The notes beneath the pieces are model-generated. The model made no database searches and was not told the DNA's origin. It saw only the letters and a list, made by a program, of their open reading frames with translations. Made by a program: the position numbers and the translations under genes. A stretch of DNA of 64,000 nt, taken from Paraburkholderia sprentiae WSM5005. GTDB lineage: Bacteria; Pseudomonadota; Gammaproteobacteria; Burkholderiales; Burkholderiaceae. The stretch is from NCBI RefSeq assembly GCF_001865575.2, contig NZ_CP017561.2:2728001-2792000 (forward strand). The letters are read 5' to 3'. Below, in pieces: positions 1-64,000 of this stretch (positions within the stretch are counted from its first letter, which is position 1; the number at the start of each line of letters is the position of its first letter).

Positions 1-252
1 CTGATGCGCTTCGTCCGACGCGAACTCTTCGAGCGGACGCCACCACGCGCCGGCATCGAACGCGACGACCTTGAAGCCTTTCTCCGCGAGCCGGCACGCA
101 AGCGTGCCACCACCGGCGCCCGTACCGACGATCGCGAAATCGACCTCTTCGCTGTCGGCGTACGTGCGCATCGGCACCCAGCCGCCGCGCTGGAACACAT
201 CGGGTGCGCGGCCGTCCTTGCCGCGCGGCCGCTGTTGTGCGTCATCGGACAC
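1..252 (-). CDS. GMC-family FAD oxidoreductase, N-terminal part (cut by window edge)
   Basis: Only the first 84 codons are present; the rest lies left of the window. The N-terminus carries the dinucleotide-binding motif VGTGAGGG near residues 40-47, typical of GMC-type flavoproteins that oxidise sugars, sugar acids or alcohols. The start is taken as GTG at 252 because it has an AAGGAG ribosome site 7 bases upstream; the ATG at 245 is in another frame. It overlaps the upstream subunit-3-like gene by 11 bases, so the two are translated together. By analogy with gluconate 2-dehydrogenase this would be the catalytic flavoprotein and the upstream product its small partner. The exact substrate cannot be read from this fragment. 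Confidence 0.8.
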   Translation of the reverse strand, partial: MSDDAQQRPRGKDGRAPDVFQRGGWVPMRTYADSEEVDFAIVGTGAGGGTLACRLAEKGFKVVAFDAGAWWRPLEEFASDEAHQ

Positions 253-907
253 GGCGGTTCTCCTTCGCGGCGTGCTCATGGGTGTCGGACCTCGCTTCGA
301 CCGCCTCCCACGGATCGCGCCGGTTGAGGTACATGCGCACATAGCCGCGCGGGTTCGCCGGACCGCCGAAGCCGATCTCGCTCCACGCGTGCGGGTGCGA
401 GTAGTAGAGGCCGCAGATGTCGTGCAGCACGCGCTCGCTGAAGAACAGCTTCGACGGCATGCCGCGCCACGCGGGGTTCGTCAGTTCGCCGCGCTGCATC
501 TCGCCAAGCAGCGCGTTCTGCGTGTCTTGCGCGAGGCTCGCGAACGGCAGGCCGCCGCGCTCGCGGCACTCGGCGTCGAGCGCGGCGAGGCCGATGCGCC
601 AGGCGTCGCGCATCGGCGGCAAGCGGGCGTCGCGGTAGCCGTCGTTGCTGTGGCCGGCGAGGCGCGCGTCGAGCAGCGCGGCGAGCGGCACAACCGGTTG
701 CGCGTTCGCTTGCGGCACGACGCGGGCGCACAGCGACGTCACCGCGAGCCATTCGACCGCGTTGAAAAAGCGCGGCTCGAGCGGTGTCGCGAGGCGATCG
801 GCGATCACCGCGCGGGTATGCTCGTCCCACGACGGCGTCGTGCGTTTGTCGAGCACGTCATAGTCGGGATAGCGGGTGGCTCGGGTCGAGCGTGGTCCGT
901 TGGTCAT
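242..907 (-). CDS. gluconate 2-dehydrogenase subunit 3 family protein
   Basis: 221 residues. The sequence matches the small third subunit of membrane-bound gluconate/sorbitol-type dehydrogenases, with the conserved stretches around FFNAVEW (near 46-52) and the C-terminal GYVRMYLNRRDPWE region. In the characterised enzymes this subunit accompanies the GMC flavoprotein and helps its export. No clear signal peptide is visible here, unlike many homologues that carry a Tat signal, so the cellular location is uncertain. Its ATG overlaps the stop of the upstream membrane protein gene (ATGA) and its end overlaps the GMC gene, giving tight operon coupling. Confidence 0.8.
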   Translation of the reverse strand: MTNGPRSTRATRYPDYDVLDKRTTPSWDEHTRAVIADRLATPLEPRFFNAVEWLAVTSLCARVVPQANAQPVVPLAALLDARLAGHSNDGYRDARLPPMRDAWRIGLAALDAECRERGGLPFASLAQDTQNALLGEMQRGELTNPAWRGMPSKLFFSERVLHDICGLYYSHPHAWSEIGFGGPANPRGYVRMYLNRRDPWEAVEARSDTHEHAAKENRRVR

Positions 908-1941
908 TTTTCAGTCTCCCGTAGACGCAGCGCTGCGAGCCCGGCGAGCGCCAGCGCGGAAAAGCTCGGCGGCGCGGGCAGCGGCGGCCCGTCGAACAGA
1001 TTCTGGCTCCAGTTGCGCCAGCCGCCCTGGCGACGCGCGATCCCGCGCGCGTGAAACGCCGCGCCGATGAAGCCGAGCGCGGTCGTGATGCGCAACCACA
1101 GGCGCGTGTGCCAGCGCTCGCGCGGCGCGCTCATCGCGGCATGCGCGAGCAGCGCCGCGGTGACAGGCGGAATACTGACCGGCGCGTACATCGCGCGATG
1201 CTGGAATGCGCCCCGAAAATGCAGCAGCGCAGCCTCCCCCACCGTGCCGACGAGACCCGCGGCGACCAACAGGCCGAGCGCCTGGCCGGCCGGCATGCCG
1301 AGCAGTCGGGGATCGTCGGCGGGCTCGTCACGCAGCCGTTCGGCAATGGCGCCGAGCGCGCCCGACAGCAGCAGCGCGACCGGCGCGCCGACCGGCGCCG
1401 CGTGAAACAGGTTGTTCCAGCTCCAGCCGCCCGGCCGCTTCATCACGTTGTACAAATGGAAGCCCGTGCCGGCGATGCCCGTCGCCGCCGCGCTCAGATA
1501 GATCGCATGGCGAGCGCGATGCGTCTGGCCGCGGCGATCCGCGCCGCCATGCAGGCCCGCGGCGAGCGACAGACTCGCGCTGACGAGCGGCGCGAACATC
1601 GCGGGGTTGTCGAACGAGCCGCGGTAGTGCTCCATCGCGCTGTCGGTGAGCACCGAGAGCGCGAGCAGCGCGGAGCTGTGGTTGAAGGTGCGAGCCGCTT
1701 CGACGTGGGCCTCGACTTCGGTGCTGGGTTCGCTCGCCCGCAAGCGCGCCGGCGCACGCTGAAGGCTTCGGGCCGCGCGGGCCGGGGACGTCGCAGAGGC
1801 GCGAGGCAAGCGGCCGCGCGAGCCGGTCCCACGTGGTTCGCCACGCGACTCGGGCTGTCCCGCGCCACGCGCGGCCAATGCTGCCACGGCCGCCAGCGCT
1901 GCCGCCGTGTAAAACAATCCGGGTACGCGTGAAGAAGTCAT
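904..1941 (-). CDS. conserved membrane protein with internal duplication
   Basis: 345 residues, function unknown. An N-terminal hydrophobic stretch (about residues 8-24) is followed by a low-complexity Arg/Ala/Pro region and then several hydrophobic segments. Two halves repeat the same pattern: EHYRGSFDNPAMFAP matches LHFRGAFQHRAMYAP, and GGWSWNNLF matches GGWRNWSQNLF, each followed by a Pro-rich turn and another hydrophobic segment. This points to an ancient tandem duplication. Start chosen at ATG 1941, since the open frame further upstream runs inside the neighbouring enolase-family gene. It sits between that enzyme and the oxidoreductase subunits and stops within the start of the subunit-3 gene, so a membrane role in the same oxidation system is plausible but inferred. 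Confidence 0.65.
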   Translation of the reverse strand: MTSSRVPGLFYTAAALAAVAALAARGAGQPESRGEPRGTGSRGRLPRASATSPARAARSLQRAPARLRASEPSTEVEAHVEAARTFNHSSALLALSVLTDSAMEHYRGSFDNPAMFAPLVSASLSLAAGLHGGADRRGQTHRARHAIYLSAAATGIAGTGFHLYNVMKRPGGWSWNNLFHAAPVGAPVALLLSGALGAIAERLRDEPADDPRLLGMPAGQALGLLVAAGLVGTVGEAALLHFRGAFQHRAMYAPVSIPPVTAALLAHAAMSAPRERWHTRLWLRITTALGFIGAAFHARGIARRQGGWRNWSQNLFDGPPLPAPPSFSALALAGLAALRLRETEK

Positions 1942-1969
1942 CGATGTCGATTCCTCGTGGGGAGCTGCT

Positions 1970-3091
1970 CTATTTGATGAGGTAGCGAGCGGCGTCGCTG
2001 TGCCTGAATTCGAGCCCGCAGCCGGGCCGCGACAGGTCCGGCTCCATCTCGCCATTGCGCAAACGGGGCGCGCCGTCGAACAGCATGGCCTCGATCCGCG
2101 CGTGGTCGTGGAACCATTCCTGGTGGCGCAAGCGCGGCGCCGCGCACGCGACGTGCAGATGCAGCGCCGGCGCGCAGTGCGCAGACAGCGGCACGTGGTA
2201 CGCGTCGCACAGCGCGGCGGCCTGCAGAAAGCCGGTGATGCCGCCGCAGCGGCTCGCGTCGGCCTGCAGCACGTCGACACAGGCCCCCGCGAGCAGGTGC
2301 CGGAAGTTATCGAGCGTGTAGCCGTATTCGCCGGCGGCGATCTCCATGCCGGGGGGCGCGTGCTCGCGCACGTCGCGCAGGCCCGCTTCGTCGTCCGAAG
2401 AGACGGGCTCCTCGAACCAGCTCACATGGTGCTCCGCGAAGCGTTGCGCGTAATACAGCGCCTGCTTCGCCGTGAAGGCGCCGTTCGCGTCGACGAACAG
2501 GCCGGCGTCGCCGATCGCCGAGTGCGCCGCGGCGACGCGCGCCGGGTCCTTGTCCGGCTCGCTGCCGATTTTCATCTTCACCCACCGGCAGCCGTCCTGC
2601 GCGACCCAGCCCGTGAACTGCTCCTGCAAGCGCTGGTTCGTGTACGTGGTGAAACCGCCGCTTCCGTAGACCGGCACGGCCGAACGCAGCGCACCGAGCA
2701 GCCCGACGAGCGGCACGCCGAGCAGCTTCGCCTTCAGGTCCCATAGCGCGCAGTCGATTGCCGAAATGGCCGTGGCGGCCAGTCCCGCGCGGCCGAGATT
2801 GCGCACCTGGCGTTGCAATCGTTGCCAATGCGCGCCGACGTCCAATACGTCGTGATTCAGCACGCAGGCGGCGAGCGCTCCCTGAATCAGCGCGACGATG
2901 CAGGCGTCGCTATACGTGTAGCCGACGCCGGTCGCGCCGCCCGCATCTGCCTCGACGACGATCAGCGTGGTCGCGTCCCACGCGAACGTGCCGTCGGCCT
3001 CGGGCGCGTCGGTCGGAATGCGGTACGCGCTCGCGCGCAGTGCGGTCACAGGCGCTTGCGACGAGCCCCCGCTCGTGGCGCCGCGCTTCAT
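1970..3091 (-). CDS. mandelate racemase/muconate lactonizing enzyme family protein (enolase superfamily)
   Basis: 373 residues, normal length for the family. The barrel carries the expected motifs in order: the KMK lysine pair (WVKMKIG), the metal ligands in DANGAF, WFEEP and AAGEYG, and the Asp/His side of the site in LQADASRCGG and SAHCAP. Members abstract a proton alpha to a carboxylate, commonly as sugar-acid dehydratases or racemases; the substrate cannot be fixed from motifs. It is the first gene of a minus-strand operon with a membrane protein, a gluconate-dehydrogenase subunit-like protein and a GMC oxidoreductase, which favours a sugar-acid substrate (inference). Confidence 0.85.
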   Translation of the reverse strand: MKRGATSGGSSQAPVTALRASAYRIPTDAPEADGTFAWDATTLIVVEADAGGATGVGYTYSDACIVALIQGALAACVLNHDVLDVGAHWQRLQRQVRNLGRAGLAATAISAIDCALWDLKAKLLGVPLVGLLGALRSAVPVYGSGGFTTYTNQRLQEQFTGWVAQDGCRWVKMKIGSEPDKDPARVAAAHSAIGDAGLFVDANGAFTAKQALYYAQRFAEHHVSWFEEPVSSDDEAGLRDVREHAPPGMEIAAGEYGYTLDNFRHLLAGACVDVLQADASRCGGITGFLQAAALCDAYHVPLSAHCAPALHLHVACAAPRLRHQEWFHDHARIEAMLFDGAPRLRNGEMEPDLSRPGCGLEFRHSDAARYLIK

Positions 3092-3419
3092 GGCCGCAAC
3101 CCTAAATCGCGAGAATGATGCGTATCAGTGATGCAACAGCCGACGGTCCCCGACATTGCGCTCTCCGGTGGAAGTGAGACGAGACCGCCTGCTTCGTCGC
3201 AAGTACCGTTCCGCACTATTGCAATCCGTAAAGCAGGCCGCGCTGGAGCACAGCCCGCGTTGTCGCCAGCGCCAGCGGCCCCCTCGCGCACCGTTCCAAC
3301 GAGCATATCAAGCACGCCAGGCTCGTCACCAGTCGGCCAAACGGCCGATGTCGTTTGGCGGAGGCGACTTGGACCCGCACGTGGCGTAAAATACGCGCTT
3401 TCCCGAAAAACTCGCCAAC
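3092..3419. other. intergenic region between divergent operons
   Basis: 328 bases separating the leftward enolase-family operon from ribBX. It must hold both promoters. A possible -10 hexamer TAAAAT (3387-3392) lies 28 bases ahead of the ribBX ATG, but I see no well-spaced -35. I looked for the conserved elements of an FMN riboswitch and did not find them. No supported gene. Confidence 0.5.
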
Positions 3420-4553
3420 ATGATGCTCGCCTCCACCCAAGAGATCATCGCCGAACTGAAGGCCGGCCGGATGGTGATCCTCGTCGACGAAGAAGACCGC
3501 GAAAACGAGGGCGACCTCGTCATCGCCGCCGAGTTCGTCACGCCGGAAGCGATCAATTTCATGGCTCGCTACGGCCGCGGCCTGATCTGCCTGACGCTGA
3601 CCCAGGAGCGCTGCAAGCAGCTGAACCTGCCGCTGATGACGTACCGCAACGGCACCCAGTACGGCACCGCGTTCACGGTCAGCATCGAAGCGGCCGAAGG
3701 CGTGACGACCGGCATCTCGGCAGCCGACCGTGCCCGCACCATCGCCGCCGCGGTCGCGCCGGACGCCAAGGCCGAGCACATCGTGCAACCGGGCCACATT
3801 TTCCCGATCATGGCCCAGCCGGGCGGCGTGCTGGTGCGCGCCGGCCATACCGAGGCGGGCTGCGACTTCACGAGGCTCGCGGGCCTCACGCCGGCCGCGG
3901 TGATCTGCGAAGTCATCAAGGACGACGGCACGATGGCGCGTCTGCCGGACCTGATCGAGTTCGGCAACGAGCACGGTCTGAAGATCGGCACGATCGCCGA
4001 CCTGATTCACTATCGCAGCCGCACCGAATCGATCGTCGAGCGTATCTGCGAACGGACGATGCAAACCGCGCACGGCGCGTTTCGCGCGGTCATGTATCTC
4101 GACCAGCCGAGCGGCCAACCGCACATCGCGCTGGTGCGCGGCACGCCGGCGCCCGATCGCGACACGCCGGTGCGCGTGCACGAGCCGCTGTCGGTGCTCG
4201 ACCTGCTCGAAGTCGGCGAGTCGACCCATTCGTGGACGCTGGATGCGGCCATGAAAGAGATCGCCGAACGCGATCTCGGCGTGGTCGTGTTGCTCAACTG
4301 CGGCGACTCGAAAGACCATCTGGTCGACGTCTTCAAGGCGTTCGACTCAACGGAAAAAGCCAACGCGCTGAAGCGCCGGCCGGTCGACTTCAAAACCTAC
4401 GGCATCGGCGCGCAGATTCTGCGCGAACTCGGCGTCGGCAGGATGCAAGTGCTGTCGAACCCACGCAAGCTCGGCAGCATGTCGGGTTATGGTCTGGAAG
4501 TCACGGGCTTCATTCCGATGCCCGGCAGCAAAACGCAAGCCCCGCAATTCTGA
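3420..4553 (+). CDS. ribBX: 3,4-dihydroxy-2-butanone-4-phosphate synthase fused to a degenerate GTP cyclohydrolase II domain
   Basis: 377 residues. Residues 1 to about 205 form a complete DHBP synthase, with the acidic metal-binding stretch [10 protein letters not shown] near 24-33, the RYGRGLI loop and GHTEAGCD near 142. This domain turns ribulose 5-phosphate into the four-carbon riboflavin precursor. The rest aligns with GTP cyclohydrolase II but lacks its zinc-binding cysteines: where active enzymes have SECLTGD and RCDCG this protein reads HEPLSVLD and [10 protein letters not shown]. That matches the proteobacterial variant described as RibBX, in which the C-terminal domain is not a cyclohydrolase. 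A separate ribA is therefore expected elsewhere. ATG at 3423 is an alternative start. ribH follows after 49 bases. Confidence 0.9.
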
Positions 4554-4602
4554 TCCGGTCACTCACGCGCCTCGCGCCCACTCAAAACACTACGGAATTC
4601 AC

Positions 4603-5115
4603 ATGGAAATCGGACAATACCAACCGAATCTCGACGGCGACGGACTGCGCATCGGCATCGTCCAGGCGCGCTTTAACGAACCCGTCTGCAACGGGCTCGC
4701 CGACTCCTGCATCGAAGAACTCGAACGCCTCGGCGTAACCGGCCAGGACGTGCTGCTCGTCACCGTGCCGGGCGCGCTGGAAATCCCCCTCGCGCTGCAA
4801 AAGCTCGCGGAAAGCGCGCAATTCGACGCGCTGATCGCGCTCGGCGCGGTGATCCGCGGCGAGACCTACCATTTCGAACTGGTGTCGAACGAAAGTGGCG
4901 CCGGCATCACGCGCATCGGGCTCGACTTCGGTATTCCAGTCGCGAATGCCGTGCTGACCACCGAGAACGACGAGCAGGCCGTCGCGCGCATGACCGAGAA
5001 GGGTCGCGACGCCGCACGCGTGGCTGTCGAAATGGCGAACCTCGCGGTCGCGCTCGAACAGCTCGGCGGCGATGACGACGATGAACAGGACGAAGACGAC
5101 GAGGAAGAGGCATGA
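4603..5115 (+). CDS. ribH: 6,7-dimethyl-8-ribityllumazine synthase
   Basis: 170 residues. It condenses the DHBP product of the upstream gene with the pyrimidine intermediate to give lumazine, the penultimate riboflavin step. Family motifs are clear: ARFN near 22-25, VPGALEIP near 60-67, [12 protein letters not shown] near 84-95 and [10 protein letters not shown]. The start is the ATG at 4603; the open frame upstream of it overlaps ribBX. An unusual feature is the C-terminal tail of about 16 residues made almost only of Asp and Glu. The last codon overlaps the nusB start (ATGA), so ribH and nusB are co-translated. Confidence 0.95.
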
Positions 5116-5546
5116 AGAGCGCACGCCGACGCTCCCGCGAACTGGCCACGCAGGGGCTTTACCAGTGGCTGCTGTCGGGCTCGCCCGGCGGTGAGATCGA
5201 CGCGCAACTGCGCGGCGCGCAAGGTTACGACAAGGCTGACCACGAGCATCTGGAAGCGATCCTGCAAGGCGTGATGCGCGATTCCGAAGCGCTGTCCGCC
5301 GTCATCGGCCCGTGCCTCGACCGTCCGATCGATCAGCTCTCGCCGGTTGAACGCGCAGTGCTGCTGGTCGCCGCGTACGAGCTGAAGAATCACGTCGATA
5401 TTCCGTATCGGGTGGTCATCAACGAGGCGGTCGAACTGACCAAGACGTTCGGCGGCTCGGACGGCTACAAGTACGTGAACGGCGTGCTCGACAAGCTGTC
5501 GGCGCAACTGCGCGCCACCGAAACGCAGGCGGCTCGCAAGAGCTGA
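5112..5546 (+). CDS. nusB: transcription antitermination factor NusB
   Basis: 144 residues, all-helical small RNA-binding protein that joins NusE (S10) on boxA RNA and supports rRNA antitermination. Seen here: the N-terminal [15 protein letters not shown] helix, the central [15 protein letters not shown] segment and C-terminal [17 protein letters not shown], all diagnostic. It overlaps ribH by four bases (ATGA). The ribH-nusB pairing is common in proteobacteria. Confidence 0.95.
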
Positions 5547-5696
5547 GCGCGGTGTGCGGGGTATCCGATCCGCCTCTCGTGCACCGCGCTGCACGGGGCG
5601 AAGAACCGAATCGCCCGCAAGGACGCGCTGCGCACATCGATGAGCGCATCATTCGATGGATGGGCGCCGTCCTGTTTCTGAACTGGATCTGACCGT

Positions 5697-6893
5697 ATGA
5701 ACTCCGCGACCGAACCTCTCGTGCGGCTTGCCGCGCGCGTCGATGCCATCCAGCCTTTCTACGTGATGGAACTGGCCAAGGAGGCCGCGCTACTCGAACG
5801 CGCGGGGCGCGACATCATTCACATGGGTATCGGCGAGCCGGATTTCACTGCGCCCGAGCCGGTCATCGAGGCGGCCGCCAGCGCGCTGCGCCGCGGCGTC
5901 ACGCAATACACGAGCGCGCTCGGCGTGCATGCGCTGCGCGACGCGATTTCCGCGCACTACGCCGAGTTCTACGGTATCGACGTCGATCCGGCGCGCATCG
6001 TGGTCACGGCGGGCGCGTCGGCCGCGCTGCTGCTCGCGTGCGCGGCGCTCGTCGATCGCGACGACGAAGTGCTGATGCCCGACCCCTGCTATCCGTGCAA
6101 CCGCCATTTCGTGATCGCCGCCGAAGGCAAACCGGTGATGGTGCCGAGCGGCCCGGCCGAGCGCTTCCAGCTGACCGCCGTCGATGTCGAACGCCTGTGG
6201 GGCGAGCGCACCCGCGGCGTGCTGCTCGCGTCGCCGTCGAATCCGACCGGCACGTCGATCGAGCCGGCCGAGCTCGAGCGCATCGTCAAGGCCGTACGCG
6301 CGCGCGGCGGCTTTACGATCGTCGACGAAATCTACCAGGGGCTGAGCTACGACACGAAGCCGGTGTCGGCGCTGTCGTTCGGCGACGATGTGGTCACCGT
6401 CAACAGCTTCTCGAAATACTTCAACATGACCGGCTGGCGCCTCGGCTGGCTTGTCGTGCCGCCCGCGATGGTCGGCGCGTTCGAAAAGCTCGCGCAGAAC
6501 CTGTTCATCTGCGCGTCGGCGCTCGCGCAGCATGCGGCGCTCGCCTGCTTCGAGCCGGAGACGATCGCGATCTACGAAGCGCGACGCCTCGAATTCAAGC
6601 GCCGCCGCGACTTCATCGCGCCGGCGCTCGAATCGCTCGGCTTTGCGGTGCCGGTGATGCCCGACGGCGCGTTCTACGTCTATGCGGATTGCGGCGGCGT
6701 CGCGCATCCGGCGGCCGGCGACAGCGCCGCGCTCACGAAGGCGATGCTGCACGATGCCGGCGTGGTGCTGGTGCCGGGCATGGACTTCGGCACGCACGCG
6801 CCGAAGCAGTACATCCGGCTGTCGTATGCGACCGCGTATCCGAAGCTCGAAGAAGCTGTCGAGCGACTGGCGAAGCTGTTCGGCCGGCATTGA
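5697..6893 (+). CDS. pyridoxal-phosphate-dependent aminotransferase (class I/II)
   Basis: 398 residues, fold type I aminotransferase of the aspartate/alanine/aromatic group. The PLP lysine is K240 in NSFSKYFNMTGWR; SPSNPTGT (180-186) and VDEIYQGLSY supply cofactor contacts, and a late arginine in YIRLSYA binds the substrate carboxylate. The specific amino acid is not evident from sequence. It lies 150 bases after nusB in the same direction and ends just before a bidirectional terminator, so it may be the last gene of the rib-nusB unit or have its own promoter. Confidence 0.85.
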   Translation: MNSATEPLVRLAARVDAIQPFYVMELAKEAALLERAGRDIIHMGIGEPDFTAPEPVIEAAASALRRGVTQYTSALGVHALRDAISAHYAEFYGIDVDPARIVVTAGASAALLLACAALVDRDDEVLMPDPCYPCNRHFVIAAEGKPVMVPSGPAERFQLTAVDVERLWGERTRGVLLASPSNPTGTSIEPAELERIVKAVRARGGFTIVDEIYQGLSYDTKPVSALSFGDDVVTVNSFSKYFNMTGWRLGWLVVPPAMVGAFEKLAQNLFICASALAQHAALACFEPETIAIYEARRLEFKRRRDFIAPALESLGFAVPVMPDGAFYVYADCGGVAHPAAGDSAALTKAMLHDAGVVLVPGMDFGTHAPKQYIRLSYATAYPKLEEAVERLAKLFGRH

Positions 6894-6932
6894 CGCACTG
6901 AGTCGGCAGTAGTCGACCTGCCAGACGCAAAA

Positions 6933-6960
6933 AAGGACACCCTCGGGTGTCCTTCTTTTT
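6933..6960. terminator. bidirectional Rho-independent terminator
   Basis: Stem AAGGACACC/GGTGTCCTT with a very short loop, T-rich on the plus side (CTTTTTTT) and preceded by an A-run that gives a T-tail on the minus side. It separates the convergent aminotransferase and lytic transglycosylase genes. Confidence 0.85.
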
Positions 6961-6984
6961 TCACGCGGCCCGCAAGCGCCTGAC

Positions 6985-8199
6985 CTAAGCCCCCAGCTCC
7001 GACGCCGATGCCACATGGCGCGTCGTCGAATTGGCGCTCGCATCGTCCTGATCGGTCGGCTGCGTGTGCGCCGCCGACGTCGCCGAGCTCAACGCGTGAC
7101 CGCCCTGCAGTGTCACCTGCACGCGCTTGCCGTTTCCGCCGCTCGTCGCGGCAGCCGGCGCCGGCGTAGCCGACGCGGTCAGCACCGGAGCCTGCGGCGC
7201 ATTGATCGGCACCTTTCGGCCATGCGCGACGTCGCGCAGACGACCGCGCTCGGCCATCACCTTCGCGCCATAGCCACCGTCGTCCTGTGTACTGGAGCCG
7301 ACGTAAAGGCGCAGGCCGCCCGGCAGGGAACCGCCGCGCGCGATGCAATCCTTGAGCACGAGCGCGCCGACCTTGATGTTCGCGAGCGGTTCGAGCGCCG
7401 CGCTCTGGCCGCCGAAATACTGGAACTTGTCCGAATGCACCTTCGACATCACCTGCATCAGGCCCTGCGCGCCGACGCCGCTCTCGGCGTACGGATTGAA
7501 GCCCGATTCGATCGCCATCACGGACAGCAGCAGCAGCGGATCGAGACCCACTTCGCGGCCGGTGTCGAACGCAGCCTTCACGAGTTCGCCGACGGGCTCC
7601 TGCGCGACGCGATAACGCCGCGCGAGGTACGACGCTACCAGGGCCTGCTCGCGGCTCGATACGAGCACGCGGTCATCGCGCGCATCGGCGGACACGCGCT
7701 GCTGCGGAATCAGACGCGCGAGCGCGCTGACGCCCTGCATCGTGCGCGGGTCGAGGCCGTTGAGCGCCGCGGCGCTCGCGCTCGACGAACTGTAGCCCTC
7801 GAACGCGCCGTCGAAGCTGGTAGTGGCCGCGGTGAGGGTCATGCCGCCGTCGTTCGCGCCATCGATGGCGCTCGGCGCGTTCGGCGTGGTGGGCGAATTG
7901 GCCGACAGGGATTCGTCGGAGGACGTGCCGGCGTTTCGGGCCGGTCCGATGGCCGGCAGCGGATTGCCTTGCAGCAGGCGGGCGGGACCCGCCTGCACGG
8001 CGGCCGAAATGACCGGCATCAGACGCGCGGCGAGCGCGCCGCGCCAGGTCGGCATCAGCCACAGTGCGAGAGCCAGCACCACGGCGATACCGCCGACAAT
8101 GCTGAACAGGTGATGACTCAGTCGCGTCCCGCGGCGCAACGCACCGCGCACGACCTGCGCAATACGCTCATCGGGACGCCACGATAACCAGGCGTTCAT
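6985..8199 (-). CDS. lytic transglycosylase with SLT domain, membrane-anchored
   Basis: 404 residues. One hydrophobic segment (about 32-49) follows a short basic N-terminus, so the protein is probably anchored in the inner membrane with its bulk in the periplasm. A low-complexity Ser/Thr/Ala linker (90-145) leads to the SLT catalytic domain at about 205-325, with the catalytic glutamate E231 in MAIESGFNP and the GLMQV motif at 246-250. Such enzymes cut the MurNAc-GlcNAc bond of peptidoglycan to 1,6-anhydro ends. The C-terminal 80 residues are Ala/Thr/Ser-rich and not recognised. Upstream is a long leader with strong predicted stem-loops. Confidence 0.85.
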   Translation of the reverse strand: MNAWLSWRPDERIAQVVRGALRRGTRLSHHLFSIVGGIAVVLALALWLMPTWRGALAARLMPVISAAVQAGPARLLQGNPLPAIGPARNAGTSSDESLSANSPTTPNAPSAIDGANDGGMTLTAATTSFDGAFEGYSSSSASAAALNGLDPRTMQGVSALARLIPQQRVSADARDDRVLVSSREQALVASYLARRYRVAQEPVGELVKAAFDTGREVGLDPLLLLSVMAIESGFNPYAESGVGAQGLMQVMSKVHSDKFQYFGGQSAALEPLANIKVGALVLKDCIARGGSLPGGLRLYVGSSTQDDGGYGAKVMAERGRLRDVAHGRKVPINAPQAPVLTASATPAPAAATSGGNGKRVQVTLQGGHALSSATSAAHTQPTDQDDASANSTTRHVASASELGA

Positions 8200-8531
8200 T
8201 CAGATCTCCCATCTTGCATGATCCGCGAACTCCGCCGGACAAGTCAGGCGGTACAGCGCGCTCGCAGAGTCAAGACATCGCACGCCCTCTGGTTGGGCAG
8301 CAGCGACGTCGGGAAAACGGCAACAAATACCGTTTGGGGAGCCATCTCAAAAACAGCCCTTACATACTCGATGTATGCCGGGCTCGGCTCCCACGCGAAA
8401 AACCAGCGTTGGTGGACGCTGGTGAGGGACTTCAATCGTGCCGTTCTACTCTGCAGGGGAGTGAAACGGTGACGCGTTGCGTCTAAGGACCGGGGGCGAC
8501 GGTAAAAAGGTTAACGCCCTGCAACCAATGT
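8200..8531 (-). ncRNA. candidate structured 5' leader or small RNA upstream of the lytic transglycosylase
   Basis: No convincing gene here. Read on the minus strand, four stem-loops follow each other: CCGTT/AACGG plus ACTC/GAGT (8441-8469); CCAGCGT/ACGCTGG (8403-8422), followed by TTTTT like an intrinsic terminator; a nested hairpin with three helices GGGAGCC/GGCTCCC, AGCCC/GGGCT and TACAT/ATGTA (8337-8392); and AAACGG/CCGTTT (8315-8335). A good promoter sits just upstream of them. Either the transglycosylase mRNA has a leader of about 330 nt, or a small RNA of roughly 130 nt ends near 8398. I do not recognise a known riboswitch class. The structures were found by eye only. Confidence 0.35.
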
Positions 8532-8537
8532 GGACGG

Positions 8538-8566
8538 ATTCTATGCACGGTTTTATAGATCGTCAA
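8538..8566 (-). promoter_or_regulatory. sigma-70-type promoter reading toward the lytic transglycosylase
   Basis: On the minus strand TTGACG (8566-8561) and TAGAAT (8543-8538) are separated by exactly 17 bases, a near-consensus pair in an AT-rich patch (8525-8610). TATAGA-type boxes recur around it at 8539-8544, 8553-8560, 8569-8576 and 8583-8590; TTATAGAT and ATCTATAA form a perfect inverted repeat across the promoter, possibly a regulator site. Confidence 0.6.
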
Positions 8567-8815
8567 CACTATAGAATGCAACATCTATAACTATTTGTAA
8601 TTATGAACAGTGTTCAGTCGCCCGAAAAGCGCGCGCGGTGCGCGTTTTGACCGATCCCACCCTGGCCGTCTGCGATCGACCATTTGGTCGTTCTGCGTGC
8701 GGTAGCCAACGCAGGTAAAATCGACAATCGTTTTGCTGCGCCAGACAGGGACCGCCGCGGTCCCGCCTGGGCTTCCGCTCCTATGCGCCGTGCATGCGGC
8801 CTTGAACCGTCACAG

Positions 8816-10390
8816 ATGAAATACAAAGACTTGCGCGACTTCATCGGCCGCCTCGACACGATCGGTGAACTGCGCCGAATCTCGCAAGGGGTATCGCCGA
8901 ATCTCGAAATGACCGAACTGTGCGACCGTGTGCTGCGCGCGGGCGGCCCGGCCCTGCTGTTCGAGAACACCGAGCGGCATGCGTTCCCTGTGCTCGCCAA
9001 TCTGTTTGGTACACCGCGCCGCGTCGCGCTCGGCATGGGCATCGATGCGCAAGAGAACGCAGGCGACCAGGCGGCGCTCGAATCGCTGCGCGACGTGGGC
9101 CGGCTGCTCTCCGCACTGAAGGAACCCGAGCCGCCGAAGGGGTTCAAGGACGCGGGCAAGCTGTTGTCGCTCGCGAAGGCGGTGTGGGACATGGCGCCGA
9201 AGACAGTCAGCGCGCCGCCTTGCCACGAAATCGTCTGGGAAGGCAACGATGTCGATCTCGCCAAACTGCCCATTCAGACCTGCTGGCCCGGCGATGCCGG
9301 ACCGCTGATCACTTGGGGACTGACGGTCACGAAAGGCCCGAATAAGAGCCGACAGAACTTAGGTATCTACCGCCAGCAACTGATCGGGCGTAACAAACTG
9401 ATCATGCGTTGGCTCGCGCATCGCGGCGGCGCGCTCGATTTCCGCGAGTTCGCACTGAAAAATCCCGGCAAGCCCTATCCGGTAGCCGTCGTGCTCGGCG
9501 CGGACCCGGCGACGATCCTCGGCGCGGTCACGCCGGTGCCCGACACGCTGTCCGAATACCAGTTCGCCGGCCTGCTGCGCGGCGCGCGCACCGAACTCGC
9601 GAAGTGCATCACGCCGGGCGTCGACGGTCTGCAGGTGCCCGCGCGCGCCGAGATCGTGCTCGAAGGCTTCATCTATCCGCAGCAAGGCGCGCCCTCGCCC
9701 GCTGCGGCCGGCGCGCCGCCGCGTCCGTCGAAAGGTGCGTCCGCCATGTACGAGCACGCGCTCGAAGGCCCGTACGGTGATCACACCGGCTACTACAACG
9801 AACAGGAGTGGTTCCCGGTCTTCACGGTCGAGCGCATCACGATGCGCCGCGACGCGGTGTATCACTCCACCTACACCGGCAAACCGCCCGACGAGCCCGC
9901 CGTGCTCGGCGTCGCGCTGAACGAAGTATTCGTGCCGCTGCTGCAGAAGCAGTTCACCGAGATCACGGACTTCTATCTGCCGCCCGAAGGCTGCAGCTAC
10001 CGCATGGCAATCGTGCAGATGAAGAAGAGCTACCCCGGCCACGCGAAACGCGTGATGTTCGGCGTATGGAGCTTCCTGCGGCAGTTCATGTATACGAAGT
10101 TCATCGTCGTGGTGGATGACGACGTCAATATCCGCGACTGGAAGGAAGTGATCTGGGCGATCACCACCCGAGTGGACCCGACGCGCGACACGGTGCTCGT
10201 CGACCGCACGCCGATCGACTATCTCGATTTCGCGTCGCCGGTGGCTGGGCTCGGTTCGAAGATGGGGCTCGACGCGACCAACAAATGGCCGGGCGAAACC
10301 GACCGCGAATGGGGCCGCCCGATCGTGATGGACGACGCGGTCAAACAGCGTGTCGACAGCTTGTGGAACGAGTTGGGCCTCGGCCCGTAA
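8816..10390 (+). CDS. ubiD: UbiD family decarboxylase (4-hydroxy-3-polyprenylbenzoate decarboxylase)
   Basis: 524 residues, slightly longer than E. coli UbiD (about 497). It uses prenylated FMN, supplied by UbiX, to decarboxylate the polyprenyl-hydroxybenzoate in ubiquinone synthesis. Seen: the N-terminal [14 protein letters not shown] typical of UbiD, NLGIYRQQ, the RWLAHRGGA region, an internal insert around residues 287-305 rich in Ala and Pro, and the conserved [16 protein letters not shown] and [10 protein letters not shown] segments. The start ATG at 8816 fits the family N-terminus; the open frame extends further upstream without similarity. A lysE-type gene follows after 44 bases. Confidence 0.95.
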
Positions 10391-10434
10391 CGCTCGCCGG
10401 ACAAGACAAAACAACCAACGGAACGCTTGCGCGG

Positions 10435-11115
10435 ATGCATGCTTTTTCAATGATGTCGGACGGATTTTTTCTGTCCTTGTCGCTGTGCCTCGATATCGGT
10501 CTCGTCAATGTCGCGATCATTTCGCTGACGCTGTCGCACGGCTTCCGGCCAGGCTTCTGGCTCGGTCTTGGCTCGTGCGTCGGCGACCTCATTTACGCCA
10601 CGCTTGCGCTCGCGGGCATGGCCGCGCTGCTGCAGTTCGAGTCGGTGCGCTGGGTCGTGTGGATCGGCGGCGCGGCGATCCTGCTGTTCCTCACCTGGAA
10701 GATGGCGCGTGAAGCGATCTTCCCGGCCACGGCGCCCGCGGTCGCCGGCGAAGGCGCCGCGGCTGCGCCGCATCAGTCGGCATGGCGCGGGTTTCTGCGC
10801 GGCGTGCTGCTCGCGGTGTCGTCGCCGTCGGCGATCCTGTGGTTCGCGGCCGTCGGCGGCGCGCTGATCGCGAAGGCTGGCGCAACGAGCCCGGCGACCG
10901 CGCTGATCTTTCTCGGCGGTTTCTTTCTCGGCGGCCTGTGCTGGACGCTCTTTATCTGCGGGCTCGGCAGCCACGGACGCAAGCGCGCGGGCGCCGGTCT
11001 GCTGCGCGCGTGTCACGTTCTGTCGGCACTGCTGTTCGCGTATTTCTCGTACAGCGTGATCGTCAACGGGTATCACGACCTGACCGTGCAAAGCACCGCG
11101 CAAGTGGCAAGCTGA
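10435..11115 (+). CDS. LysE family translocator (amino acid exporter)
   Basis: 226 residues with about six hydrophobic segments, typical of the LysE/RhtB family that exports amino acids or their analogues across the inner membrane. The N-terminal LSLCLDIGLVNVAIISLTLSHG and GFWLGLGSCVGDLIYA stretches match the first and second helices. The start could also be one of the two ATGs at 10450-10455. It lies just after ubiD on the same strand and faces the threonine-dehydratase-like gene across a 36-base gap. The substrate is not predictable. Confidence 0.8.
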   Translation: MHAFSMMSDGFFLSLSLCLDIGLVNVAIISLTLSHGFRPGFWLGLGSCVGDLIYATLALAGMAALLQFESVRWVVWIGGAAILLFLTWKMAREAIFPATAPAVAGEGAAAAPHQSAWRGFLRGVLLAVSSPSAILWFAAVGGALIAKAGATSPATALIFLGGFFLGGLCWTLFICGLGSHGRKRAGAGLLRACHVLSALLFAYFSYSVIVNGYHDLTVQSTAQVAS

Positions 11116-11151
11116 AGCAGTTCACCGACAAAACGGCTTGCATCGGCGAGC

Positions 11152-12117
11152 TCATGCGAGGTACTGCGCGAGCTTCGGCAAATCAACGTTGCCGCCGCTC
11201 ACCACCACGCCGACGCGCTTGCCCTTCACCGGCACGATGCCGTTCAGTACCGCTGCCGCCGCGAGGCAACCGGTCGGTTCCACGACGATCTTCATGCGCT
11301 GCGCGAAAAAGCGCATCGTGTCGATCAGCTGGGCGTCGCTGACCGTTTCGATTCGCGCGACCAGCCGACGGATGACGTCGAACGTGTAGTCGCCGAGATG
11401 CGTCGACGCGGCGCCGTCGGCGATCGTACGCGGCGTGTCGATATGCACGATCTCGCCGCGCGCGAGCGATTGCTGGCCGTCGTTGCCCGCTTCCGGTTCG
11501 ATGCCGATCACCGTGCAAGCCGGGCTCAGCGCGGCTGCCGACAACGCGCTGCCGCTGATCAACCCACCGCCGCCGAGGCACACGAACAGCATGTCGAGGG
11601 GGCCGGTTTCGTCGATCAGCTCTTTGACCGCGGTGCCTTGCCCGGCGATCACGTGCGGATGATCGTACGGTGGAATCAGCGTCATGCCGCGCTCGTCGGC
11701 CAGCCGCCGGCCGATTTCCTCGCGATTTTCCTTGTAGCGGTCGTAGGTGATCACCTCGCCGCCGTAGCCTTTCGTCGCGGCGACCTTGGCCTCGGGCGCG
11801 TCGTGCGGCATCACGATCGTCGCGTGAATGCCGGCGAGACGCGCCGACAGCGCGATCGCCTGCGCGTGATTGCCCGACGAATACGTCAGCACGCCGGCCT
11901 TGCGCTGTTCGGCGTCGAAGTGCGAAATCGCGTTGTACGCGCCACGGAACTTGAACGCGCCCATGCGCTGAAAATTTTCGCACTTGAAGAAAACCGACGC
12001 GCCAGTGCGCTCGTCGAACGTGCTCGACGTCAGAACGGGGGTGCGGTGCGCGACGCCTTCGAGGCGTGCGGCCGCGTCGAGGACGTCATCGAAAGTGGGA
12101 GCGGGAAGCGCTGGCAT
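11152..12117 (-). CDS. threonine/serine dehydratase-like PLP enzyme (threo-3-hydroxyaspartate ammonia-lyase type)
   Basis: 321 residues, fold type II PLP enzyme. The Schiff-base lysine is K56 in GAFKFRGA; SSGNHAQA binds the substrate carboxylate and the glycine loop CLGGGGLISG holds the cofactor phosphate. The length fits serine racemase, catabolic threonine dehydratase and L-threo-3-hydroxyaspartate ammonia-lyase, which lack the C-terminal regulatory ACT domain of biosynthetic IlvA. No such domain is present here, so this is not the isoleucine-pathway enzyme. ATG at 12117 matches the family N-terminus; the longer open frame upstream does not. Confidence 0.85.
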   Translation of the reverse strand: MPALPAPTFDDVLDAAARLEGVAHRTPVLTSSTFDERTGASVFFKCENFQRMGAFKFRGAYNAISHFDAEQRKAGVLTYSSGNHAQAIALSARLAGIHATIVMPHDAPEAKVAATKGYGGEVITYDRYKENREEIGRRLADERGMTLIPPYDHPHVIAGQGTAVKELIDETGPLDMLFVCLGGGGLISGSALSAAALSPACTVIGIEPEAGNDGQQSLARGEIVHIDTPRTIADGAASTHLGDYTFDVIRRLVARIETVSDAQLIDTMRFFAQRMKIVVEPTGCLAAAAVLNGIVPVKGKRVGVVVSGGNVDLPKLAQYLA

Positions 12118-12314
12118 CGGCGAGACTCTCCTGGAGCGGTGGCGAAACAGCCATTCTCCCAGCTTCTCCGCTGCTTTGGAACGCGGCTTGCGCGAAGCGC
12201 CACCAGCGTCAGGCGCAACGCAAAACCGGCAGCGCCAAAGAAAAACGGCGTAACCCGGCGTATCAGCCGGCATTACACCGTCGAGGTTCCCGCGCGCTTC
12301 AGGCGCGCCCGCGC

Positions 12315-12623
12315 TTAGCGGCGATAGTAGGGGTGGCCGTAGTAGCCGCGATAGCCGTGGTAGTAGCCACGATAATACGGATGGCCATACCTGTAGTAGC
12401 CTCCGACCACGACCGGAACCGGCGCATACACCGGCGCGGGCGGCGCATAGTAGACCGGCGCGGGCGGGGGCGCGTAGTAGACAGGCGGCGGCGCCGCATA
12501 GACCGGATAAGCCGGCGCGATTGGCACCCCAAGGCCGATACCGACGGAAACACCTGCCTCTGCAGACCCGGCAAGTCCCAAGCCGAGTGCGGCTGCAACG
12601 ACAAACGGAACGATCTTGTTCAC
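12315..12623 (-). CDS. secreted small Tyr/Pro-rich protein
   Basis: 102 residues from GTG at 12623, which is preceded by AGGAG 7 bases away; upstream in-frame starts have no such site. A signal peptide is clear: basic start, hydrophobic VVAAALGLGLAGS and a likely cut after AEA. The mature part has repeats built on PPPVYYAP/PAPVYYAP/PAPVYAP and ends in a GY-rich tail of the type YYRGYYHGYRGYYGHPYYRR. Similar low-complexity periplasmic or surface proteins are frequent in Burkholderiaceae and have no assigned function. The gene stands alone. Confidence 0.7.
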   Translation of the reverse strand: MNKIVPFVVAAALGLGLAGSAEAGVSVGIGLGVPIAPAYPVYAAPPPVYYAPPPAPVYYAPPAPVYAPVPVVVGGYYRYGHPYYRGYYHGYRGYYGHPYYRR

Positions 12624-13008
12624 TTTTATTCTCCTAGCGCGGCCTGCCAAGGTCGCCGACTGCGCATGCCTCGCATGCTGTGCAATCAATGTATCCAAAA
12701 AGCCCCAACTGAACTGTGCGCATTTGTTGCAAATTGCAAGGAGTGAGCCGCAGCGTTTTGCCGAGCGCCGCGCGAGCGCACCTACGCGCCGCCGCGAGGA
12801 CAGCCAAATGTGCCGCGAATCAAAGGTTTGCGCGCGACTGACGGGGCGTGCGTCACAGGTATGATCAAACGCGCGGGTTCGAGTTCGCGCATCGGTAATC
12901 TTTAATTACAAATTCGCTTCAAAGCGGGCAGCCGGAAGGAATTCCCAATAAAAATGCCCGGCTCGATTGCTCGAGCCGGGCATTTCCTCGCCTGCAAAGA
13001 CCGCGCGA
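12624..13008. other. intergenic region
   Basis: 385 bases between the Tyr/Pro-rich protein gene and the small hypothetical gene at 13009. It holds the terminator at 12953-12984 and presumably the promoter of the Tyr/Pro-rich gene. Nothing else supported. Confidence 0.5.
12953..12984 (-). terminator. Rho-independent terminator after the 53-residue protein gene
   Basis: A perfect 14-bp stem, AATGCCCGGCTCGA pairing with its complement across a TTGC loop, followed on the minus strand by TTTTTATT. It lies 25 bases past the stop of the small gene at 13009. Confidence 0.9.
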
Positions 13009-13170
13009 TTAGCCGACCTTCACGTACACGAATTCGCGGGACACGTTCGGCGGCACGTAAGCGCCGCTGATCCGCACGCGCGGCGTCAGGCGCTTTCTCT
13101 GATCCCACCAGCGACGGCGCTGCGCGTGCGTCAGGAACCGCAAGTGCTTTCGGTAAGAAAAAATACTCAT
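13009..13170 (-). CDS. small basic hypothetical protein, 53 residues
   Basis: Starts at ATG 13170 behind a full GGAGG site 4 to 5 bases upstream. The product MSIFSYRKHLRFL... is rich in Arg, Lys and aromatic residues (RRRWWDQRKR in the middle) with no membrane segment. A strong terminator follows directly. The ribosome site, terminator and compact size make it a real gene; I believe homologues of this kind occur in Burkholderiaceae, but I know no function. Its basic character would allow nucleic-acid or membrane-surface binding (speculative). Confidence 0.65.
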   Translation of the reverse strand: MSIFSYRKHLRFLTHAQRRRWWDQRKRLTPRVRISGAYVPPNVSREFVYVKVG

Positions 13171-13442
13171 CTCGACCTCCCGAATTTCTGACTGCGAACG
13201 AAGTACGGAAAACAAACTGCTAACCGGCTCATCGACCACTGTTTCCTGCCACGCACGATTGTGAACAGTTTTGACGCGCGCGGAAGTCGCGCCATCCGAT
13301 GATCGACCGCTCGCGCCATATCGCCCGCGATCTCATCCGACGACAGCTGTCGGACCGCGCACGCGGCCGGGTCGCGCCTGCTTCGCCGAATGCGCGATAC
13401 TGCTGCTTTCCCGTTCACACGATCCGTCCGGAGCAGGTGACC

Positions 13443-14378
13443 ATGTCCCAGTCTTCCTTGCCGCGCGTCGGCTTCATCGGCGCGGGGCGGCTCGCGCGCT
13501 GTCTCGCTCTCGCGTTTGCGCGCGCCGGCTATCCGGTCACCGCGGTGGCGAGCCGCTCGGCCGATTCCGCGCGCCGGCTCGCCGCCCAGATCGCACACTG
13601 CGCGGCCTGCGACGATCCGCAACAGGTCGTCGACGCGGCCGATATCGCTTTTTTAGCCGTTCCTGACGACGACATCGGTACGACAGCGCACACACTCGGC
13701 TTCGGAGGCGATGCGGCAGGCCAGCCCGGCAAAGCGCTCGTGCACTGCAGCGGCGCATCGCCGGTGGAGCTGCTTGCGCCGGCGCGCGATCAGGGCGCCG
13801 CGATCGGCGGCTTTCATCCACTGTATCTATTTAGCGGCGAGCTTGCCGATCTAGAGCGCATCGCCGGGTGTTCGGTGACGATCGAAGCCGACGGCGAGCT
13901 AAAAGAGACGCTCACCGCGCTCGCGCTGGCGCTGCGCTGCCGTCCGCTGTCCATCGCGCCGGGCGGCCGCATGCTGTATCACGCCGCCGCGCACTATGCG
14001 GCGAGCTTCGCGCTATGCAGCCTCGCCGAATGCGTCGCGTTGTGGCGCACGCTCGGCTTCGCCGAAGACGACGCGTTGCGCGCGCTGCTGCCGATGCTCG
14101 CCGGCACGATCGAAACCGCGCGCGACAAGGGCCTGCCCAACGCGCTCGCGGGTCCCGTATCGCGCGGCGATACCGGTGTCGTGGAGAAGCAGCTCTCGCT
14201 GCTCGAAGGATTCGGCGGCGACCATGCCGCGCTGTATGGTCTGCTCACGCGCCGCGCGGTCAACCTCGCCCGACGCCGCGCCACCCCGCCCGCGACGATC
14301 GAAGCGATCTCCGAAGCGGTGGAACAATCGCTGGGCCGCTCGCTGAATCAGGCCGCGGCAGGTGCAAGCGTGAAGTAA
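13443..14378 (+). CDS. Rossmann-fold and DUF2520 domain-containing protein
   Basis: 311 residues. The N-terminal NAD(P)-binding domain starts with RVGFIGAGRLA (8-18), and the following DUF2520-type C-terminal helical domain carries HCSGASP near 104 and GGFHPLYLF near 123. The arrangement resembles ketopantoate/pyrroline-5-carboxylate reductase-like proteins, but the reaction of this family is not established. ATG at 13443 fits the glycine motif position; the longer open frame upstream has no similarity. An EthD-type gene follows 94 bases later on the same strand. Confidence 0.8.
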   Translation: MSQSSLPRVGFIGAGRLARCLALAFARAGYPVTAVASRSADSARRLAAQIAHCAACDDPQQVVDAADIAFLAVPDDDIGTTAHTLGFGGDAAGQPGKALVHCSGASPVELLAPARDQGAAIGGFHPLYLFSGELADLERIAGCSVTIEADGELKETLTALALALRCRPLSIAPGGRMLYHAAAHYAASFALCSLAECVALWRTLGFAEDDALRALLPMLAGTIETARDKGLPNALAGPVSRGDTGVVEKQLSLLEGFGGDHAALYGLLTRRAVNLARRRATPPATIEAISEAVEQSLGRSLNQAAAGASVK

Positions 14379-14472
14379 GCCGTGATAATGTGACGTCCGG
14401 CGCACCGGGCCAACCCCACGCGACCACGCGAGCAGCCCGCGCCGCTTCGGGATCAACAGACGAGAACGCACA

Positions 14473-14793
14473 ATGATCAAGGTCAGCATCCTCTACCCGT
14501 ACCGGGAAAATGGCCGCTTCGACATGGACTATTACTGCGCGACCCACATGCCTCTTGCGGCAAAGCTGTTCGGGCCGGCGCTGAAAGGTTGGTCGGTCGA
14601 CGCGGGCCTGAACGCCGGGCCGCCCGGCACGCCGCCGCCTTATGTGGCCGCGGGTCACTTCCTGTTCGATAGCGCGGACGACTTCTATAAAGTGTTCAAG
14701 CCCGCGTCCGAGCAACTCTTAGCGGATATTCCGAACTACACCGACGGCGGTAACGGCATGATCCTGATCAGCGAGGTCCGGATTTCCGTGTGA
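14473..14793 (+). CDS. EthD family protein
   Basis: 106 residues, a single ferredoxin-like dimeric alpha/beta-barrel domain. The pattern YYCATHMPLA near 17-26 is the EthD signature. Family members occur with ether-degrading P450s, in polyketide pathways or alone; most have unknown roles. Here it follows the DUF2520 gene, with no pathway genes nearby, so no specific function can be given. Confidence 0.8.
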   Translation: MIKVSILYPYRENGRFDMDYYCATHMPLAAKLFGPALKGWSVDAGLNAGPPGTPPPYVAAGHFLFDSADDFYKVFKPASEQLLADIPNYTDGGNGMILISEVRISV

Positions 14794-14950
14794 TGCCGGA
14801 CAGACAGCCATCAGGAGGCGGCGCGCAATGGCGTCGAACTTCCGCCTGGCTAACCGGGTAAGTCCAGTCAACCGCTGGCGCGCGCCGATTACGCGACGCC
14901 GGCAGCCCGCGGCCGGTCGACGGCCGTCATCAGAAGCATAAGGACACGAG

Positions 14951-15514
14951 ATGTTTGGCGATATCGCCCGTTTTCTGCTCAATACCGTTTTCACGCTGTT
15001 CGGCGCCGCGCTGCTGCTGCGTGCGTGGCTGCAGGTCGTGCGCCTGCCGCCGTACAACCCGGTCTCGAACGCCGTGCTGCAGGCGACCAACTGGATCGTG
15101 CTGCCGCTGCGGCGCGTGCTGCCGAGCACGCGCAACATCGACTGGGCGAGCGTGGTCGCGACACTGATCGCCGCGATCATCTACGTCGTCCTGATGATCG
15201 TGCTGACCGGTGCCGATCCGCTGACGCTCGTGCCGACGCTGCTGATCGTCGCGGTGCTGACGGCGATCAAATGGGCGCTCAATCTGATCATCTGGATGAC
15301 GATCCTGATGGCGCTGCTGTCATGGCTGAACCCGCGTTCGCCGGCGATGCCGATTCTCTATCAGCTAACCGCGCCGTTTCTGAATCCGCTGCGCCGCGTG
15401 CTGCCGAAATTCGGCGGCATCGATCTGTCGCCGATCCTGCTGTTCGTGATCGTGCAGGTGCTGCAGATGGTCGTCACGCGTGCGGCGGTTCAGCTGACTT
15501 ATTTTGTGATCTGA
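14951..15514 (+). CDS. YggT family membrane protein
   Basis: 187 residues with two copies of the YggT unit: each has a hydrophobic helix followed by a PLRRVLP-type amphipathic turn (PLRRVLPSTRNIDW near 54-67 and PLRRVLPKFGGIDLSP near 150-165). The family is found in bacteria and plastids (CCB3 in haem attachment to cytochrome b6f; cell-division or osmotic links in bacteria), and no biochemical role is settled. AGGA lies 7 bases before the ATG. Confidence 0.85.
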   Translation: MFGDIARFLLNTVFTLFGAALLLRAWLQVVRLPPYNPVSNAVLQATNWIVLPLRRVLPSTRNIDWASVVATLIAAIIYVVLMIVLTGADPLTLVPTLLIVAVLTAIKWALNLIIWMTILMALLSWLNPRSPAMPILYQLTAPFLNPLRRVLPKFGGIDLSPILLFVIVQVLQMVVTRAAVQLTYFVI

Positions 15515-15631
15515 GTTGATGTCGCAGGTGAAGGGGATGCTTCGGCCGCCTCAGGCGATCAATCGCCAATCGGCCGCGCCATCCGAATATGCGGCTCGGC
15601 ACGACTGATCGTGCCGCTCGCAAGCCCTGAA

Positions 15632-17350
15632 TCAGAACGTACTCCAGTCATTATCCGCAGCCGCAGTTTCCGCCACGCGCTCGCGCGCGGGCGCGGCCAT
15701 CGCTGGCCGCGGCAACGCGCGCTTGTCGACGTGTGAGCGCGCGGGCGCTCGAGTCGGCGCGGGTTTCGGTACGGCCGCCGCAAAAACGCGGCTCTCCCCC
15801 GTGCGGAACACCGACACCGTCTGCTTCATGTTGCGCGCCTGCGCTTCGAGCGATTGCGCAGCCGCCGCAGCCTGTTCGACGAGCGCCGCATTCTGCTGCG
15901 TGGTCTCGTCCATCTGCGTGACCGCCTGGCCGACCTGGTGGATGCTGCGGTTCTGCTCTTCGGATGCCGTCGCGATCTCGCCGACGATATCCGACACGCG
16001 ATGGATCGCGTCCTTGATGTCCGTCATCGTCGCGCTGACTTCGGCCGCTTGCTGCGTACCGCCCTCGATGATCGCGGCCGATGTCGTGATCATCTCCTTG
16101 ATCTCCTTGGCCGCGCTCGCCGAGCGCTGCGCGAGATTGCGCACCTCGCTCGCGACCACCGCGAAGCCGCGCCCCTGCTCGCCCGCGCGCGCCGCCTCGA
16201 CCGCCGCGTTCAACGCAAGAATATTGGTCTGGAACGCGATGCCCTCGATCACGCCGGTGATTTCCGAGATCTTCGTCGAGCTGCCGCTGATCTCGCCGAT
16301 GGTCCGCACCATCCCCTCGACCGCCGTGTTGCCCGTGTTGGCGACCTGCGCCGCCTGAGTTGCGAGCGCGCTCGCGTTGCGTGCGTTGTCGCTGTTGCGG
16401 CTGACGGTCTGCGTCAACTCCGACATGCTCGCGGCGGTCTGTTCGAGCGAAGCGGCCTGCCCTTCGGTGCGCGCGGACAGATCGATGTTGCCGCTCGCGA
16501 TCTGCTGCGAAGCGATGCTGACCGACTCGGCGCTTTCGCGAATCGAGCCGATCGTCGTCGCGAGACGCTGCTGCATGTGCGCAACCGCGCGCAGGATGCT
16601 GCGCTCGTCGGTGCTGTCGGTGTGCAGACGCTGGCTCAGGTCGCCGCTCGCGATCTGCTCGACGATCTTTGCAACGTCGGCCGGTTCGCCGCCGATCTGC
16701 CGCACGACCGCACGCGTCACCAGCAGTCCGAGGCCGATCGCAATCGCGACACCGACGACCGCGCAGCTCGCGATCCACCACGTCACCGAGCGGACCATGT
16801 CGACGCCGTTCGCAACGCGCTGCCTGGCCAGTTCGTCGCGCACGTCGGACAGCTGGATCATCAGCGTGCGCAGCTTGACGTGCAGCGGATCGGTGGTCGA
16901 TTTGAGCTCGGCGAGCGCGCCGGTCTGATCGCCTTGGTCGGCAAGCGCCATCACTTTCGCGACCGAACTCATATAGGCCGGATAGGCGGCGTCGAAGTCG
17001 CTTAGCAATTGCTTTTGCGCGTCGGTGGTCGCGTGCTTGCGCTCGTAGTCGAACGCCGACAGGATCGCCGCTTCACCGCCGTGATTCAGGCGCACCGTGT
17101 CGGCGCGGCCGGCCGGCTCCGGATTCAGAATGTACGAATAGAGACGGCGGAAGTGCGAGGCGGCCTGCCAGGCGGCGGTGCCGTCGTTGCGCACCGGCAC
17201 GAATTCGCGGTCGTACATCTCGGTTTGCATCGTCGCGAATTCGCGCACCTTCAGTACACCGACCGTGCCGACGATGGCCGTCACGAACGCGCACAGCAAC
17301 AACGAGCCGACAAGCTTCTGGCTCAGCTTCAGATTGGAAAGCCACTGCAT
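15632..17350 (-). CDS. methyl-accepting chemotaxis protein
   Basis: 572 residues. TM1 is at about 12-32, a four-helix-bundle-type periplasmic sensor follows (about 33-188), then TM2 (about 190-212), HAMP, and the cytoplasmic signalling coiled coil with the hairpin tip around AFQTNILALNAAVEAARAGEQGRGFAVVASEVR. The ligand cannot be predicted. The protein ends in DWSTF, which fits the xWxxF pentapeptide that tethers CheR and CheB in high-abundance receptors. A flexible Ala/Pro/Arg linker precedes it. Start at ATG 17350, right before the basic residues and TM1; no strong ribosome site is evident. No che genes are adjacent. Confidence 0.9.
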   Translation of the reverse strand: MQWLSNLKLSQKLVGSLLLCAFVTAIVGTVGVLKVREFATMQTEMYDREFVPVRNDGTAAWQAASHFRRLYSYILNPEPAGRADTVRLNHGGEAAILSAFDYERKHATTDAQKQLLSDFDAAYPAYMSSVAKVMALADQGDQTGALAELKSTTDPLHVKLRTLMIQLSDVRDELARQRVANGVDMVRSVTWWIASCAVVGVAIAIGLGLLVTRAVVRQIGGEPADVAKIVEQIASGDLSQRLHTDSTDERSILRAVAHMQQRLATTIGSIRESAESVSIASQQIASGNIDLSARTEGQAASLEQTAASMSELTQTVSRNSDNARNASALATQAAQVANTGNTAVEGMVRTIGEISGSSTKISEITGVIEGIAFQTNILALNAAVEAARAGEQGRGFAVVASEVRNLAQRSASAAKEIKEMITTSAAIIEGGTQQAAEVSATMTDIKDAIHRVSDIVGEIATASEEQNRSIHQVGQAVTQMDETTQQNAALVEQAAAAAQSLEAQARNMKQTVSVFRTGESRVFAAAVPKPAPTRAPARSHVDKRALPRPAMAAPARERVAETAAADNDWSTF

Positions 17351-17574
17351 TTTGGGAAAGTCTCTTGATCGGGAGGGGAGCGCCGGACTCGTGCTGGCTT
17401 CCGGTTGCGAAAGCGCACGGCATCGGATATCAGTCGGGTTATCGGCAGGCGCAGACGCTATCTGAAGGTCAGTGCCGTTCGAACCGTCGAAGCCGATAAA
17501 AGGCGGGTGCTGTTCCTGGGCATCGACTCTACCCCTGCCCAAACGACCCGAAAGCCTGTAAAATAGCGCGCTCT

Positions 17575-17648
17575 GCGGGCGTCGTATAATGGTAATACCC
17601 TAGCTTCCCAAGCTAGAGCCGTGGGTTCGATTCCCATCGCCCGCTCCA
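17575..17648 (+). tRNA. tRNA-Gly(CCC)
   Basis: 74 bases with CCA encoded. Acceptor GCGGGCG pairs with CGCCCGC; the D-arm has TATAATGGTAATA; the anticodon stem CTAGC/GCTAG closes a loop TTCCCAA giving anticodon CCC; the T-arm is GTGGGTTCGATTCCCAT. A TAAAAT -10 element (17559-17564) lies 10 bases upstream and a GC-rich discriminator follows it. Confidence 0.95.
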
Positions 17649-17682
17649 CTTTCCGGCTGAGTGTTCAGCGGAATCCAGCAAG

Positions 17683-17708
17683 AGCCGCCTCCCTGAAGGC
17701 GGCTTTTT
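17683..17708 (+). terminator. Rho-independent terminator after tRNA-Gly
   Basis: Stem AGCCGCCT/AGGCGGCT with loop CCCTGA followed by TTTTT, 35 bases after the tRNA. Confidence 0.85.
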
Positions 17709-17772
17709 CGTAGTGGCAACGGCCCGGCACAGCGCGCGACGCGCAGCCCTCACGCTTGCAGCAGCATCGACG

Positions 17773-18582
17773 ATGATCCACGATCCAAACGACTCCGGCC
17801 TCCCGGACGACGCCCCGACACCCACGAGCGCAGCCGCCGACCAGCCCACCGGCAACGACGCGAACAACGTCGACGGCACGCCTGGCACAACGCCGGCAGA
17901 TACGCTATACCACCGCCGCATCCGCAGCTTCGTGACGCGCGCGGGTCGCGTGTCGACCGGCCAGCGCCGCGCGCTCGATGAGTTCGGTCCGCGCTTCGTC
18001 GTTCCCTACGCGCCGCAGCAGCCCGACTGGGCCGGCGTATTCGGCCGACAGGCGCCGCGCATACTCGAAATCGGCTTCGGCATGGGCGCGAGCACCGCGG
18101 AGATCGCCGCGCAACGTCCCGCCGACGACTTCCTCGGCGTCGAAGTCCACGAGCCCGGCGTCGGCGCGCTGCTGAAGCTGATCGGCGAGCAGTCGCTGAC
18201 GAACATCCGCATCATCCAGCACGACGCGGTCGAGGTACTCGAGCAGATGATCGCGCCCGACAGCCTCGACGGCGTGCACATCTTCTTCCCCGACCCGTGG
18301 CACAAGGCGCGCCATCACAAGCGCCGGCTGATCCAGCCGAAGTTCGTCGCGCTGCTGGTGTCGCGTTTGAAGCCCGGTGCGTATCTGCATTGCGCGACCG
18401 ACTGGCAGAACTACGCCGAACAGATGCTCGAAGTGCTGGGCGCCGATCCGCTGCTCGAGAACACGGCGCACGCCTACGCGCCGCGGCCCGACTACCGTCC
18501 GGTGACGAAGTTCGAGCGGCGCGGTCTGCGGCTCGGCCACGGCGTGTGGGACCTCGTGTTCCGCAAGCGCGGCGCGGCGTAA
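17773..18582 (+). CDS. trmB: tRNA (guanine-N7-)-methyltransferase
   Basis: 269 residues. Catalyses N7 methylation of G46 in tRNA using S-adenosylmethionine. The SAM site is EIGFGMGAS near 102-110; the [15 protein letters not shown] motif near 178-192 and the [11 protein letters not shown] and PVTKFERRG segments are diagnostic of TrmB. The first 50 residues are a Pro/Thr/Asp-rich extension usual in Burkholderiaceae. Start at ATG 17773, giving that standard N-terminus. A terminator follows and faces uppP. Confidence 0.95.
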
Positions 18583-18605
18583 CGCGGCGAGACGGCGAGC
18601 CAACG

Positions 18606-18641
18606 AAAAAAGGTCCGCGTAGACATACGCGGACCTTTTTT
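18606..18641. terminator. bidirectional Rho-independent terminator
   Basis: Stem AGGTCCGCGTA/TACGCGGACCT with loop GACA, flanked by AAAAAA and TTTTTT, between the convergent trmB and uppP genes. Confidence 0.95.
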
Positions 18642-18657
18642 CATCGCACGGCCAACC

Positions 18658-19494
18658 TCAATCGGCCCAGCTCAACCCACCGCTATAACCGATCAGCAGG
18701 ATCAGCAGACCGAAGCCGATCCGGTACCACGCGAACACCGTGAAGTCATGCGTCGCGACATAGCGCAGCAACCAGCGTATGCAGATGAACGCACTGACGA
18801 ACGCCGCCGCAAAGCCGAGCGCGAAGCTGCCGAGCGCATCGGCGGTGAGCAGATGCCAGTCCTTGTATAGCTCGTAGGCGGTCGCGCCGAAGATGATCGG
18901 AATCGCGAGGAAGAATGAAAACTCGGTCGCGGCGCGGCGTTCGATGCCGAACAGCATGCCGCCGATGATCGTCGAGCCCGAGCGAGAGGTCCCCGGAATC
19001 AACGCGAAGCACTGCGCAAGGCCGACCTTCAGTGCATCGAGCGGGCTCAGATCGTCGATGCTGCGCACCCGCACCGCCGTGTCGCCGCGCGCACGTTGAC
19101 GCGCCTCCGCCCACAAAATCACGACCCCGCCCGCGACCAGCGCGAACGCGACCGGCACCGGCGAGAACAGGGCCTCCTTGATCGATTTCTCGAACAACAG
19201 GCCGAGCACGACCGCCGGAATCGTCGCGATGATCACATTCAGCGCGAAGCGGCGCGCATCAGGTCGACTCGGCAGACCCACGATCACGTTGCCGATGCGG
19301 CGACGAAACTCCCAGCACACAGCGAGAATCGCGCCGAGCTGGATCACGACATCGAAGGTCTTTGCGTGTTCGTCGGAGAAGTCGAGCAGACTGCCGACGA
19401 CGATCAGATGACCGGTGCTCGACACCGGCAAAAACTCCGTCAAGCCCTCGACCACGCCCAGAATCAGCGCCTTGCAAGCCAGTAGCCAGTCCAT
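18658..19494 (-). CDS. uppP: undecaprenyl-diphosphatase
   Basis: 278 residues, polytopic inner-membrane enzyme with about eight hydrophobic segments. It recycles undecaprenyl pyrophosphate to the monophosphate carrier for peptidoglycan and other glycans and gives bacitracin resistance when abundant. Both family motifs are present: [14 protein letters not shown] (16-29) with the conserved glutamates and PGTSRSGST near 168-176. Standalone gene; ends against a bidirectional terminator. Confidence 0.95.
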
Positions 19495-19584
19495 CCATGC
19501 CCCTTATCGCGGTAGGTTGTCGCAACGAAAAGGGCCGGCACGGTGATCGCTGGCATGCGCGGCCCTGGCGGCCGCGCGTGCGTG

Positions 19585-20178
19585 TCATTTTTCGACGATC
19601 TGCACGCGTATGCCGTTTGTAAGGATGGTGATTGTACCGGGTTGGTAGCTCACGCCGGCAAATTGCAGTTGCTCGGGTTTGAAGGTGTAGATCGGATAGT
19701 TGGTCAGCAATTGGGTCGCGAGCAGCGCCGCGGCCGCGTTGATCTGCTGCGTGTAGACCTGCGCCTGGCCGCTCACGCTGACGTTATCGACGCTTGGCGA
19801 CCTGAGGATCACCGAGCGGCTCGCCGCGTCGTAGGCGAGTTCGCTCGACAGCGTGAACACGCCATCGACCGGCTCCTGCAGGAACGGGCTCGCGAAACGC
19901 GCGTCGAGTTTTACCTGCACCCGGTTCGCATCGGGCAGCATGCCCACCACCGGATTGCTCAGCGCGACGTCGAACACCTGCGAGACCGTGCGCTGGTACG
20001 GGAACTTGCGCTGCACGGCCTCCTGTACCTGCTGCTGCGAGAACGTGTAATGCGACGGCATGAACGGAAACGTCGGGCTTGCGCAAGCCGCGAGCGACAA
20101 GGTGATGCCAAGCACGCTGCTGCCGATCAGCGCTGCGCGCAAAAAGCCGCGCCGGGCCGGCGCTGCGAGTCGAGTCAT
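19585..20178 (-). CDS. DUF1439 lipoprotein with Tat-like signal
   Basis: 197 residues from ATG 20178, which is preceded by AGGAG 8 bases away. The N-terminus combines a twin-arginine pattern (ARRGFLRA, residues 8-15), a hydrophobic core and a lipobox LAAC with Cys32, suggesting a Tat-exported lipoprotein. The mature domain matches the DUF1439 (YceB-like) group of periplasmic lipoproteins of unknown function, which resemble lipid-binding folds. It lies between uppP and ykgJ on the same strand. Confidence 0.8.
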   Translation of the reverse strand: MTRLAAPARRGFLRAALIGSSVLGITLSLAACASPTFPFMPSHYTFSQQQVQEAVQRKFPYQRTVSQVFDVALSNPVVGMLPDANRVQVKLDARFASPFLQEPVDGVFTLSSELAYDAASRSVILRSPSVDNVSVSGQAQVYTQQINAAAALLATQLLTNYPIYTFKPEQLQFAGVSYQPGTITILTNGIRVQIVEK

Positions 20179-20263
20179 GCGAAATCTCCTATGGAAGCGC
20201 TTGCGGACATCGGCTTGCGTTGGCGGGCGTGTGGATGGCGCGGCGCTGATCGCGTGCCGCGCG

Positions 20264-20566
20264 TCATGGATGGGATGCCGGTCGCGTTTGCGCCTCGAGT
20301 TGCGTGAGCCACGCGAGCGCTTCGCCGCGATTGGCACCGCACATCTCGAGTTGCGGCTGCAGACCGGAGCAGCATGCGGGACGCTCCGGCCGGCCGAAGA
20401 TCGCGCAGCGCAAATCGTCGCCGAGTTGCACGCAGCGCACGCCCGCCGGCTTGCCATTGGGCATACCCGGAATCGGACTCGAAATCGACGGCGCGATACA
20501 GCACGCGCCGCAATCGGGACGGCACGCATGAGCGTCTACCCGTGCGGCGTTCAACCTTTGATCCAC
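20264..20566 (-). CDS. YkgJ family cysteine cluster protein
   Basis: About 100 residues. The body carries the YkgJ pattern CRPDCGACC, then [28 protein letters not shown] and a final CG, i.e. a cysteine set proposed to bind a metal or iron-sulfur cluster; no function is established. No ATG is available upstream. GTG at 20566 is chosen because AGGA lies 8 bases ahead; a GTG at 20623 would add 19 residues without similarity. The start is therefore uncertain. Confidence 0.75.
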
Positions 20567-20953
20567 GTCGTGTTTCCTGAACTCAAGCCTTGGCAATGCG
20601 TTGCCAGACCCGCATTGTGCCACTGCGTGTGCGTGCGATCTTTTTTACACAATCGGGACGCACCGGCTCGCACTGGAACTCGAGGCTCGCAATGGGCCAT
20701 GCATACGCGGCACGCCGCGCGGCCGCGCACCGCGAAGTGCGGATACCCGGTCGCATGCTCGTGCGCAATCTCGCGATGGTGTTTGACCGCTACCCCGGCG
20801 AGCAGACCCTCGAACGTTCTCGCGCAGCGTCCAAGCACCGTCCCCGCGCACGCGCTGCTGCGGCTGAAAGCAACCTTGCCCGTCGAGCGATTTTCGGCCA
20901 TAATCTGCGTCTTCCTCGCGCGCTTAACTCCCAATGCGCGCACTGCAGTATCT
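20567..20953. other. intergenic region before tRNA-Leu
   Basis: 387 bases with no supported gene. Open frames exist on both strands but none has a ribosome site or recognisable similarity, and the plus-strand ones run through the tRNA. Promoters for ykgJ (minus) and tRNA-Leu (plus) must lie here. Confidence 0.45.
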
Positions 20954-21038
20954 GCCCAGGTGGTGAAATTGGTAGACGCAGGGGACTCAAAATCCCCCGC
21001 CGCAAGGCGTGCCGGTTCGATTCCGGCCCTGGGCACCA
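20954..21038 (+). tRNA. tRNA-Leu(CAA)
   Basis: 85 bases including CCA. Acceptor GCCCAGG pairs with CCTGGGC; the D-arm contains GGTGAAATTGGTAGACGC; the anticodon stem GGGGA/TCCCC closes loop CTCAAAA giving CAA; a long variable arm CGCCGCAAGGCGT is typical of leucine tRNAs; the T-arm is GCCGGTTCGATTCCGGC. The DNA just downstream is an accessory islet, so the tRNA may have served as an integration site. Confidence 0.95.
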
Positions 21039-21388
21039 AACACTCTTCAACCGGTTTCAACGGTTCACCACGAAGCCCCGACAGCTAGCGCTGAGCGGCG
21101 CTTTTGTTTGCTATGGTCTCCTAGGGTTCACCAGCGATTACAGCCCCCACCAAGGGGGCGTTTCGGGGGTTGCCACGATTCAAGCACCCGACGGGTGAAC
21201 AACGCCCCCGCAGCGGCGCGGCAGACGCCCGCGAAAAACTGGCAGCAAACATTGACCCGGAGGAAGCTCAGGACAACCTTTTGGACCGGTGTCGCCCAAT
21301 GATGGAGGCATGGGCGAAGCATATCTGCACACCGGCCCAACTGCGGCAGCAAAAAGGCCACACGGATGTAGCCCATTCGGTTTCTGCC
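21039..21388. other. non-coding junction downstream of tRNA-Leu, possible integrase remnant
   Basis: 350 bases between the tRNA and the ankyrin gene. In the plus frame at about 21230-21340 the translated segment around DNLLDRCRPMMEAWAKH resembles the last residues of P4-type phage integrases (pattern R..MQ.WA), but the rest of such a gene is missing. GC-rich short inverted repeats (CCCCC/GGGGG) occur at 21146-21210. I found no second copy of the tRNA 3' end further right, so no attachment site is proven. Confidence 0.3.
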
Positions 21389-22213
21389 TCAAGGCAGCGG
21401 AAGCTTGCTGTCATCGAGCCGTCGCGGAGGATTGGCTCCCCAACGTGCTTTTATCTGTTCCGGAGTCTCCGGAGGCCATTTCACGCCCATCTTGATGATG
21501 CGGTCCCGAATCTCGATTAGCTTTTTGTAGGTCGGGGAATCAGGCGCGGGGGCGTTTCTGTTGATGTCATGCGAAAGCGCGAATGGGAACGATACTCCGT
21601 TGATTTCGTAAGTAGACGGGTTTGCGCCGTGATCGAGAAGGTAGTCGATCTGGTCGAGTGCGTTGTTCATCAATGCTTCAAATAGCACTGAATTACGCAA
21701 CGAATCGCGCCGGTTCACATCTGCGCCACGCTCCACCAGCAGCTTGAGCGAACCAGATGTCGACTCTCTTGCAACAAAGAAAATGATGGGTCTGCGGCCC
21801 TCGATCATGGTGTTGGGGTCAACGCTACCGTCCAGCATCGCACGCAGGAATTCCGGGTGCGAGCTGTTGAGGATGACCCCGAGGGGGCTGCCATAATCCG
21901 GGACGGCCTGCACGGGATCGGCCCCGGCCCTCACCACCTCCGACGCAACCGCAAGCCGATGCGGGTCGCGCTGCAACGCCTCCTGAAACGCAAAAAACAG
22001 CATCGTCATGTTCTTGCGTCCGGGCGTGTTCAAGTCCGTCTTCGGTGCCAGTCGCCGGACCCGCTCCATGTCACCTCGCTCGATGGCCTGCGCCAGTTCG
22101 AGTTGCGGGCCGCTAAAAAAATCAGTGGCGGGAAATTTGTTCATTGCATGAACCACAGGGGATAGCGCCAGCAACAGCACCGGCACGATAAAGATTCGGC
22201 TGAGTGTTTTCAT
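21389..22213 (-). CDS. ankyrin-repeat periplasmic protein, candidate immunity partner of the adjacent lipase
   Basis: 274 residues. A signal peptide (about 1-23, hydrophobic IFIVPVLLLALSPVVHA) sends it to the periplasm. From about 35 to 240 it has four or five ankyrin-like units, recognisable at LAQAIERGDMERVRRL, EVVRAGADPVQ, LLVERGADVNRRDS and YLLDHGANPSTYE. The C-terminus is Pro-rich and charged. The gene follows the lipase gene by 14 bases on the same strand. Periplasmic ankyrin or lipoprotein partners often neutralise type VI lipase effectors that act on membranes, so an immunity role is a reasonable inference, not shown. Confidence 0.7.
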   Translation of the reverse strand: MKTLSRIFIVPVLLLALSPVVHAMNKFPATDFFSGPQLELAQAIERGDMERVRRLAPKTDLNTPGRKNMTMLFFAFQEALQRDPHRLAVASEVVRAGADPVQAVPDYGSPLGVILNSSHPEFLRAMLDGSVDPNTMIEGRRPIIFFVARESTSGSLKLLVERGADVNRRDSLRNSVLFEALMNNALDQIDYLLDHGANPSTYEINGVSFPFALSHDINRNAPAPDSPTYKKLIEIRDRIIKMGVKWPPETPEQIKARWGANPPRRLDDSKLPLP

Positions 22214-22227
22214 CGCTTTCAGCCACG

Positions 22228-23544
22228 TTATGACAGTGTTTCAAGTACGAAAATGTCCTCCGCCTTCTGCTGCTCGATGCCGTCTATTGCCTGCCTGATG
22301 AAGTGCCGCGACACGGGCGAGCCGCTGCCGGGCAGCGGATAGGCAGTACCGGCTGCACCGGGCAGCGGCGTCCACGTCTGTGCCACGGTCAGAATGTCGC
22401 CCTTCACATGGTACGCATTGATGTTCGATGGTGTGACCTGGCCGCCGTAGTGTTCGACCGTCTTCGGGTGCAGACCGGCGGCATTGAAGCTCCAGCAGTC
22501 CTTGCCGCTGGCCAAAGAAGCAGCAGAACACAGACCGCCGCCTAGCGAGTGTCCTGTTATGTCGATAGGTTCTGTTGAGAAAGCTAATTTTTTACCTGTA
22601 TTGACAGCCCTCTCGTAATAGGGCGATTCCATATCCACGCTTTGGCTGAAGTTGTTCGACCAGTCGGCCAGGCTCGTCATTTCGGTTCCCCTGAAGGCGA
22701 GGGTGGGCTTCATATCGTCGCCGAAGACATGAGGATCGGGTTCGTATAGCTGCGCCCGGAAATTTGAACCTTCCATTGTCAGGTCAAGAGGGTCGAGTCG
22801 ATATTGATTCAGAAATTCCGTATCCCCGCTGCGGTTCGCCCACCCTTCTGGCACCGGCCTTGACGGCTCGTAGACATGATCGGAGAGTCTGGCCTTCTCC
22901 ACCGCGACATTGTTGCGTGCGAGCCGTTCAGCCGCTGCCCGCGCGCGTCCTGACATGGCCGTATTGCCCGCCGCAATCAGCGCCTTGCGCGTCTGCCACC
23001 GCTGCGCCTTGCTCAGTTCCTGTGGTATCTCGATGCGCGGCGGTGTCACCCTGGCTGCACGCGCAGCGTTCAGCCGGGCTTGCCAGGTGGCCGGATCGTA
23101 CTGGACGGACAGCACAGGTTCGCCGTCCGAGCGATTACCGGACCTCGATGCGATATTCCGCAACGGCGTGCTGGTGTAGGGTGACGGAAACAGGCTATCG
23201 CGAGGACCTTTAATGGCAAGCAGGGCACCCCGGCGCACCTCTTCGAGAAGCGCAACGATGACCCACCAGCCATCGGTGTCAGGGTTGCGGTCCCGTACGC
23301 GATGAAAAAACAGCCAGTGACTGCCAATGAGATTCCTGACCAGTTTCCGGTCGTCCTGCCACGCCCTGTGATTCAGTTGGGCAATGTCAAGAAACTCCCG
23401 GGTCTCCACCCTGGCCCTCTGAAGGTCCGCGGCCTTGCCGAGGCACGCTTTATAGTGCCACTCGTCGCAGATGACATAACAGGCCCCCGGTGGCCGCTGG
23501 CAGGACAGCTCCACGGAGTGCATCTCAAATACGGACTGGGACAT
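22228..23544 (-). CDS. class-3-lipase-like protein, candidate antibacterial phospholipase effector
   Basis: 438 residues without signal peptide. The C-terminal half is an alpha/beta hydrolase of the lipase class 3 type: TLAFRGTE oxyanion region near 250, nucleophile elbow GHSLGGG with Ser333, and likely Asp383 (KGDILT) and His414 (SRHF). The N-terminal 200 residues, containing several Cys and Trp, are not recognised. Lack of an export signal, a secreted ankyrin neighbour downstream and two small genes upstream resemble a type VI secretion effector module, though no vgrG, PAAR or tss gene is in the window. GC content is visibly lower than in flanking genes. Start at ATG 23544, overlapping the upstream small gene by 20 bases. 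Confidence 0.7.
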   Translation of the reverse strand: MSQSVFEMHSVELSCQRPPGACYVICDEWHYKACLGKAADLQRARVETREFLDIAQLNHRAWQDDRKLVRNLIGSHWLFFHRVRDRNPDTDGWWVIVALLEEVRRGALLAIKGPRDSLFPSPYTSTPLRNIASRSGNRSDGEPVLSVQYDPATWQARLNAARAARVTPPRIEIPQELSKAQRWQTRKALIAAGNTAMSGRARAAAERLARNNVAVEKARLSDHVYEPSRPVPEGWANRSGDTEFLNQYRLDPLDLTMEGSNFRAQLYEPDPHVFGDDMKPTLAFRGTEMTSLADWSNNFSQSVDMESPYYERAVNTGKKLAFSTEPIDITGHSLGGGLCSAASLASGKDCWSFNAAGLHPKTVEHYGGQVTPSNINAYHVKGDILTVAQTWTPLPGAAGTAYPLPGSGSPVSRHFIRQAIDGIEQQKAEDIFVLETLS

Positions 23545-23806
23545 GGGTGTGTCGATGGTCTATCTGAAGTCGCTGCCGGGGTTGACAGCAGCCAGATAAT
23601 TGCCGTGCGACAGGCAGTCCGTACATGGGCGACCGCCCAAAATCTCCTCGGCTTTCGGAAACCTGGGCAATGGTCGAGAGATCGGAGAATTGCTCCGCGA
23701 CTTCTTCCAGACTCAACAGCCCCGCCAGCGCGTGCAGTTGATCGAAGCGGATAACAGCGGCGTCAGGCGTCGCGGCATCCCGTTGCGGAGGCGTGCAGAA
23801 AATCAA
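23525..23806 (-). CDS. small hypothetical protein upstream of the lipase
   Basis: 93 codons from a TTG at 23806 that overlaps the stop of the preceding small gene (TTGA) and ends inside the lipase start. I do not recognise it. The first 55 residues (SLEEVAEQFSDLSTIAQV) could be helical; the remainder looks irregular and may not be under selection. Its position in a chain of overlapping frames is the main support. It may be a chaperone-like partner of the effector or a decayed frame. Confidence 0.35.
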   Translation of the reverse strand: MIFCTPPQRDAATPDAAVIRFDQLHALAGLLSLEEVAEQFSDLSTIAQVSESRGDFGRSPMYGLPVARQLSGCCQPRQRLQIDHRHTHVPVRI

Positions 23807-24048
23807 CCACGACGCACCTCGGTTGCGTGGTCATACGCTTCGATGAAAGCCAGCACGGCGGCGCGCTCGACTTTGCTCGCCTTCTGGAATTCCGATTGCG
23901 CACTGAACAGCTTGCGGCGCGCATCGTCCATCAAGCCTCGACGGCGCGATATTGATTGCGGCCCTGCCATCAAACAGTCTTCCCGATTCCCGATCGCGCG
24001 CAAGACATCGGCAGTCGCATCTCTCGTCAGAAACGCTCGAAGCCACAC
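23803..24048 (-). CDS. small hypothetical protein, first of the islet operon
   Basis: 81 codons from GTG 24048, or 55 from the ATG at 23970. The C-terminal half (ARRKLFSAQSEFQKASKVERAAVLAFIEAYDHAT) is predicted helical and amphipathic, as in small adaptor proteins. It lies 9 bases after the GT87 gene stop and overlaps the next small frame. No family recognised. Confidence 0.4.
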   Translation of the reverse strand: MWLRAFLTRDATADVLRAIGNREDCLMAGPQSISRRRGLMDDARRKLFSAQSEFQKASKVERAAVLAFIEAYDHATEVRRG

Positions 24049-24057
24049 CCCGATCGC

Positions 24058-25323
24058 TCATCCAGGCTGGTAAGCACGCTCTCGCCACCCCACTCGCGAC
24101 GGCGGAAAGTATCTCGCAACACAAAGCCCATAAACGATCAGCGCCGCGACGGTATAGGACACAAACCGCGCCGAAAAGAACAGCAAGACCACCACGACCG
24201 CGGCGAGAAGCATCTCGAGTCTCGGACCGAGCGCCGACAACTGTCCGCCGCGCGCTTCGAAAGCGGTGCCCAGCAAGATCAGCAACGGGATCGACGCGAG
24301 CACCATGTGGATCGGCTCGAGGATCGGATAAGCGACGAGCATCGTCATCGAAGCGAGCGCGTAGTCGACGCGGCTGTCCCGGTGGCGGCGGAACACCAGA
24401 TACGCGGACAGCACGCACGCAGCCAACACCAACGCATGCGAAGCAACGGAGAGCAACGCACCGGACATCGGCATGCCGAGCGTCGCCGATAGCGTCTGCA
24501 ACGCACCCCTCACGGCATTGTTCATCGGCGCGCCGCCACCGCTCATCGCCAGCGCCATGCCGTTCAGGCGCGGCATATCCGACACGAGGTAGTGCCACAA
24601 AACGTCGAAGCCGAGGCGCGCGCCGGTGATCAGCGTCAAGGCAATCGCGACCGCGCTCGCCATCACAAACGTCCGCCATTCGCGACGCAGCAACAGCAAG
24701 CCGGCGACGGCCACCGGCGTGAGCTTGATCGCGATCGCAAAGCCGAGAAAGAGCCCCGCGGTGTAGCCCTTGCCACGCTCGATCAACGCGAACGTCGCAA
24801 TCAGCAGGAAGAACAGCAGTTCGTTAGATTGGCCGTCGTAGGTGTCTTCGACGAGCGGAAAGCTCAGCAGCGCGACCGCCACCAGCAGCAGATTGACGCT
24901 GCGCTCCGTGCCGCGGTAGGCCATCGTGACGAGGAGATACAAAGCCACCGCAAACAGCACGACCGATGCACTCACCCAGACGATTTTCGCAGCGAGCGGC
25001 GTCAGTAGCGCGAGCGGCGCAAACACCAGCGCAAACTGCGGCGGGTACGCGTAGAAGATGTCGTCTCCCGTCGAGCGCGCGCCAATGCTCTGCAAAAACC
25101 CGATGAGCGCGTCGTGGTCGTACAGGCGCGCCGGGTCTGGTAGCACAACGTTGAAGGCGTACAGGTAGAAATTGAAATCGCCGAAGGCGTCGGGCACGTT
25201 GCCACGAAACTTCGCGACGACGTGCATGATGCGCAGCACGAGGCAGGCTACCGCAATCAACAGCAGGAGCGCGGCGCCCGCGCCGAAGTTCGACCTGGCC
25301 CGTACGGCCCCTGCGTTGAACAT
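24058..25323 (-). CDS. glycosyltransferase family 87 (DUF2029) membrane protein
   Basis: 421 residues, polytopic with about ten hydrophobic segments, beginning with ALLLLIAVACLVLRIMHVV (16-34). Features of the GT87/DUF2029 group are the first-loop acidic region with DFNFYLYA and the YPPQFALVFAPL segment near 92-103, followed by YDGQSNELLFFLL. Characterised relatives are polyprenyl-phosphate-mannose-dependent mannosyltransferases in actinobacteria; in proteobacteria the acceptor is unknown. ATG 25323 is used because the open frame upstream lacks similarity. It is a stand-alone gene bordering the lipase/ankyrin islet. Confidence 0.75.
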   Translation of the reverse strand: MFNAGAVRARSNFGAGAALLLLIAVACLVLRIMHVVAKFRGNVPDAFGDFNFYLYAFNVVLPDPARLYDHDALIGFLQSIGARSTGDDIFYAYPPQFALVFAPLALLTPLAAKIVWVSASVVLFAVALYLLVTMAYRGTERSVNLLLVAVALLSFPLVEDTYDGQSNELLFFLLIATFALIERGKGYTAGLFLGFAIAIKLTPVAVAGLLLLRREWRTFVMASAVAIALTLITGARLGFDVLWHYLVSDMPRLNGMALAMSGGGAPMNNAVRGALQTLSATLGMPMSGALLSVASHALVLAACVLSAYLVFRRHRDSRVDYALASMTMLVAYPILEPIHMVLASIPLLILLGTAFEARGGQLSALGPRLEMLLAAVVVVLLFFSARFVSYTVAALIVYGLCVARYFPPSRVGWRERAYQPG

Positions 25324-25793
25324 GGTGTCTCTCCGCGGTACGTCAATGAACGTGGCGTTGCTGCGCCCTTGAGACCGCTCGCTAGCGCGGGGGCTTGGCA
25401 GCACGCCATGTCGCCGGTCGGGGGATGGCCGGCATTGCCAGCCATGCCGGCTTATGCCGGACGACTGGACAGAGGTTACCGATTCGCAAAAATCGATCTG
25501 TGCGTTCGCACACACCCGGCCGACCTATGTCGGGAACTTTGGGGCATGAGCGACGGACCGGCGGCCTGCAGCAGGCCGGTGGAGCCGAGAAAAGGGGCCC
25601 GTGCCGATCGCGCCGCCCAGCGCAATCCTGCAAAGCAGCAACAGGGTTTAGCACGATCCGGCCCGGCCAAGCCGGCGATGCGCGCCGCCCGCCTTCGTTC
25701 TGCGCCGCACTTAAGCGCGCGGATAGTGATTGTCACGGCGACGGCACCTGGGTATGTTGCCGAAGTCCACTTTTCGACCCGCGGAGCGTCAAC
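25324..25793. other. intergenic region between divergent genes
   Basis: 470 bases with no supported gene. It contains several short inverted repeats, among them GGCCTG/CAGGCC near 25564-25578 and repeated GCCGG blocks at 25425-25465, plus the promoter of the hydrolase gene at 25730-25758. No known riboswitch signature was recognised. Confidence 0.4.
25730..25758 (+). promoter_or_regulatory. likely sigma-70 promoter of the alpha/beta hydrolase gene
   Basis: TTGTCA (25730-25735) and TATGTT (25753-25758) are spaced by 17 bases and lie 36 bases ahead of the ATG. Confidence 0.45.
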
Positions 25794-26690
25794 ATGTCGC
25801 CCAAACGTCTGCTTTGCGCCACCGTGTTGTGCCTCTGTTTCTCGGGCGTGAGTCCGTCCGCGCTCGCGCAGACGGCGCCCGCCGCCCAGCAACCGGCCGA
25901 TGACGCCAGTTCGCAGCCAGGCGCCCAGCCGGTGCCGTCGCCCGCCGACGCTTCGCCCGGCAAGCCCGCTGCCGCCGCGCTCGGCGGCCCGGTGCGCAAT
26001 ATCGTGCTGGTGCATGGCGCGTTCCTCGACGGATCGAGCTGGAACGGCGTGGTCGCGAAGCTGCAGCAAAAGGGTTATCACGTGAGCTCGGTGCAGAACC
26101 CGCTGACGTCGCTCGCCGACGACGTCGCCGCGACCCGCCGCGTGCTCGACCGCGAGAACGGTCCGGTGCTGCTGGTCGGTCACTCGTGGGGCGGCGTGGT
26201 GATCACCGAGGTCGCCGCGAATGCGCCGAACGTCGCCGGTCTCGTGTATGTCGCCGCGCTCGCGCCGCAACTGCACGAATCGGCGATGGACGTGATGAAG
26301 GCCGGCGGGCCGATGCCGGCCGGTCAGAGCATCAGCAAGGACGCCAACGGCTTTTTGTGGGTCGACCGCGCGCGCTATCGCGCCGACCTCGCCGCCGACG
26401 TGCCCGAGACCGTCACGCGCGTGCTCGCGGCCGCACAGGTGCCGATCGCCGCGAACGCATTCGACGAACCGGTCGATCAGGTGGGCTGGAAAGATAAACC
26501 GTCGTGGTACGTGCTGACGACGAAAGACCGCGCGGTGTCGCCCGATCTGCAGAAAATGATCGCCGGGCGGATCGGCGCGAAGGTGGTGCCGATCGCGTCG
26601 AGCCATCTCGCGCCGGTGTCGCACGCCGGCGCGGTGGCGGAGGCGATCGATCACGCGGCGCGCGAGCTGAGCCGGCGGCAGCAGCCGTAA
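25794..26690 (+). CDS. secreted alpha/beta hydrolase
   Basis: 298 residues. Signal peptide with likely cleavage after ALA (residue 25), then an Ala/Pro-rich linker to about 62 and an alpha/beta-hydrolase domain: HGAF oxyanion loop at 74-77, nucleophile Ser131 in GHSWGG, and a catalytic His in the SSHLAPVSH region near the end. It resembles the pyrethroid-hydrolase/EstC-like esterases found in soil bacteria; the substrate is unknown. Single gene, followed by the convergent peptide operon. Confidence 0.85.
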   Translation: MSPKRLLCATVLCLCFSGVSPSALAQTAPAAQQPADDASSQPGAQPVPSPADASPGKPAAAALGGPVRNIVLVHGAFLDGSSWNGVVAKLQQKGYHVSSVQNPLTSLADDVAATRRVLDRENGPVLLVGHSWGGVVITEVAANAPNVAGLVYVAALAPQLHESAMDVMKAGGPMPAGQSISKDANGFLWVDRARYRADLAADVPETVTRVLAAAQVPIAANAFDEPVDQVGWKDKPSWYVLTTKDRAVSPDLQKMIAGRIGAKVVPIASSHLAPVSHAGAVAEAIDHAARELSRRQQP

Positions 26691-26717
26691 GCCGCCAGCG
26701 GCTCGATGCCCCGCGGC

Positions 26718-27551
26718 TCAACGCAGCATGAACGACATCGCCGACAGGCAGTTCAGCATCCGCACCGCATGCTCGGCCGACGCCGCGCTGAAGCGCAGCG
26801 TCACGCCATCGACGCGCGTGAGCGTCGGCCATTGGCAGAACAGATCGGCGAGTCCGCTCGTCTGCACGCGCAGTTCGCAGTCGACCGCTCGCGGCTCCAC
26901 GCGCGTCGCGGCAGGCGCGCGGCCCGCTTCGACTTGCTGACGGACCACGTCGGACGCGGCGGCCCGCAGCACCTCGCGCACGCTCGCGGGCGACTGCGTG
27001 ACGCCGCTGGCCTGGCCGGTTGCGACCTTCGTGACGACGAACCGCGCGTCCGGAAAACGCGGCGCGGTCTCCTCGGCGAACACGTCGTCACCCGATAACA
27101 GCACCACACGTGCGCCATATTCTTCGGCGAGCGCACCGTACAACCCTGCTTCGCCCAGCTCCACGCCATTGAATGCGACCCGCGCGAACGCGACGCTGTT
27201 GATCGTATGCGCGAGGACGCCGCGCGTTTGCGCCTTCGCGTGATAGCCGAGCATGAAGACGAGCGCCGCACCGTATTCGAGCCCGGCCATCATGCCGAGC
27301 GTGCGCGGCTTGCCGAGCACCACCTGCGCGCGCGGGTCGAGCAGGTCGGGCAGCAGGTTACGAAAGCCGCCGTGCGAATCGTTGACCCACACGTCGGTCG
27401 CACCGCCCGCGAACGCGCCTTCGATTGCGGCGTTGGCTTCGAGCGTCATCCAGCGTCGCGCGGCTTCGTATTCGCCATTGCCCGCGCGCGTCTGCTCGGC
27501 GTGGAAGACGCCGGCGACGCCTTCGATATCGGTGGAGATCAGGACTTTCAT
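26718..27551 (-). CDS. M55 family D-aminopeptidase (DppA-like)
   Basis: 277 residues, similar in length to Bacillus DppA. Zinc ligands appear at the same positions as I recall for that enzyme: Asp8 and Glu10 in STDIEG, His60 in NDSHGG, His104 in YHAKAQ, a Glu near 131-134, and the proposed nucleophile His115. DppA-type decamers remove N-terminal D-amino acids, for example from D-Ala-D-Ala. The ATG overlaps the upstream DmpA-like gene stop (ATGA). It is the last gene of the peptide uptake operon, where it would trim imported peptides in the cytoplasm. Confidence 0.9.
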   Translation of the reverse strand: MKVLISTDIEGVAGVFHAEQTRAGNGEYEAARRWMTLEANAAIEGAFAGGATDVWVNDSHGGFRNLLPDLLDPRAQVVLGKPRTLGMMAGLEYGAALVFMLGYHAKAQTRGVLAHTINSVAFARVAFNGVELGEAGLYGALAEEYGARVVLLSGDDVFAEETAPRFPDARFVVTKVATGQASGVTQSPASVREVLRAAASDVVRQQVEAGRAPAATRVEPRAVDCELRVQTSGLADLFCQWPTLTRVDGVTLRFSAASAEHAVRMLNCLSAMSFMLR

Positions 27552-28663
27552 CGCGCAGCATGCCTCAGTAGCTGGGTAAGGTCCGGCACGCTGTCGCGCA
27601 GCGACAGCCGTCGATGTCCGTCGCGACCGGTGACGGACTCGGCGCTCCACAATGCATCGACGATCGCCTGTTCGATGCTGTCGGCGCAGGCGCGAAACAG
27701 CGGGTCCATACCGTGATCCGCGACCAGCGGCGGCAGCGCGACGAAGTCCGCGCCGTGCGGCACCGTGTAAGCGGTCGAAAACGCCAGCGCGATATCGCCG
27801 CTGCCGTGGCCGTACACGGAGCCGCTGCGCGCAAGACCGGCCGCCGCGCGCAACGACAGGCGTTTGAGCTGTCGCCCATCGAGCGGCGCATCGGTCGCGA
27901 CGATCATGACGATCGAGCCTTGCTCGGGTTTGTCGGCGGTTGCATGTGCAGCAGCATTGGCAGCGGCATTGGCAAGCTCGGCCGCGGCCGCTCGTTCGGT
28001 CAGCATGCGGCCGAGCGGCGTGCCGTCGATCGTCAGCATCGGCAGGCGGCCGAAGTTCGCAAGCACGAGCGCGCCGACGGTATAGTCACGGCCCGCCGCA
28101 CTCACCACACGCGACGCGGTGCCGATGCCGCCCTTCAGATCGAAGCACGACATGCCGCGCCCCGCACCGAGCGCGCCGCGCCCCACGTCCGCGCTCGCCG
28201 CATCGAATGCGTCGTCGAAATGCCGTTCGGCAACGGCAAGCGTCTGGATATCGTTCAGGTAACCGTCGTTGCATTCGAACACGAGCGGATTGACCGTCGA
28301 CCATTCGCGGCCGATCCGTGGATTCGCGCGGATCGCCGCGCGAATCTGCGCCTGCGCGAGCACGCCGACGCCGAACGTGTTGGTCAGCGCGATCGGCGTC
28401 TCCAGCGTGCCGAGTTCGTCGAGTTGCACGAGCCCGATGCTCTTGCCGAAACCGTTGATCACCGACGCGGCGGCCGGCACCTTGTCGACGAACGGATCGC
28501 CGCGATGCGGCCGGATCACGGTCACGCCGGTTTGCAGCGCGCCTTCGGCAAGCGTGCAATGTCCGACGCTCACGCCGTCCACGTCGGCGATCGTGCCGCG
28601 CGGTCCTGCCGGCAACGTGCCAAGATGCGGCGCTCGCTCGGCCGAATGCTTGCCGATGCTCAT
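27548..28663 (-). CDS. P1 family peptidase (DmpA-like aminopeptidase)
   Basis: 371 residues. N-terminal nucleophile hydrolase that cuts itself before a serine: here Gly249-Ser250 in [14 protein letters not shown], the position known for DmpA. Other conserved parts are TNTFGVG near 94-100, CNDGYLND near 131-138 and GGIGTASRV near 178-186. Characterised members release N-terminal D- or L-residues or beta-amino acids from peptides. No signal peptide, so cytoplasmic. Its start overlaps the upstream permease stop (ATGA), and its stop overlaps the DppA-like gene, so both peptidases are produced together with the transporter. Confidence 0.9.
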
Positions 28664-29565
28664 GGCCGATCCAGCTTCGGATCGAGCGCGTCGCGCAAAC
28701 CGTCGCCGAGCAGGTTGAACGCAAGCACGGTCAGGAAGATAGCGAGGCTCGGAAACAGCGCGATATGTGGCGCGGTCACCATGTCGGCGCGCGCTTCGTT
28801 GAGCATCGCGCCCCACTCGGGCGTCGGCGGCTGCGCGCCGAGGCCGAGGAACGACAGGCTCGCCGCCGTGATGATCGATGTGCCGATGCGCATCGTCAGA
28901 TACACGATGACCGATGAAATCGTGCCCGGCAGAATGTGCCGCACGATGATCGTCCAGTCCGACGCGCCGATGCTGCGCGCCGCCTCGATATAGGTGAGCT
29001 GCTTGAGCATCAGCGTATTGCCGCGCACGAGCCGCGCGAACGCCGGAATGCTGAAGATGGCCACGGCGCAGATCACGTTGATCATGCCGTTGCCGAGAAT
29101 CGCGACCACGCCGATCGCGAGCAGAATGCCCGGGAACGCGAACAGCACGTCGGCCACCCGCATCGTGATGCGATCCCACCAGCCCTCGTAGTAACCGGCA
29201 AGCAGCCCGAACAACGTGCCGATCAGCGCGCCGATCGCGACGGACAAAAAGCCCGCCTGCAGCGAAATCCGCGAACCGACGAGGATGCGGCTGAAAATAT
29301 CGCGGCCCAAAGAATCGACACCGAACCAGTGCGCGGCCGACGGCCCCGCGTTCAGCGCGTCGTAGTCGAAGAAATTCTCGGGGTCGTACGGCACGATATG
29401 CGGCGCGATGATCGCGATCACGATCAGCAGCAGCACGAACACGCCGGCGGCCATCGCGACATGCTGCTTGCGGAACTTGCGCCAGAACTCGCTCCACGGC
29501 GTGCGGATCGCGCGTTCGGCGGCAGCGGGATTGGCCGCATTCGGCCCGGTGGCAGTGGTGCTCAT
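28660..29565 (-). CDS. gsiD: peptide/glutathione ABC transporter permease, GsiD type
   Basis: 301 residues, six membrane segments, DppC/OppC family. The N-terminal helix (about 38-58) and large loop with [15 protein letters not shown] near 84-98 are typical, and the EAA coupling loop reads [22 protein letters not shown]. It pairs with the GsiC-like permease encoded 7 bases upstream. By best resemblance this is the GsiABCD system, which imports glutathione in E. coli; the accompanying peptidases here suggest broader peptides. Confidence 0.85.
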
Positions 29566-29572
29566 GCGGGCC

Positions 29573-30493
29573 TCACTTGAAGCGGATGGTCGGGTTGATC
29601 ACCGCGTACAGCACGTCGACGATCAGGTTGATGATGATGAATTCGAGCGAGAACAACAGCACCTCGGCCTGGATGATCGGATAGTCGCGCATCGACACGG
29701 CATCGACGAGCAACCGGCCCAGGCCCGGCCAGTTGAACACCACCTCGACGACGATCGAGCCGCCGAGCAGAAAGCCGAACTGCAGCCCCATCATCGTGAC
29801 GACGGGAATCAGCGCGTTGCGCAGGCAGTGCTTCAGGATCACGAGCCGCTCGGGCACGCCCTTCGCACGCGCGGTGCGCACGAAGTCCTCATGCAGCACT
29901 TCGACGAACGACGCCCGCGTGAAGCGCGCCATCACCGCGGCGACCGCCGCACCGAGCGTCAGCGACGGCAGCACGTAGCTGCGCCACGAACCGTCGCCGA
30001 CGATCGGCAGCCAGCCGAGCTGCACCGAGAAGATCTCCATCAGCAGCATGCCGAGCGCGAACGCCGGAAACGAAATGCCCGACACCGCGAGCGTCATGCC
30101 GAGCCGGTCCGGCCAGCGGTTACGCCACACCGCCGACGCGATGCCGATCGCCATGCCGATCACGACCGCCCACACCATGCTGGCGATCGTCAGCCACAGC
30201 GTCGGCATGAAGCGTTCCGCGATCTCCTGGCTCACGGGCCGCTTGCTGCGCGTGGACATGCCGAAGTCGCCATGCGCCATCCGCCAGAAGAAACGGACGA
30301 ACTGCTGCGGCAGCGGCCGGTCGAGGCCGAGGTCGGAGCGCACGAGCGCGACAGTCGCCTCGTCCGCTTCGGGTCCGGCGGCGAGCCGCGCCGGATCGCC
30401 CGGCAATAGATGCACGAACAGAAACACCAGCACAGCGACGATGAACAGCGTCGGCAGCAGGCCTAGCAGACGTTTGACGAGGAAGTTCAGCAT
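29573..30493 (-). CDS. gsiC: peptide/glutathione ABC transporter permease, GsiC type
   Basis: 306 residues, the usual GsiC length, six membrane segments. N-terminal [21 protein letters not shown] helix, LLPGDPAR near 30, and the coupling loop [26 protein letters not shown] are diagnostic of DppB/OppB-type permeases. It lies between the binding protein and GsiD genes on the same strand, with a 113-base gap before it. Confidence 0.85.
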
Positions 30494-30606
30494 GAAACCA
30501 GTCCGGCAAATGAGCGGCAAATGAAGCGGGCAACGAGGCATCGGGTGCGGCGGCGGCACGCGCGGCGGCGCGAACCGCCCGCTGCGCATGCCGCCTCGTC
30601 AGCTCG

Positions 30607-32169
30607 TCACTTGATCGCGATCTCGTCGAAGTTGAACGAGCCGTCCGGCGCGACGTAAGCGCCCGACAGACGCTTGCTGCGCGCGTACACGACCTTCTCC
30701 TTGACGAGGAAGATCCACGGCGCGTCGGCCCAGACGCGCTTCTGCGCATCGGTGTAGAGCGCGGCCTTCTGGGTGCGGTCGGTGGTTTCGAGCGCCTGCT
30801 TCAGATCGTTGTCGACCGCGTCGCTCTTGTAGTACGCGGTGTTCATCATCTTCGGCGGGAACGAGTAGCCCGCCAGCAGCGGGCTGATCGCCCAGTCCGA
30901 TTCACCGGTCGACGACGACCAGCCCGCGTAGTACATGCGCACCGGCGCGGTGGCCGGATCCTGCGCGCTTTCGACCTTGGCGACGCGCTGACCCGCTTCG
31001 AGCGCTTCGACGCTCGCCTTGATGCCGACCTGCGCGAGCTGCTGCTGCACGAACTGGATCACCTTCTGCGCGGTCGAGTAGTTATACGCGGACCACAGCG
31101 TGGTTTCGAAACCGTTCGGGTAGCCCGCTTCCTTCAGCAGTTCGCGCGCCTTCGCCGGATCGTACGGCCACGGTCCGAGCTTGACCGCGTAGTCGACGCC
31201 CTGCGGCACCACGCCGTCGGCCGGCGTCGCGTAACCGGCGAACGCGACCTTGGTCAGCGCTTCCTTGTTGACCGCATAGTTCAGCGCTTCACGCACCTTC
31301 GGGTTGTCGAACGGCTTCTGGTTCATGTTCATGCTGATGTAGCGCTGGATGATCGACGGCGCCGCGATCAGGTCGACCTTCGGGCTCGACTGCAGTTGCG
31401 CGGCCTGTTCGAACGGCACCTGGAACGCGAAGTCCGCTTCGCCGGTACGCATCAGCGCGGCGCGCGTGTTGTTGTCGACCACCGGCTTCCAGTCGATCGC
31501 ATCGATCTTCGGGTAGCCCTTCTTCCAGTAGCCGGCGAACTTCTTCACGGTCAGGTCGCCGGCCGGGTCCCACTTCACCAGTTCGAACGGACCGGTGCCG
31601 ACCGGATGAAAGGCAATGTCCTTGCCGTACTTTTTCAGTGCGTCCGGCGAGATCATCACCGCCGACGGATGCGCGAGCACGTTGATGAACGCCGAGAACG
31701 GCGTCTTCAGCGTGATGCGCACCGTGTACGGATCGACGACCTCGGTCTTCTCGATGCGGCTGAACATGTTGTAGCGCTTGAGCTTGTTGGCCGGGTCGGT
31801 CACACGGTCGAAGTTCGCCTTCACCGCGGCCGCGTTGAAGTCGGTGCCGTCCTGGAACTTCACGCCATGGCGCAGCTTGATCGTATAGACGCGCGCGTCG
31901 GGGCTCGCCTCGTAGCTGTCGGCGAGCACGTTGACGAGCTTCATGTCCTTGTCGAAGCCGAACAAGCCCTGGTAGAACGACTTCGCGACCGCCTGCGACA
32001 GCGTGTCGTTCGCGTCGTACGGATCGAGCGACGTAAAGGTCGACGCGACGGCCATCACGGCCGTGGTTTCAGCGTGCGCCAGATTGCCCGCGAGCATCGC
32101 GAACACCACCGCGCCGCCGCTGACGAGCGCACGCAAACGAAACGAAGAGGACGGGAACAGCAGGTTCAT
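30607..32169 (-). CDS. gsiB: peptide/glutathione ABC transporter periplasmic binding protein, GsiB type
   Basis: 520 residues. Signal peptide with likely cleavage after AHA (about residue 33), then a complete SBP_bac_5 domain of the oligopeptide/dipeptide/glutathione-binding class. Recognisable segments are [24 protein letters not shown] near 99-122, [22 protein letters not shown] near 192-213 and [17 protein letters not shown] near 288-304. It delivers ligand to the GsiCD permeases. The family includes glutathione, dipeptide and D-Ala-D-Ala binders, so ligand identity is open. Confidence 0.88.
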
Positions 32170-32228
32170 GAGATTGCTCCAGGCTGCGAGTTGAGGGTGT
32201 GACGAAGTCGTTATGGTGGGTGCTTCGT

Positions 32229-34151
32229 TCAATACACGCCGCCGACGCGATGCTGCGCGACGAAGTGATCCGGTCCCACCGCGACGAGCGGCGCGACGAC
32301 CGGCTCGTCGTGCAGCGCGCGAATCGGGCTCGGAATATCGTCGGCGGCGAGCATGCGCTGCGCGTGACGTCGCGCGGGATCGGCCACCGGCACCGCGCTC
32401 ATCAGCTTCTTCGTGTATGGATGCCGCGGCGCCTCGAACACCGCGCGGCGCGGTCCGATCTCGACGATCTGGCCGAGATACATCACCGCGACGCGATGGC
32501 ACACGCGCTCGACGACCGCCATGTCGTGCGAAATGAACAGATACGCGACGCCGAGCTCGCGCTGCAGATCGAGCATCAGATTGACGATCTGCGCCTGCAC
32601 GGAGACGTCGAGCGCGGACACCGATTCGTCGGCGATCACGACTTTGGGATTCAGCGCGAGCGCACGGGCGATCGCGATACGCTGACGCTGCCCGCCCGAA
32701 AACTCGTGCGGATAGCGGCGCGCGGCCTCGGCCGGCAAGCCGACTTTCTCGAGCAGCCACGCGACGCGCGCCTGCGCTTCTGCACCCTGCGCGACACCAT
32801 GCACGAGCAGCGGCTCCATGATCGAGAAGCCGACCGTCAGGCGCGGATTCAACGACGCGAACGGGTCTTGGAAAATAAACTGGATATCGCGGCGCAGCGC
32901 CTGCAACGCGGGCCCGCTCAGCGAACTGATTTCCTTGCCGGCGAATTCGATCGAGCCGCTCTGACTGTCGACCAGCCGCAGCAACGAGCGGCCCGTGGTC
33001 GACTTGCCGCAGCCCGATTCACCGACCAGCGCGAGCGTCTCGCCGGGGCGCAGATCGAAGCTGACTTTCTCGACCGCGTGCACGCGGCCCGTCGTGCGGC
33101 CGAACAGGCCGCTGCGTACCGGAAAGCGCGTGACCAGATCGCGCACGCGCAGAATCGGCGGCATGTCGTCGCGCACGGCAGGCTGCGCCTGTTCGGCGAC
33201 GGCCGCGGCGGGCTGCACCGCGGCATCGGCGCCGTTCGCGCCGGCCTGCTCGACGGCCACGATCGGAAAGCGCGCGGGCTGATCGGTGCCCTGCATCGAG
33301 CCGAGCCGCGGCACCGCCGCGAGCAGCGCCTTCGTGTACGGATGCGATGGCGCGGCGAACAGCGCGTCCGACGCGCCCTCCTCGACCTTGTCGCCGCGAT
33401 ACATGACGAGCACGCGGTCGGCCACTTCGGCGACCACGCCCATGTCGTGCGTGATGAAGATCACGCCCATGTTCATCTCGTCCTGCAGCCCACGGATCAA
33501 TTGCAGGATCTGCGCCTGGATCGTCACGTCGAGCGCGGTGGTCGGCTCGTCGGCGATCAGCAGCGCGGGCTTGCACGACAACGCCATCGCGATCATCACG
33601 CGCTGGCGCATACCGCCCGACAGCTGATGCGGGAAACGCGCCGCCACGCGCTTCGCCTCGGGAATCCGAACCAGTGCGAGCAGACGCAAGGTTTCCGCAC
33701 GCGCGGCCTCGCGGCTCTTGCCCTGGTGCAACGCGATCGCCTCGCTGATCTGATCGCCGACCGTGAAGACCGGATTGAGCGAGGTCATCGGCTCCTGGAA
33801 AATCATCGCGATGTCGGCGCCGCGAATCGTGCGCATCGTGCCGGACGACGCCTTCGCGAGATCGAGCACGCTGCCGTCGGGCCGCCGGAACGCGATGCTG
33901 CCGCCGGCAAGACGTCCGCCGCCATGCTCGATCAGGCGCATCAGCGCGAGCGACGTGACCGACTTGCCCGAGCCCGATTCGCCGACGATCGCGAGCGTCT
34001 CGCCGCGCTCGACCGTAAACGACAGATTGCGCACCGCGTTGAAGCTCGCGTCGCCGCGGCGGAACGCGACCGTCAGATCGTCGACCGCCAGCACGCGCTG
34101 CGGCGGCAGGGTTTCGATAAGTGGGCTGGCGGTGTGCGTGGAAGTCGGCAC
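32229..34151 (-). CDS. gsiA: peptide/glutathione ABC transporter dual ATPase, GsiA type
   Basis: About 640 residues, two fused DppD/DppF-like ATPase domains in one chain. Walker A motifs GESGSGKS and GESGCGKS, signature motifs LSGGM and FSGGQ, and an oligopeptide-transporter C-terminal region ([24 protein letters not shown]) in each half. Start: GTG 34151 has AAGGA 7 bases ahead, while ATG 34172, seven codons earlier, has none; the latter is the alternative. It powers uptake through GsiC/GsiD. It follows the isoaspartyl peptidase gene. Confidence 0.88.
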
Positions 34152-34231
34152 GGTGATTCCTTTGCTTTGCATTCGAACGCGGCTAACAGGGCTTCAGGGG
34201 CTTCACGCAATCTGGCGACGCGCGCGAGCGG

Positions 34232-35221
34232 CTAGCGATAGATCGCCGTCACGGGCGCTTCGCCCAACCGCGCGAAACCGCGGTACATGCCTTCGGTATT
34301 GAACGGCAGCGTGACGTTGCCGTGCCCGTCGACGGCGACGAGTCCGCCGCGTCCGTCGATCTTCGGCAGGCGGTTCATCACGACGTCGTGCGCGGCCTGT
34401 TCGAGCGAGACCTGGCGATACGCCATCTGCGCGGCGACGTCGTAGGCGGCGACCATGCGCATGAACATTTCGCCGGAGCCGGTCGTCGACACCGCGCAGG
34501 TCGCGTCGTCCGCGTAGCAGCCGGCGCCGATCAGCGGCGTATCGCCGACGCGGCCCACCTGCTTGTTGGTCACGCCGCCCGTCGAGGTCGCCGCGGCGAG
34601 ATGCCCGTGGCGGTCGAGCGCGACCGCGCCGACGGTGCCGAACTTGCGGTTCGGATCGATCGGCTCGTGCGGCGTCGGCTCGGCGTTGCGCGAAGCCTCG
34701 CACGCGAGCGTCGCGGCGTCGTGGTCGAGCATCGGACGCTGCTGCTCGCGCGCGAGCTGCCATTGGCGACGGCGCGCGTCGGTATCGAAGTAGCTGTTAT
34801 CGACGAGTTCGAGCCCCTGCGCCGCCGCGAATGCCTCCGCACCTTCGGCGGTGAACAGCACGTGGTCGCTGCGCTCGAGCACCCGGCGCGCGGCGAGAAT
34901 CGGATTGCGCACGCGCTTCACGCAGCAGATCGCACCGGCATCGAGCGTGCGGCCGTCCATGATCGCCGCGTCGAGCTCATGCGTGCCGGCCGCCGTGTAG
35001 ACCGCGCCGTGGCCCGCGTTGAAGAGCGCGCAGTCTTCGAGCAGGCGCACCGCCTCGCTGACCGCGTCGAGCGCGCTGCCGCCGTCGGCGAGCACGCGCT
35101 GGCCGGCGCTCAGCACCGCCTCGAGCGCCGCGTGATATTCGGCTTCGGCGCTGGCCGACATCGACGCGCGCAGGATCGTTCCTGCGCCGCCATGAATGGC
35201 AATGACTGCGTTGGGGTTCAT
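34232..35221 (-). CDS. iaaA: isoaspartyl peptidase/L-asparaginase (plant-type)
   Basis: 329 residues. N-terminal nucleophile hydrolase that splits itself at Gly195-Thr196 in KFGTVGAV; the new Thr is the nucleophile. The AIHGGAGT start, NAGHGAVYT near 68-76 and [15 protein letters not shown] region are diagnostic. It hydrolyses beta-aspartyl (isoaspartyl) dipeptides and asparagine. Its ATG overlaps the regulator gene stop (ATGA), and the peptide transporter genes follow, so imported isopeptides are a likely substrate. In E. coli the homologous iaaA also precedes gsiABCD, which supports the assignment. Confidence 0.92.
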
Positions 35222-36309
35222 CGTTTGGATCGTGGAGTGCGGTTGGTTCGGGGAGTGCGGACTGCCGTGACGGCTTGTGCTTCGGTATCGCTGGCTTTCA
35301 TGCCTTTGACTTTGGCGTTGCCGGCCTTCGCGCCGTCGCCGTGTTCGAGCTTGGCAGGCTTCGCTCGCGCAGCTTTGCTCGAAGCGCGCGAAGACGCCTG
35401 CGCGGCGCCGGCCGCGCCGGACTGCGGATCGAACAGCCACGGCAGCACGAACTCGCTGACCTCGGCGGCCGCCTTGACCGAGCGTTGCGCGCGATAGGCC
35501 ACCGCGTCGCACAACGCCTCGATGACCGCGAGCACCGCGGAATCGGCATTCGACGCAAGACGCCGGTCGGTGCGCACATACAGCGCGAGATCCGCGCACT
35601 GCACGAGCGGCGAGCGTGGACCGTCGGTGAGCGCCAGCACGCGCGCGCCGCGTTCCGAGGCGCGACGCGCCAGCTCGATCGTGTCCTCGACATAGCGCGG
35701 AAACGCAATGCCGATCACGAGATCGCCCGGGCCCGAGCTCACGAGATGCCGCGCCGCGTGCGACGGCCCGCCGATCAGCGCGAGCGAATGCACGTTGTCG
35801 TGATACGGCAGCAGCCCGTGCTCCATCAGGCTCGCCAGAAACGCGCTGGCACCGAAGCCGATCACGAACACGCGGCGCGCGGCGATGATCGCCTCGACGG
35901 CGGCGTCGGCGCTAGCGCGATCGATCGACGTCCGCGTCGCGTGCAGATTGTCGGCGGCCTGCTGGAGCGACGCGTCGATCAGATCGTCACCGGCCGCAAG
36001 CGTTTCCTGCGCGCTGCGCAGCCGCTCGACCGGCGCGAGCGTCGCCTCGAAGCCACGCACGAGCGCCTCGCGAAACTGCGGATAACCGTCGAAGCCGAGC
36101 GCGCGCGCAAAGCGATTCGCGCTCGCGACCGACGCGCCGACCACGCTCGCGAGTTCGTCGATACGCATCGTCGCCGCGCGGAACAGATGGGCCAGCACGT
36201 ACTCGCCCATGCGCTGGTGGATCGGCGTGAGCGTCGGCATCGCGGCGGTGATGCGCGCGGCAATGGCCTGCTCGGCGGGGTTCGGTACAGCGGACGGATG
36301 ATGGATCAT
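35218..36309 (-). CDS. MurR/RpiR family transcriptional regulator
   Basis: 363 residues. N-terminal HTH_6 domain (about 12-88) with the recognition helix in ASVASANRFARALG, and a SIS sugar-phosphate-type effector domain at about 130-265 (FVIGFGASAFLA). The last 60 residues are a Lys/Arg/Ala-rich tail not usual for the family. It heads the peptide operon and probably controls it; effectors of RpiR proteins are normally phosphosugars, so the signal for a peptide operon might be a cell-wall sugar derivative (inference). A set of palindromes upstream is the likely operator. Confidence 0.88.
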   Translation of the reverse strand: MIHHPSAVPNPAEQAIAARITAAMPTLTPIHQRMGEYVLAHLFRAATMRIDELASVVGASVASANRFARALGFDGYPQFREALVRGFEATLAPVERLRSAQETLAAGDDLIDASLQQAADNLHATRTSIDRASADAAVEAIIAARRVFVIGFGASAFLASLMEHGLLPYHDNVHSLALIGGPSHAARHLVSSGPGDLVIGIAFPRYVEDTIELARRASERGARVLALTDGPRSPLVQCADLALYVRTDRRLASNADSAVLAVIEALCDAVAYRAQRSVKAAAEVSEFVLPWLFDPQSGAAGAAQASSRASSKAARAKPAKLEHGDGAKAGNAKVKGMKASDTEAQAVTAVRTPRTNRTPRSKR

Positions 36310-36346
36310 GCGAACGGACAGGCGCGGTTGTTTTATGCGAATTCGA

Positions 36347-36362
36347 TGAAATTATATTTACA
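36347..36362. promoter_or_regulatory. imperfect operator-like palindrome near the regulator start
   Basis: TGAAATTATATTTACA, 12 of 16 positions symmetric, 38 bases ahead of the regulator ATG in an AT-rich patch. It resembles the perfect palindrome at 36466 in 12 of 16 positions. Confidence 0.4.
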
Positions 36363-36377
36363 TAAAACACGCGCCGA

Positions 36378-36393
36378 AAAAAATTCATTTTCA
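36378..36393. promoter_or_regulatory. operator-like half site
   Basis: AAAAAATTCATTTTCA: its right half CATTTTCA is identical to that of the perfect palindrome at 36466 and the left half matches in five of eight positions. Confidence 0.35.
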
Positions 36394-36465
36394 TGATTCG
36401 AGGGTTTTCACCGACCACGGCCCTGCCGACAACGGGTTGAACATCCTCGCAATGCCGCGCCTCGA

Positions 36466-36481
36466 TGAAAATGCATTTTCA
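36466..36481. promoter_or_regulatory. perfect 16-bp palindrome upstream of the RpiR-type regulator
   Basis: TGAAAATGCATTTTCA reads the same on both strands. It lies 157 bases upstream of the regulator gene in a region with no coding sequence, and related sites occur at 36378 and 36347. The TGAAA/TTTCA form is the kind of operator reported for RpiR-family regulators, so it is the best candidate binding site for autoregulation and operon control. Confidence 0.55.
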
Positions 36482-36515
36482 CCGGGACGATTGGCGGCTT
36501 CACCACGCGCCGCGC

Positions 36516-37784
36516 TCAGCACGCCGCCGCGCTCTGCTCGGGAATGCCCACGAGCCGCGCCGCCGGCGACATCACGATAATCAGCGCCTGCACGACAAAC
36601 GCGAATGCCGCCGCGACCAGACACACGTCGATGCTCCAGCGTGCGCTGAGCGCGGCGCCGAGCAGCGCGCCCACCGGCCGCGCGCCGTAGGTGGCGGTGC
36701 TGATCAGCGCGGACACGCGGCCGATCATCCGTTGCGGCGTGATCGCCTGGCGCAGCGTGGTCGAGCCGACGACCCACAGGATCGGTCCCGCGCCGAGCAG
36801 GAAGAAGCTCGCGAGCGCGAGCCAGAACGATGGGACGACGAGCGTCGCGACCATCACGAGCGATGCCAGCAGGCCGCACGACGGTCCGACGATCAGCAGA
36901 CGGCCGAACGCGAGACGCCGCGCGACCGTTGGCGCGGCGAGCGCGCCGCAGACCATGCCGACGCCGTACGCGCCGAGCGTCACGCCGACCGCCGATGCAT
37001 CGAGCCCCAGTCGATGCACCGCATACGGCACATAGACCGCCTGCAGGATGAAAAAGCCAAGATTGAAGAACACGGCGGTGAGCAGCATCGGTAGCAACAG
37101 CGGATCGCGCAACACGAAGCGCGTGCCGTCGCGCAACTCCAACATGAAATGCCGCCGCGGCGTGGCCGCGCGCGGCGGCTCGCGCAATCCCGCGAGCAAC
37201 GCGACCGCGCACGCCGACAACACCGCCGCGCCGCCATACGCCCAGCCCGCGCCGATCCAGCCGACCAGCACGCCGCCCAGCGCCGGCCCGGCCGAATACG
37301 CGACGCTGCGCGCGAGTTCGAGCCGGCCGTTCGCGTTCGCATAGGCTTCGCGCGGCACCAGCGACGGCACCAGCGATGGCGCCGCGACGTTGTAGGCGAC
37401 CGTGCCCGTCGCGGCGACAAGGCCGAGCACCGCGAGCAGCGGCAGATTCAGCGCATGCGTGAGCACCAGCAGCAGCACGCACAGCATCGCGCAGACGCGC
37501 ACGCTTTCGGCCAGCGTCATCAGCATGCGGCGCGAGCGGCGGTCCGCCCATACGCCGAGCGGCATCGACAGCAACAGGAATGGCAGCGTCTGCGCGGCTT
37601 GCAGCAGACCGGTGTCGCGCGCGTTGGCAGCGAGCGCGAACACGGCGACGAGCGGCGCGGCGGCGAGGCTGATCTGCTCGGCCGACTGTGCGCACAGGTT
37701 CGACCAGGCGAGACGCTGGAACGCGCGGGGCAGACTTTGCGTGTTGGAAGATGAAGACGGCGAAGAGGAAGACGTGGCGGACAT
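36516..37784 (-). CDS. MFS transporter
   Basis: 422 residues, about twelve hydrophobic segments, of the DHA3/EntS-like exporter group. The family loop between helices 2 and 3 is GVWADRRSRRML near 77-88; a central cytoplasmic loop lies around 205-235. The N-terminus is a Ser-rich stretch of about 18 residues. It precedes the RpiR regulator on the same strand with a 206-base gap holding the palindromes, so it is probably not part of that operon. Substrate unknown. Confidence 0.82.
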   Translation of the reverse strand: MSATSSSSPSSSSNTQSLPRAFQRLAWSNLCAQSAEQISLAAAPLVAVFALAANARDTGLLQAAQTLPFLLLSMPLGVWADRRSRRMLMTLAESVRVCAMLCVLLLVLTHALNLPLLAVLGLVAATGTVAYNVAAPSLVPSLVPREAYANANGRLELARSVAYSAGPALGGVLVGWIGAGWAYGGAAVLSACAVALLAGLREPPRAATPRRHFMLELRDGTRFVLRDPLLLPMLLTAVFFNLGFFILQAVYVPYAVHRLGLDASAVGVTLGAYGVGMVCGALAAPTVARRLAFGRLLIVGPSCGLLASLVMVATLVVPSFWLALASFFLLGAGPILWVVGSTTLRQAITPQRMIGRVSALISTATYGARPVGALLGAALSARWSIDVCLVAAAFAFVVQALIIVMSPAARLVGIPEQSAAAC

Positions 37785-37878
37785 CGATGCGCTCCGGAGA
37801 TGTGACGTGAGGCATTCATCGTCGGCGCTCGGGGCGTGCGGGTCGCTCCGCTTCTTGCGGTGTTATTCTTCGCTCGCC

Positions 37879-38589
37879 ATGAATCTCGAAAGCATTCTCT
37901 TTACTCAAGGTTTCGGTTCGCGTCGCCAATGCCGCGCGTTGATCGGCGACGGCCGCGTCAGCATCGACGGCGCTATCCGCACCGATGCCGACGCCGATTT
38001 CGCCATTGCGAGCGGTGGGTTGCGCTTTAGCGTCGACGGCGTCGAATGGCCGTATCGCGAGCACGCGTATCTGCTGCTGAACAAGCCTGCCGGTTACGAA
38101 TGTTCGCGCGATCCGCAGCATCATCCGAGCGTGTTCGGCCTGCTGCCGCCGCAATTCGCCGAGCGCGGCGTGCAGTGCGTCGGCCGCCTCGATCAGGACA
38201 CCACGGGTCTCTTGCTGCTCTCCGACGACGGCAAGTTCGTGCATCAGTTCACGTCGCCGAAACGCAAGGTGCCGAAGCGCTACGTCGCGACCACGCGCCA
38301 CCCGCTCGACGACGCGCAGCTCGCGGCGCTGCGCGACGGCGTGCTGCTGCACGGCGAGACCACGCCGAGCGCCGCGCTCGACGCCGAGGCGCGCGACACT
38401 CACACGCTCGCGCTCACCGTGCTCGAAGGCAAATACCACCAGGTCAAGCGGATGATCGCGGCCTCGGGCAACCGCTGCGAGGCGCTGCATCGCGAGCGGG
38501 TCGGCGGGCTCGTACTGCCCGCGACACTCGCGCCCGGCGCTTGGCAATGGCTCGACGAAACGGACCTCGCCGCACTGCGGGCCGGGTAA
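37879..38589 (+). CDS. rsuA: 16S rRNA pseudouridine synthase, RsuA type
   Basis: 236 residues. S4-like N-terminal domain (1-58) followed by the RsuA/RluB catalytic domain with the essential aspartate D105 in VGRLDQDTTGLLLLSDDG. The LNKPAGYECS and EGKYHQVKRMIAASGN segments agree with RsuA, which converts U516 in 16S rRNA. ATG 37879 gives the family N-terminus MNLESILFTQGFGSRRQC. The gene is divergent from the MFS gene, with 94 bases between them. Confidence 0.9.
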   Translation: MNLESILFTQGFGSRRQCRALIGDGRVSIDGAIRTDADADFAIASGGLRFSVDGVEWPYREHAYLLLNKPAGYECSRDPQHHPSVFGLLPPQFAERGVQCVGRLDQDTTGLLLLSDDGKFVHQFTSPKRKVPKRYVATTRHPLDDAQLAALRDGVLLHGETTPSAALDAEARDTHTLALTVLEGKYHQVKRMIAASGNRCEALHRERVGGLVLPATLAPGAWQWLDETDLAALRAG

Positions 38590-38755
38590 ACGACTACCGC
38601 GCAGCGAACGCTGTCTAAGCCCTTGATGCACCGGAGAAAGCCCGCACGCATTGCGGTGCATCGCACATACGCCGTTGCGTTGCAGCATGCCGTGGCTTTT
38701 ATGTCGCCCTATACTCGTTTAAACAAACGACTACAAAGTTTCAAGGAGGGGCGCC

Positions 38756-38944
38756 ATGCATATCGACGGCACGGTGGCGGTTTCGCACGCGATGATTGCG
38801 TTTTTCTGTCTTGCTCTGCTGCTGGTCGGCGGATCGCTCGCGATCATGCGGCTGCGGCACAGGTACCATCCGAATCTGATCGGCGCGCTGCTCGGCGCCA
38901 TGCTGTGCTTTCTGTTGCTGGAAGTACTACCGTCGCTGACCTGA
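38756..38944 (+). CDS. small membrane protein, 62 residues
   Basis: Strong AAGGAGG site 6 bases before the ATG. Two hydrophobic segments (about 13-30 and 42-59) are separated by a basic loop RLRHRYHPN, so a two-helix inner-membrane hairpin with the loop in the cytoplasm is expected. No family recognised. A TATACT element at 38710 may be its -10. The ribosome site and membrane pattern make it a convincing small gene; the function is unknown. Confidence 0.6.
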   Translation: MHIDGTVAVSHAMIAFFCLALLLVGGSLAIMRLRHRYHPNLIGALLGAMLCFLLLEVLPSLT

Positions 38945-38964
38945 TGCGGCGTGGACGGTGCGGC

Positions 38965-39996
38965 CTAGCCGCTCCTGCTCACCGTTTCGCGCAAAAAGTC
39001 GTCGACGCTCGGATAGCGCAGACGCATCCGCAACTCTTCCTTCAGACGCCGGTTCACGAGCCGGCGCGACTCGCGCATGAACGACAGCAGCATCGGATCG
39101 ATCTGCTGCTCCGCCTGCGCGCGCGTGATGCGCGGCGCACGCGCGAGCCCGAACGCGTCGGCGACCGCGTCGAAATACTGCCCCATCTTCAGCGACGAAT
39201 CGTCGGACGCGTGCACTGCGCGCCCGGGCCGCCCATGCGTGGCGAGACGCACGAGGATCGCGGCGAGGTCGTCGGCGTGGATGTGATTCGTGTAGACGTC
39301 GTCGGCATCGACGAGCGCCGGTGTGCCTTTTTCGAGCCGCGCGAGCGGCAGCCGGTTGCGCGCATAGATGCCCGGAATCCGCGCGATGCGCGCGGTGACG
39401 CTGCCGCGCGCGGTCGCGCGTCGTAACTGCCGCTCGGCCGACAGCCGACGTTTGGCGCGCGCATTCGCGGGACGGGTCGCGCGCGTTTCGTCGATCCACG
39501 CGCCGCCGCAATCGCCATAGACGCCCGTCGTGCTTGCGTAAACGATGCGCACCGGTGCGCGCGAAGCGCCGGTCCGGCGCACCCCGTCGGGTACAATATT
39601 GGGCGTTTCAGCGTCCAGACCTGAAGCGCGCGCGCGGCGCAACCGCGCGATGGGCGCGACGGGCGACCTTGCCGCGCGGCCGCCGATACGGCCAGCGGCT
39701 GCTAGCGTCGCCAGCAGCGCGCGGGTGCGTCGATCGTCGTCACCGGACTTCTGTGGCGGCGCGAGATGCAGCACCGTCGGCGCGAGGCGCGCGAGCCGTT
39801 CGAGGCTGCGGCGCGCGTCGAGATCGCCGATGACCGGCGTCACACCCGCGGCGCGCAACTCGTCGCAGCGCTCGGCATGGCTCGTCAACGCGAAGACGTG
39901 CGCGCGCGGCCGCAACAGAGGCACGCAGCGCATGCCGACGTCGCCGCATCCTACGATCAGCACGCGCGGCCGGCGGAAGTTTCGTGTCGCTTTCAT
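38965..39996 (-). CDS. NAD-dependent epimerase/dehydratase family protein
   Basis: 343 residues. Rossmann motif VLIVGCGDVG (12-21) at the N-terminus; the SDR catalytic region shows YASTTGVYGD near 150-159, where the usual YxxxK is replaced by a YGD arrangement as in YeeZ-like atypical extended SDRs. Arg/Ala-rich composition throughout. Activity unknown. The gene is convergent with the small membrane protein gene and divergent from the reductase. Confidence 0.75.
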   Translation of the reverse strand: MKATRNFRRPRVLIVGCGDVGMRCVPLLRPRAHVFALTSHAERCDELRAAGVTPVIGDLDARRSLERLARLAPTVLHLAPPQKSGDDDRRTRALLATLAAAGRIGGRAARSPVAPIARLRRARASGLDAETPNIVPDGVRRTGASRAPVRIVYASTTGVYGDCGGAWIDETRATRPANARAKRRLSAERQLRRATARGSVTARIARIPGIYARNRLPLARLEKGTPALVDADDVYTNHIHADDLAAILVRLATHGRPGRAVHASDDSSLKMGQYFDAVADAFGLARAPRITRAQAEQQIDPMLLSFMRESRRLVNRRLKEELRMRLRYPSVDDFLRETVSRSG

Positions 39997-40090
39997 GGTG
40001 GACGCATTGTAGCGGTCACACGCAACAGGTACCGCGCGGTTGATCCGGCGGGTCCGATTTCGATTCCGACTTTTCGATTCCGAACACTTT

Positions 40091-41122
40091 ATGGCATTTA
40101 ACGTCACGCTCCGGCTAAGCGGCCGGCAGTTTCAGGTAGAACAGGACGAACCGGTGCTCTCCGCAGCCCTGCGGCAAGGCATCGGCTTGCCGTACGGCTG
40201 CAAGAACGGCGCGTGCGGTTCGTGCAAGGGCACGGTCGTGAGCGGCGAGGTCGAGCAGCGCGCGCACTCGTCGTCGGCGCTGTCGAACGACGAAAAGACA
40301 CGTGGCATGGCGCTGCTGTGCTGCGCGACCGCGTGCTCCGATCTCGAAGTCGACGTCCGCGAAGTCGCCGGCGTCGGCGACGTGCAGGTCAAGAAGCTGC
40401 CGTGCCGTGTGAACGCGATCGAGCGCAAGGCCGACGACGTGATCGTCGTGAAGCTGCAACTGCCGGCCAACGAACGTCTGCAATATCTGGCCGGCCAGTA
40501 CCTGGAGTTCATCCTGAAGGACGGCAAGCGCCGCAGCTATTCGATGGCGAACGCGCCGCACGTCGAAGGCCCGATCGAGTTGCACATTCGCCACATGCCT
40601 GGCGGCGCCTTCACCGATCACGTGTTCAACACGATGAAGGAGCGCGACATCCTCCGCTTCGAAGCGCCGCTCGGCACGTTTTTCCTGCGCGAAGACGCCG
40701 ACAAGCCGATCGTGCTGCTCGCGTCGGGCACCGGCTTCGCGCCGCTGAAGGCGATCGTCGAGCATGCGGTGTTCAAGAACATCACGCGGCCCATGACGCT
40801 CTACTGGGGCGCGCGCCGCAAGAAAGACCTGTATCTGCTCGAACTCGCCGAACAATGGGCGCGCGAGATTCCGAACTTCAAGTTCGTGCCGGTGCTCTCC
40901 GAGCCCGATGCGAGCGACGCGTGGACCGGTCGCACGGGCTTCGTGCATCGCGCGGTGATCGAAGATCTGCCCGATCTGTCAGCCTACCAGGTGTATGCGT
41001 GCGGCGCGCCGGTGATGGTCGAATCGGCGCTGCGCGACTTCACGCAGCATCACCAGCTGCCGGAAGACGAGTTCTATGCGGACTCGTTCACGAGCGCGGC
41101 CGATCTCGCGAACGCGGTCTGA
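40091..41122 (+). CDS. 2Fe-2S ferredoxin/flavin reductase (CDP-6-deoxy-delta-3,4-glucoseen reductase-like)
   Basis: 343 residues. N-terminal plant-type ferredoxin with Cys37, Cys42, Cys45 in YGCKNGACGSCKG and the fourth ligand at 77 or 78, then an FNR-type FAD domain (RSYSMAN near 153) and NAD(P)H domain (ASGTGFAPLKAI and YACGAPVM). The layout matches AscD/RfbI and phenol or naphthalene oxygenase reductases; in beta-proteobacteria the gene is usually labelled CDP-6-deoxy-delta-3,4-glucoseen reductase, although no dideoxysugar genes are here. Its real electron acceptor is unknown. Confidence 0.85.
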   Translation: MAFNVTLRLSGRQFQVEQDEPVLSAALRQGIGLPYGCKNGACGSCKGTVVSGEVEQRAHSSSALSNDEKTRGMALLCCATACSDLEVDVREVAGVGDVQVKKLPCRVNAIERKADDVIVVKLQLPANERLQYLAGQYLEFILKDGKRRSYSMANAPHVEGPIELHIRHMPGGAFTDHVFNTMKERDILRFEAPLGTFFLREDADKPIVLLASGTGFAPLKAIVEHAVFKNITRPMTLYWGARRKKDLYLLELAEQWAREIPNFKFVPVLSEPDASDAWTGRTGFVHRAVIEDLPDLSAYQVYACGAPVMVESALRDFTQHHQLPEDEFYADSFTSAADLANAV

Positions 41123-41264
41123 TCGCACGGCGGCAAATGGCCGGCCCGCGCGCTTGACCGAGCGCTCGCGCGGGCCGTTTGCGCGGGCCGTTCGCGCCGA
41201 ACATGTCAGCTTCCCGGCATGCCGGCAAAAATCGCCTCGATGCGGCGCCAGTGCAAATTCATGG

Positions 41265-41294
41265 TTTACACCAGCGCTTTTCTTATCGTATTCT
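41265..41294 (+). promoter_or_regulatory. promoter of the argD leader
   Basis: TTTACA (41265-41270) and TATTCT (41289-41294) with an 18-base spacer. Initiation would fall near 41301, right at the ATG of the leader ORF, so the leader may be translated from a leaderless transcript. Confidence 0.5.
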
Positions 41295-41301
41295 TTCGCG
41301 C

Positions 41302-41352
41302 ATGAACCGCATCCAGTCCGAACTCCGACGTCGCCGCTCGCCGCTCCCCTAG
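41302..41352 (+). CDS. candidate arginine leader peptide upstream of argD
   Basis: Sixteen codons encode MNRIQSELRRRRSPLP, with four consecutive arginine codons (9-12: CGA CGT CGC CGC) and a further Arg at 3. It begins at the predicted transcription start and is followed after 67 bases by an intrinsic terminator, all ahead of a gene of arginine biosynthesis. This is the layout of a ribosome-mediated attenuator in which Arg starvation would stall the ribosome on the Arg run. There is no ribosome site, consistent with a leaderless start. Confidence 0.5.
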   Translation: MNRIQSELRRRRSPLP

Positions 41353-41419
41353 GGACGCCGCTGGCTTCGTCACGGACTCGCGCCACACCAAAATCTGGGC
41401 GCAAACTGTTCGAATCATG

Positions 41420-41450
41420 AAAGCCACGGCATGCCGTGGCTTTTCTGTTT
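41420..41450 (+). terminator. Rho-independent terminator in the argD leader (attenuator candidate)
   Basis: Ten-bp stem AAAGCCACGG/CCGTGGCTTT with loop CATG followed by TCTGTTTT, 79 bases before argD. The upstream segment TGGCTT (41362-41367) can pair with AAGCCA in the 5' arm, which would disrupt this hairpin, as an antiterminator does. Confidence 0.85.
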
Positions 41451-41528
41451 TCCGGCCGCCGTTTTATTGGCTAAACCGTCACCGTTTCTTTACCCTGCTC
41501 TCATCCTTTTGCCTTGGAGCCCGCCGTC

Positions 41529-42713
41529 ATGAATTTCAATGAGTATCCAATCGATTCGCTGATGTACATCACGAACCGGCCCGAAATCGTTTTCACGCAT
41601 GGCAAAGGCTCGTGGATCTACGACAGCAACGGCAAGCGCTACCTGGATTTCATTCAGGGCTGGGCGGTCAACAGCCTCGGCCACTGCAACGACGGCATGA
41701 TTGAAGCGCTGAACCAGCAGGCCGGGCTGCTGATCAACCCGTCGCCGGCGTTCTATAACGAGCCGATGGCGAAGCTCGCGGGTCTGCTCACGCGACACAG
41801 CTGCTTCGACAAGGTGTTCTTCGCGAACAGCGGCGCCGAGGCGAACGAAGGCGCGATCAAGCTCGCGCGCAAATGGGGCAGGAAGTTCAAGGACGGCGCG
41901 TTCGAGATCATCACGTTCGACCACAGCTTCCACGGCCGCACGCTCGCGACGATGTCGGCCAGCGGCAAGCCGGGCTGGGACACGATCTACGCGCCGCAAG
42001 TGCCGGGCTTCCCGAAGGCGGACCTGAACGACATCGCGTCGGTGGAAAGGCTGATCAACGCGAAGACCGTCGCGGTGATGCTCGAGCCGATCCAGGGCGA
42101 AGGCGGCGTGATCCCCGCGACCCGCGAGTTCATGCAGCAACTGCGCGAGCTGACGAAAAAACACAACATTCTGCTGATCGTCGATGAAGTGCAAAGCGGC
42201 TGCGGGCGCGCCGGCACGCTGTTCGCGTATCAGCTGTCGGGCATCGAGCCGGACATCATGACCCTCGGCAAGGGCATTGGCGGCGGCGTGCCGCTCGCGG
42301 CGCTGCTGTCGAAAGCCGAAATCGCGGTGTTCGAAGCGGGCGACCAGGGCGGCACCTACAACGGCAATCCGCTGATGACCGCGGTCGGCTATTCGGTGAT
42401 CTCGCAGCTGACGGCACCAGGCTTTCTCGAAGGTGTGCGCTCGCGCGGCGACTATCTGCGCACGAAGCTGCTCGAGCTGTCCGAGGAACGCGGCTTCAAG
42501 GGCGAGCGCGGCGAGGGTCTGCTGCGCGCACTGCTGCTCGGCAAGGACATCGGCAACCAGATCGTCGAGAAGGCGCGCGACATGCAACCCGACGGCGTGC
42601 TGTTGAACGCCGCGCGTCCGAATCTGCTGCGCTTCATGCCGGCGCTCAACGTGACGACCGCGGAGATCGACCAGATGCTGGCGATGCTGCGCTCGGTTCT
42701 CGACTCGCTGTAA
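41529..42713 (+). CDS. argD: acetylornithine aminotransferase
   Basis: 394 residues, class III aminotransferase. The PLP lysine is K248 in [17 protein letters not shown] (100-107), FHGRT (134-138) and [10 protein letters not shown] (218-227) are the other family motifs. It transfers the amino group from glutamate to N-acetylglutamate semialdehyde in arginine synthesis, and close relatives also act on succinyl-diaminopimelate. GGAG lies 11 bases before the ATG. A GNAT acetyltransferase gene follows after 19 bases, then a terminator. The leader upstream carries an Arg-rich peptide and a terminator. Confidence 0.88.
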
Positions 42714-42732
42714 TCGACCACGGAGCACACCG

Positions 42733-43206
42733 ATGACGACGAACACGACGCTGTCGATCCGCCGCTTCGACGCGAGCGATACCGACGCGGTGATCGCTCT
42801 ATGGCAGGCGGTGTTTCCCGAGTATCACGACGTGACGAGACCGCAGCGCAATCCGCGTCTGTCGATCGCGAACAAGCTCGCGACGCAACCGGAGCTGTTC
42901 TTCCTCGCGCTGCTCGATGGGCGAATCGTCGGCACCGTGATGGGCGGCTATGACGGACACCGCGGCTGGCTGTATTCGCTCGCGGTCGATGCATCGCTGC
43001 GACGTCATGGCATCGGCACGCGACTCGTCGCGCACGTCGAGAGCGAGTTGACCCGGCGTGGTTGTCCGAAGCTGAATCTGCAGGTGCTATCGTCAGCGAC
43101 GCCTGAAGTGCGCGCGTTCTACGATGCGCTCGGCTATCGCGCCGATGCGGTGATCAGCCTCGGCAAGCGGCTCGGCGAATACGCGGACGCGGCCCCGGCG
43201 GGTTGA
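42733..43206 (+). CDS. GNAT family acetyltransferase (YpeA-like)
   Basis: 157 residues, a single GNAT domain with the acetyl-CoA loop LRRHGIGTRLVAHVE near 95-109 and the VRAFYDALGYR segment near 133-143. It resembles YpeA-type proteins of unknown substrate. It lies 19 bases after argD and shares its terminator, so the two are probably transcribed together. Confidence 0.85.
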   Translation: MTTNTTLSIRRFDASDTDAVIALWQAVFPEYHDVTRPQRNPRLSIANKLATQPELFFLALLDGRIVGTVMGGYDGHRGWLYSLAVDASLRRHGIGTRLVAHVESELTRRGCPKLNLQVLSSATPEVRAFYDALGYRADAVISLGKRLGEYADAAPAG

Positions 43207-43230
43207 TTCGCGTCGCACACCTGATCAAAC

Positions 43231-43266
43231 AAGGCCGCATGCGCTGATTGGCGTATGCGGCCTTTT
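43231..43266 (+). terminator. Rho-independent terminator after the argD-GNAT unit
   Basis: Stem AAGGCCGCAT/ATGCGGCCTT with an inner GCGC/GCGT pairing, followed by TT. Located 25 bases past the GNAT stop. Confidence 0.8.
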
Positions 43267-43466
43267 CAATGGTTCCCCAGCGAGCGGCGCATATATCGGC
43301 GGATTCGGACAAACAGCGGGTGGCGGGCAGACGGATTGCCTAAAATCGTTTACGCACGAGACGACGCCGGTGCTGCAAAGACAGGTTTGCGGCGATTCGC
43401 GACCCTTCCCCGGGGGCGGCTCATGCGTCTGAGTCCCAACGCGTTGGAATCCTAAGGGGAATCTTC

Positions 43467-43760
43467 ATGGCGACTTATGTGGTGCTCCTGCAATTTACGG
43501 ATCAGGGTATCCGCACGATCAAGAACAGTGCAGAGCGAGCCGGGCAGGCGGCGGAAATGGCGAAATCTTTTGGCTGCGAAATGAAGCAGATCTACTGGAC
43601 GTTAGGGGCATACGACGTTGTCTCGGTCGTCGAGGCGGCAGACGAGCAGAGCTTCCTCGCCTTCGGCTTCGCACTCGGCTCGGCCGGCAATATCCGCTCG
43701 CAAACGCTGCGTGCGTTCACAAAAGACGAAATCACTTCGGTTATCGGGCGACTCCCTTAA
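43467..43760 (+). CDS. GYD domain-containing protein
   Basis: 97 residues, ferredoxin-like small domain. The signature GAYD lies in YWTLGAYDVVSVVEA near 47-61. GYD proteins are widespread in proteobacteria; their function is not established. AAGGGGA stands ahead of the ATG. A single gene between two terminators. Confidence 0.85.
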   Translation: MATYVVLLQFTDQGIRTIKNSAERAGQAAEMAKSFGCEMKQIYWTLGAYDVVSVVEAADEQSFLAFGFALGSAGNIRSQTLRAFTKDEITSVIGRLP

Positions 43761-43784
43761 TTCACGTCCCAACCAGAAAAACAA

Positions 43785-43819
43785 AACGCGCCCCGCGACG
43801 TTGCATCGCGGGGCGCGTT
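43785..43819 (-). terminator. Rho-independent terminator after livF
   Basis: Perfect 14-bp stem AACGCGCCCCGCGA with its complement; on the minus strand the tail is TTGTTTTT. It ends the liv operon and, lacking a T-run on plus, may only weakly serve the GYD gene. Confidence 0.85.
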
Positions 43820-43891
43820 GCGAGCCGGACGTGTGCGCCACCGGCGCACGTCCAACTCGTCACCTGCTTAGTGATCCACTCGTTCGCCCAC

Positions 43892-44614
43892 TTATTCACC
43901 CAAATACGCGGCTCGAACCTTCGGATCGTCGAGCATCTGCTTCGCGTCGCCCGACATCGTGATCAGACCGGAGTCCATCACGTAGCCGCGATTCGCCGCC
44001 TGCAGCGCGAGCCGTGCGTTCTGCTCGACGAGCAGCACGGTCATGCCTTCGGAGGAAATCAGGCGCACCACTTCGAAGATCTTCTCGACCATGATGGGCG
44101 ACAGACCCATCGACGGTTCGTCGAGCAGCAACAGCTTCGGACGGGAGATGATCGCGCGCGCCATCGCGAGCATCTGCTGCTCGCCGCCCGACAGCGTGCC
44201 CGCGTATTGCGATGCGCGCTCCTTCAGACGCGGGAAGAACCCGAACATGCGCTCGACGTCCGCCTTGATGCCATCGTCGTCGTTGCGCAGATACGCGCCC
44301 ATCTGCATGTTCTCGACGATCGACATGCGCGCGAAAATGCCGCGCCCTTCCGGCACCATGGCGAGACCGCGCTTGAGCAGCTCGTGCGCCGGCAGTCCCT
44401 TGATCGACTGACCCATGTACTCGATGTCGCCGGCCGCATACGCCTTCAGGCCCGTGATCGCCTTCATCGTCGTGGTCTTGCCCGCACCGTTCGCGCCGAT
44501 CAGCGTGACGAGTTCGCCTTGGCCAACCTCGAGGTCAACACCCTTGACCGCCTGGATGCCGCCGTAGTTGACCTGCAGGCCCTTGATTTTCAACATTGCT
44601 TGTGTCGTGGACAT
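43892..44614 (-). CDS. livF: branched-chain amino acid ABC transporter ATPase, LivF type
   Basis: 240 residues. Walker A GANGAGKT near 40-47, signature LSGGEQQ near 138-144, Walker B LLLLDEPSMGLSP. The short form lacking the long insert, and the end PKVRAAYLGE, identify LivF rather than LivG. It energises uptake of Leu, Ile, Val and related compounds with LivG. Its ATG shares a base with the livG stop (TGATG). Confidence 0.93.
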   Translation of the reverse strand: MSTTQAMLKIKGLQVNYGGIQAVKGVDLEVGQGELVTLIGANGAGKTTTMKAITGLKAYAAGDIEYMGQSIKGLPAHELLKRGLAMVPEGRGIFARMSIVENMQMGAYLRNDDDGIKADVERMFGFFPRLKERASQYAGTLSGGEQQMLAMARAIISRPKLLLLDEPSMGLSPIMVEKIFEVVRLISSEGMTVLLVEQNARLALQAANRGYVMDSGLITMSGDAKQMLDDPKVRAAYLGE

Positions 44615-45405
44615 CAGTGGACCCCCGCACCCAGATAAGCTTCGATCACCTTCGCATCCTTCTGCACGTCCTGCGGCAGACCCTGCGCAATCACCTTGCC
44701 GTAGTCGAGCACCGTCATCTGGTTGCACAGGCCCATCACGAGCTTCACGTCGTGTTCGATCAGCAGAATCGTCTTGCCGTCCGCGCGGATCTTGTCGAGC
44801 AGCTTGGTCAGCTCGACCTTCTCGGTGGCGTTCATGCCGGCCGCGGGTTCGTCGAGCGCGAGCAGCTTCGGATCCGTCGCCAGCGCACGCGCGATTTCCA
44901 GACGGCGCTGGTGGCCATACGACAGGTTGCGCGACGTATAGTCCGCGTACTGCGTGATGCCGACGTAGTCGAGCAGTTCGAGCGCGCGTTCCTTGATCTC
45001 GCGCTCCTCCTGACGCTCGGCCGGGGTCTGGAACACCGCACCGAGCAGACCGTGTTTGGTGCGGACGTGACGGCCGACCATCACGTTTTCGAGCGCGGTC
45101 ATGCCGCCGAACAGACGGATGTTCTGGAACGTGCGCGCAATGCCCGCCTTCGCGACCTGATAGACCGCGGTCGGCGTGTAGTTTTCGCCATCGAGCTTGA
45201 ACTCGCCCGAATCAGGCGTGTACAGACCCGTGATCACGTTGAAGAAGGTTGTCTTGCCGGCACCGTTGGGGCCGATCAGACCGTAGATCTCGCCCGCGCG
45301 GATCTGCAGTCCGACCTCGGAAAGCGCTTGCAGGCCGCCGAAGCGCTTGTTGACGCCCTTCACCGACAGACGGATCGCCGCGTTGTTGCTTACGTTATCG
45401 CTCAT
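44614..45405 (-). CDS. livG: branched-chain amino acid ABC transporter ATPase, LivG type
   Basis: 263 residues. Walker A GPNGAGKT near 43-50, the LivG-specific ARTFQNIRLFGGMTALENVMVG segment near 89-110, signature LSYGHQRRLEIARAL, and the C-terminal HDVKLVMGLCNQMTVLDYG. ATG 45405 follows livM by 20 bases. Confidence 0.93.
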   Translation of the reverse strand: MSDNVSNNAAIRLSVKGVNKRFGGLQALSEVGLQIRAGEIYGLIGPNGAGKTTFFNVITGLYTPDSGEFKLDGENYTPTAVYQVAKAGIARTFQNIRLFGGMTALENVMVGRHVRTKHGLLGAVFQTPAERQEEREIKERALELLDYVGITQYADYTSRNLSYGHQRRLEIARALATDPKLLALDEPAAGMNATEKVELTKLLDKIRADGKTILLIEHDVKLVMGLCNQMTVLDYGKVIAQGLPQDVQKDAKVIEAYLGAGVH

Positions 45406-45425
45406 GTCTTTTTCTCCACCGGACC

Positions 45426-46595
45426 TTATGCGCGCACCGGCTTCTTGCCGCCGCGCTTCGCCAGCTTCGCGATCTTGTCTTCGTGCTTCGGCGCGGGCCA
45501 CAGGCCTTCCGAGCGATACAGCATGATCACGACCATCGCGAGACCGTACAGCAACTGACGGATCACTTCCGTATCGACGATTTCATGGCCGAAGATCATG
45601 TCTTGCAGCGGACCCATCGTGGAGCGCAGGAACTCGGGGAACACCGCGAGCAGCACTGCGCCGAGGATCACGCCCGGAATGTGGCCCATGCCGCCCAGCA
45701 CCACGCAGGCGAGCACCACGACCGACTCCCAGAACGTGAACGATTCCGGCGAGACGAAGCCTTGGAACGAGCCGAACATCGCGCCCGAGAGGCCGCCGAA
45801 CGACGCGCCCATCGCGAACGCGAGCAGCTTGACGTTACGGGTATTGATGCCCATCGCCTTGGCGGCGATTTCGTCTTCGCGGATCGCGGCCCACGCACGG
45901 CCGATACGCGAATGCTGCAAACGCGTACACGTCCAGATCACGAACAGCGCGCACAGCACGAACAGGTAGTAGTACAGGTACACCGACGGGAACTGCATGC
46001 CGAACAGGGTGTGCGTCTGCGCGAGGCTGAAGCCGCCGACATGCACCGGGTCGATACCCGTGATCCCCTTCGGACCATTGGTGATGTTCACCGGACGGTC
46101 GAGATTGTTCATGAAGATCCGCACGATTTCCCCGAAGCCGAGGGTCACGATCGCGAGGTAGTCGCCACGCAGACGCAGCGTCGGCGCACCGAGCAGAATC
46201 CCGAACGTTGCGGCGAGCGCCATCGCGACCGGCACGATGATCCAGATCGGCATGTGCAGGCCGTTGGGCGCGAGATGCGCGATCCACTCGAACTGCGTGC
46301 TCAGGTGCGGCGAGCTCAGCAACGCGGCCGTGTAGGCGCCGATCGCGTAGAACGCGATGTAGCCCAAGTCCAGCAGGCCGGCAAAGCCCACCACCACGTT
46401 CAGGCCCAGCGCGAGCATCACGTACAGCATCGCGAAGTCGAGCACGCGGACCCAATAGTTGCCGCCTGCCGCACCGATCACCATCGGCGCGGCGATCACG
46501 AAGATCGCCGTGAGGATGCCGATGGTCAGCGTCTTCGTGAGGTTCTTTTCGGGGATGAGCGTCGTGGACGGCTCGATCGGTTGAATTGAGGTCAT
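45426..46595 (-). CDS. livM: branched-chain amino acid ABC transporter permease, LivM type
   Basis: 389 residues with about ten hydrophobic segments. Family regions include LGLNVVVGFAGLLDLGYIAFYAIGAY near 63-88 and RGDYLAIVTLGFGEIVR near 148-164, and the coupling loop RIGRAWAAIREDEIAAKAMGIN. Forms the channel with LivH. A hydrophilic N-terminus of about 25 residues precedes the first helix. Confidence 0.92.
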   Translation of the reverse strand: MTSIQPIEPSTTLIPEKNLTKTLTIGILTAIFVIAAPMVIGAAGGNYWVRVLDFAMLYVMLALGLNVVVGFAGLLDLGYIAFYAIGAYTAALLSSPHLSTQFEWIAHLAPNGLHMPIWIIVPVAMALAATFGILLGAPTLRLRGDYLAIVTLGFGEIVRIFMNNLDRPVNITNGPKGITGIDPVHVGGFSLAQTHTLFGMQFPSVYLYYYLFVLCALFVIWTCTRLQHSRIGRAWAAIREDEIAAKAMGINTRNVKLLAFAMGASFGGLSGAMFGSFQGFVSPESFTFWESVVVLACVVLGGMGHIPGVILGAVLLAVFPEFLRSTMGPLQDMIFGHEIVDTEVIRQLLYGLAMVVIMLYRSEGLWPAPKHEDKIAKLAKRGGKKPVRA

Positions 46596-46621
46596 GATTG
46601 TTGACTCCTTGTGGCCCGGGA

Positions 46622-47572
46622 TCAGGCGCGATCCGCGACACGTTCGCCGAGCAGACCCGACGGACGGAACACGAGCACGACGATCAGCACGATGAACGCG
46701 AACACGTCCTGGTAGTTACTACCGAACACGCCGCCCGTGAGGTTGCCGATATAGCCGGCGCCCAACTGCTCGATCAGGCCGAGGAGCACACCGCCGACCA
46801 TCGCGCCGCCGAGATTGCCGATACCGCCCAGCACCGCCGCGGTAAAGGCCTTCAGGCCAGGGATGAAGCCCATGTAGAAGTGCGCGTTGCCGTATTCGGA
46901 CGCGATCATCACGCCGGCGAGCGCAGCCAGCGCCGAGCCGATCATGAAGGTCGCCGAAATCACGAAGTTCGGGCTCACACCCATCAGGCTCGCGACGTTC
47001 GGGTTTTCGGCGATCGCGCGCATGGCCCGGCCGAGCCTGGTCTTGTGCACGAGCAGGAGCAGGCCGCCCATCACGAGGAACGCCACCACGATGATCACGA
47101 TTTCGGTCATCGAGATCACGGCGCCGGGCGTCGTGTCGGTGGCCTTGATCACGTTGATCGGGTCGGTGGGCAGCAACTGCGGAAACGGCAGCGGATTGCG
47201 CGACCAGATCATCATCGCGAGCGTCTGCAGCAGAATCGACACACCGATCGCGGTGATCAACGGCGCGAGACGCGGTGCGCGCCGCAACGGCCGGTAGGCG
47301 ACCCGCTCGATCGTGTAGCCGACCACCGCGCAGACCGCCGCTGCGATGATCAACGCGATCACGAGCGTCAGTACATTGCCGAGGCCGGGGAAGTGGTTCT
47401 GCAGCACACCTATGGCGGAGAGCGCAACCATCGCGCCCACCATCAACACGTCGCCGTGAGCGAAGTTGATGATGCCCAGAATGCCGTAAACCATCGTATA
47501 GCCCAGTGCGATGATGGCGTAGACACTGCCAAGCACCAGTCCATTGAGGACCTGCTGGATGAAGATATCCAT
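46622..47572 (-). CDS. livH: branched-chain amino acid ABC transporter permease, LivH type
   Basis: 316 residues, about eight hydrophobic segments. The start MDIFIQQVLNGLVLGSVYAIIALGYTMVYG and the GIINFAHGDVLMVGA segment are diagnostic, as is the coupling loop LGRAMRAIAENPNVASLMGV. First gene of the livHMGF block; a terminator separates it from livK upstream. Confidence 0.92.
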   Translation of the reverse strand: MDIFIQQVLNGLVLGSVYAIIALGYTMVYGILGIINFAHGDVLMVGAMVALSAIGVLQNHFPGLGNVLTLVIALIIAAAVCAVVGYTIERVAYRPLRRAPRLAPLITAIGVSILLQTLAMMIWSRNPLPFPQLLPTDPINVIKATDTTPGAVISMTEIVIIVVAFLVMGGLLLLVHKTRLGRAMRAIAENPNVASLMGVSPNFVISATFMIGSALAALAGVMIASEYGNAHFYMGFIPGLKAFTAAVLGGIGNLGGAMVGGVLLGLIEQLGAGYIGNLTGGVFGSNYQDVFAFIVLIVVLVFRPSGLLGERVADRA

Positions 47573-47752
47573 TTAATGCTCCTTAGCCCGTGCGACTGGA
47601 TTCGCGTTTTTCATCTGCCGGTGGGCGGTGATGCGCTACGAATCTCATCGGCACTGCGGGTACTGATGTAAAAGACCGGTAAGGGTTATCCGCTGCCGGC
47701 TTGCCTTGGCGACCGTGATGCGGTCACGAGCTCGCCTTGGGCGGATGCAAAA

Positions 47753-47781
47753 ACGGCACCGTTGGATGGTGTCGGTGCCGT
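47753..47781 (-). terminator. Rho-independent terminator between livK and livH
   Basis: On the minus strand stem ACGGCACC/GGTGCCGT is followed by TTTTTGC. It lies just 20 bases after the livK stop and would make livK more abundant than livHMGF if read-through is partial. Confidence 0.8.
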
Positions 47782-47800
47782 CAGGCCGAACTTCCCGTCA

Positions 47801-49003
47801 TCACATCTTTACGACGTCGAGCACTGCTTTCTTGCCGTCCTTGAAGTCGTAAAGCGTAATGGCGCCCTCTTTCAAATCACCCTTGTCGTCGAACGCGATG
47901 TGGCCGATTACCCCGTTGTAATCGGTCGAAGGCATCGCAGCCAGCACCTTGGGCGCCTCGATAGAATTAGCGCGCTTCATTGCATCGACGATCACGTACA
48001 CAGCGTCATACGTGAACGGCGCGTAAATCTGCACCGGCGTGTGGAAGCGGTCCTCGTACTTCTTTTCGAAGTCCGCTCCCTTGTCCATTTTCGAAAGCGC
48101 GAGTCCTGCTTCCGAACAGACCAGGTTTTGCACGGCGGTACCCGCCAGCTCACCTACCTTGTCGGTACACACACCGTCGCCGCCAAGGATTTTTGCCCTG
48201 ATACCGAGCGCGGCCGCCTGCTTCGTAAACGGCCCGCCCGTCGCATCCATGCCGCCGAACATGATGGCGTCCGGCTGAACACTCTTTATCTTGGTGAGAA
48301 TGGCCCGGAAATCCGTGGCCTTGTCGTTCGTCGCCTCGCGCGCGACGATCTTCGCGCCGCTCGCCTCGGCCGTCTTCGCGAACTCGTCCGCGAGACCCTT
48401 GCCGTAGGCGGTCGCATCGTCCACAACCGCGATGCGTTTGGCGCGCAGCGCCTTCGTCGCGTAGTTGGCGAGCGCCGGACCCTGCTGCGCGTCGGTCGCG
48501 ACCACGCGATAGGTCGTCTTGAGCCCCTGCTGCGTGTAGGCCGGATTCGTCGACGACGGCGAGATCTCGACGATGCTCGCGTCGCTATAGATCTTCGACG
48601 CCGGAATCGAGACGCCGGAGTTCAGGTGCCCGATTACCGCGACTACATGATCGTCGACCAGCTTCTGTGCGACGGCGGTGCCGGTTTTCGGGTCCGCCGC
48701 ATCGTCCTGCGCGTCGAGCTGCAGCTGGATCTTGCGACCGTCGATCGTCAGACCCTGTGCATTGATTTCCTCGACCGCGAGGCGTGCCCCATTTTCGTTG
48801 TCCTTGCCCAGGTGCGCGATGCCGCCCGTCAACGGAGCGGCGTGACCGATCTTCACGATGGTCGCTTCGCTCGCTGCGGCGACCGCCGCGGCCGAAGCCG
48901 CCGATGCGCCGGTTGCCGCTTCGCCATCCTGTTTCTTGCCGCACGCGGTCAGCATCGCAACCGCGGCCGCGATGGACACGGCGTAAGCAAATTTGACTCG
49001 CAT
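47801..49003 (-). CDS. livK: branched-chain amino acid ABC transporter substrate-binding protein (lipoprotein)
   Basis: 400 residues from ATG 49003. The N-terminus has a lipoprotein signal with lipobox LTAC and Cys21, followed by an Ala-rich linker. The periplasmic-binding fold shows AAPLTGGIAHLGKDNENGARLAVEEIN near 55-81, the GHLNSGVSIPASKIY hinge and SPSSTNPAYT binding loop near 151-160. Being lipid-anchored differs from the soluble LivK of E. coli. It feeds LivHMGF encoded downstream. Confidence 0.9.
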   Translation of the reverse strand: MRVKFAYAVSIAAAVAMLTACGKKQDGEAATGASAASAAAVAAASEATIVKIGHAAPLTGGIAHLGKDNENGARLAVEEINAQGLTIDGRKIQLQLDAQDDAADPKTGTAVAQKLVDDHVVAVIGHLNSGVSIPASKIYSDASIVEISPSSTNPAYTQQGLKTTYRVVATDAQQGPALANYATKALRAKRIAVVDDATAYGKGLADEFAKTAEASGAKIVAREATNDKATDFRAILTKIKSVQPDAIMFGGMDATGGPFTKQAAALGIRAKILGGDGVCTDKVGELAGTAVQNLVCSEAGLALSKMDKGADFEKKYEDRFHTPVQIYAPFTYDAVYVIVDAMKRANSIEAPKVLAAMPSTDYNGVIGHIAFDDKGDLKEGAITLYDFKDGKKAVLDVVKM

Positions 49004-49069
49004 CAAGTAAGGTCTCCCGCGCCTTGCAAAATCCACTGTTCAGGACCTTAAGGCCTTGAGAACGCGCGC

Positions 49070-49097
49070 ATTGTAACTCCAATTATGCGGGTGGCAA
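49070..49097 (-). promoter_or_regulatory. sigma-70 promoter of livK
   Basis: On the minus strand TTGCCA (49097-49092), a 16-base spacer and TACAAT (49075-49070), each five of six to consensus, about 67 bases ahead of the livK ATG. Confidence 0.6.
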
Positions 49098-49308
49098 TAT
49101 TGTTGAACCGGTGGGGTTTTCCTGCATTGCAACCTTACCCGGAGAGCAAAACACGCTAAAAAGCGCAACCGGGTTGCGACCCGTTTTCGTGCATCAGTTG
49201 CACCGTCGTCAAGCCCGGTGGCATCATGTGTTGCGGCCGATTCGCGTGAACCGCGGATAGGCCGGGCTTTGCGTCGGGCGAAGCCCTGTTATCGCGCGGC
49301 GGCTCATT

Positions 49309-49325
49309 TGCACTAGTCTAGTGCA
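49309..49325. promoter_or_regulatory. perfect 17-bp palindrome, NtrC-like site
   Basis: TGCACTAGTCTAGTGCA is symmetric around its centre and has the TGCAC-N7-GTGCA frame of NtrC binding sites. It lies about 210 bases upstream of the livK -35. NtrC control of branched-chain amino acid uptake would make physiological sense, but no sigma-54 promoter is visible, so the assignment is tentative; another regulator could use it. Confidence 0.4.
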
Positions 49326-49494
49326 TGCTCTATTCGTCCTCAGCCCTGGGTTCGCTTAAAACGGGGATGCATCACTCAAAATCAATAAAAGACGCGATCA
49401 CAGTGCGAAGTAATTTGTGCGCGAGACGACTGAAACGAGGTGAATCCGTTCGATCCGGCACCTTATTTATCCAGAGGATCATCAGCTCGCGCGC

Positions 49495-49518
49495 AAAAAA
49501 ACGCGCCCTCGGGCGCGC
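49495..49518 (-). terminator. Rho-independent terminator after ispH
   Basis: Stem CGCGCCC/GGGCGCG with a minimal loop followed on the minus strand by TTTTTTT, 28 bases past the ispH stop. Confidence 0.85.
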
Positions 49519-49545
49519 TTTCCTTTCAGCGATGCTAACGAAGTG

Positions 49546-50505
49546 TCAGGCCGGCAGACCGAGCCCGCGTGGCAGCGGGAAGGCGATGTTTTCCTCGATG
49601 CCCTCGAGCGCGCGCACGTTGCGTACGCCCAGTTCGCGCAGACGCGCGATCACCGCCTGCGCCAGCACCTCCGGCGCCGATGCGCCAGCCGTCACGCCGA
49701 TTCGGCGCTTGCCCTCGACCCAGACCGGATCGATCTGATCGGGCGAATCGACCATATAGGCCGGCACGCCGAGCTTCTCGGCGAGTTCGCGCAAGCGGTT
49801 CGAATTCGAACTATTTGGACTGCCGACGACGATCACGACGTCGCACTGCGGCGCCATGAACTTCACGGCATCCTGGCGATTCTGCGTGGCGTAGCAGATG
49901 TCCTGCTTCTTCGGCTCGCGGATAGAGGGGTACTTGGCCTTCAGCGCGCCGATGATTTCAGCCGCGTCGTCGACCGACAGCGTGGTTTGTGTGACGAACG
50001 CGATCCGCTCGGGATCGGCGAGCTGCAATGCCTGCACGTCCTCGATGTCTTCGACCAGATGCATGCCCTCGGCCGCCTGGCCCATCGTGCCTTCGACTTC
50101 CGGGTGGCCCTTGTGGCCGATCATCACGATGTCGAAACCGTCCTGGCGCATCTTCGCGACTTCGATATGCACCTTGGTCACGAGCGGACAGGTGGCGTCG
50201 TACACCCGGAGCCCGCGCGACTCGGCCTCCAGGCGCACGGCCTTCGACACGCCGTGCGCGCTGAAGATCACTGTGTTGCCCGCCGGCACTTCGTCGAGGT
50301 TCTCGATGAAGATCGCTCCCTTCTTGCGCAGATCTTCGACCACATAGGCGTTATGGACGATTTCGTGACGCACGTAGATCGGCGAGCCGTACAGCTTGAT
50401 GGCCCGCTCGACGATCTCGATCGCCCGGTCGACGCCGGCGCAGAATCCACGTGGCTGGGCCAGCAGGATCTCCGCTTCGGCAAGAGTCGTATCCGTGATG
50501 CTCAT
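49546..50505 (-). CDS. ispH: 4-hydroxy-3-methylbut-2-enyl diphosphate reductase
   Basis: 319 residues. Last enzyme of the MEP pathway, making IPP and DMAPP with a [4Fe-4S] cluster. Three cluster cysteines are visible: C22 in [10 protein letters not shown]106 in YDATCPLV and C204 in DICYATQNR; the substrate-binding [11 protein letters not shown] and TAGASAPE motifs are present. It follows the fkpB gene by two bases, a common pairing in proteobacteria. Confidence 0.95.
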
Positions 50506-50507
50506 GT

Positions 50508-50963
50508 TTACAGAATCCCGATGATTTTCACTTCAAACGCCAGCGCCTGGCCGGCAAGCGGGTGATTGAAGTCGAATAGGGCCGACGTTTCGCCGACTTC
50601 CTTCAACACGCCGGCGTAGCGCCCGCCGCCCGGCGCGTTGAATTCGACCAGGTCACCCGGGGAAAAATCCTCGCCGATCATGCTGTTCTCCCGCAGCGTG
50701 GCGAGAGACACGCGCTGGATCAGCTCCGGATTGCGCGGACCGAACGCCTGACCCTGCGCTAGCTGAAAGGTCGAATGGTGGCCCACCTTCAAACCCAGCA
50801 AAATACCTTCCAGCGGCGGTGCCAGTTGACCGGCGCCGAGCAGCAGCGTGGCCGGCTTGTCGTTGAACGTGTTGATCACTTCGGCGCCATCGGCAAGGGA
50901 AAGCCGGTAATGCAGCGTGACGTGTGAACCGGGTTTCACCTCGGAAATATCGATGATGCTCAT
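50508..50963 (-). CDS. fkpB: FKBP-type peptidyl-prolyl isomerase (SlpA/FkpB)
   Basis: 151 residues. SlyD-like FKBP with an insert-in-flap domain: [19 protein letters not shown] near 15-33, [12 protein letters not shown] near 50-61, [16 protein letters not shown] near 71-86 and [17 protein letters not shown] near 131-147. ATG 50963 gives the typical [15 protein letters not shown] start. Cytoplasmic foldase paired with ispH. It is divergent from radC. Confidence 0.9.
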
Positions 50964-51173
50964 GCAATGCTCGCTAAGTCGAAGCGCGCTGCGCGCGTGC
51001 GCCGCGGGCGCAGTCGGCGCCTGTGGCAAACCGTCGGAGTGCCGTGCGCAAAGCGTCTATTGTAAGCCACCTAGCGGGCGCCGGCTCGAGTCCGTCGCGC
51101 GTGAGCGCGGCATGGCCCTGCGGCGCACTGCGGCCGCGCGCGCCTTCAACCCTACGCAAAGGACTCTGTATTT

Positions 51174-52085
51174 ATGGCTGATTTCGCCAGCACTATCGAC
51201 CAAACAGCTGCGGCAACGGTGCGACCGAAGCCGCGGGCACGGGCGAGGGGCGGCGCGAAAGCCGCGGCGAATGCGGCGGCCGGGACTTCGTCAGAAGCCG
51301 CCGGCTCGACCGCCCGCAGCCGCCCGCAACTGTTCCGCGGCAAATGGCACCGGCGCGACATGCCGCGCGAGCGGCTGATCGACCACGGCCCCGACGTGCT
51401 GTCGGACACCGAAATGATCGCGCTCGTGCTTGGCTCCGGCTTGCCCGGCCACGATGTGTTCAGCGTCGCACGAGCGCTGCTCGATCGCTTCGGCTCATTG
51501 CGGGCGATGCTGGACGCGACTTATGCGGACTTCGACGGCATCCGCGGCATCGGCCCCGCGAAAAAGGCTCAATTGCTCGCGATCATGGAAATGGCGCGCC
51601 GCTCGCTCGTCGACAAGATGCGCAAGCGCCCGCTGATGAATTCGCCCGAAGCGGTCGAAAGCTATCTGCGCCTTCTGATCGGCGGACAGCCGCAGGAGGT
51701 GTTCGTGTCGCTGTTTCTGGACGCGCGGCATCGGCTCATTCGCTGCGAAGAAAGCGCGCGCGGCTCGCTGACGCGCATGGCGGTCTATCCGCGCGAGATC
51801 GTGCGGCGGGCGCTCGCTGCGAACGCCGCCAGCCTGATCGTTGCGCACAATCATCCGTCCGGCGCCGTCGAGCCGAGCGCGAGCGACTGCCGCCTCACGC
51901 AGACACTGCGCGATGCACTCGCGCTCGTCGACGTGCAGCTGATCGATCATCTGGTGATCGCCGCGGACAGCGTATACTCGTTCGCCAGAGCCGGCTGGCC
52001 GAGGCTCGCGCGCAAGCCCGCTCGAGCGCGTGAAGCACAAGGGCCGCCGCACGGCGCCGTGTCTCGCATCGCAAATAAGGTTTGA
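51174..52085 (+). CDS. radC: RadC family JAB-domain protein
   Basis: 303 residues. After an Ala/Arg-rich N-terminal extension of about 50 residues the UPF0758 fold begins with [26 protein letters not shown], an HhH segment [15 protein letters not shown], and a JAMM metalloprotease-like domain with HNHPSG near 229-234. Despite the name, involvement in DNA repair has been withdrawn or doubted in E. coli; the activity is unknown. The extension is longer than in E. coli RadC. Confidence 0.9.
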
Positions 52086-52111
52086 TTTTGCGGCTTTTTT
52101 TCTGCTAGAAT
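52082..52111 (+). promoter_or_regulatory. promoter of rpmB-rpmG
   Basis: TTGATT (52082-52087) and TAGAAT (52106-52111) with an 18-base spacer, starting right at the radC stop. The leader to rpmB would be about 165 bases. Confidence 0.55.
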
Positions 52112-52285
52112 TCCGGTTTGCCTATTTCCAACCCCCTGTTCCGAAGCCATCAAGGCGTTCCGCAAAGGTCGGGCAGCTGTGGTAGCGAAGTGCGTCTAAG
52201 CAACTTCGCACACCCCTCAGCGCGGCTCTTTTCGGGAAACTTTCACGGCGTTCGAACTCAGAATTAGCGTATTAGGAGTGCTCTC

Positions 52286-52519
52286 ATGGCACGCGTATGC
52301 CAAGTAACTGGGAAAGCGCCGATGAGCGGCAACAACGTTTCCCACGCGAACAACAAGACCAAGCGCCGGTTCCTGCCGAACCTGCAAAACCGCCGTATCT
52401 GGGTAGAAAGCGAAAACCGTTGGGTGCGTCTGCGCATTTCGAACGCCGGGCTGCGCCTGATCGACAAGAACGGTATCGACGCTGTGCTCGCAGACCTGCG
52501 CGCACGCGGTGAAGCCTAA
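52286..52519 (+). CDS. rpmB: 50S ribosomal protein L28
   Basis: 77 residues. [29 protein letters not shown] is the standard L28 start, followed by [27 protein letters not shown] precedes the ATG by 7 bases. rpmG follows 10 bases after the stop. Confidence 0.97.
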
Positions 52520-52529
52520 GGAGTAAATC

Positions 52530-52697
52530 ATGGCGAAAGGCGCACGCGACAAGATCAAGCTGGAATCGACCGCTGGCACGGGTCACTTCTACACGACCAC
52601 GAAGAACAAACGCAACATGCCGGAAAAGATGCTGATCAAAAAATTTGATCCTGTCATCCGCAAGCACGTTGACTACAAGGAAACCAAGATCAAGTAA
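52530..52697 (+). CDS. rpmG: 50S ribosomal protein L33
   Basis: 55 residues, standard length, beginning [23 protein letters not shown]. This version lacks the CxxC zinc pairs (it reads [18 protein letters not shown] at the end), i.e. the zinc-free form common in proteobacteria. AAGGAG lies 6 bases before the ATG. Too short for long-ORF searches but certain. Confidence 0.97.
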
Positions 52698-52732
52698 TCT
52701 TGGCTCTCCGGCCTGACGAAGGCAAAAACATG

Positions 52733-52768
52733 AAAAGCCTCGCACCCGTGCGGGGCTTTTTTGTTTTT
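52733..52768 (+). terminator. Rho-independent terminator after rpmG
   Basis: Stem AAAAGCC-CGCAC/GTGCG-GGCTTTT with one mismatch, followed by TTGTTTTT. Confidence 0.9.
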
Positions 52769-52924
52769 GCGCGGACCTCACGATAGCGCCGCAATCGCCG
52801 CGCGAATCGCCCTATTCCGTTTGGCCAGCTTTCGCTAGTGCGTCGCGGCGCGTATCCTTTGACGTTTTCGCGGCGCGCAGCTCCGCGCGTCGTCGTCGCA
52901 AAACGGAAGACGGAGATGTGGGCA

Positions 52925-54523
52925 ATGGAATTCGATGTGGCGATTGTCGGTAGCGGTCTGGCTGGTTTGAGCGTCGCGCTGAATCTCGCGCAGACACGGC
53001 GCGTGGCGGTCATCGCTAAGCGATCGCTGACCGAGGGCGCGAGCGACTGGGCGCAAGGTGGCATCGCCGCGGTACTCGATTCGGCGGACAGCGTCGAGAA
53101 TCACGTGCGCGACACGCTGATCGCAGGCGGCGGCCTCTGCGACGAGGCAGCGACGCGCTTTATCGTCGAGCATGGGCGCGCCGCGATCGAATGGCTGATC
53201 GAACAGGGCGTGCCATTTACGAAAGACGACGCCGCCGAACTGGGCTTTCACCTGACGCGCGAAGGCGGTCATAGCCACCGCCGGATCATTCACGCTGCCG
53301 ATGCGACCGGCCACGCGGTCGTCGCCACCCTCAGCGAACGGGTACGCCAGCATCCGAACATCACCCTGTTTGAAGACCATCACGCGATCGACCTGATCAC
53401 TTCCGAGCGCCTCGGCCTACCCGGCCGCCGCTGCCATGGCCTATATGCGCTCGATGTGCAAAGCGGCCGCACCGTCACGATCGAAGCGCCGCATACCGTG
53501 CTCGCGACCGGCGGCGCCGGCAAGGTCTATCTGTACACGACCAACCCCGACACCGCGACCGGCGACGGCATTGCGATGGCATGGCGCGCCGGCTGCCGCG
53601 TGTCGAACCTGGAATTTATCCAGTTCCACCCGACGTGCCTGTTCCACCCGTACGCGAAGTCGTTCCTGATTTCGGAGGCAGTACGCGGCGAAGGCGGCGT
53701 TCTGAAGCTGCCGGATGGCACCCGCTTCATGCCCAATCACGACGAGCGCGCGGAGCTTGCCCCGCGCGATATCGTCGCGCGGGCAATCGACTTCGAAATG
53801 AAGAAACGGGGCATCGATTGCGTGTACCTCGACATCAGCCACCAGCCGAGCGAGTTCCTGCACGAGCATTTCCCGACGATCCTGGCTCGCTGCCTCGAGT
53901 TCGGCATCGACATCACGAAAGAGCCGATTCCCGTGGTGCCGGCCGCGCACTACACGTGCGGCGGCGTCGTCACCGATCTGGCGGGGCGCACGGATCTCGC
54001 GGGTCTCTATGCGGTCGGCGAAACGTCGTGCACCGGCCTGCACGGTGCAAACCGGCTCGCCAGCAATTCGTTGCTCGAATGCCTCGTGATCGGCCGTTCG
54101 GCCGCCCAGGCGATCGAAGCGGAGGGCTTTGCCGCCGCCGTCAACGCGCCGCTACCGGACTGGGACGAAAGCCGCGTGTCCGATCCCGACGAGGAGGTCG
54201 TGGTCGCGCACAACTGGGACGAGCTGCGCCGGCTGATGTGGAACTACGTCGGCATCGTCCGAACCGACAAGCGGCTCGAGCGCGCGAAGCATCGGCTCGC
54301 GCTGCTGCGCGACGAGATCGACGAGTACTACGCGAATTTCAAGGTGAGCCGCGATCTGTTGGAGCTGCGCAATCTGGTCGACGTGGCGTCGCTGATCGTC
54401 GACGGCGCGCGCTCGCGACGCGAAAGCCGCGGCCTGCATTTCAGCCGCGACTGGCCGGCCACCTTGCCCAAGGCGCTGCCGACAGTGCTGTCGCCGGAGT
54501 ATGTGCGCAGGCCGAATACCTGA
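52925..54523 (+). CDS. nadB: L-aspartate oxidase
   Basis: 532 residues, FAD enzyme that turns L-aspartate into iminoaspartate for quinolinate and NAD synthesis. FAD motif [12 protein letters not shown] near 5-16, the [12 protein letters not shown] segment near 39-50, [18 protein letters not shown] near 114-131, and [18 protein letters not shown] near 374-391 are diagnostic. ATG 52925 is favoured since GGAG sits 9 bases ahead; ATG 52916 abuts it too closely. Faces nadC-nadA across a terminator. Confidence 0.95.
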
Positions 54524-54567
54524 TGGCACTGCGTCGAAACATGCGCTGAAACGGCGTCGCAAACGAC

Positions 54568-54606
54568 AAGGCCATTGCCGGAAAACTCCGGCAATGGCCT
54601 TCTTGT
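54568..54606. terminator. bidirectional terminator between nadB and nadC
   Basis: Perfect 15-bp stem AAGGCCATTGCCGGA with its complement, loop AAAC, T-rich tail TTCTTGTT on the plus side. Confidence 0.9.
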
Positions 54607-54650
54607 TCAGTCGTCGCGAGCGTTGGTTACTGCGCTAAAACGCGCGACGC

Positions 54651-55574
54651 TCAAACGATCCGCATCGAGTAGTCGGTCGCGCGCACGTCCTTCGTCAGCG
54701 CGCCGATCGACACGCGGTCCACGCCCGTCTCCGCGATCGTACGCACGGTCTCGAAATTCACGCCGCCGGACACCTCGAGCACCGCGCGCCCCGCCGCGAT
54801 ACGAACCGCGTCCCGCATCATGTCGAACGAGAAGTTGTCGAGCAGGATCGACTGCGCGCGATGTGCAAGCGCGGTTTCCAGTTGTTCGAGCGTTTCGACT
54901 TCGATCTGGATCGGTACGCCCGCGTCCAACGCGAGCGCCGCATCCATCGCTGCACCCACGCCGCCGGCCGCGGCGATATGGTTTTCCTTGATCAGAATGC
55001 CGTCGTATAGCGCGAGCCGCTGGTTCGCACCGCCACCGATGCGCACCGCGTACTTCTGCGCGAGCCGCAAGCCCGGCAGCGTCTTGCGCGTATCGAGAAC
55101 GCGCGTGCGCGTGTGCGCAATCGCGTCGACATAGCGGCGCGTCGCACTCGCCACGCCCGACAGCAGTTGCAGAAAATTCATCGCGTTACGTTCGGCGCTC
55201 AGCAGCGCACGCACCGGCCCGCGCAGATCGCAGACCGTCGTGTCGGCGCTCATGCGCTCGCCCTCGCGATAACGCCATTGCACTTCGATGCGCGGATCGA
55301 CCGAGCGCATCACTGCGTCGAACCACGGCACGCCGCACACTACCGCATCCTCGCGCACGATGATGCGCGCGTTGCGGACGTCATCGGCGGGCACGAGGCG
55401 GCCAGTCTGATCGCCGCTGCCGATATCTTCAGCAAGCGCATCGGCGACATTGCGCGCGAGCGCCGCGTCGAACGCCGCGCCGTATTGCGCATGGATCTCC
55501 GCGAAAAGCGGCGACACTGCGTTGCCCCCTTCGCGCGCCGCCGCCTGCTCAGGTACCTTCTCCACCACCGTCAT
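54651..55574 (-). CDS. nadC: nicotinate-nucleotide diphosphorylase (quinolinate phosphoribosyltransferase)
   Basis: 307 residues. Converts quinolinate and PRPP to nicotinate mononucleotide. Diagnostic segments are LLSAERNAMNFLQLLSGVAS near 130-149, DTRKTLPGLRLAQKYAV near 162-178, GGGANQRLALYDGILIKENH near 180-199 and the EVSGGVN loop. ATG 55574 shares a base with the nadA stop (TGATG), so both enzymes are co-translated. Confidence 0.95.
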   Translation of the reverse strand: MTVVEKVPEQAAAREGGNAVSPLFAEIHAQYGAAFDAALARNVADALAEDIGSGDQTGRLVPADDVRNARIIVREDAVVCGVPWFDAVMRSVDPRIEVQWRYREGERMSADTTVCDLRGPVRALLSAERNAMNFLQLLSGVASATRRYVDAIAHTRTRVLDTRKTLPGLRLAQKYAVRIGGGANQRLALYDGILIKENHIAAAGGVGAAMDAALALDAGVPIQIEVETLEQLETALAHRAQSILLDNFSFDMMRDAVRIAAGRAVLEVSGGVNFETVRTIAETGVDRVSIGALTKDVRATDYSMRIV

Positions 55575-56716
55575 CACGCTGCCCCCACGTTCGAATACAG
55601 TTGCGCGTCGCGCGCGAGATCGCCGCTCGCTTGCACGCGCTTCTTGTGACGCGCCGCGAAATCGAGCATGCGGTCGATCGGCAGACGCGCGCGCTCGCCG
55701 ATCGACCGATCGACGAAAATTTCGTTGTGGCCGCGCTCGAGCACATCGGCCAGGTTGGCGAGGCCGTTCATCGCCATCCAGGGGCAATGCGCGCAGCTCT
55801 TGCAGGTCGCGCTGTTGCCGGCCGTCGGCGCGGCAATCAGCGTCTTGCCGGGCGCGGCGAGTTGCATCTTGTGCAAGATGCCGAGGTCGGTCGCGACGAT
55901 GAAATGCGTCGCGTCGAGTTTCTGCGCGGCGTCGATCAACTGCGTGGTGGAACCGACCACGTCGGCCTGCGCGACCACGTTGGCCGGCGACTCCGGATGC
56001 ACGAGCACCTTCGCCTGCGGATAGTCGGCGCGCAGCAGATCGAGCTCGATGCCCTTGAATTCATCGTGCACGAGACACGAGCCCTGCCACATCAGCATGT
56101 CCGCGCCGGTCTTGCCCTGGATGTAGCCGCCGAGATGACGGTCCGGCGCCCAGATGATCTTCTGGCCTCGCGCATGCAGATCGGCAACGATCTCCAGCCC
56201 GATCGACGACGTTACCATCCAGTCCGCGCGCGCCTTCACGGCCGCGCTCGTGTTCGCGTACACGACCACGGTGCGCTCCGGGTGTTCGTCGCAGAACGCC
56301 GAAAACTCGTCGACCGGACAGCCGAGGTCGAGCGAACAGGTCGCATCAAGATCCGGCATCAGAATGCGCTTGTCTGGACTGAGAATCTTGGCGGTCTCGC
56401 CCATGAAGCGCACGCCCGCGACCACCAGCGTCTGCGCTTCGTGGTCGCGCCCGAAACGCGCCATTTCCAGTGAATCGGCCACGCAGCCGCCGGTTTCGTC
56501 GGCGAGCGCCTGCAATTCGGCGTCGACATAATAATGCGCGACCAGCACCGCTTTCTCGCGCTCAAGTAATGCGCCAATGCGCGCCTTCAGCGCCCGCTTC
56601 TCTTCCGCGGACGGCGTCTCGGGCACCTTAGCCCACGCCTGCCCGATCCCGCAGGCCGTGCCCTGCGCCCGAGGCCGATCGTACTCGACGGTCCTGATCG
56701 CTTGCTGCTTCATCAT
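55574..56716 (-). CDS. nadA: quinolinate synthase
   Basis: 380 residues, [4Fe-4S] enzyme condensing iminoaspartate with dihydroxyacetone phosphate. Cluster cysteines lie in DATCSLD, DE..GSCLVH and [29 protein letters not shown] near 60-74 and [13 protein letters not shown] near 102-114 bind substrate. GGAGGAG touches the first ATG, so ATG 56713 (second codon) may be the true start. First gene of nadA-nadC. Confidence 0.95.
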
Positions 56717-56793
56717 CTCCTCCGCCCTCGCGTGGCCGCCGCGGCTTGCCACTCGCGCTGCACGCGCGATGCTTTTCCACGGCCCAAAAATGC

Positions 56794-56817
56794 AAAACCC
56801 CGCCAACGCGGGGTTTT
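56794..56817 (-). terminator. Rho-independent terminator after the desaturase gene
   Basis: Stem AAAACCCCGC/GCGGGGTTTT (loop CAA region) followed on the minus strand by GCATTTTTG; 27 bases past the desaturase stop and ahead of nadA. Confidence 0.8.
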
Positions 56818-56843
56818 GTGACGTCCTGAAATTTTAATGGATT

Positions 56844-58040
56844 TCAGGCATAGCGACGCAGTCGCATCGCGAAGTCCTGCAACGCCTTGATACCGCTCTG
56901 CTCGGCGCGATGGCACCAGTCCTGCAATTGCACCAGCAGTTGCTCGCGCGACGTGTTGGAGCGCTCCCACATCGCCGCGAGTTCGTTGCGCATGTCGATG
57001 TAGGTCTTCAGCTTCTGGCTGTTGGCGAAAATCTGCGGCAACTGGAGCTTCTGCGGCTCGTTCAGGCCCGCTTCTTCCTTGTGGAACCAGCTACGCGCGC
57101 CGCGCATCACCTGATATTTTTCGCGTGCGCCGACTTCCTTGAGATGCGCGAGCTCCTGGCGGTACGCGCGCTTGATCGCCTTCGCGTAACGCGCCATCAC
57201 TTCGTAGCGGTTCGCGAGCACGGCCTGCAGCGTGTCCTGATCGAGCACCAGTTTGCCTGTGGTCAGGCGCGGCGTCGGTGCGACCTTCTTCACCTTGGCC
57301 AGACGGAACGCCTGCATGATGCGGATGTACATCCAGCCAATGTCGAACTCGTACCACTTATTCGACAACTTCGCCGACGTCGCGTACGTGTGGTGATTGT
57401 TATGCAGCTCCTCGCCACCGATGATGATGCCCCACGGGAAAATGTTGGTGCTTGCATCCGACGAATTGAAGTTGCGATAGCCCCAGAAATGCGCGAGTCC
57501 ATTGACCACGCCCGCGGCCCAGAAAGGAATCCACACCATCTGCACGGCCCAGATGGTCAGGCCGACGACGCCGAACAACGCGACGTTGATCACCATCATC
57601 AGGCTCACACCGAGGATCGGGTACTTGGTGTAGACGCTGCGCTCCATCCAGTCGTTCGGCGTACCGTGACTGAACTTGCGCATCGTTTCTTCGTTTTTCG
57701 CTTCGGTGCGATAGAGTTCGGCACCTTCGAGCAGCACCTTCCAGATGCCGCGCGTCTGCGGGCTGTGCGGATCCTCTTCGGTCTCGCACTTCGCGTGGTG
57801 CTTGCGGTGAATCGCGGCCCACTGCCCGGTTAGCATGCCCGTGGTCATCCACAACCAGAAGCGGAAAAAATGACTGGCGATCGGGTGCAGTTCCAGCGCG
57901 CGATGCGCCTGGCAGCGATGCAGATAGACGGTCACGCCGATGATCGTGATGTGCGTCGCGATCAGCGTGTACACGACGAGTTGCCACCACGAGAAATGCA
58001 GCAGCCCGTGGGCAAGGAAATCGAGCAAAGAATTCAACAA
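56844..58040 (-). CDS. membrane fatty acid desaturase (acyl-CoA delta-9 type)
   Basis: 398 residues. Four or more hydrophobic segments and three histidine boxes that hold the di-iron centre: HRCQAHRA near 42-49, HRKHH near 79-83 and HNNHHT near 216-221. The plan matches stearoyl-CoA desaturase-like enzymes that put a cis double bond in saturated acyl chains. After about 250 the C-terminus is a long charged helical region. No ATG is available in front of the conserved N-terminus and a TAA lies just upstream in frame, so the start is TTG 58040 (or the next TTG); a weak AGG site is 8 bases ahead. Confidence 0.88.
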   Translation of the reverse strand: MLNSLLDFLAHGLLHFSWWQLVVYTLIATHITIIGVTVYLHRCQAHRALELHPIASHFFRFWLWMTTGMLTGQWAAIHRKHHAKCETEEDPHSPQTRGIWKVLLEGAELYRTEAKNEETMRKFSHGTPNDWMERSVYTKYPILGVSLMMVINVALFGVVGLTIWAVQMVWIPFWAAGVVNGLAHFWGYRNFNSSDASTNIFPWGIIIGGEELHNNHHTYATSAKLSNKWYEFDIGWMYIRIMQAFRLAKVKKVAPTPRLTTGKLVLDQDTLQAVLANRYEVMARYAKAIKRAYRQELAHLKEVGAREKYQVMRGARSWFHKEEAGLNEPQKLQLPQIFANSQKLKTYIDMRNELAAMWERSNTSREQLLVQLQDWCHRAEQSGIKALQDFAMRLRRYA

Positions 58041-58240
58041 GGTAAGTTACCTGCGGAACGAGAGATACGGACCACACGCGGCGCATGTGTCATGAAAGTG
58101 AAAGCATACAGTGGGATAGGACGATATTCTACTTGAAGCGTTCCAAGTGTTTGTAACAAATAGGGATTTTTTGTACGCCATCAAGTGGGTAGCGGTTACC
58201 CGGGCACTGACGCATGTCTCGCCGGCGCGCGGAGCGGGGC

Positions 58241-59640
58241 TTAACGGCGGTCGTTGACGGCCCCGTTGGCGGCCCCGTCGACGGCCCCGAGCGACGAATC
58301 GGACGTGGCGTCGGCAACCGGATCGGTCATCGCTACCGGGTGCCGCATCGCGCCGCCCGTCGGACCGACAATGCGCACCTCGCGTTGCGCGAGCGGAATC
58401 GTGATGCCGTGCTCGGAAAACAGACGCCAGATGTTGCGGTTGACCGTCGAGCGGACGCCCCCGTGCCGTTTGCCGCATCCTCGATCCAGAAGCCCAGCTC
58501 GAGATTGATGCCGTCCGGGCCGAAGCCGACCAGAAATGGCGTCGGCGCCGGTTCGCGCAGCACGCGCGGGACGTCGACGGCGGCCTGGGCGAGCAGGGTC
58601 ATCGCCTGCTCGACGTCCGATGTGTAGGCGATCTGCACGGCCGCTTTTGCGTAGCCGCGAGTCAGATACGACGACTGATTCTGTACGACGTCGGTGATCA
58701 GCTTTTCGTTCGGAACCAGCGTTTCGATGCCGTCCAGCCCGCGCACGACGGTATAGCGCGTGCGGATCTGCGTGACGCGGCCCTGCAGGCCGCTCACGTT
58801 GATCGTGTCGCCGATCCGTAACGAGCGGTCGAGCAGAATGATGAAACCCGACACGTAGTTGCTCGCGATCTTCTGCATGCCGAAGCCGAGCCCGACGCCG
58901 AACGCGCCGCCGAACACCCCGAGCACGGTGATGTCGATCCCGACGATCGACAGGCTGATCAGGACTGCCGCGAGCACGAAGGCCGCGCGGCCGACACGTG
59001 CGACCACCACCTTCAGGTTCGCGTCGAGCGTCTTCGAGCGCATCAGACGGTCTTCGAACGACGAGCCGAGCCACATTGCGACGATCATCGTGACGCCGAC
59101 CCACAACAGCCCCGTGATCAGCGATAGCAGCGTCATGTGCGCATTGCCGATGCGAAAGCTCACGCTGTCCATCCATGCGATCACGGCGTGCTGAATGCCC
59201 AACAGCGTGAGCACCATGCCGATCCACACGACCACCGACACGATCTTCTCAACGAGAAACAGCCACGGATGCTCACCGCCGCCGCGGTTGAATACCCGCC
59301 GCGCGAAGAAGAACACGATGTAGATCAGTCCGATGCCGGCGAGCGGCACCAACGCCAGATCGAGCAGCGCGGTGTCCATGAACTGGTCGGCGATCGCCCG
59401 CGCGAGCCACACGAGCGCCGCGCCGATCAGCGGAAACGCCGCGCGGTCGAGGCTTTCCATGCCAAAACGCAGGCTCTCGTAACGCGGCAGCTGCGGCCGC
59501 ACGATCTGACGGCGCAAGGTTCGCGCGAGCAGCCATGCGACCACCAGCGTTGCGAGCAGGATCGCGACTTGCCACAGCATCACGGGCTGACCGAAGTCGC
59601 GCGCGATGCCGCTGAACATGTGGGGAAAAGTCGTACGCAT
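58241..59640 (-). pseudogene. MscS family mechanosensitive channel gene with apparent frameshift
   Basis: The first frame (from ATG 59640) encodes about 393 normal residues: four or five membrane helices, then the MscS pore helix and beta domain (VLGVFGGAFGVGLGFGMQKIASNYVSGFIILLDRSLRIGD). At a run of five Gs on the minus strand (58462-58458) homology jumps to another frame, which continues GGVRSTVNRNIWRLF and ends at 58241, giving an expected product of about 466 residues. In the original frame the tail becomes a meaningless Arg/Ser-rich stretch ending at 58333. One missing G explains this; a sequencing error in the homopolymer or a real recent mutation are both possible. Confidence 0.75.
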
Positions 59641-59666
59641 GAATGGCGCGGCCTGCAGCCGGTTGC

Positions 59667-60926
59667 CTAGCTCTGGCGCTCCAGTACGGCGGCGAAAAAG
59701 CCGTCAGTCGCGTGGCGGTGCGGCCACAGCGACAGGTAGTCGCCCATCTCCAGCTCGATGCGCTGCTCGGCGAGGACGTCGCGCGCGGGCACCAGCGCGA
59801 AATCCAGGTGATCGGCGAGGAACTGCTGCACGACCGCCTCGTTTTCCGCTTCGAGAATCGAGCACGTCGCATAGATGAGCCGGCCGCCCTTTTTCACCAG
59901 ACGCGCCGCGCTCGCGAGAATCGACGCCTGCTTCGGCGCCAGCTCGGCGACCGACTCCGGCGACTGGCGCCACTTCAGGTCGGGATTGCGACGCAGCGTG
60001 CCGAGCCCGCTGCACGGTGCATCGACGAGCACGCGGTCGATCTTGCCAGCCAGACGCTTGATCTTCGCGTCGTGTTCGCTGTCGATCAGCACCGGGTTCA
60101 CGTTCGACAGGCCGCTGCGTGCGAGACGCGGCTTCAGCTTCGCGAGACGCCGCTCGGAGATGTCGAACGCGTACAGCCGGCCGGTCGAGCGCATCGCCGC
60201 GCCGAGCGCCAGCGTCTTGCCGCCCGCGCCCGCGCAGAAATCGACGACCATCTCGCCGCGCCGCGGCGCGACCAGCGAGCACAGCAGCTGGCTGCCCTCG
60301 TCCTGCACTTCGAGCCAGCCTTGCTGGAACGCGTCGAGCTTGGTGAGCGCCGGCTTGCCGACCACGCGCACCCCGAGCGGCGCGAACGGAGTCGCGCCCG
60401 CCTCGATGCCGGCCTTCGACAGCGCGCCCAGCACGTCGTCGCGGCTCGCCTTGATCGGGTTTGCGCGCAGATCGAGCGGCGCCGGGTAATTCAGCGCGGC
60501 GGCCAGCTGTGCTAGCTCGTCGGGCTCGAAGCGCGTGCTGAGCGCCTCGCTGATCCAGCCGGGCAGATTCAGGCGAATCCGCAGCGGCAGGCTTTCCGGG
60601 TCGATCTTCGCCACGTGTTCGAGCCACGTCGCCTCGGCTTCGGTGACGAACGGCTTCAGCGCCGAGCGTCCGGCCGTTTGCATCAGGCCCAGCAGCGCCA
60701 TGCGGCGCGCCGGGCTGCCGGCGCCGCTTTCGGCCAGATGCGCGAATTCCATCCGGCGGCGCAGCACCGCGAACACCGCCTCGGCGATCAGGCCGCGCTC
60801 GGCGTGCCCGAGCTTCGGATGCGCGCGGAAGAAGCGGCTCGTGGTGGCGTCGGCGGGGCCGTTCAGCCGCAGCACTTCGGCCAGCAGCGTTTCAGTTTGT
60901 CCAATCAGAAAACCATGCAATCTCAT
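59667..60926 (-). CDS. rsmB: rRNA (cytosine-C5)-methyltransferase, RsmB family
   Basis: 419 residues from ATG 60926, which overlaps the purN stop (ATGA). N-terminal NusB-like RNA-binding part is reduced (about 1-150); the SAM site is VDFCAGAGGKTLALG near 233-247, and the two catalytic cysteines are in DAPCSGLGTLRRNPD and YATCSILEAENE. RsmB modifies C967 of 16S rRNA. The earlier open frame overlaps purN and is not coding. RsmF-like is an alternative label. Confidence 0.85.
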   Translation of the reverse strand: MRLHGFLIGQTETLLAEVLRLNGPADATTSRFFRAHPKLGHAERGLIAEAVFAVLRRRMEFAHLAESGAGSPARRMALLGLMQTAGRSALKPFVTEAEATWLEHVAKIDPESLPLRIRLNLPGWISEALSTRFEPDELAQLAAALNYPAPLDLRANPIKASRDDVLGALSKAGIEAGATPFAPLGVRVVGKPALTKLDAFQQGWLEVQDEGSQLLCSLVAPRRGEMVVDFCAGAGGKTLALGAAMRSTGRLYAFDISERRLAKLKPRLARSGLSNVNPVLIDSEHDAKIKRLAGKIDRVLVDAPCSGLGTLRRNPDLKWRQSPESVAELAPKQASILASAARLVKKGGRLIYATCSILEAENEAVVQQFLADHLDFALVPARDVLAEQRIELEMGDYLSLWPHRHATDGFFAAVLERQS

Positions 60927-61576
60927 GCGCCCTCTCCGGCGGTGTGACCGGCAAAGAGCCATTGCGGCTCCGACGGCGTAAGCGTGACGCGCGAGCCGTC
61001 CAGAGCGAGACGCCCTTCGACGAACCAGCGCACCGCGCGTGGATAAATGATGTGCTCGGTGGCGAGCACGCGTGCGGCGAGCGTCTGTGCGGTATCGCCC
61101 GCCTCGACAGGCACGGCCGACTGCGCGACGATCGGCCCGTAGTCGAGCCTTGACGTGACGAAATGCACCGACGCGCCATGCAGTCGCACACCGGCGTCGA
61201 GCGCCTGCTGGTGGGTGTTCAGGCCCGGAAAGCTCGGCAGCAGTGACGGGTGTACGTTCAGCATGCGCCCGGCGTAATGGTCGACGAAGCGCTCGGTCAG
61301 CACGCGCATGAAGCCCGCAAGCGCGACGAGATCCGGCGCGAACGCGTCGATCTGCTCGGCGAGGACCGCGTCGAAGCTGTCGCGATCCGGAAACTGGCGA
61401 TGGTCGACCACCGCCGTGGCAATGCCCTGCGACGCCGCGAATGCGAGCCCCACGGCATCGGGACGGTTGGCAATCACGGCGGCGACGCGCGCCGGCCAGC
61501 TCTCGCTTGCGCAGGCGCGCACGATGGCTTCCATGTTGCTGCCCCGTCCGGAAATCAGGATGACGAGTTTTTTCAT
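60923..61576 (-). CDS. purN: phosphoribosylglycinamide formyltransferase
   Basis: 217 residues. Uses 10-formyl-tetrahydrofolate to formylate GAR in purine synthesis. ISGRGSNMEAIV near 8-19, FMRVLT, the NVHPSLLPSFPGLNTH motif near 107-122 with the catalytic Asn and His, and the Asp in SRLDYGPIVAQ near 141-151 are all present. Start of a small purN-rsmB unit, divergent from ribF. Confidence 0.95.
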   Translation of the reverse strand: MKKLVILISGRGSNMEAIVRACASESWPARVAAVIANRPDAVGLAFAASQGIATAVVDHRQFPDRDSFDAVLAEQIDAFAPDLVALAGFMRVLTERFVDHYAGRMLNVHPSLLPSFPGLNTHQQALDAGVRLHGASVHFVTSRLDYGPIVAQSAVPVEAGDTAQTLAARVLATEHIIYPRAVRWFVEGRLALDGSRVTLTPSEPQWLFAGHTAGEGA

Positions 61577-61714
61577 GCGCGGATTTTATCATTCGGCAAC
61601 CGCGGGACCGCTGCCGCGCAGCCGTCTGTTGCGCCAAGCGTTTATAATCGATTGTTTTGCGGCAACCTGCCCGCGCCCCTATTGCAACCGCAGCGTCTGC
61701 TGCAACCCGCTATC

Positions 61715-62710
61715 GTGAGAGTCTTCCGCGGTCTTCCCAATGCCGAGAGCCGCGCGCCTTGCGCGCTGACCATCGGCAACTTCGACGGTGTCCACCGCGG
61801 CCACCAGGCTCTGCTCGCGCACGTGCGCGCGGCCGCCAACGCGCGTGGCCTGCCCGTCTGCGTGATGACCTTCGAGCCGCACCCGCGCGAGTTCTTCAAC
61901 CCGGCCGGCGCGCCGCCACGCATCGCGATGCTGCGCGACAAGCTCGAGGCGCTGCGCACCAATGGTGTCGACCGGGTCGTCGTCGAGCACTTCAACCACA
62001 CGTTCGCGAGCCAGTCGCCAGACGCGTTCGTCGAGCGGATCATCGTCAACGGGTTGCACGCGCGCTGGATCATGATCGGCGACGACTTCCGCTACGGCGC
62101 GAAACGCGCCGGCGATTTCGCGTCGCTGCAGGCGGCCGGCGACCACTACGGTTTCGAAGTCGAACAGATGGCGACGGTCGCCGATCCGTCGGGCGCGCGT
62201 ATTTCGAGCTCGGGCGTGCGCGCGGCGCTGGTCGCCGGCGACCTCGACGCGGCGCGCGCCGCGCTCGGCCGCGACTATCTGATCAGCGGCCACGTCATGC
62301 ACGGCATGAAGCTCGGCCGCGATCTTGGCTTTCCGACGCTCAATGTGCCGATCGCGCACAAGCGCCCAGCGCTGGCCGGCATCTTCGTCGTGCAGGTGCA
62401 TGGCATCGCCGAGCAACCGCTGCCGGGCGTCGCGAGCCTCGGCCTGCGCCCCACCGTCGACGATTCCGGCCGCGTGCTGCTCGAAGTGCACCTGCTCGAC
62501 TGGCACGGCGACGCGTATGGCAAACTGGTGCGCGTCGAATTTCTGAAGAAGTTGCGCGACGAGGAGAAATTCGTCGACCTCGAAACGCTGAGCGCCGCGA
62601 TCGCGCGCGACGTCGCCAATGCACGCGCATGGTTCGCCGCGCTCGGCGCCGGCACGCCGGGCAGCCGTTCCACCGGTTTCGCCACCTCGGCCACCGACCG
62701 AATTAGATAA
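61715..62710 (+). CDS. ribF: bifunctional riboflavin kinase/FAD synthetase
   Basis: 331 residues. N-terminal FMN adenylyltransferase with [12 protein letters not shown] near 19-30 and [15 protein letters not shown] near 118-132, and C-terminal flavokinase with [12 protein letters not shown] near 199-210 and the [26 protein letters not shown] segment. Start is GTG 61715 ([11 protein letters not shown]..., the usual Burkholderiaceae N-terminus); no ATG precedes the motif suitably. A TATAAT at 61643 probably belongs to its promoter. The isoleucyl-tRNA synthetase gene follows. Confidence 0.93.
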
Positions 62711-62879
62711 CAGCGCGGTTCCGGCCGGCGCGCCGCGCCGCTCGAACCGTCGCCGCGCACACCGAAGGGCGTCCGGGCTTCATGCGGAGCCGCCTGCCGG
62801 GCGCGTCCCACGCTCATCGCGCATCGCGCGCAATCCGCGCGCCGCTACGCTTAGAAACGAATTCACCGCCACCCACATC

Positions 62880-64000
62880 ATGAGCAACAAGAAAGCCGAT
62901 TCGAAACCGCAGTCCCGCTACCCGGTCAACCTGCTCGACACGCCGTTTCCGATGCGCGGCGACCTGCCCAAACGCGAGCCGCAATGGGTCAAGGAATGGC
63001 AGGAAAACAAGGTCTACGACAAGATCCGCGCCGCCTCGAAGGGCCGCGACAAGTTCATCCTGCATGACGGCCCGCCGTATGCGAACGGCGACATCCACCT
63101 CGGCCACGCGGTGAACAAGATTCTCAAGGACATGATCGTCAAGGCGCGCAATCTGGCGGGCTTCGACGCGGTCTACGTGCCGGGCTGGGACTGCCACGGC
63201 ATGCCGATCGAAATCCAGATCGAGAAGCAGTTCGGCAAGTCGCTGCCCGCCGCCGAAGTGATGCAGAAGGCGCGTGCCTACGCGAGCGAGCAGATCGAGA
63301 AGCAGAAAGCCGGCTTCCGCCGTCTGGGCGTGCTCGGCGACTGGGACAATCCGTACAAGACGATGAACTTCGCGAACGAAGCCGGCGAAATCCGCGCGCT
63401 CGCGAAAATCATGGAAAAAGGCTACGTGTTCCGCGGCCTGAAGCCGGTCAACTGGTGTTTCGACTGCGGCTCGGCGCTCGCCGAAGCGGAAGTCGAGTAC
63501 AAGGACAAGACCGATCCGACCATCGACGTGCTGTTCAGCTTCGCCGAACCGCAGAAGACCGCGCAGGCGTTCGGCCTCGCCGCGCTGCCGCGCGACGAAG
63601 GCGGCATCGTGATCTGGACCACCACGCCGTGGACCATTCCCGCCAACCAGGCGCTGAACCTGCATCCGGAAATCGTCTACGCGCTCGTCGACACGCCGCG
63701 CGGCCTGCTGATCCTCGCTGAGGAACGGGTCGAGGCGTGCCTGAAGCTATACGGCCTCGAAGGCACGATCGTCGCGACGACGCCGGGCGAAAAGCTCGTG
63801 AACCTGCGCTTCAACCACCCGCTCGCGTCCGCGCATCCGGGCTACAAGCGCACAGCGCCCGTCTATCTCGGCGACTACGTGACGACTGAAACCGGCACCG
63901 GCATCGTGCACTCGTCGCCCGCGTACGGCGTGGAAGACTTCGTGTCGTGCAAGGCGCACGGCATGGCCGACTCGGACATCATCAACCCGGTGATGGGCGA
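62880..64000 (+). CDS. ileS: isoleucyl-tRNA synthetase, N-terminal part (cut by window edge)
   Basis: 373 codons visible of about 940. Class I synthetase: the HIGH-type motif is in [15 protein letters not shown] near 61-75; [13 protein letters not shown] near 101-113 and the start of the editing domain ([20 protein letters not shown], near 243-262) follow. ATG 62880 yields the standard [11 protein letters not shown] start. The gene continues beyond the window. Confidence 0.95.

Follow-up and report, generated by a model that had tools for sequence, protein, structure and literature searches.

A candidate leaderless, arginine-codon transcription attenuator ahead of argD in Paraburkholderia sprentiae and its relatives among the Burkholderiales

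Transcription attenuation by a translated leader is known in its classic form from the trp, his, leu, phe and thr leaders of gamma-proteobacteria. The leader that precedes argD in Paraburkholderia sprentiae WSM5005 shares with them a short ORF carrying codons for the end product, alternative 1:2, 2:3 and 3:4 hairpins, an intrinsic terminator and a biosynthetic gene downstream. Unlike them, it uses arginine, has a predicted leaderless start and precedes argD, not a large operon. In T-box leaders, the tRNA binds the leader directly; arginine T-boxes have no leader peptide, unlike the argD leader, which in turn has no T-box match. RNA-level control of arginine genes by such T-boxes has been described (PMC1262725). 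The argD leader most resembles the leaderless trpL attenuator of S. meliloti, with arginine replacing tryptophan (PMC7298713). The trpL leader is a leaderless 14-amino-acid ORF whose ATG is the 5' end of the transcript, and attenuation there releases the sRNA rnTrpL; transcription repression is not part of the control described for this operon, and functions in trans have been demonstrated for rnTrpL and peTrpL (PMC7298713). Release of an sRNA by attenuation would thus be common to the two systems, as would the leaderless start, which for argD is a prediction.

Two further systems are related in part. The leaderless poly-cysteine short ORFs of mycobacteria are attenuators that regulate translation of the genes downstream (Canestrari 2020, cited in PMC9031893); they share with the argD leader, which is predicted to be leaderless as well, contiguous codons for one residue, cysteine in the former and arginine in the latter. 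In the speF leader of Salmonella, consecutive Arg codons in orf34 sense low arginine by ribosome pausing (PMC6386406). In contrast to the argD leader, orf34 acts through Rho-dependent termination, ribosome-site masking and RNase G, serves polyamine synthesis and has two Arg codons (PMC6386406). No transcription attenuator of the classic design for arginine was found described in the literature searched, and the main texts of an attenuation survey (PMC2965389) and of a paper on Herbaspirillum sRNAs (PMC7011215) contain neither argD nor arginine. The first-pass annotation of this DNA had suggested that an arginine attenuator ahead of argD could be undescribed. This holds for the mechanism, of which no description was found in the titles and abstracts searched of the open-licence literature (an earlier notice elsewhere is possible), and does not hold for the RNA, which is known as BcKCsr7 (RF02884), also named nc5U30 or RIT34. 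Within the literature searched, the new part looks to be the mechanism alone. Such an attenuator would add arginine to the amino acids sensed by classic attenuation, and would provide a role for an RNA now listed as an sRNA without characterisation.

The window, a stretch of 64,000 nucleotides of the P. sprentiae genome (contig NZ_CP017561.2, positions 2,728,001 to 2,792,000), carries on its + strand a ferredoxin-type reductase gene, the leader, argD and a GNAT gene, in this order. For the upstream reductase, no NCBIfam model scored above its own cut-off. The promoter (41265-41294) consists of a -35 element TTTACA (41265-41270), an 18-nt spacer and a -10 element TATTCT (41289-41294), and it is the sole sigma-70-like site that the promoter scan found in 40800-42000, where 0.2 were expected. 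The leader ATG lies at 41302, 7 nt past the -10 element. It opens a 16-codon ORF, MNRIQSELRRRRSPLP*, predicted to be leaderless (41302-41352, stop codon TAG at 41350-41352), in which CGA CGT CGC CGC at 41326-41337 specify four consecutive arginines. The intrinsic terminator (3:4) occupies 41419-41449, with a stem of 11 pairs (41419-41444), the loop CATG and a T-rich tail. The argD gene, for acetylornithine transaminase (41529-42713; NF002985, 802 bits), starts 84 nt past the end of the terminator stem and is preceded by the ribosome site GGAG at 41516-41519. These elements, namely the promoter, the 16-codon ORF, the run of four Arg codons, the terminator and argD, had been named in the first-pass annotation, and the scans, the ORF list and NF002985 confirm that all of them are present at the locus. 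The promoter and terminator scans by themselves are weak evidence, with 1.3 chance terminators expected in the scanned region. The RF02884 match covers 41288-41446 on the + strand, with 147.2 bits against a gathering score of 59. BcKCsr7 alone passes the Rfam gathering scores at the leader, and no riboswitch or T-box family matches there.

Folding divides the leader RNA of the window into four segments on the + strand. Segment 1 (41315-41336), which takes in the first three Arg codons and nearly all of the fourth, is the predicted protector half that pairs with segment 2 when no ribosome is present. Segment 2, GCCGCTGGCTTCGTCA (41357-41372), is the predicted 5' half of the antiterminator, as indicated by folding and co-variation. 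Segment 3, TGAAAGCCACGGC (41418-41430), overlaps the 5' arm of the terminator, and in the predicted folds its partner is either segment 2 (antiterminator) or segment 4 (terminator). The alternative pairing of TGGCTT with AAGCCA that had been proposed earlier is present; it is too short, as the predicted fold pairs GCCG(C)UGGCUU(CG)UCA at 41357-41372 with UGAAAGCCACGGC at 41418-41430. The leader RNA as a whole folds better than all 200 of its 200 shuffles (z -3.4).

We propose that ribosome-mediated transcription attenuation operates in the argD leader, which would sense charged arginyl-tRNA through a leaderless leader peptide, and we give this reading a probability of about 0.86. Comparison and folding support the leader ORF with its Arg run, their geometry, the competition between pairings, the co-variation and the gene context. 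The exact start site, leaderless translation, stalling and the arginine response are inferred, as follows. Transcription would start on the A of the leader ATG, and the ribosome would load directly on the 5'-terminal AUG. When arginine is plentiful, the ribosome would translate the Arg codons and continue to the stop codon, where it would cover segment 2 or would have passed it, so that the terminator 3:4 could form and an RNA of about 145 nt, BcKCsr7, would be released. When arginyl-tRNA is scarce, the ribosome would stall on the Arg run and mask segment 1, leaving segment 2 to pair with segment 3; with 2:3 formed, RNA polymerase would read on into argD. If no ribosome is present, segments 1 and 2 would pair, and termination would be the default. 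A leader of this seemingly leaderless kind would be a compact system for the coupling of a ribosome on a 5'-terminal AUG to RNA polymerase.

The start of the transcript can be compared with published data on the RNA. RIT34, which is the same as nc5U30 and Bc_KC_sr7, is listed as expressed from chromosome 1, 2,967,641-2,967,787 (147 nt), in region IG1_2967543 (PMC10987360); we assume that these coordinates refer to B. cenocepacia J2315. Table 2 of that paper describes BcKCsr7 as an sRNA without functional characterisation, and within the open-licence literature the names BcKCsr7, nc5U30 and RIT34 were each found in PMC10987360 alone. Short transcripts produced by processing or attenuation have been reported for 82 5'UTRs (Sass 2017, PMC5688073); the nc5U names presumably refer to these, and argD is not named in the main text of that paper. 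In B. cenocepacia, where the short RNA is reported to be expressed, transcripts that start exactly at the start codon have been reported for 72 genes. Eleven of 21 Burkholderia loci have 147 nt between the leader ATG and the end of the terminator stem (range 142-151). Between the stop codon of the upstream gene and the leader ATG, 12 loci were tried and 10 could be measured, four of which have 98 nt (range 94-101); loci L143 and L150 have both values. If the RNA starts at the A of the ATG, and if the IG number is, as we assume, the first intergenic base, 147 nt and 98 nt reproduce the published start and end. This agreement of coordinates in close relatives of J2315 suggests, as support and not as proof, a start at the leader ATG. 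Of 95 family leaders, 94 have 6-8 nt between the -10 element and the ATG, the search having allowed 4-9 nt. The leader is predicted to be leaderless, with the transcript starting at the A of the ATG at 41302.

The leader is widely conserved in the family. RF02884 matches occur in 183 of 299 sampled family genomes, with 134 above the cut-off, and order-wide in 8 of 150 genomes, six of these being weak matches away from argD. Among the first 98 loci, 86 include argD, and in 85 of these the upstream reductase is present as well; the 12 loci without argD are six weak places, each fetched twice. Thirteen weak Rfam loci away from argD were inspected. Twelve of them have no RRR ORF and appear by eye to be gene-end terminators or unrelated stretches; the counts rest on these 12, the thirteenth (L116) having been mis-cut. 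After removal of the duplicate loci L095 and L096, a terminator of the GCCA(C/T)G type was recognised in 102 of the 111 family loci examined in detail, and 95 of these 102 leaders have an RRR ORF at the leaderless position. Retention of the terminator with loss of the Arg ORF, which the first-pass annotation had named as the outcome that would speak against it, is thus confined to 7 of the 102 leaders: four from one genus (g94) have a run shortened to RRSFR or RRSVR, one has an N-masked start, one has ACG in place of ATG and one has lost the ORF. In addition to these seven, leader L066 reads RRCR, its terminator having been missed by the search pattern. In three genomes of the genus g3, which are smaller (about 4 Mb), the terminator is kept, and the leader ORF is lost, changed from ATG to ACG or shortened (L104, L078 and L092); these leaders may possibly form a decay series.

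Most of the family loci were found through the Rfam RNA model, which contains the Arg run, and the count above is biased accordingly. Two sets were therefore drawn independently of the run. One consists of 12 ArgD orthologs whose genomes the RNA model did not match, namely those with at least 64% identity out of 18 ArgD matches; four have both the terminator and an RRR ORF, and eight have neither. The other consists of 80 named loci picked by the ArgD protein, the closest that were retained out of 586 (Burkholderia, Paraburkholderia, Caballeronia and Trinickia; ArgD 86-99% identical to the query). All 80 have an ORF with an Arg run at the leaderless position before the terminator, RRRR in 79 and RRR in one.

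Beyond the family, ArgD orthologs were found at the cut-off used in 63 of 399 genomes of the order, and 64 of the 65 places were examined, an interrupted second argD copy in G518 being left out. G658 and G518 each have two argD matches in one genome, and a stop codon interrupts one of the G518 copies. For L221 and L260, freshly cut stretches of the same places (L292 and L293) were used. An upstream terminator within 220 nt was present in 35 of the 64 argD copies, and none was recognised by the finder in the other 29. Among the 35 terminator-bearing copies, 23 have an ATG-initiated ORF of at most 45 codons with RRR, against 1.22 expected from shuffles; 22 is the safer count, as the RRR of L288 (family f5) sits outside the leaderless ORF and is probably due to chance. 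RRR was seen on the reverse strand in 5 of 35 and in 2 of the 29 upstream regions without a terminator, and three-residue runs of other residues in the same 35 copies amount to five for Ala, one for Leu and one for Asp.

The RRR leaders belong to families f1, f3, f8, f11, f15, f21, f24 and f35. The attenuator class extends to families where no leader of argD was detected by the Rfam model. The terminator sequences are wholly different between families (for example AAGCCACGG, GAAGCCGCGCC, AGGCCGCAC and AAGGCCACAGA), and the Arg ORF is therefore not carried along by one conserved stretch. Arg-rich leaders without RRR, chosen by eye, add seven from f5 and one each from f20, f39 and f24. The leaders of f5 and f20 (L284-L291) encode long Arg-rich peptides with no run of three at the leaderless position, such as RRTRAAARARSGRGA, which suggests that their control codons are spread out. 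None of the 11 argD copies of f4 has such a leader, and the terminator is absent in 6 of 7 copies of f21, in all four of f30 and in all six of genus g2 (f1).

The position of segment 2 relative to the ORF fits the proposed mechanism. A ribosome covers about 12-15 nt ahead of its A site. Segment 2 mostly lies 22-42 nt past the first Arg codon (R1). Of 31 order-panel leaders, 30 have its start between R1+18 and R1+42 (the search began at the lower of these bounds, and one leader sits at it) and the remaining one at +54; in the family leaders it starts between +23 and +42. With this footprint, a ribosome stalled on the run would at most just reach segment 2. It never starts more than 8 nt past the stop codon, so that a ribosome finishing the peptide covers segment 2 or has passed it. 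The terminator arm lies at least 23 nt past the stop codon throughout the family set; among the 31 order-panel leaders, 29 have a distance of 20 nt or more, and L249 (13 nt) and L220 (15 nt) are borderline. Because of this distance, a ribosome finishing the peptide should in most cases not block the terminator.

The competing hairpins were tested on 37 representatives hand-picked from the 95 leaders for folding, shuffle and swap tests. Stalling was simulated by masking the RNA upstream of R1+17 and halting transcription before the 3' arm of the terminator. At least 6 nt of R1+24 to +44 then pair with the 5' arm in 36 of the 37, against 7.0 when the intervening RNA is shuffled; if pairing of the arm is counted wherever it occurs upstream, the contrast is weaker (35 of 37, with 15.5 expected). 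Folding without a ribosome, which has no shuffle control, predicts that segment 2 pairs with segment 1, and hence with the Arg codons, over the arm in 33 of the 37, the 1:2 pairing not being predicted in L048, L092, L124 and L128. With the ribosome at the stop codon and the 3' arm not yet transcribed, 6-8 nt of the arm still pair upstream in 12 of 37, and the terminator must therefore out-compete this upstream pairing. In the predicted folds, the 2:3 pairing is exclusive of the terminator, as in an antiterminator. The terminator and 2:3 have about the same strength at equilibrium, and the model therefore needs co-transcriptional kinetics.

Co-variation of segment 2 with the arm supports this pairing. 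Across 15 family representatives, permuted arms fit segment 2 less well than its own arm does (p 0.0003), and the order-wide permutation gave p 0.00018 for 20 genera and p 0.0002 for 11 families. The order-wide set comprises 31 of the 35 terminator-bearing copies, with L238 (second of its genus) and L256, L266 and L278 (f4, no Arg ORF) left out; ten leaders without a leaderless RRR entered it with an Arg-rich ORF chosen by eye. A decoy of the same length from upstream of the ATG beats segment 2 in 4 of 20 cases. Clear own pairings are GUGCGGCC with GGCCGCAC in L225, UCUGUG with CACAGA in L276 and UGGGU with GCUCA in L056. In the swap test, 13 of 37 representatives showed no advantage of the own arm over the average swapped arm, and the window leader is one of them (-17.7 vs -18.4). 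For L049 and L124 the fit does not exceed that of shuffles, 117 and 158 of 200, respectively, being as good or better, and the fit of segment 2 to the arm in the window leader beats 200 of 200 shuffles. The reading of the locus as an Arg-codon transcription attenuator, made earlier from the DNA letters, is supported by relatives that keep the Arg run and by alternative hairpins that co-vary.

CGA, CGT and CGC, which are read by one tRNA in most bacteria, make up 69 of the 70 run codons in 21 order-panel runs. CGA accounts for 22 of the 70, compared with 2.3% of the Arg codons in argD across 80 named loci, and the run opens with it in 94 of 95 family leaders. Third positions take 24 of the 37 changes in the run, a result of little weight as the set is conditioned on RRR; in the family, this codon-position test is not clean because most leaders were found with the Rfam model that contains the run.

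The same observations bear on other explanations of the locus. BcKCsr7 could be an independent sRNA that acts in trans and has a terminator of its own, with argD transcribed separately and the small ORF incidental. It is filed in Rfam as a gene of the sRNA type and is discussed as an sRNA in two reviews; however, every fetched match above the Rfam cut-off sits ahead of argD, the Arg run is kept while the remaining peptide and the terminator sequence diverge between families, and segment 2 co-varies with the arm. The gap between terminator and argD is just 27-57 nt in genera g101 and g102, which leaves little room for another argD promoter in these two genera. Conservation and co-variation led us to reject a free sRNA with an incidental ORF as the main reading, and we consider it very improbable. 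It is just as improbable that the leader peptide acts by translation coupling or ribosome-site masking and not by transcription termination. The leaderless poly-cysteine ORFs of mycobacteria provide a published precedent for an ORF of the same kind, with a run of control codons for cysteine. Against this stand the T-tailed intrinsic terminator located between the ORF and the gene in the 102 of 111 family loci and the pairing of segment 2 with the 5' arm of that terminator.

Nascent chains rich in arginine can slow the ribosome, and leaders of the SpeFL type respond to ornithine. Both points would suit a leader that binds a metabolite or a protein, either as a riboswitch or as an arginine or ornithine arrest peptide, and does not sense charged tRNA, as would the arginine response of the Salmonella orf34 leader (PMC6386406). 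We regard this as the least probable of the alternatives, since no riboswitch or T-box family matches at the locus and since an arrest peptide should depend on the residues around the run, whereas these vary between families (e.g., MHCTAATAGSRRRRLC and METQFTNALRRRIMTSG) and the Arg run alone recurs.

Arginine synthesis is a textbook repressor-controlled pathway, yet ArgR (PF01316) was not detected in the 21 genomes searched, P. sprentiae and 20 relatives; the same search detected it in 9 of 14 controls. An Arg-codon attenuator would fill this gap. ArgR has been described as highly conserved in gamma-proteobacteria and absent in other classes (PMC5343134). A broader proposal is that leaderless Arg attenuators replace ArgR across the Burkholderiales and that, in addition, the released BcKCsr7 RNA, the Arg-run peptide or both have gained a function in trans; the latter part would be by analogy with rnTrpL and peTrpL of Sinorhizobium, and we consider the combined proposal speculative and rather unlikely. 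Among argD and five further arginine or carbamoyl-phosphate genes of P. sprentiae, argD alone has the leader, with no RRR ORF found upstream of argG, argJ, argC, argF or carA. The only argC match reported in P. sprentiae (L229, C1:3385177-3386007) is below the family cut-off and has a stop codon inside. As this match starts at profile position 60, the true upstream region of argC may have been missed.

Two other features of the window were recorded. Downstream of argD, a GNAT acetyltransferase gene (42733-43206, + strand; NF002959 PRK03624, 188.6 bits) starts 19 nt past the end of argD, and because the two are only 19 nt apart, it may be co-transcribed with argD under the same leader. At 8396-8600 (+ strand), the window has a second Rfam sRNA match, to the Burkholderia sRNA Bp1_738 (RF02422, 178.8 bits).
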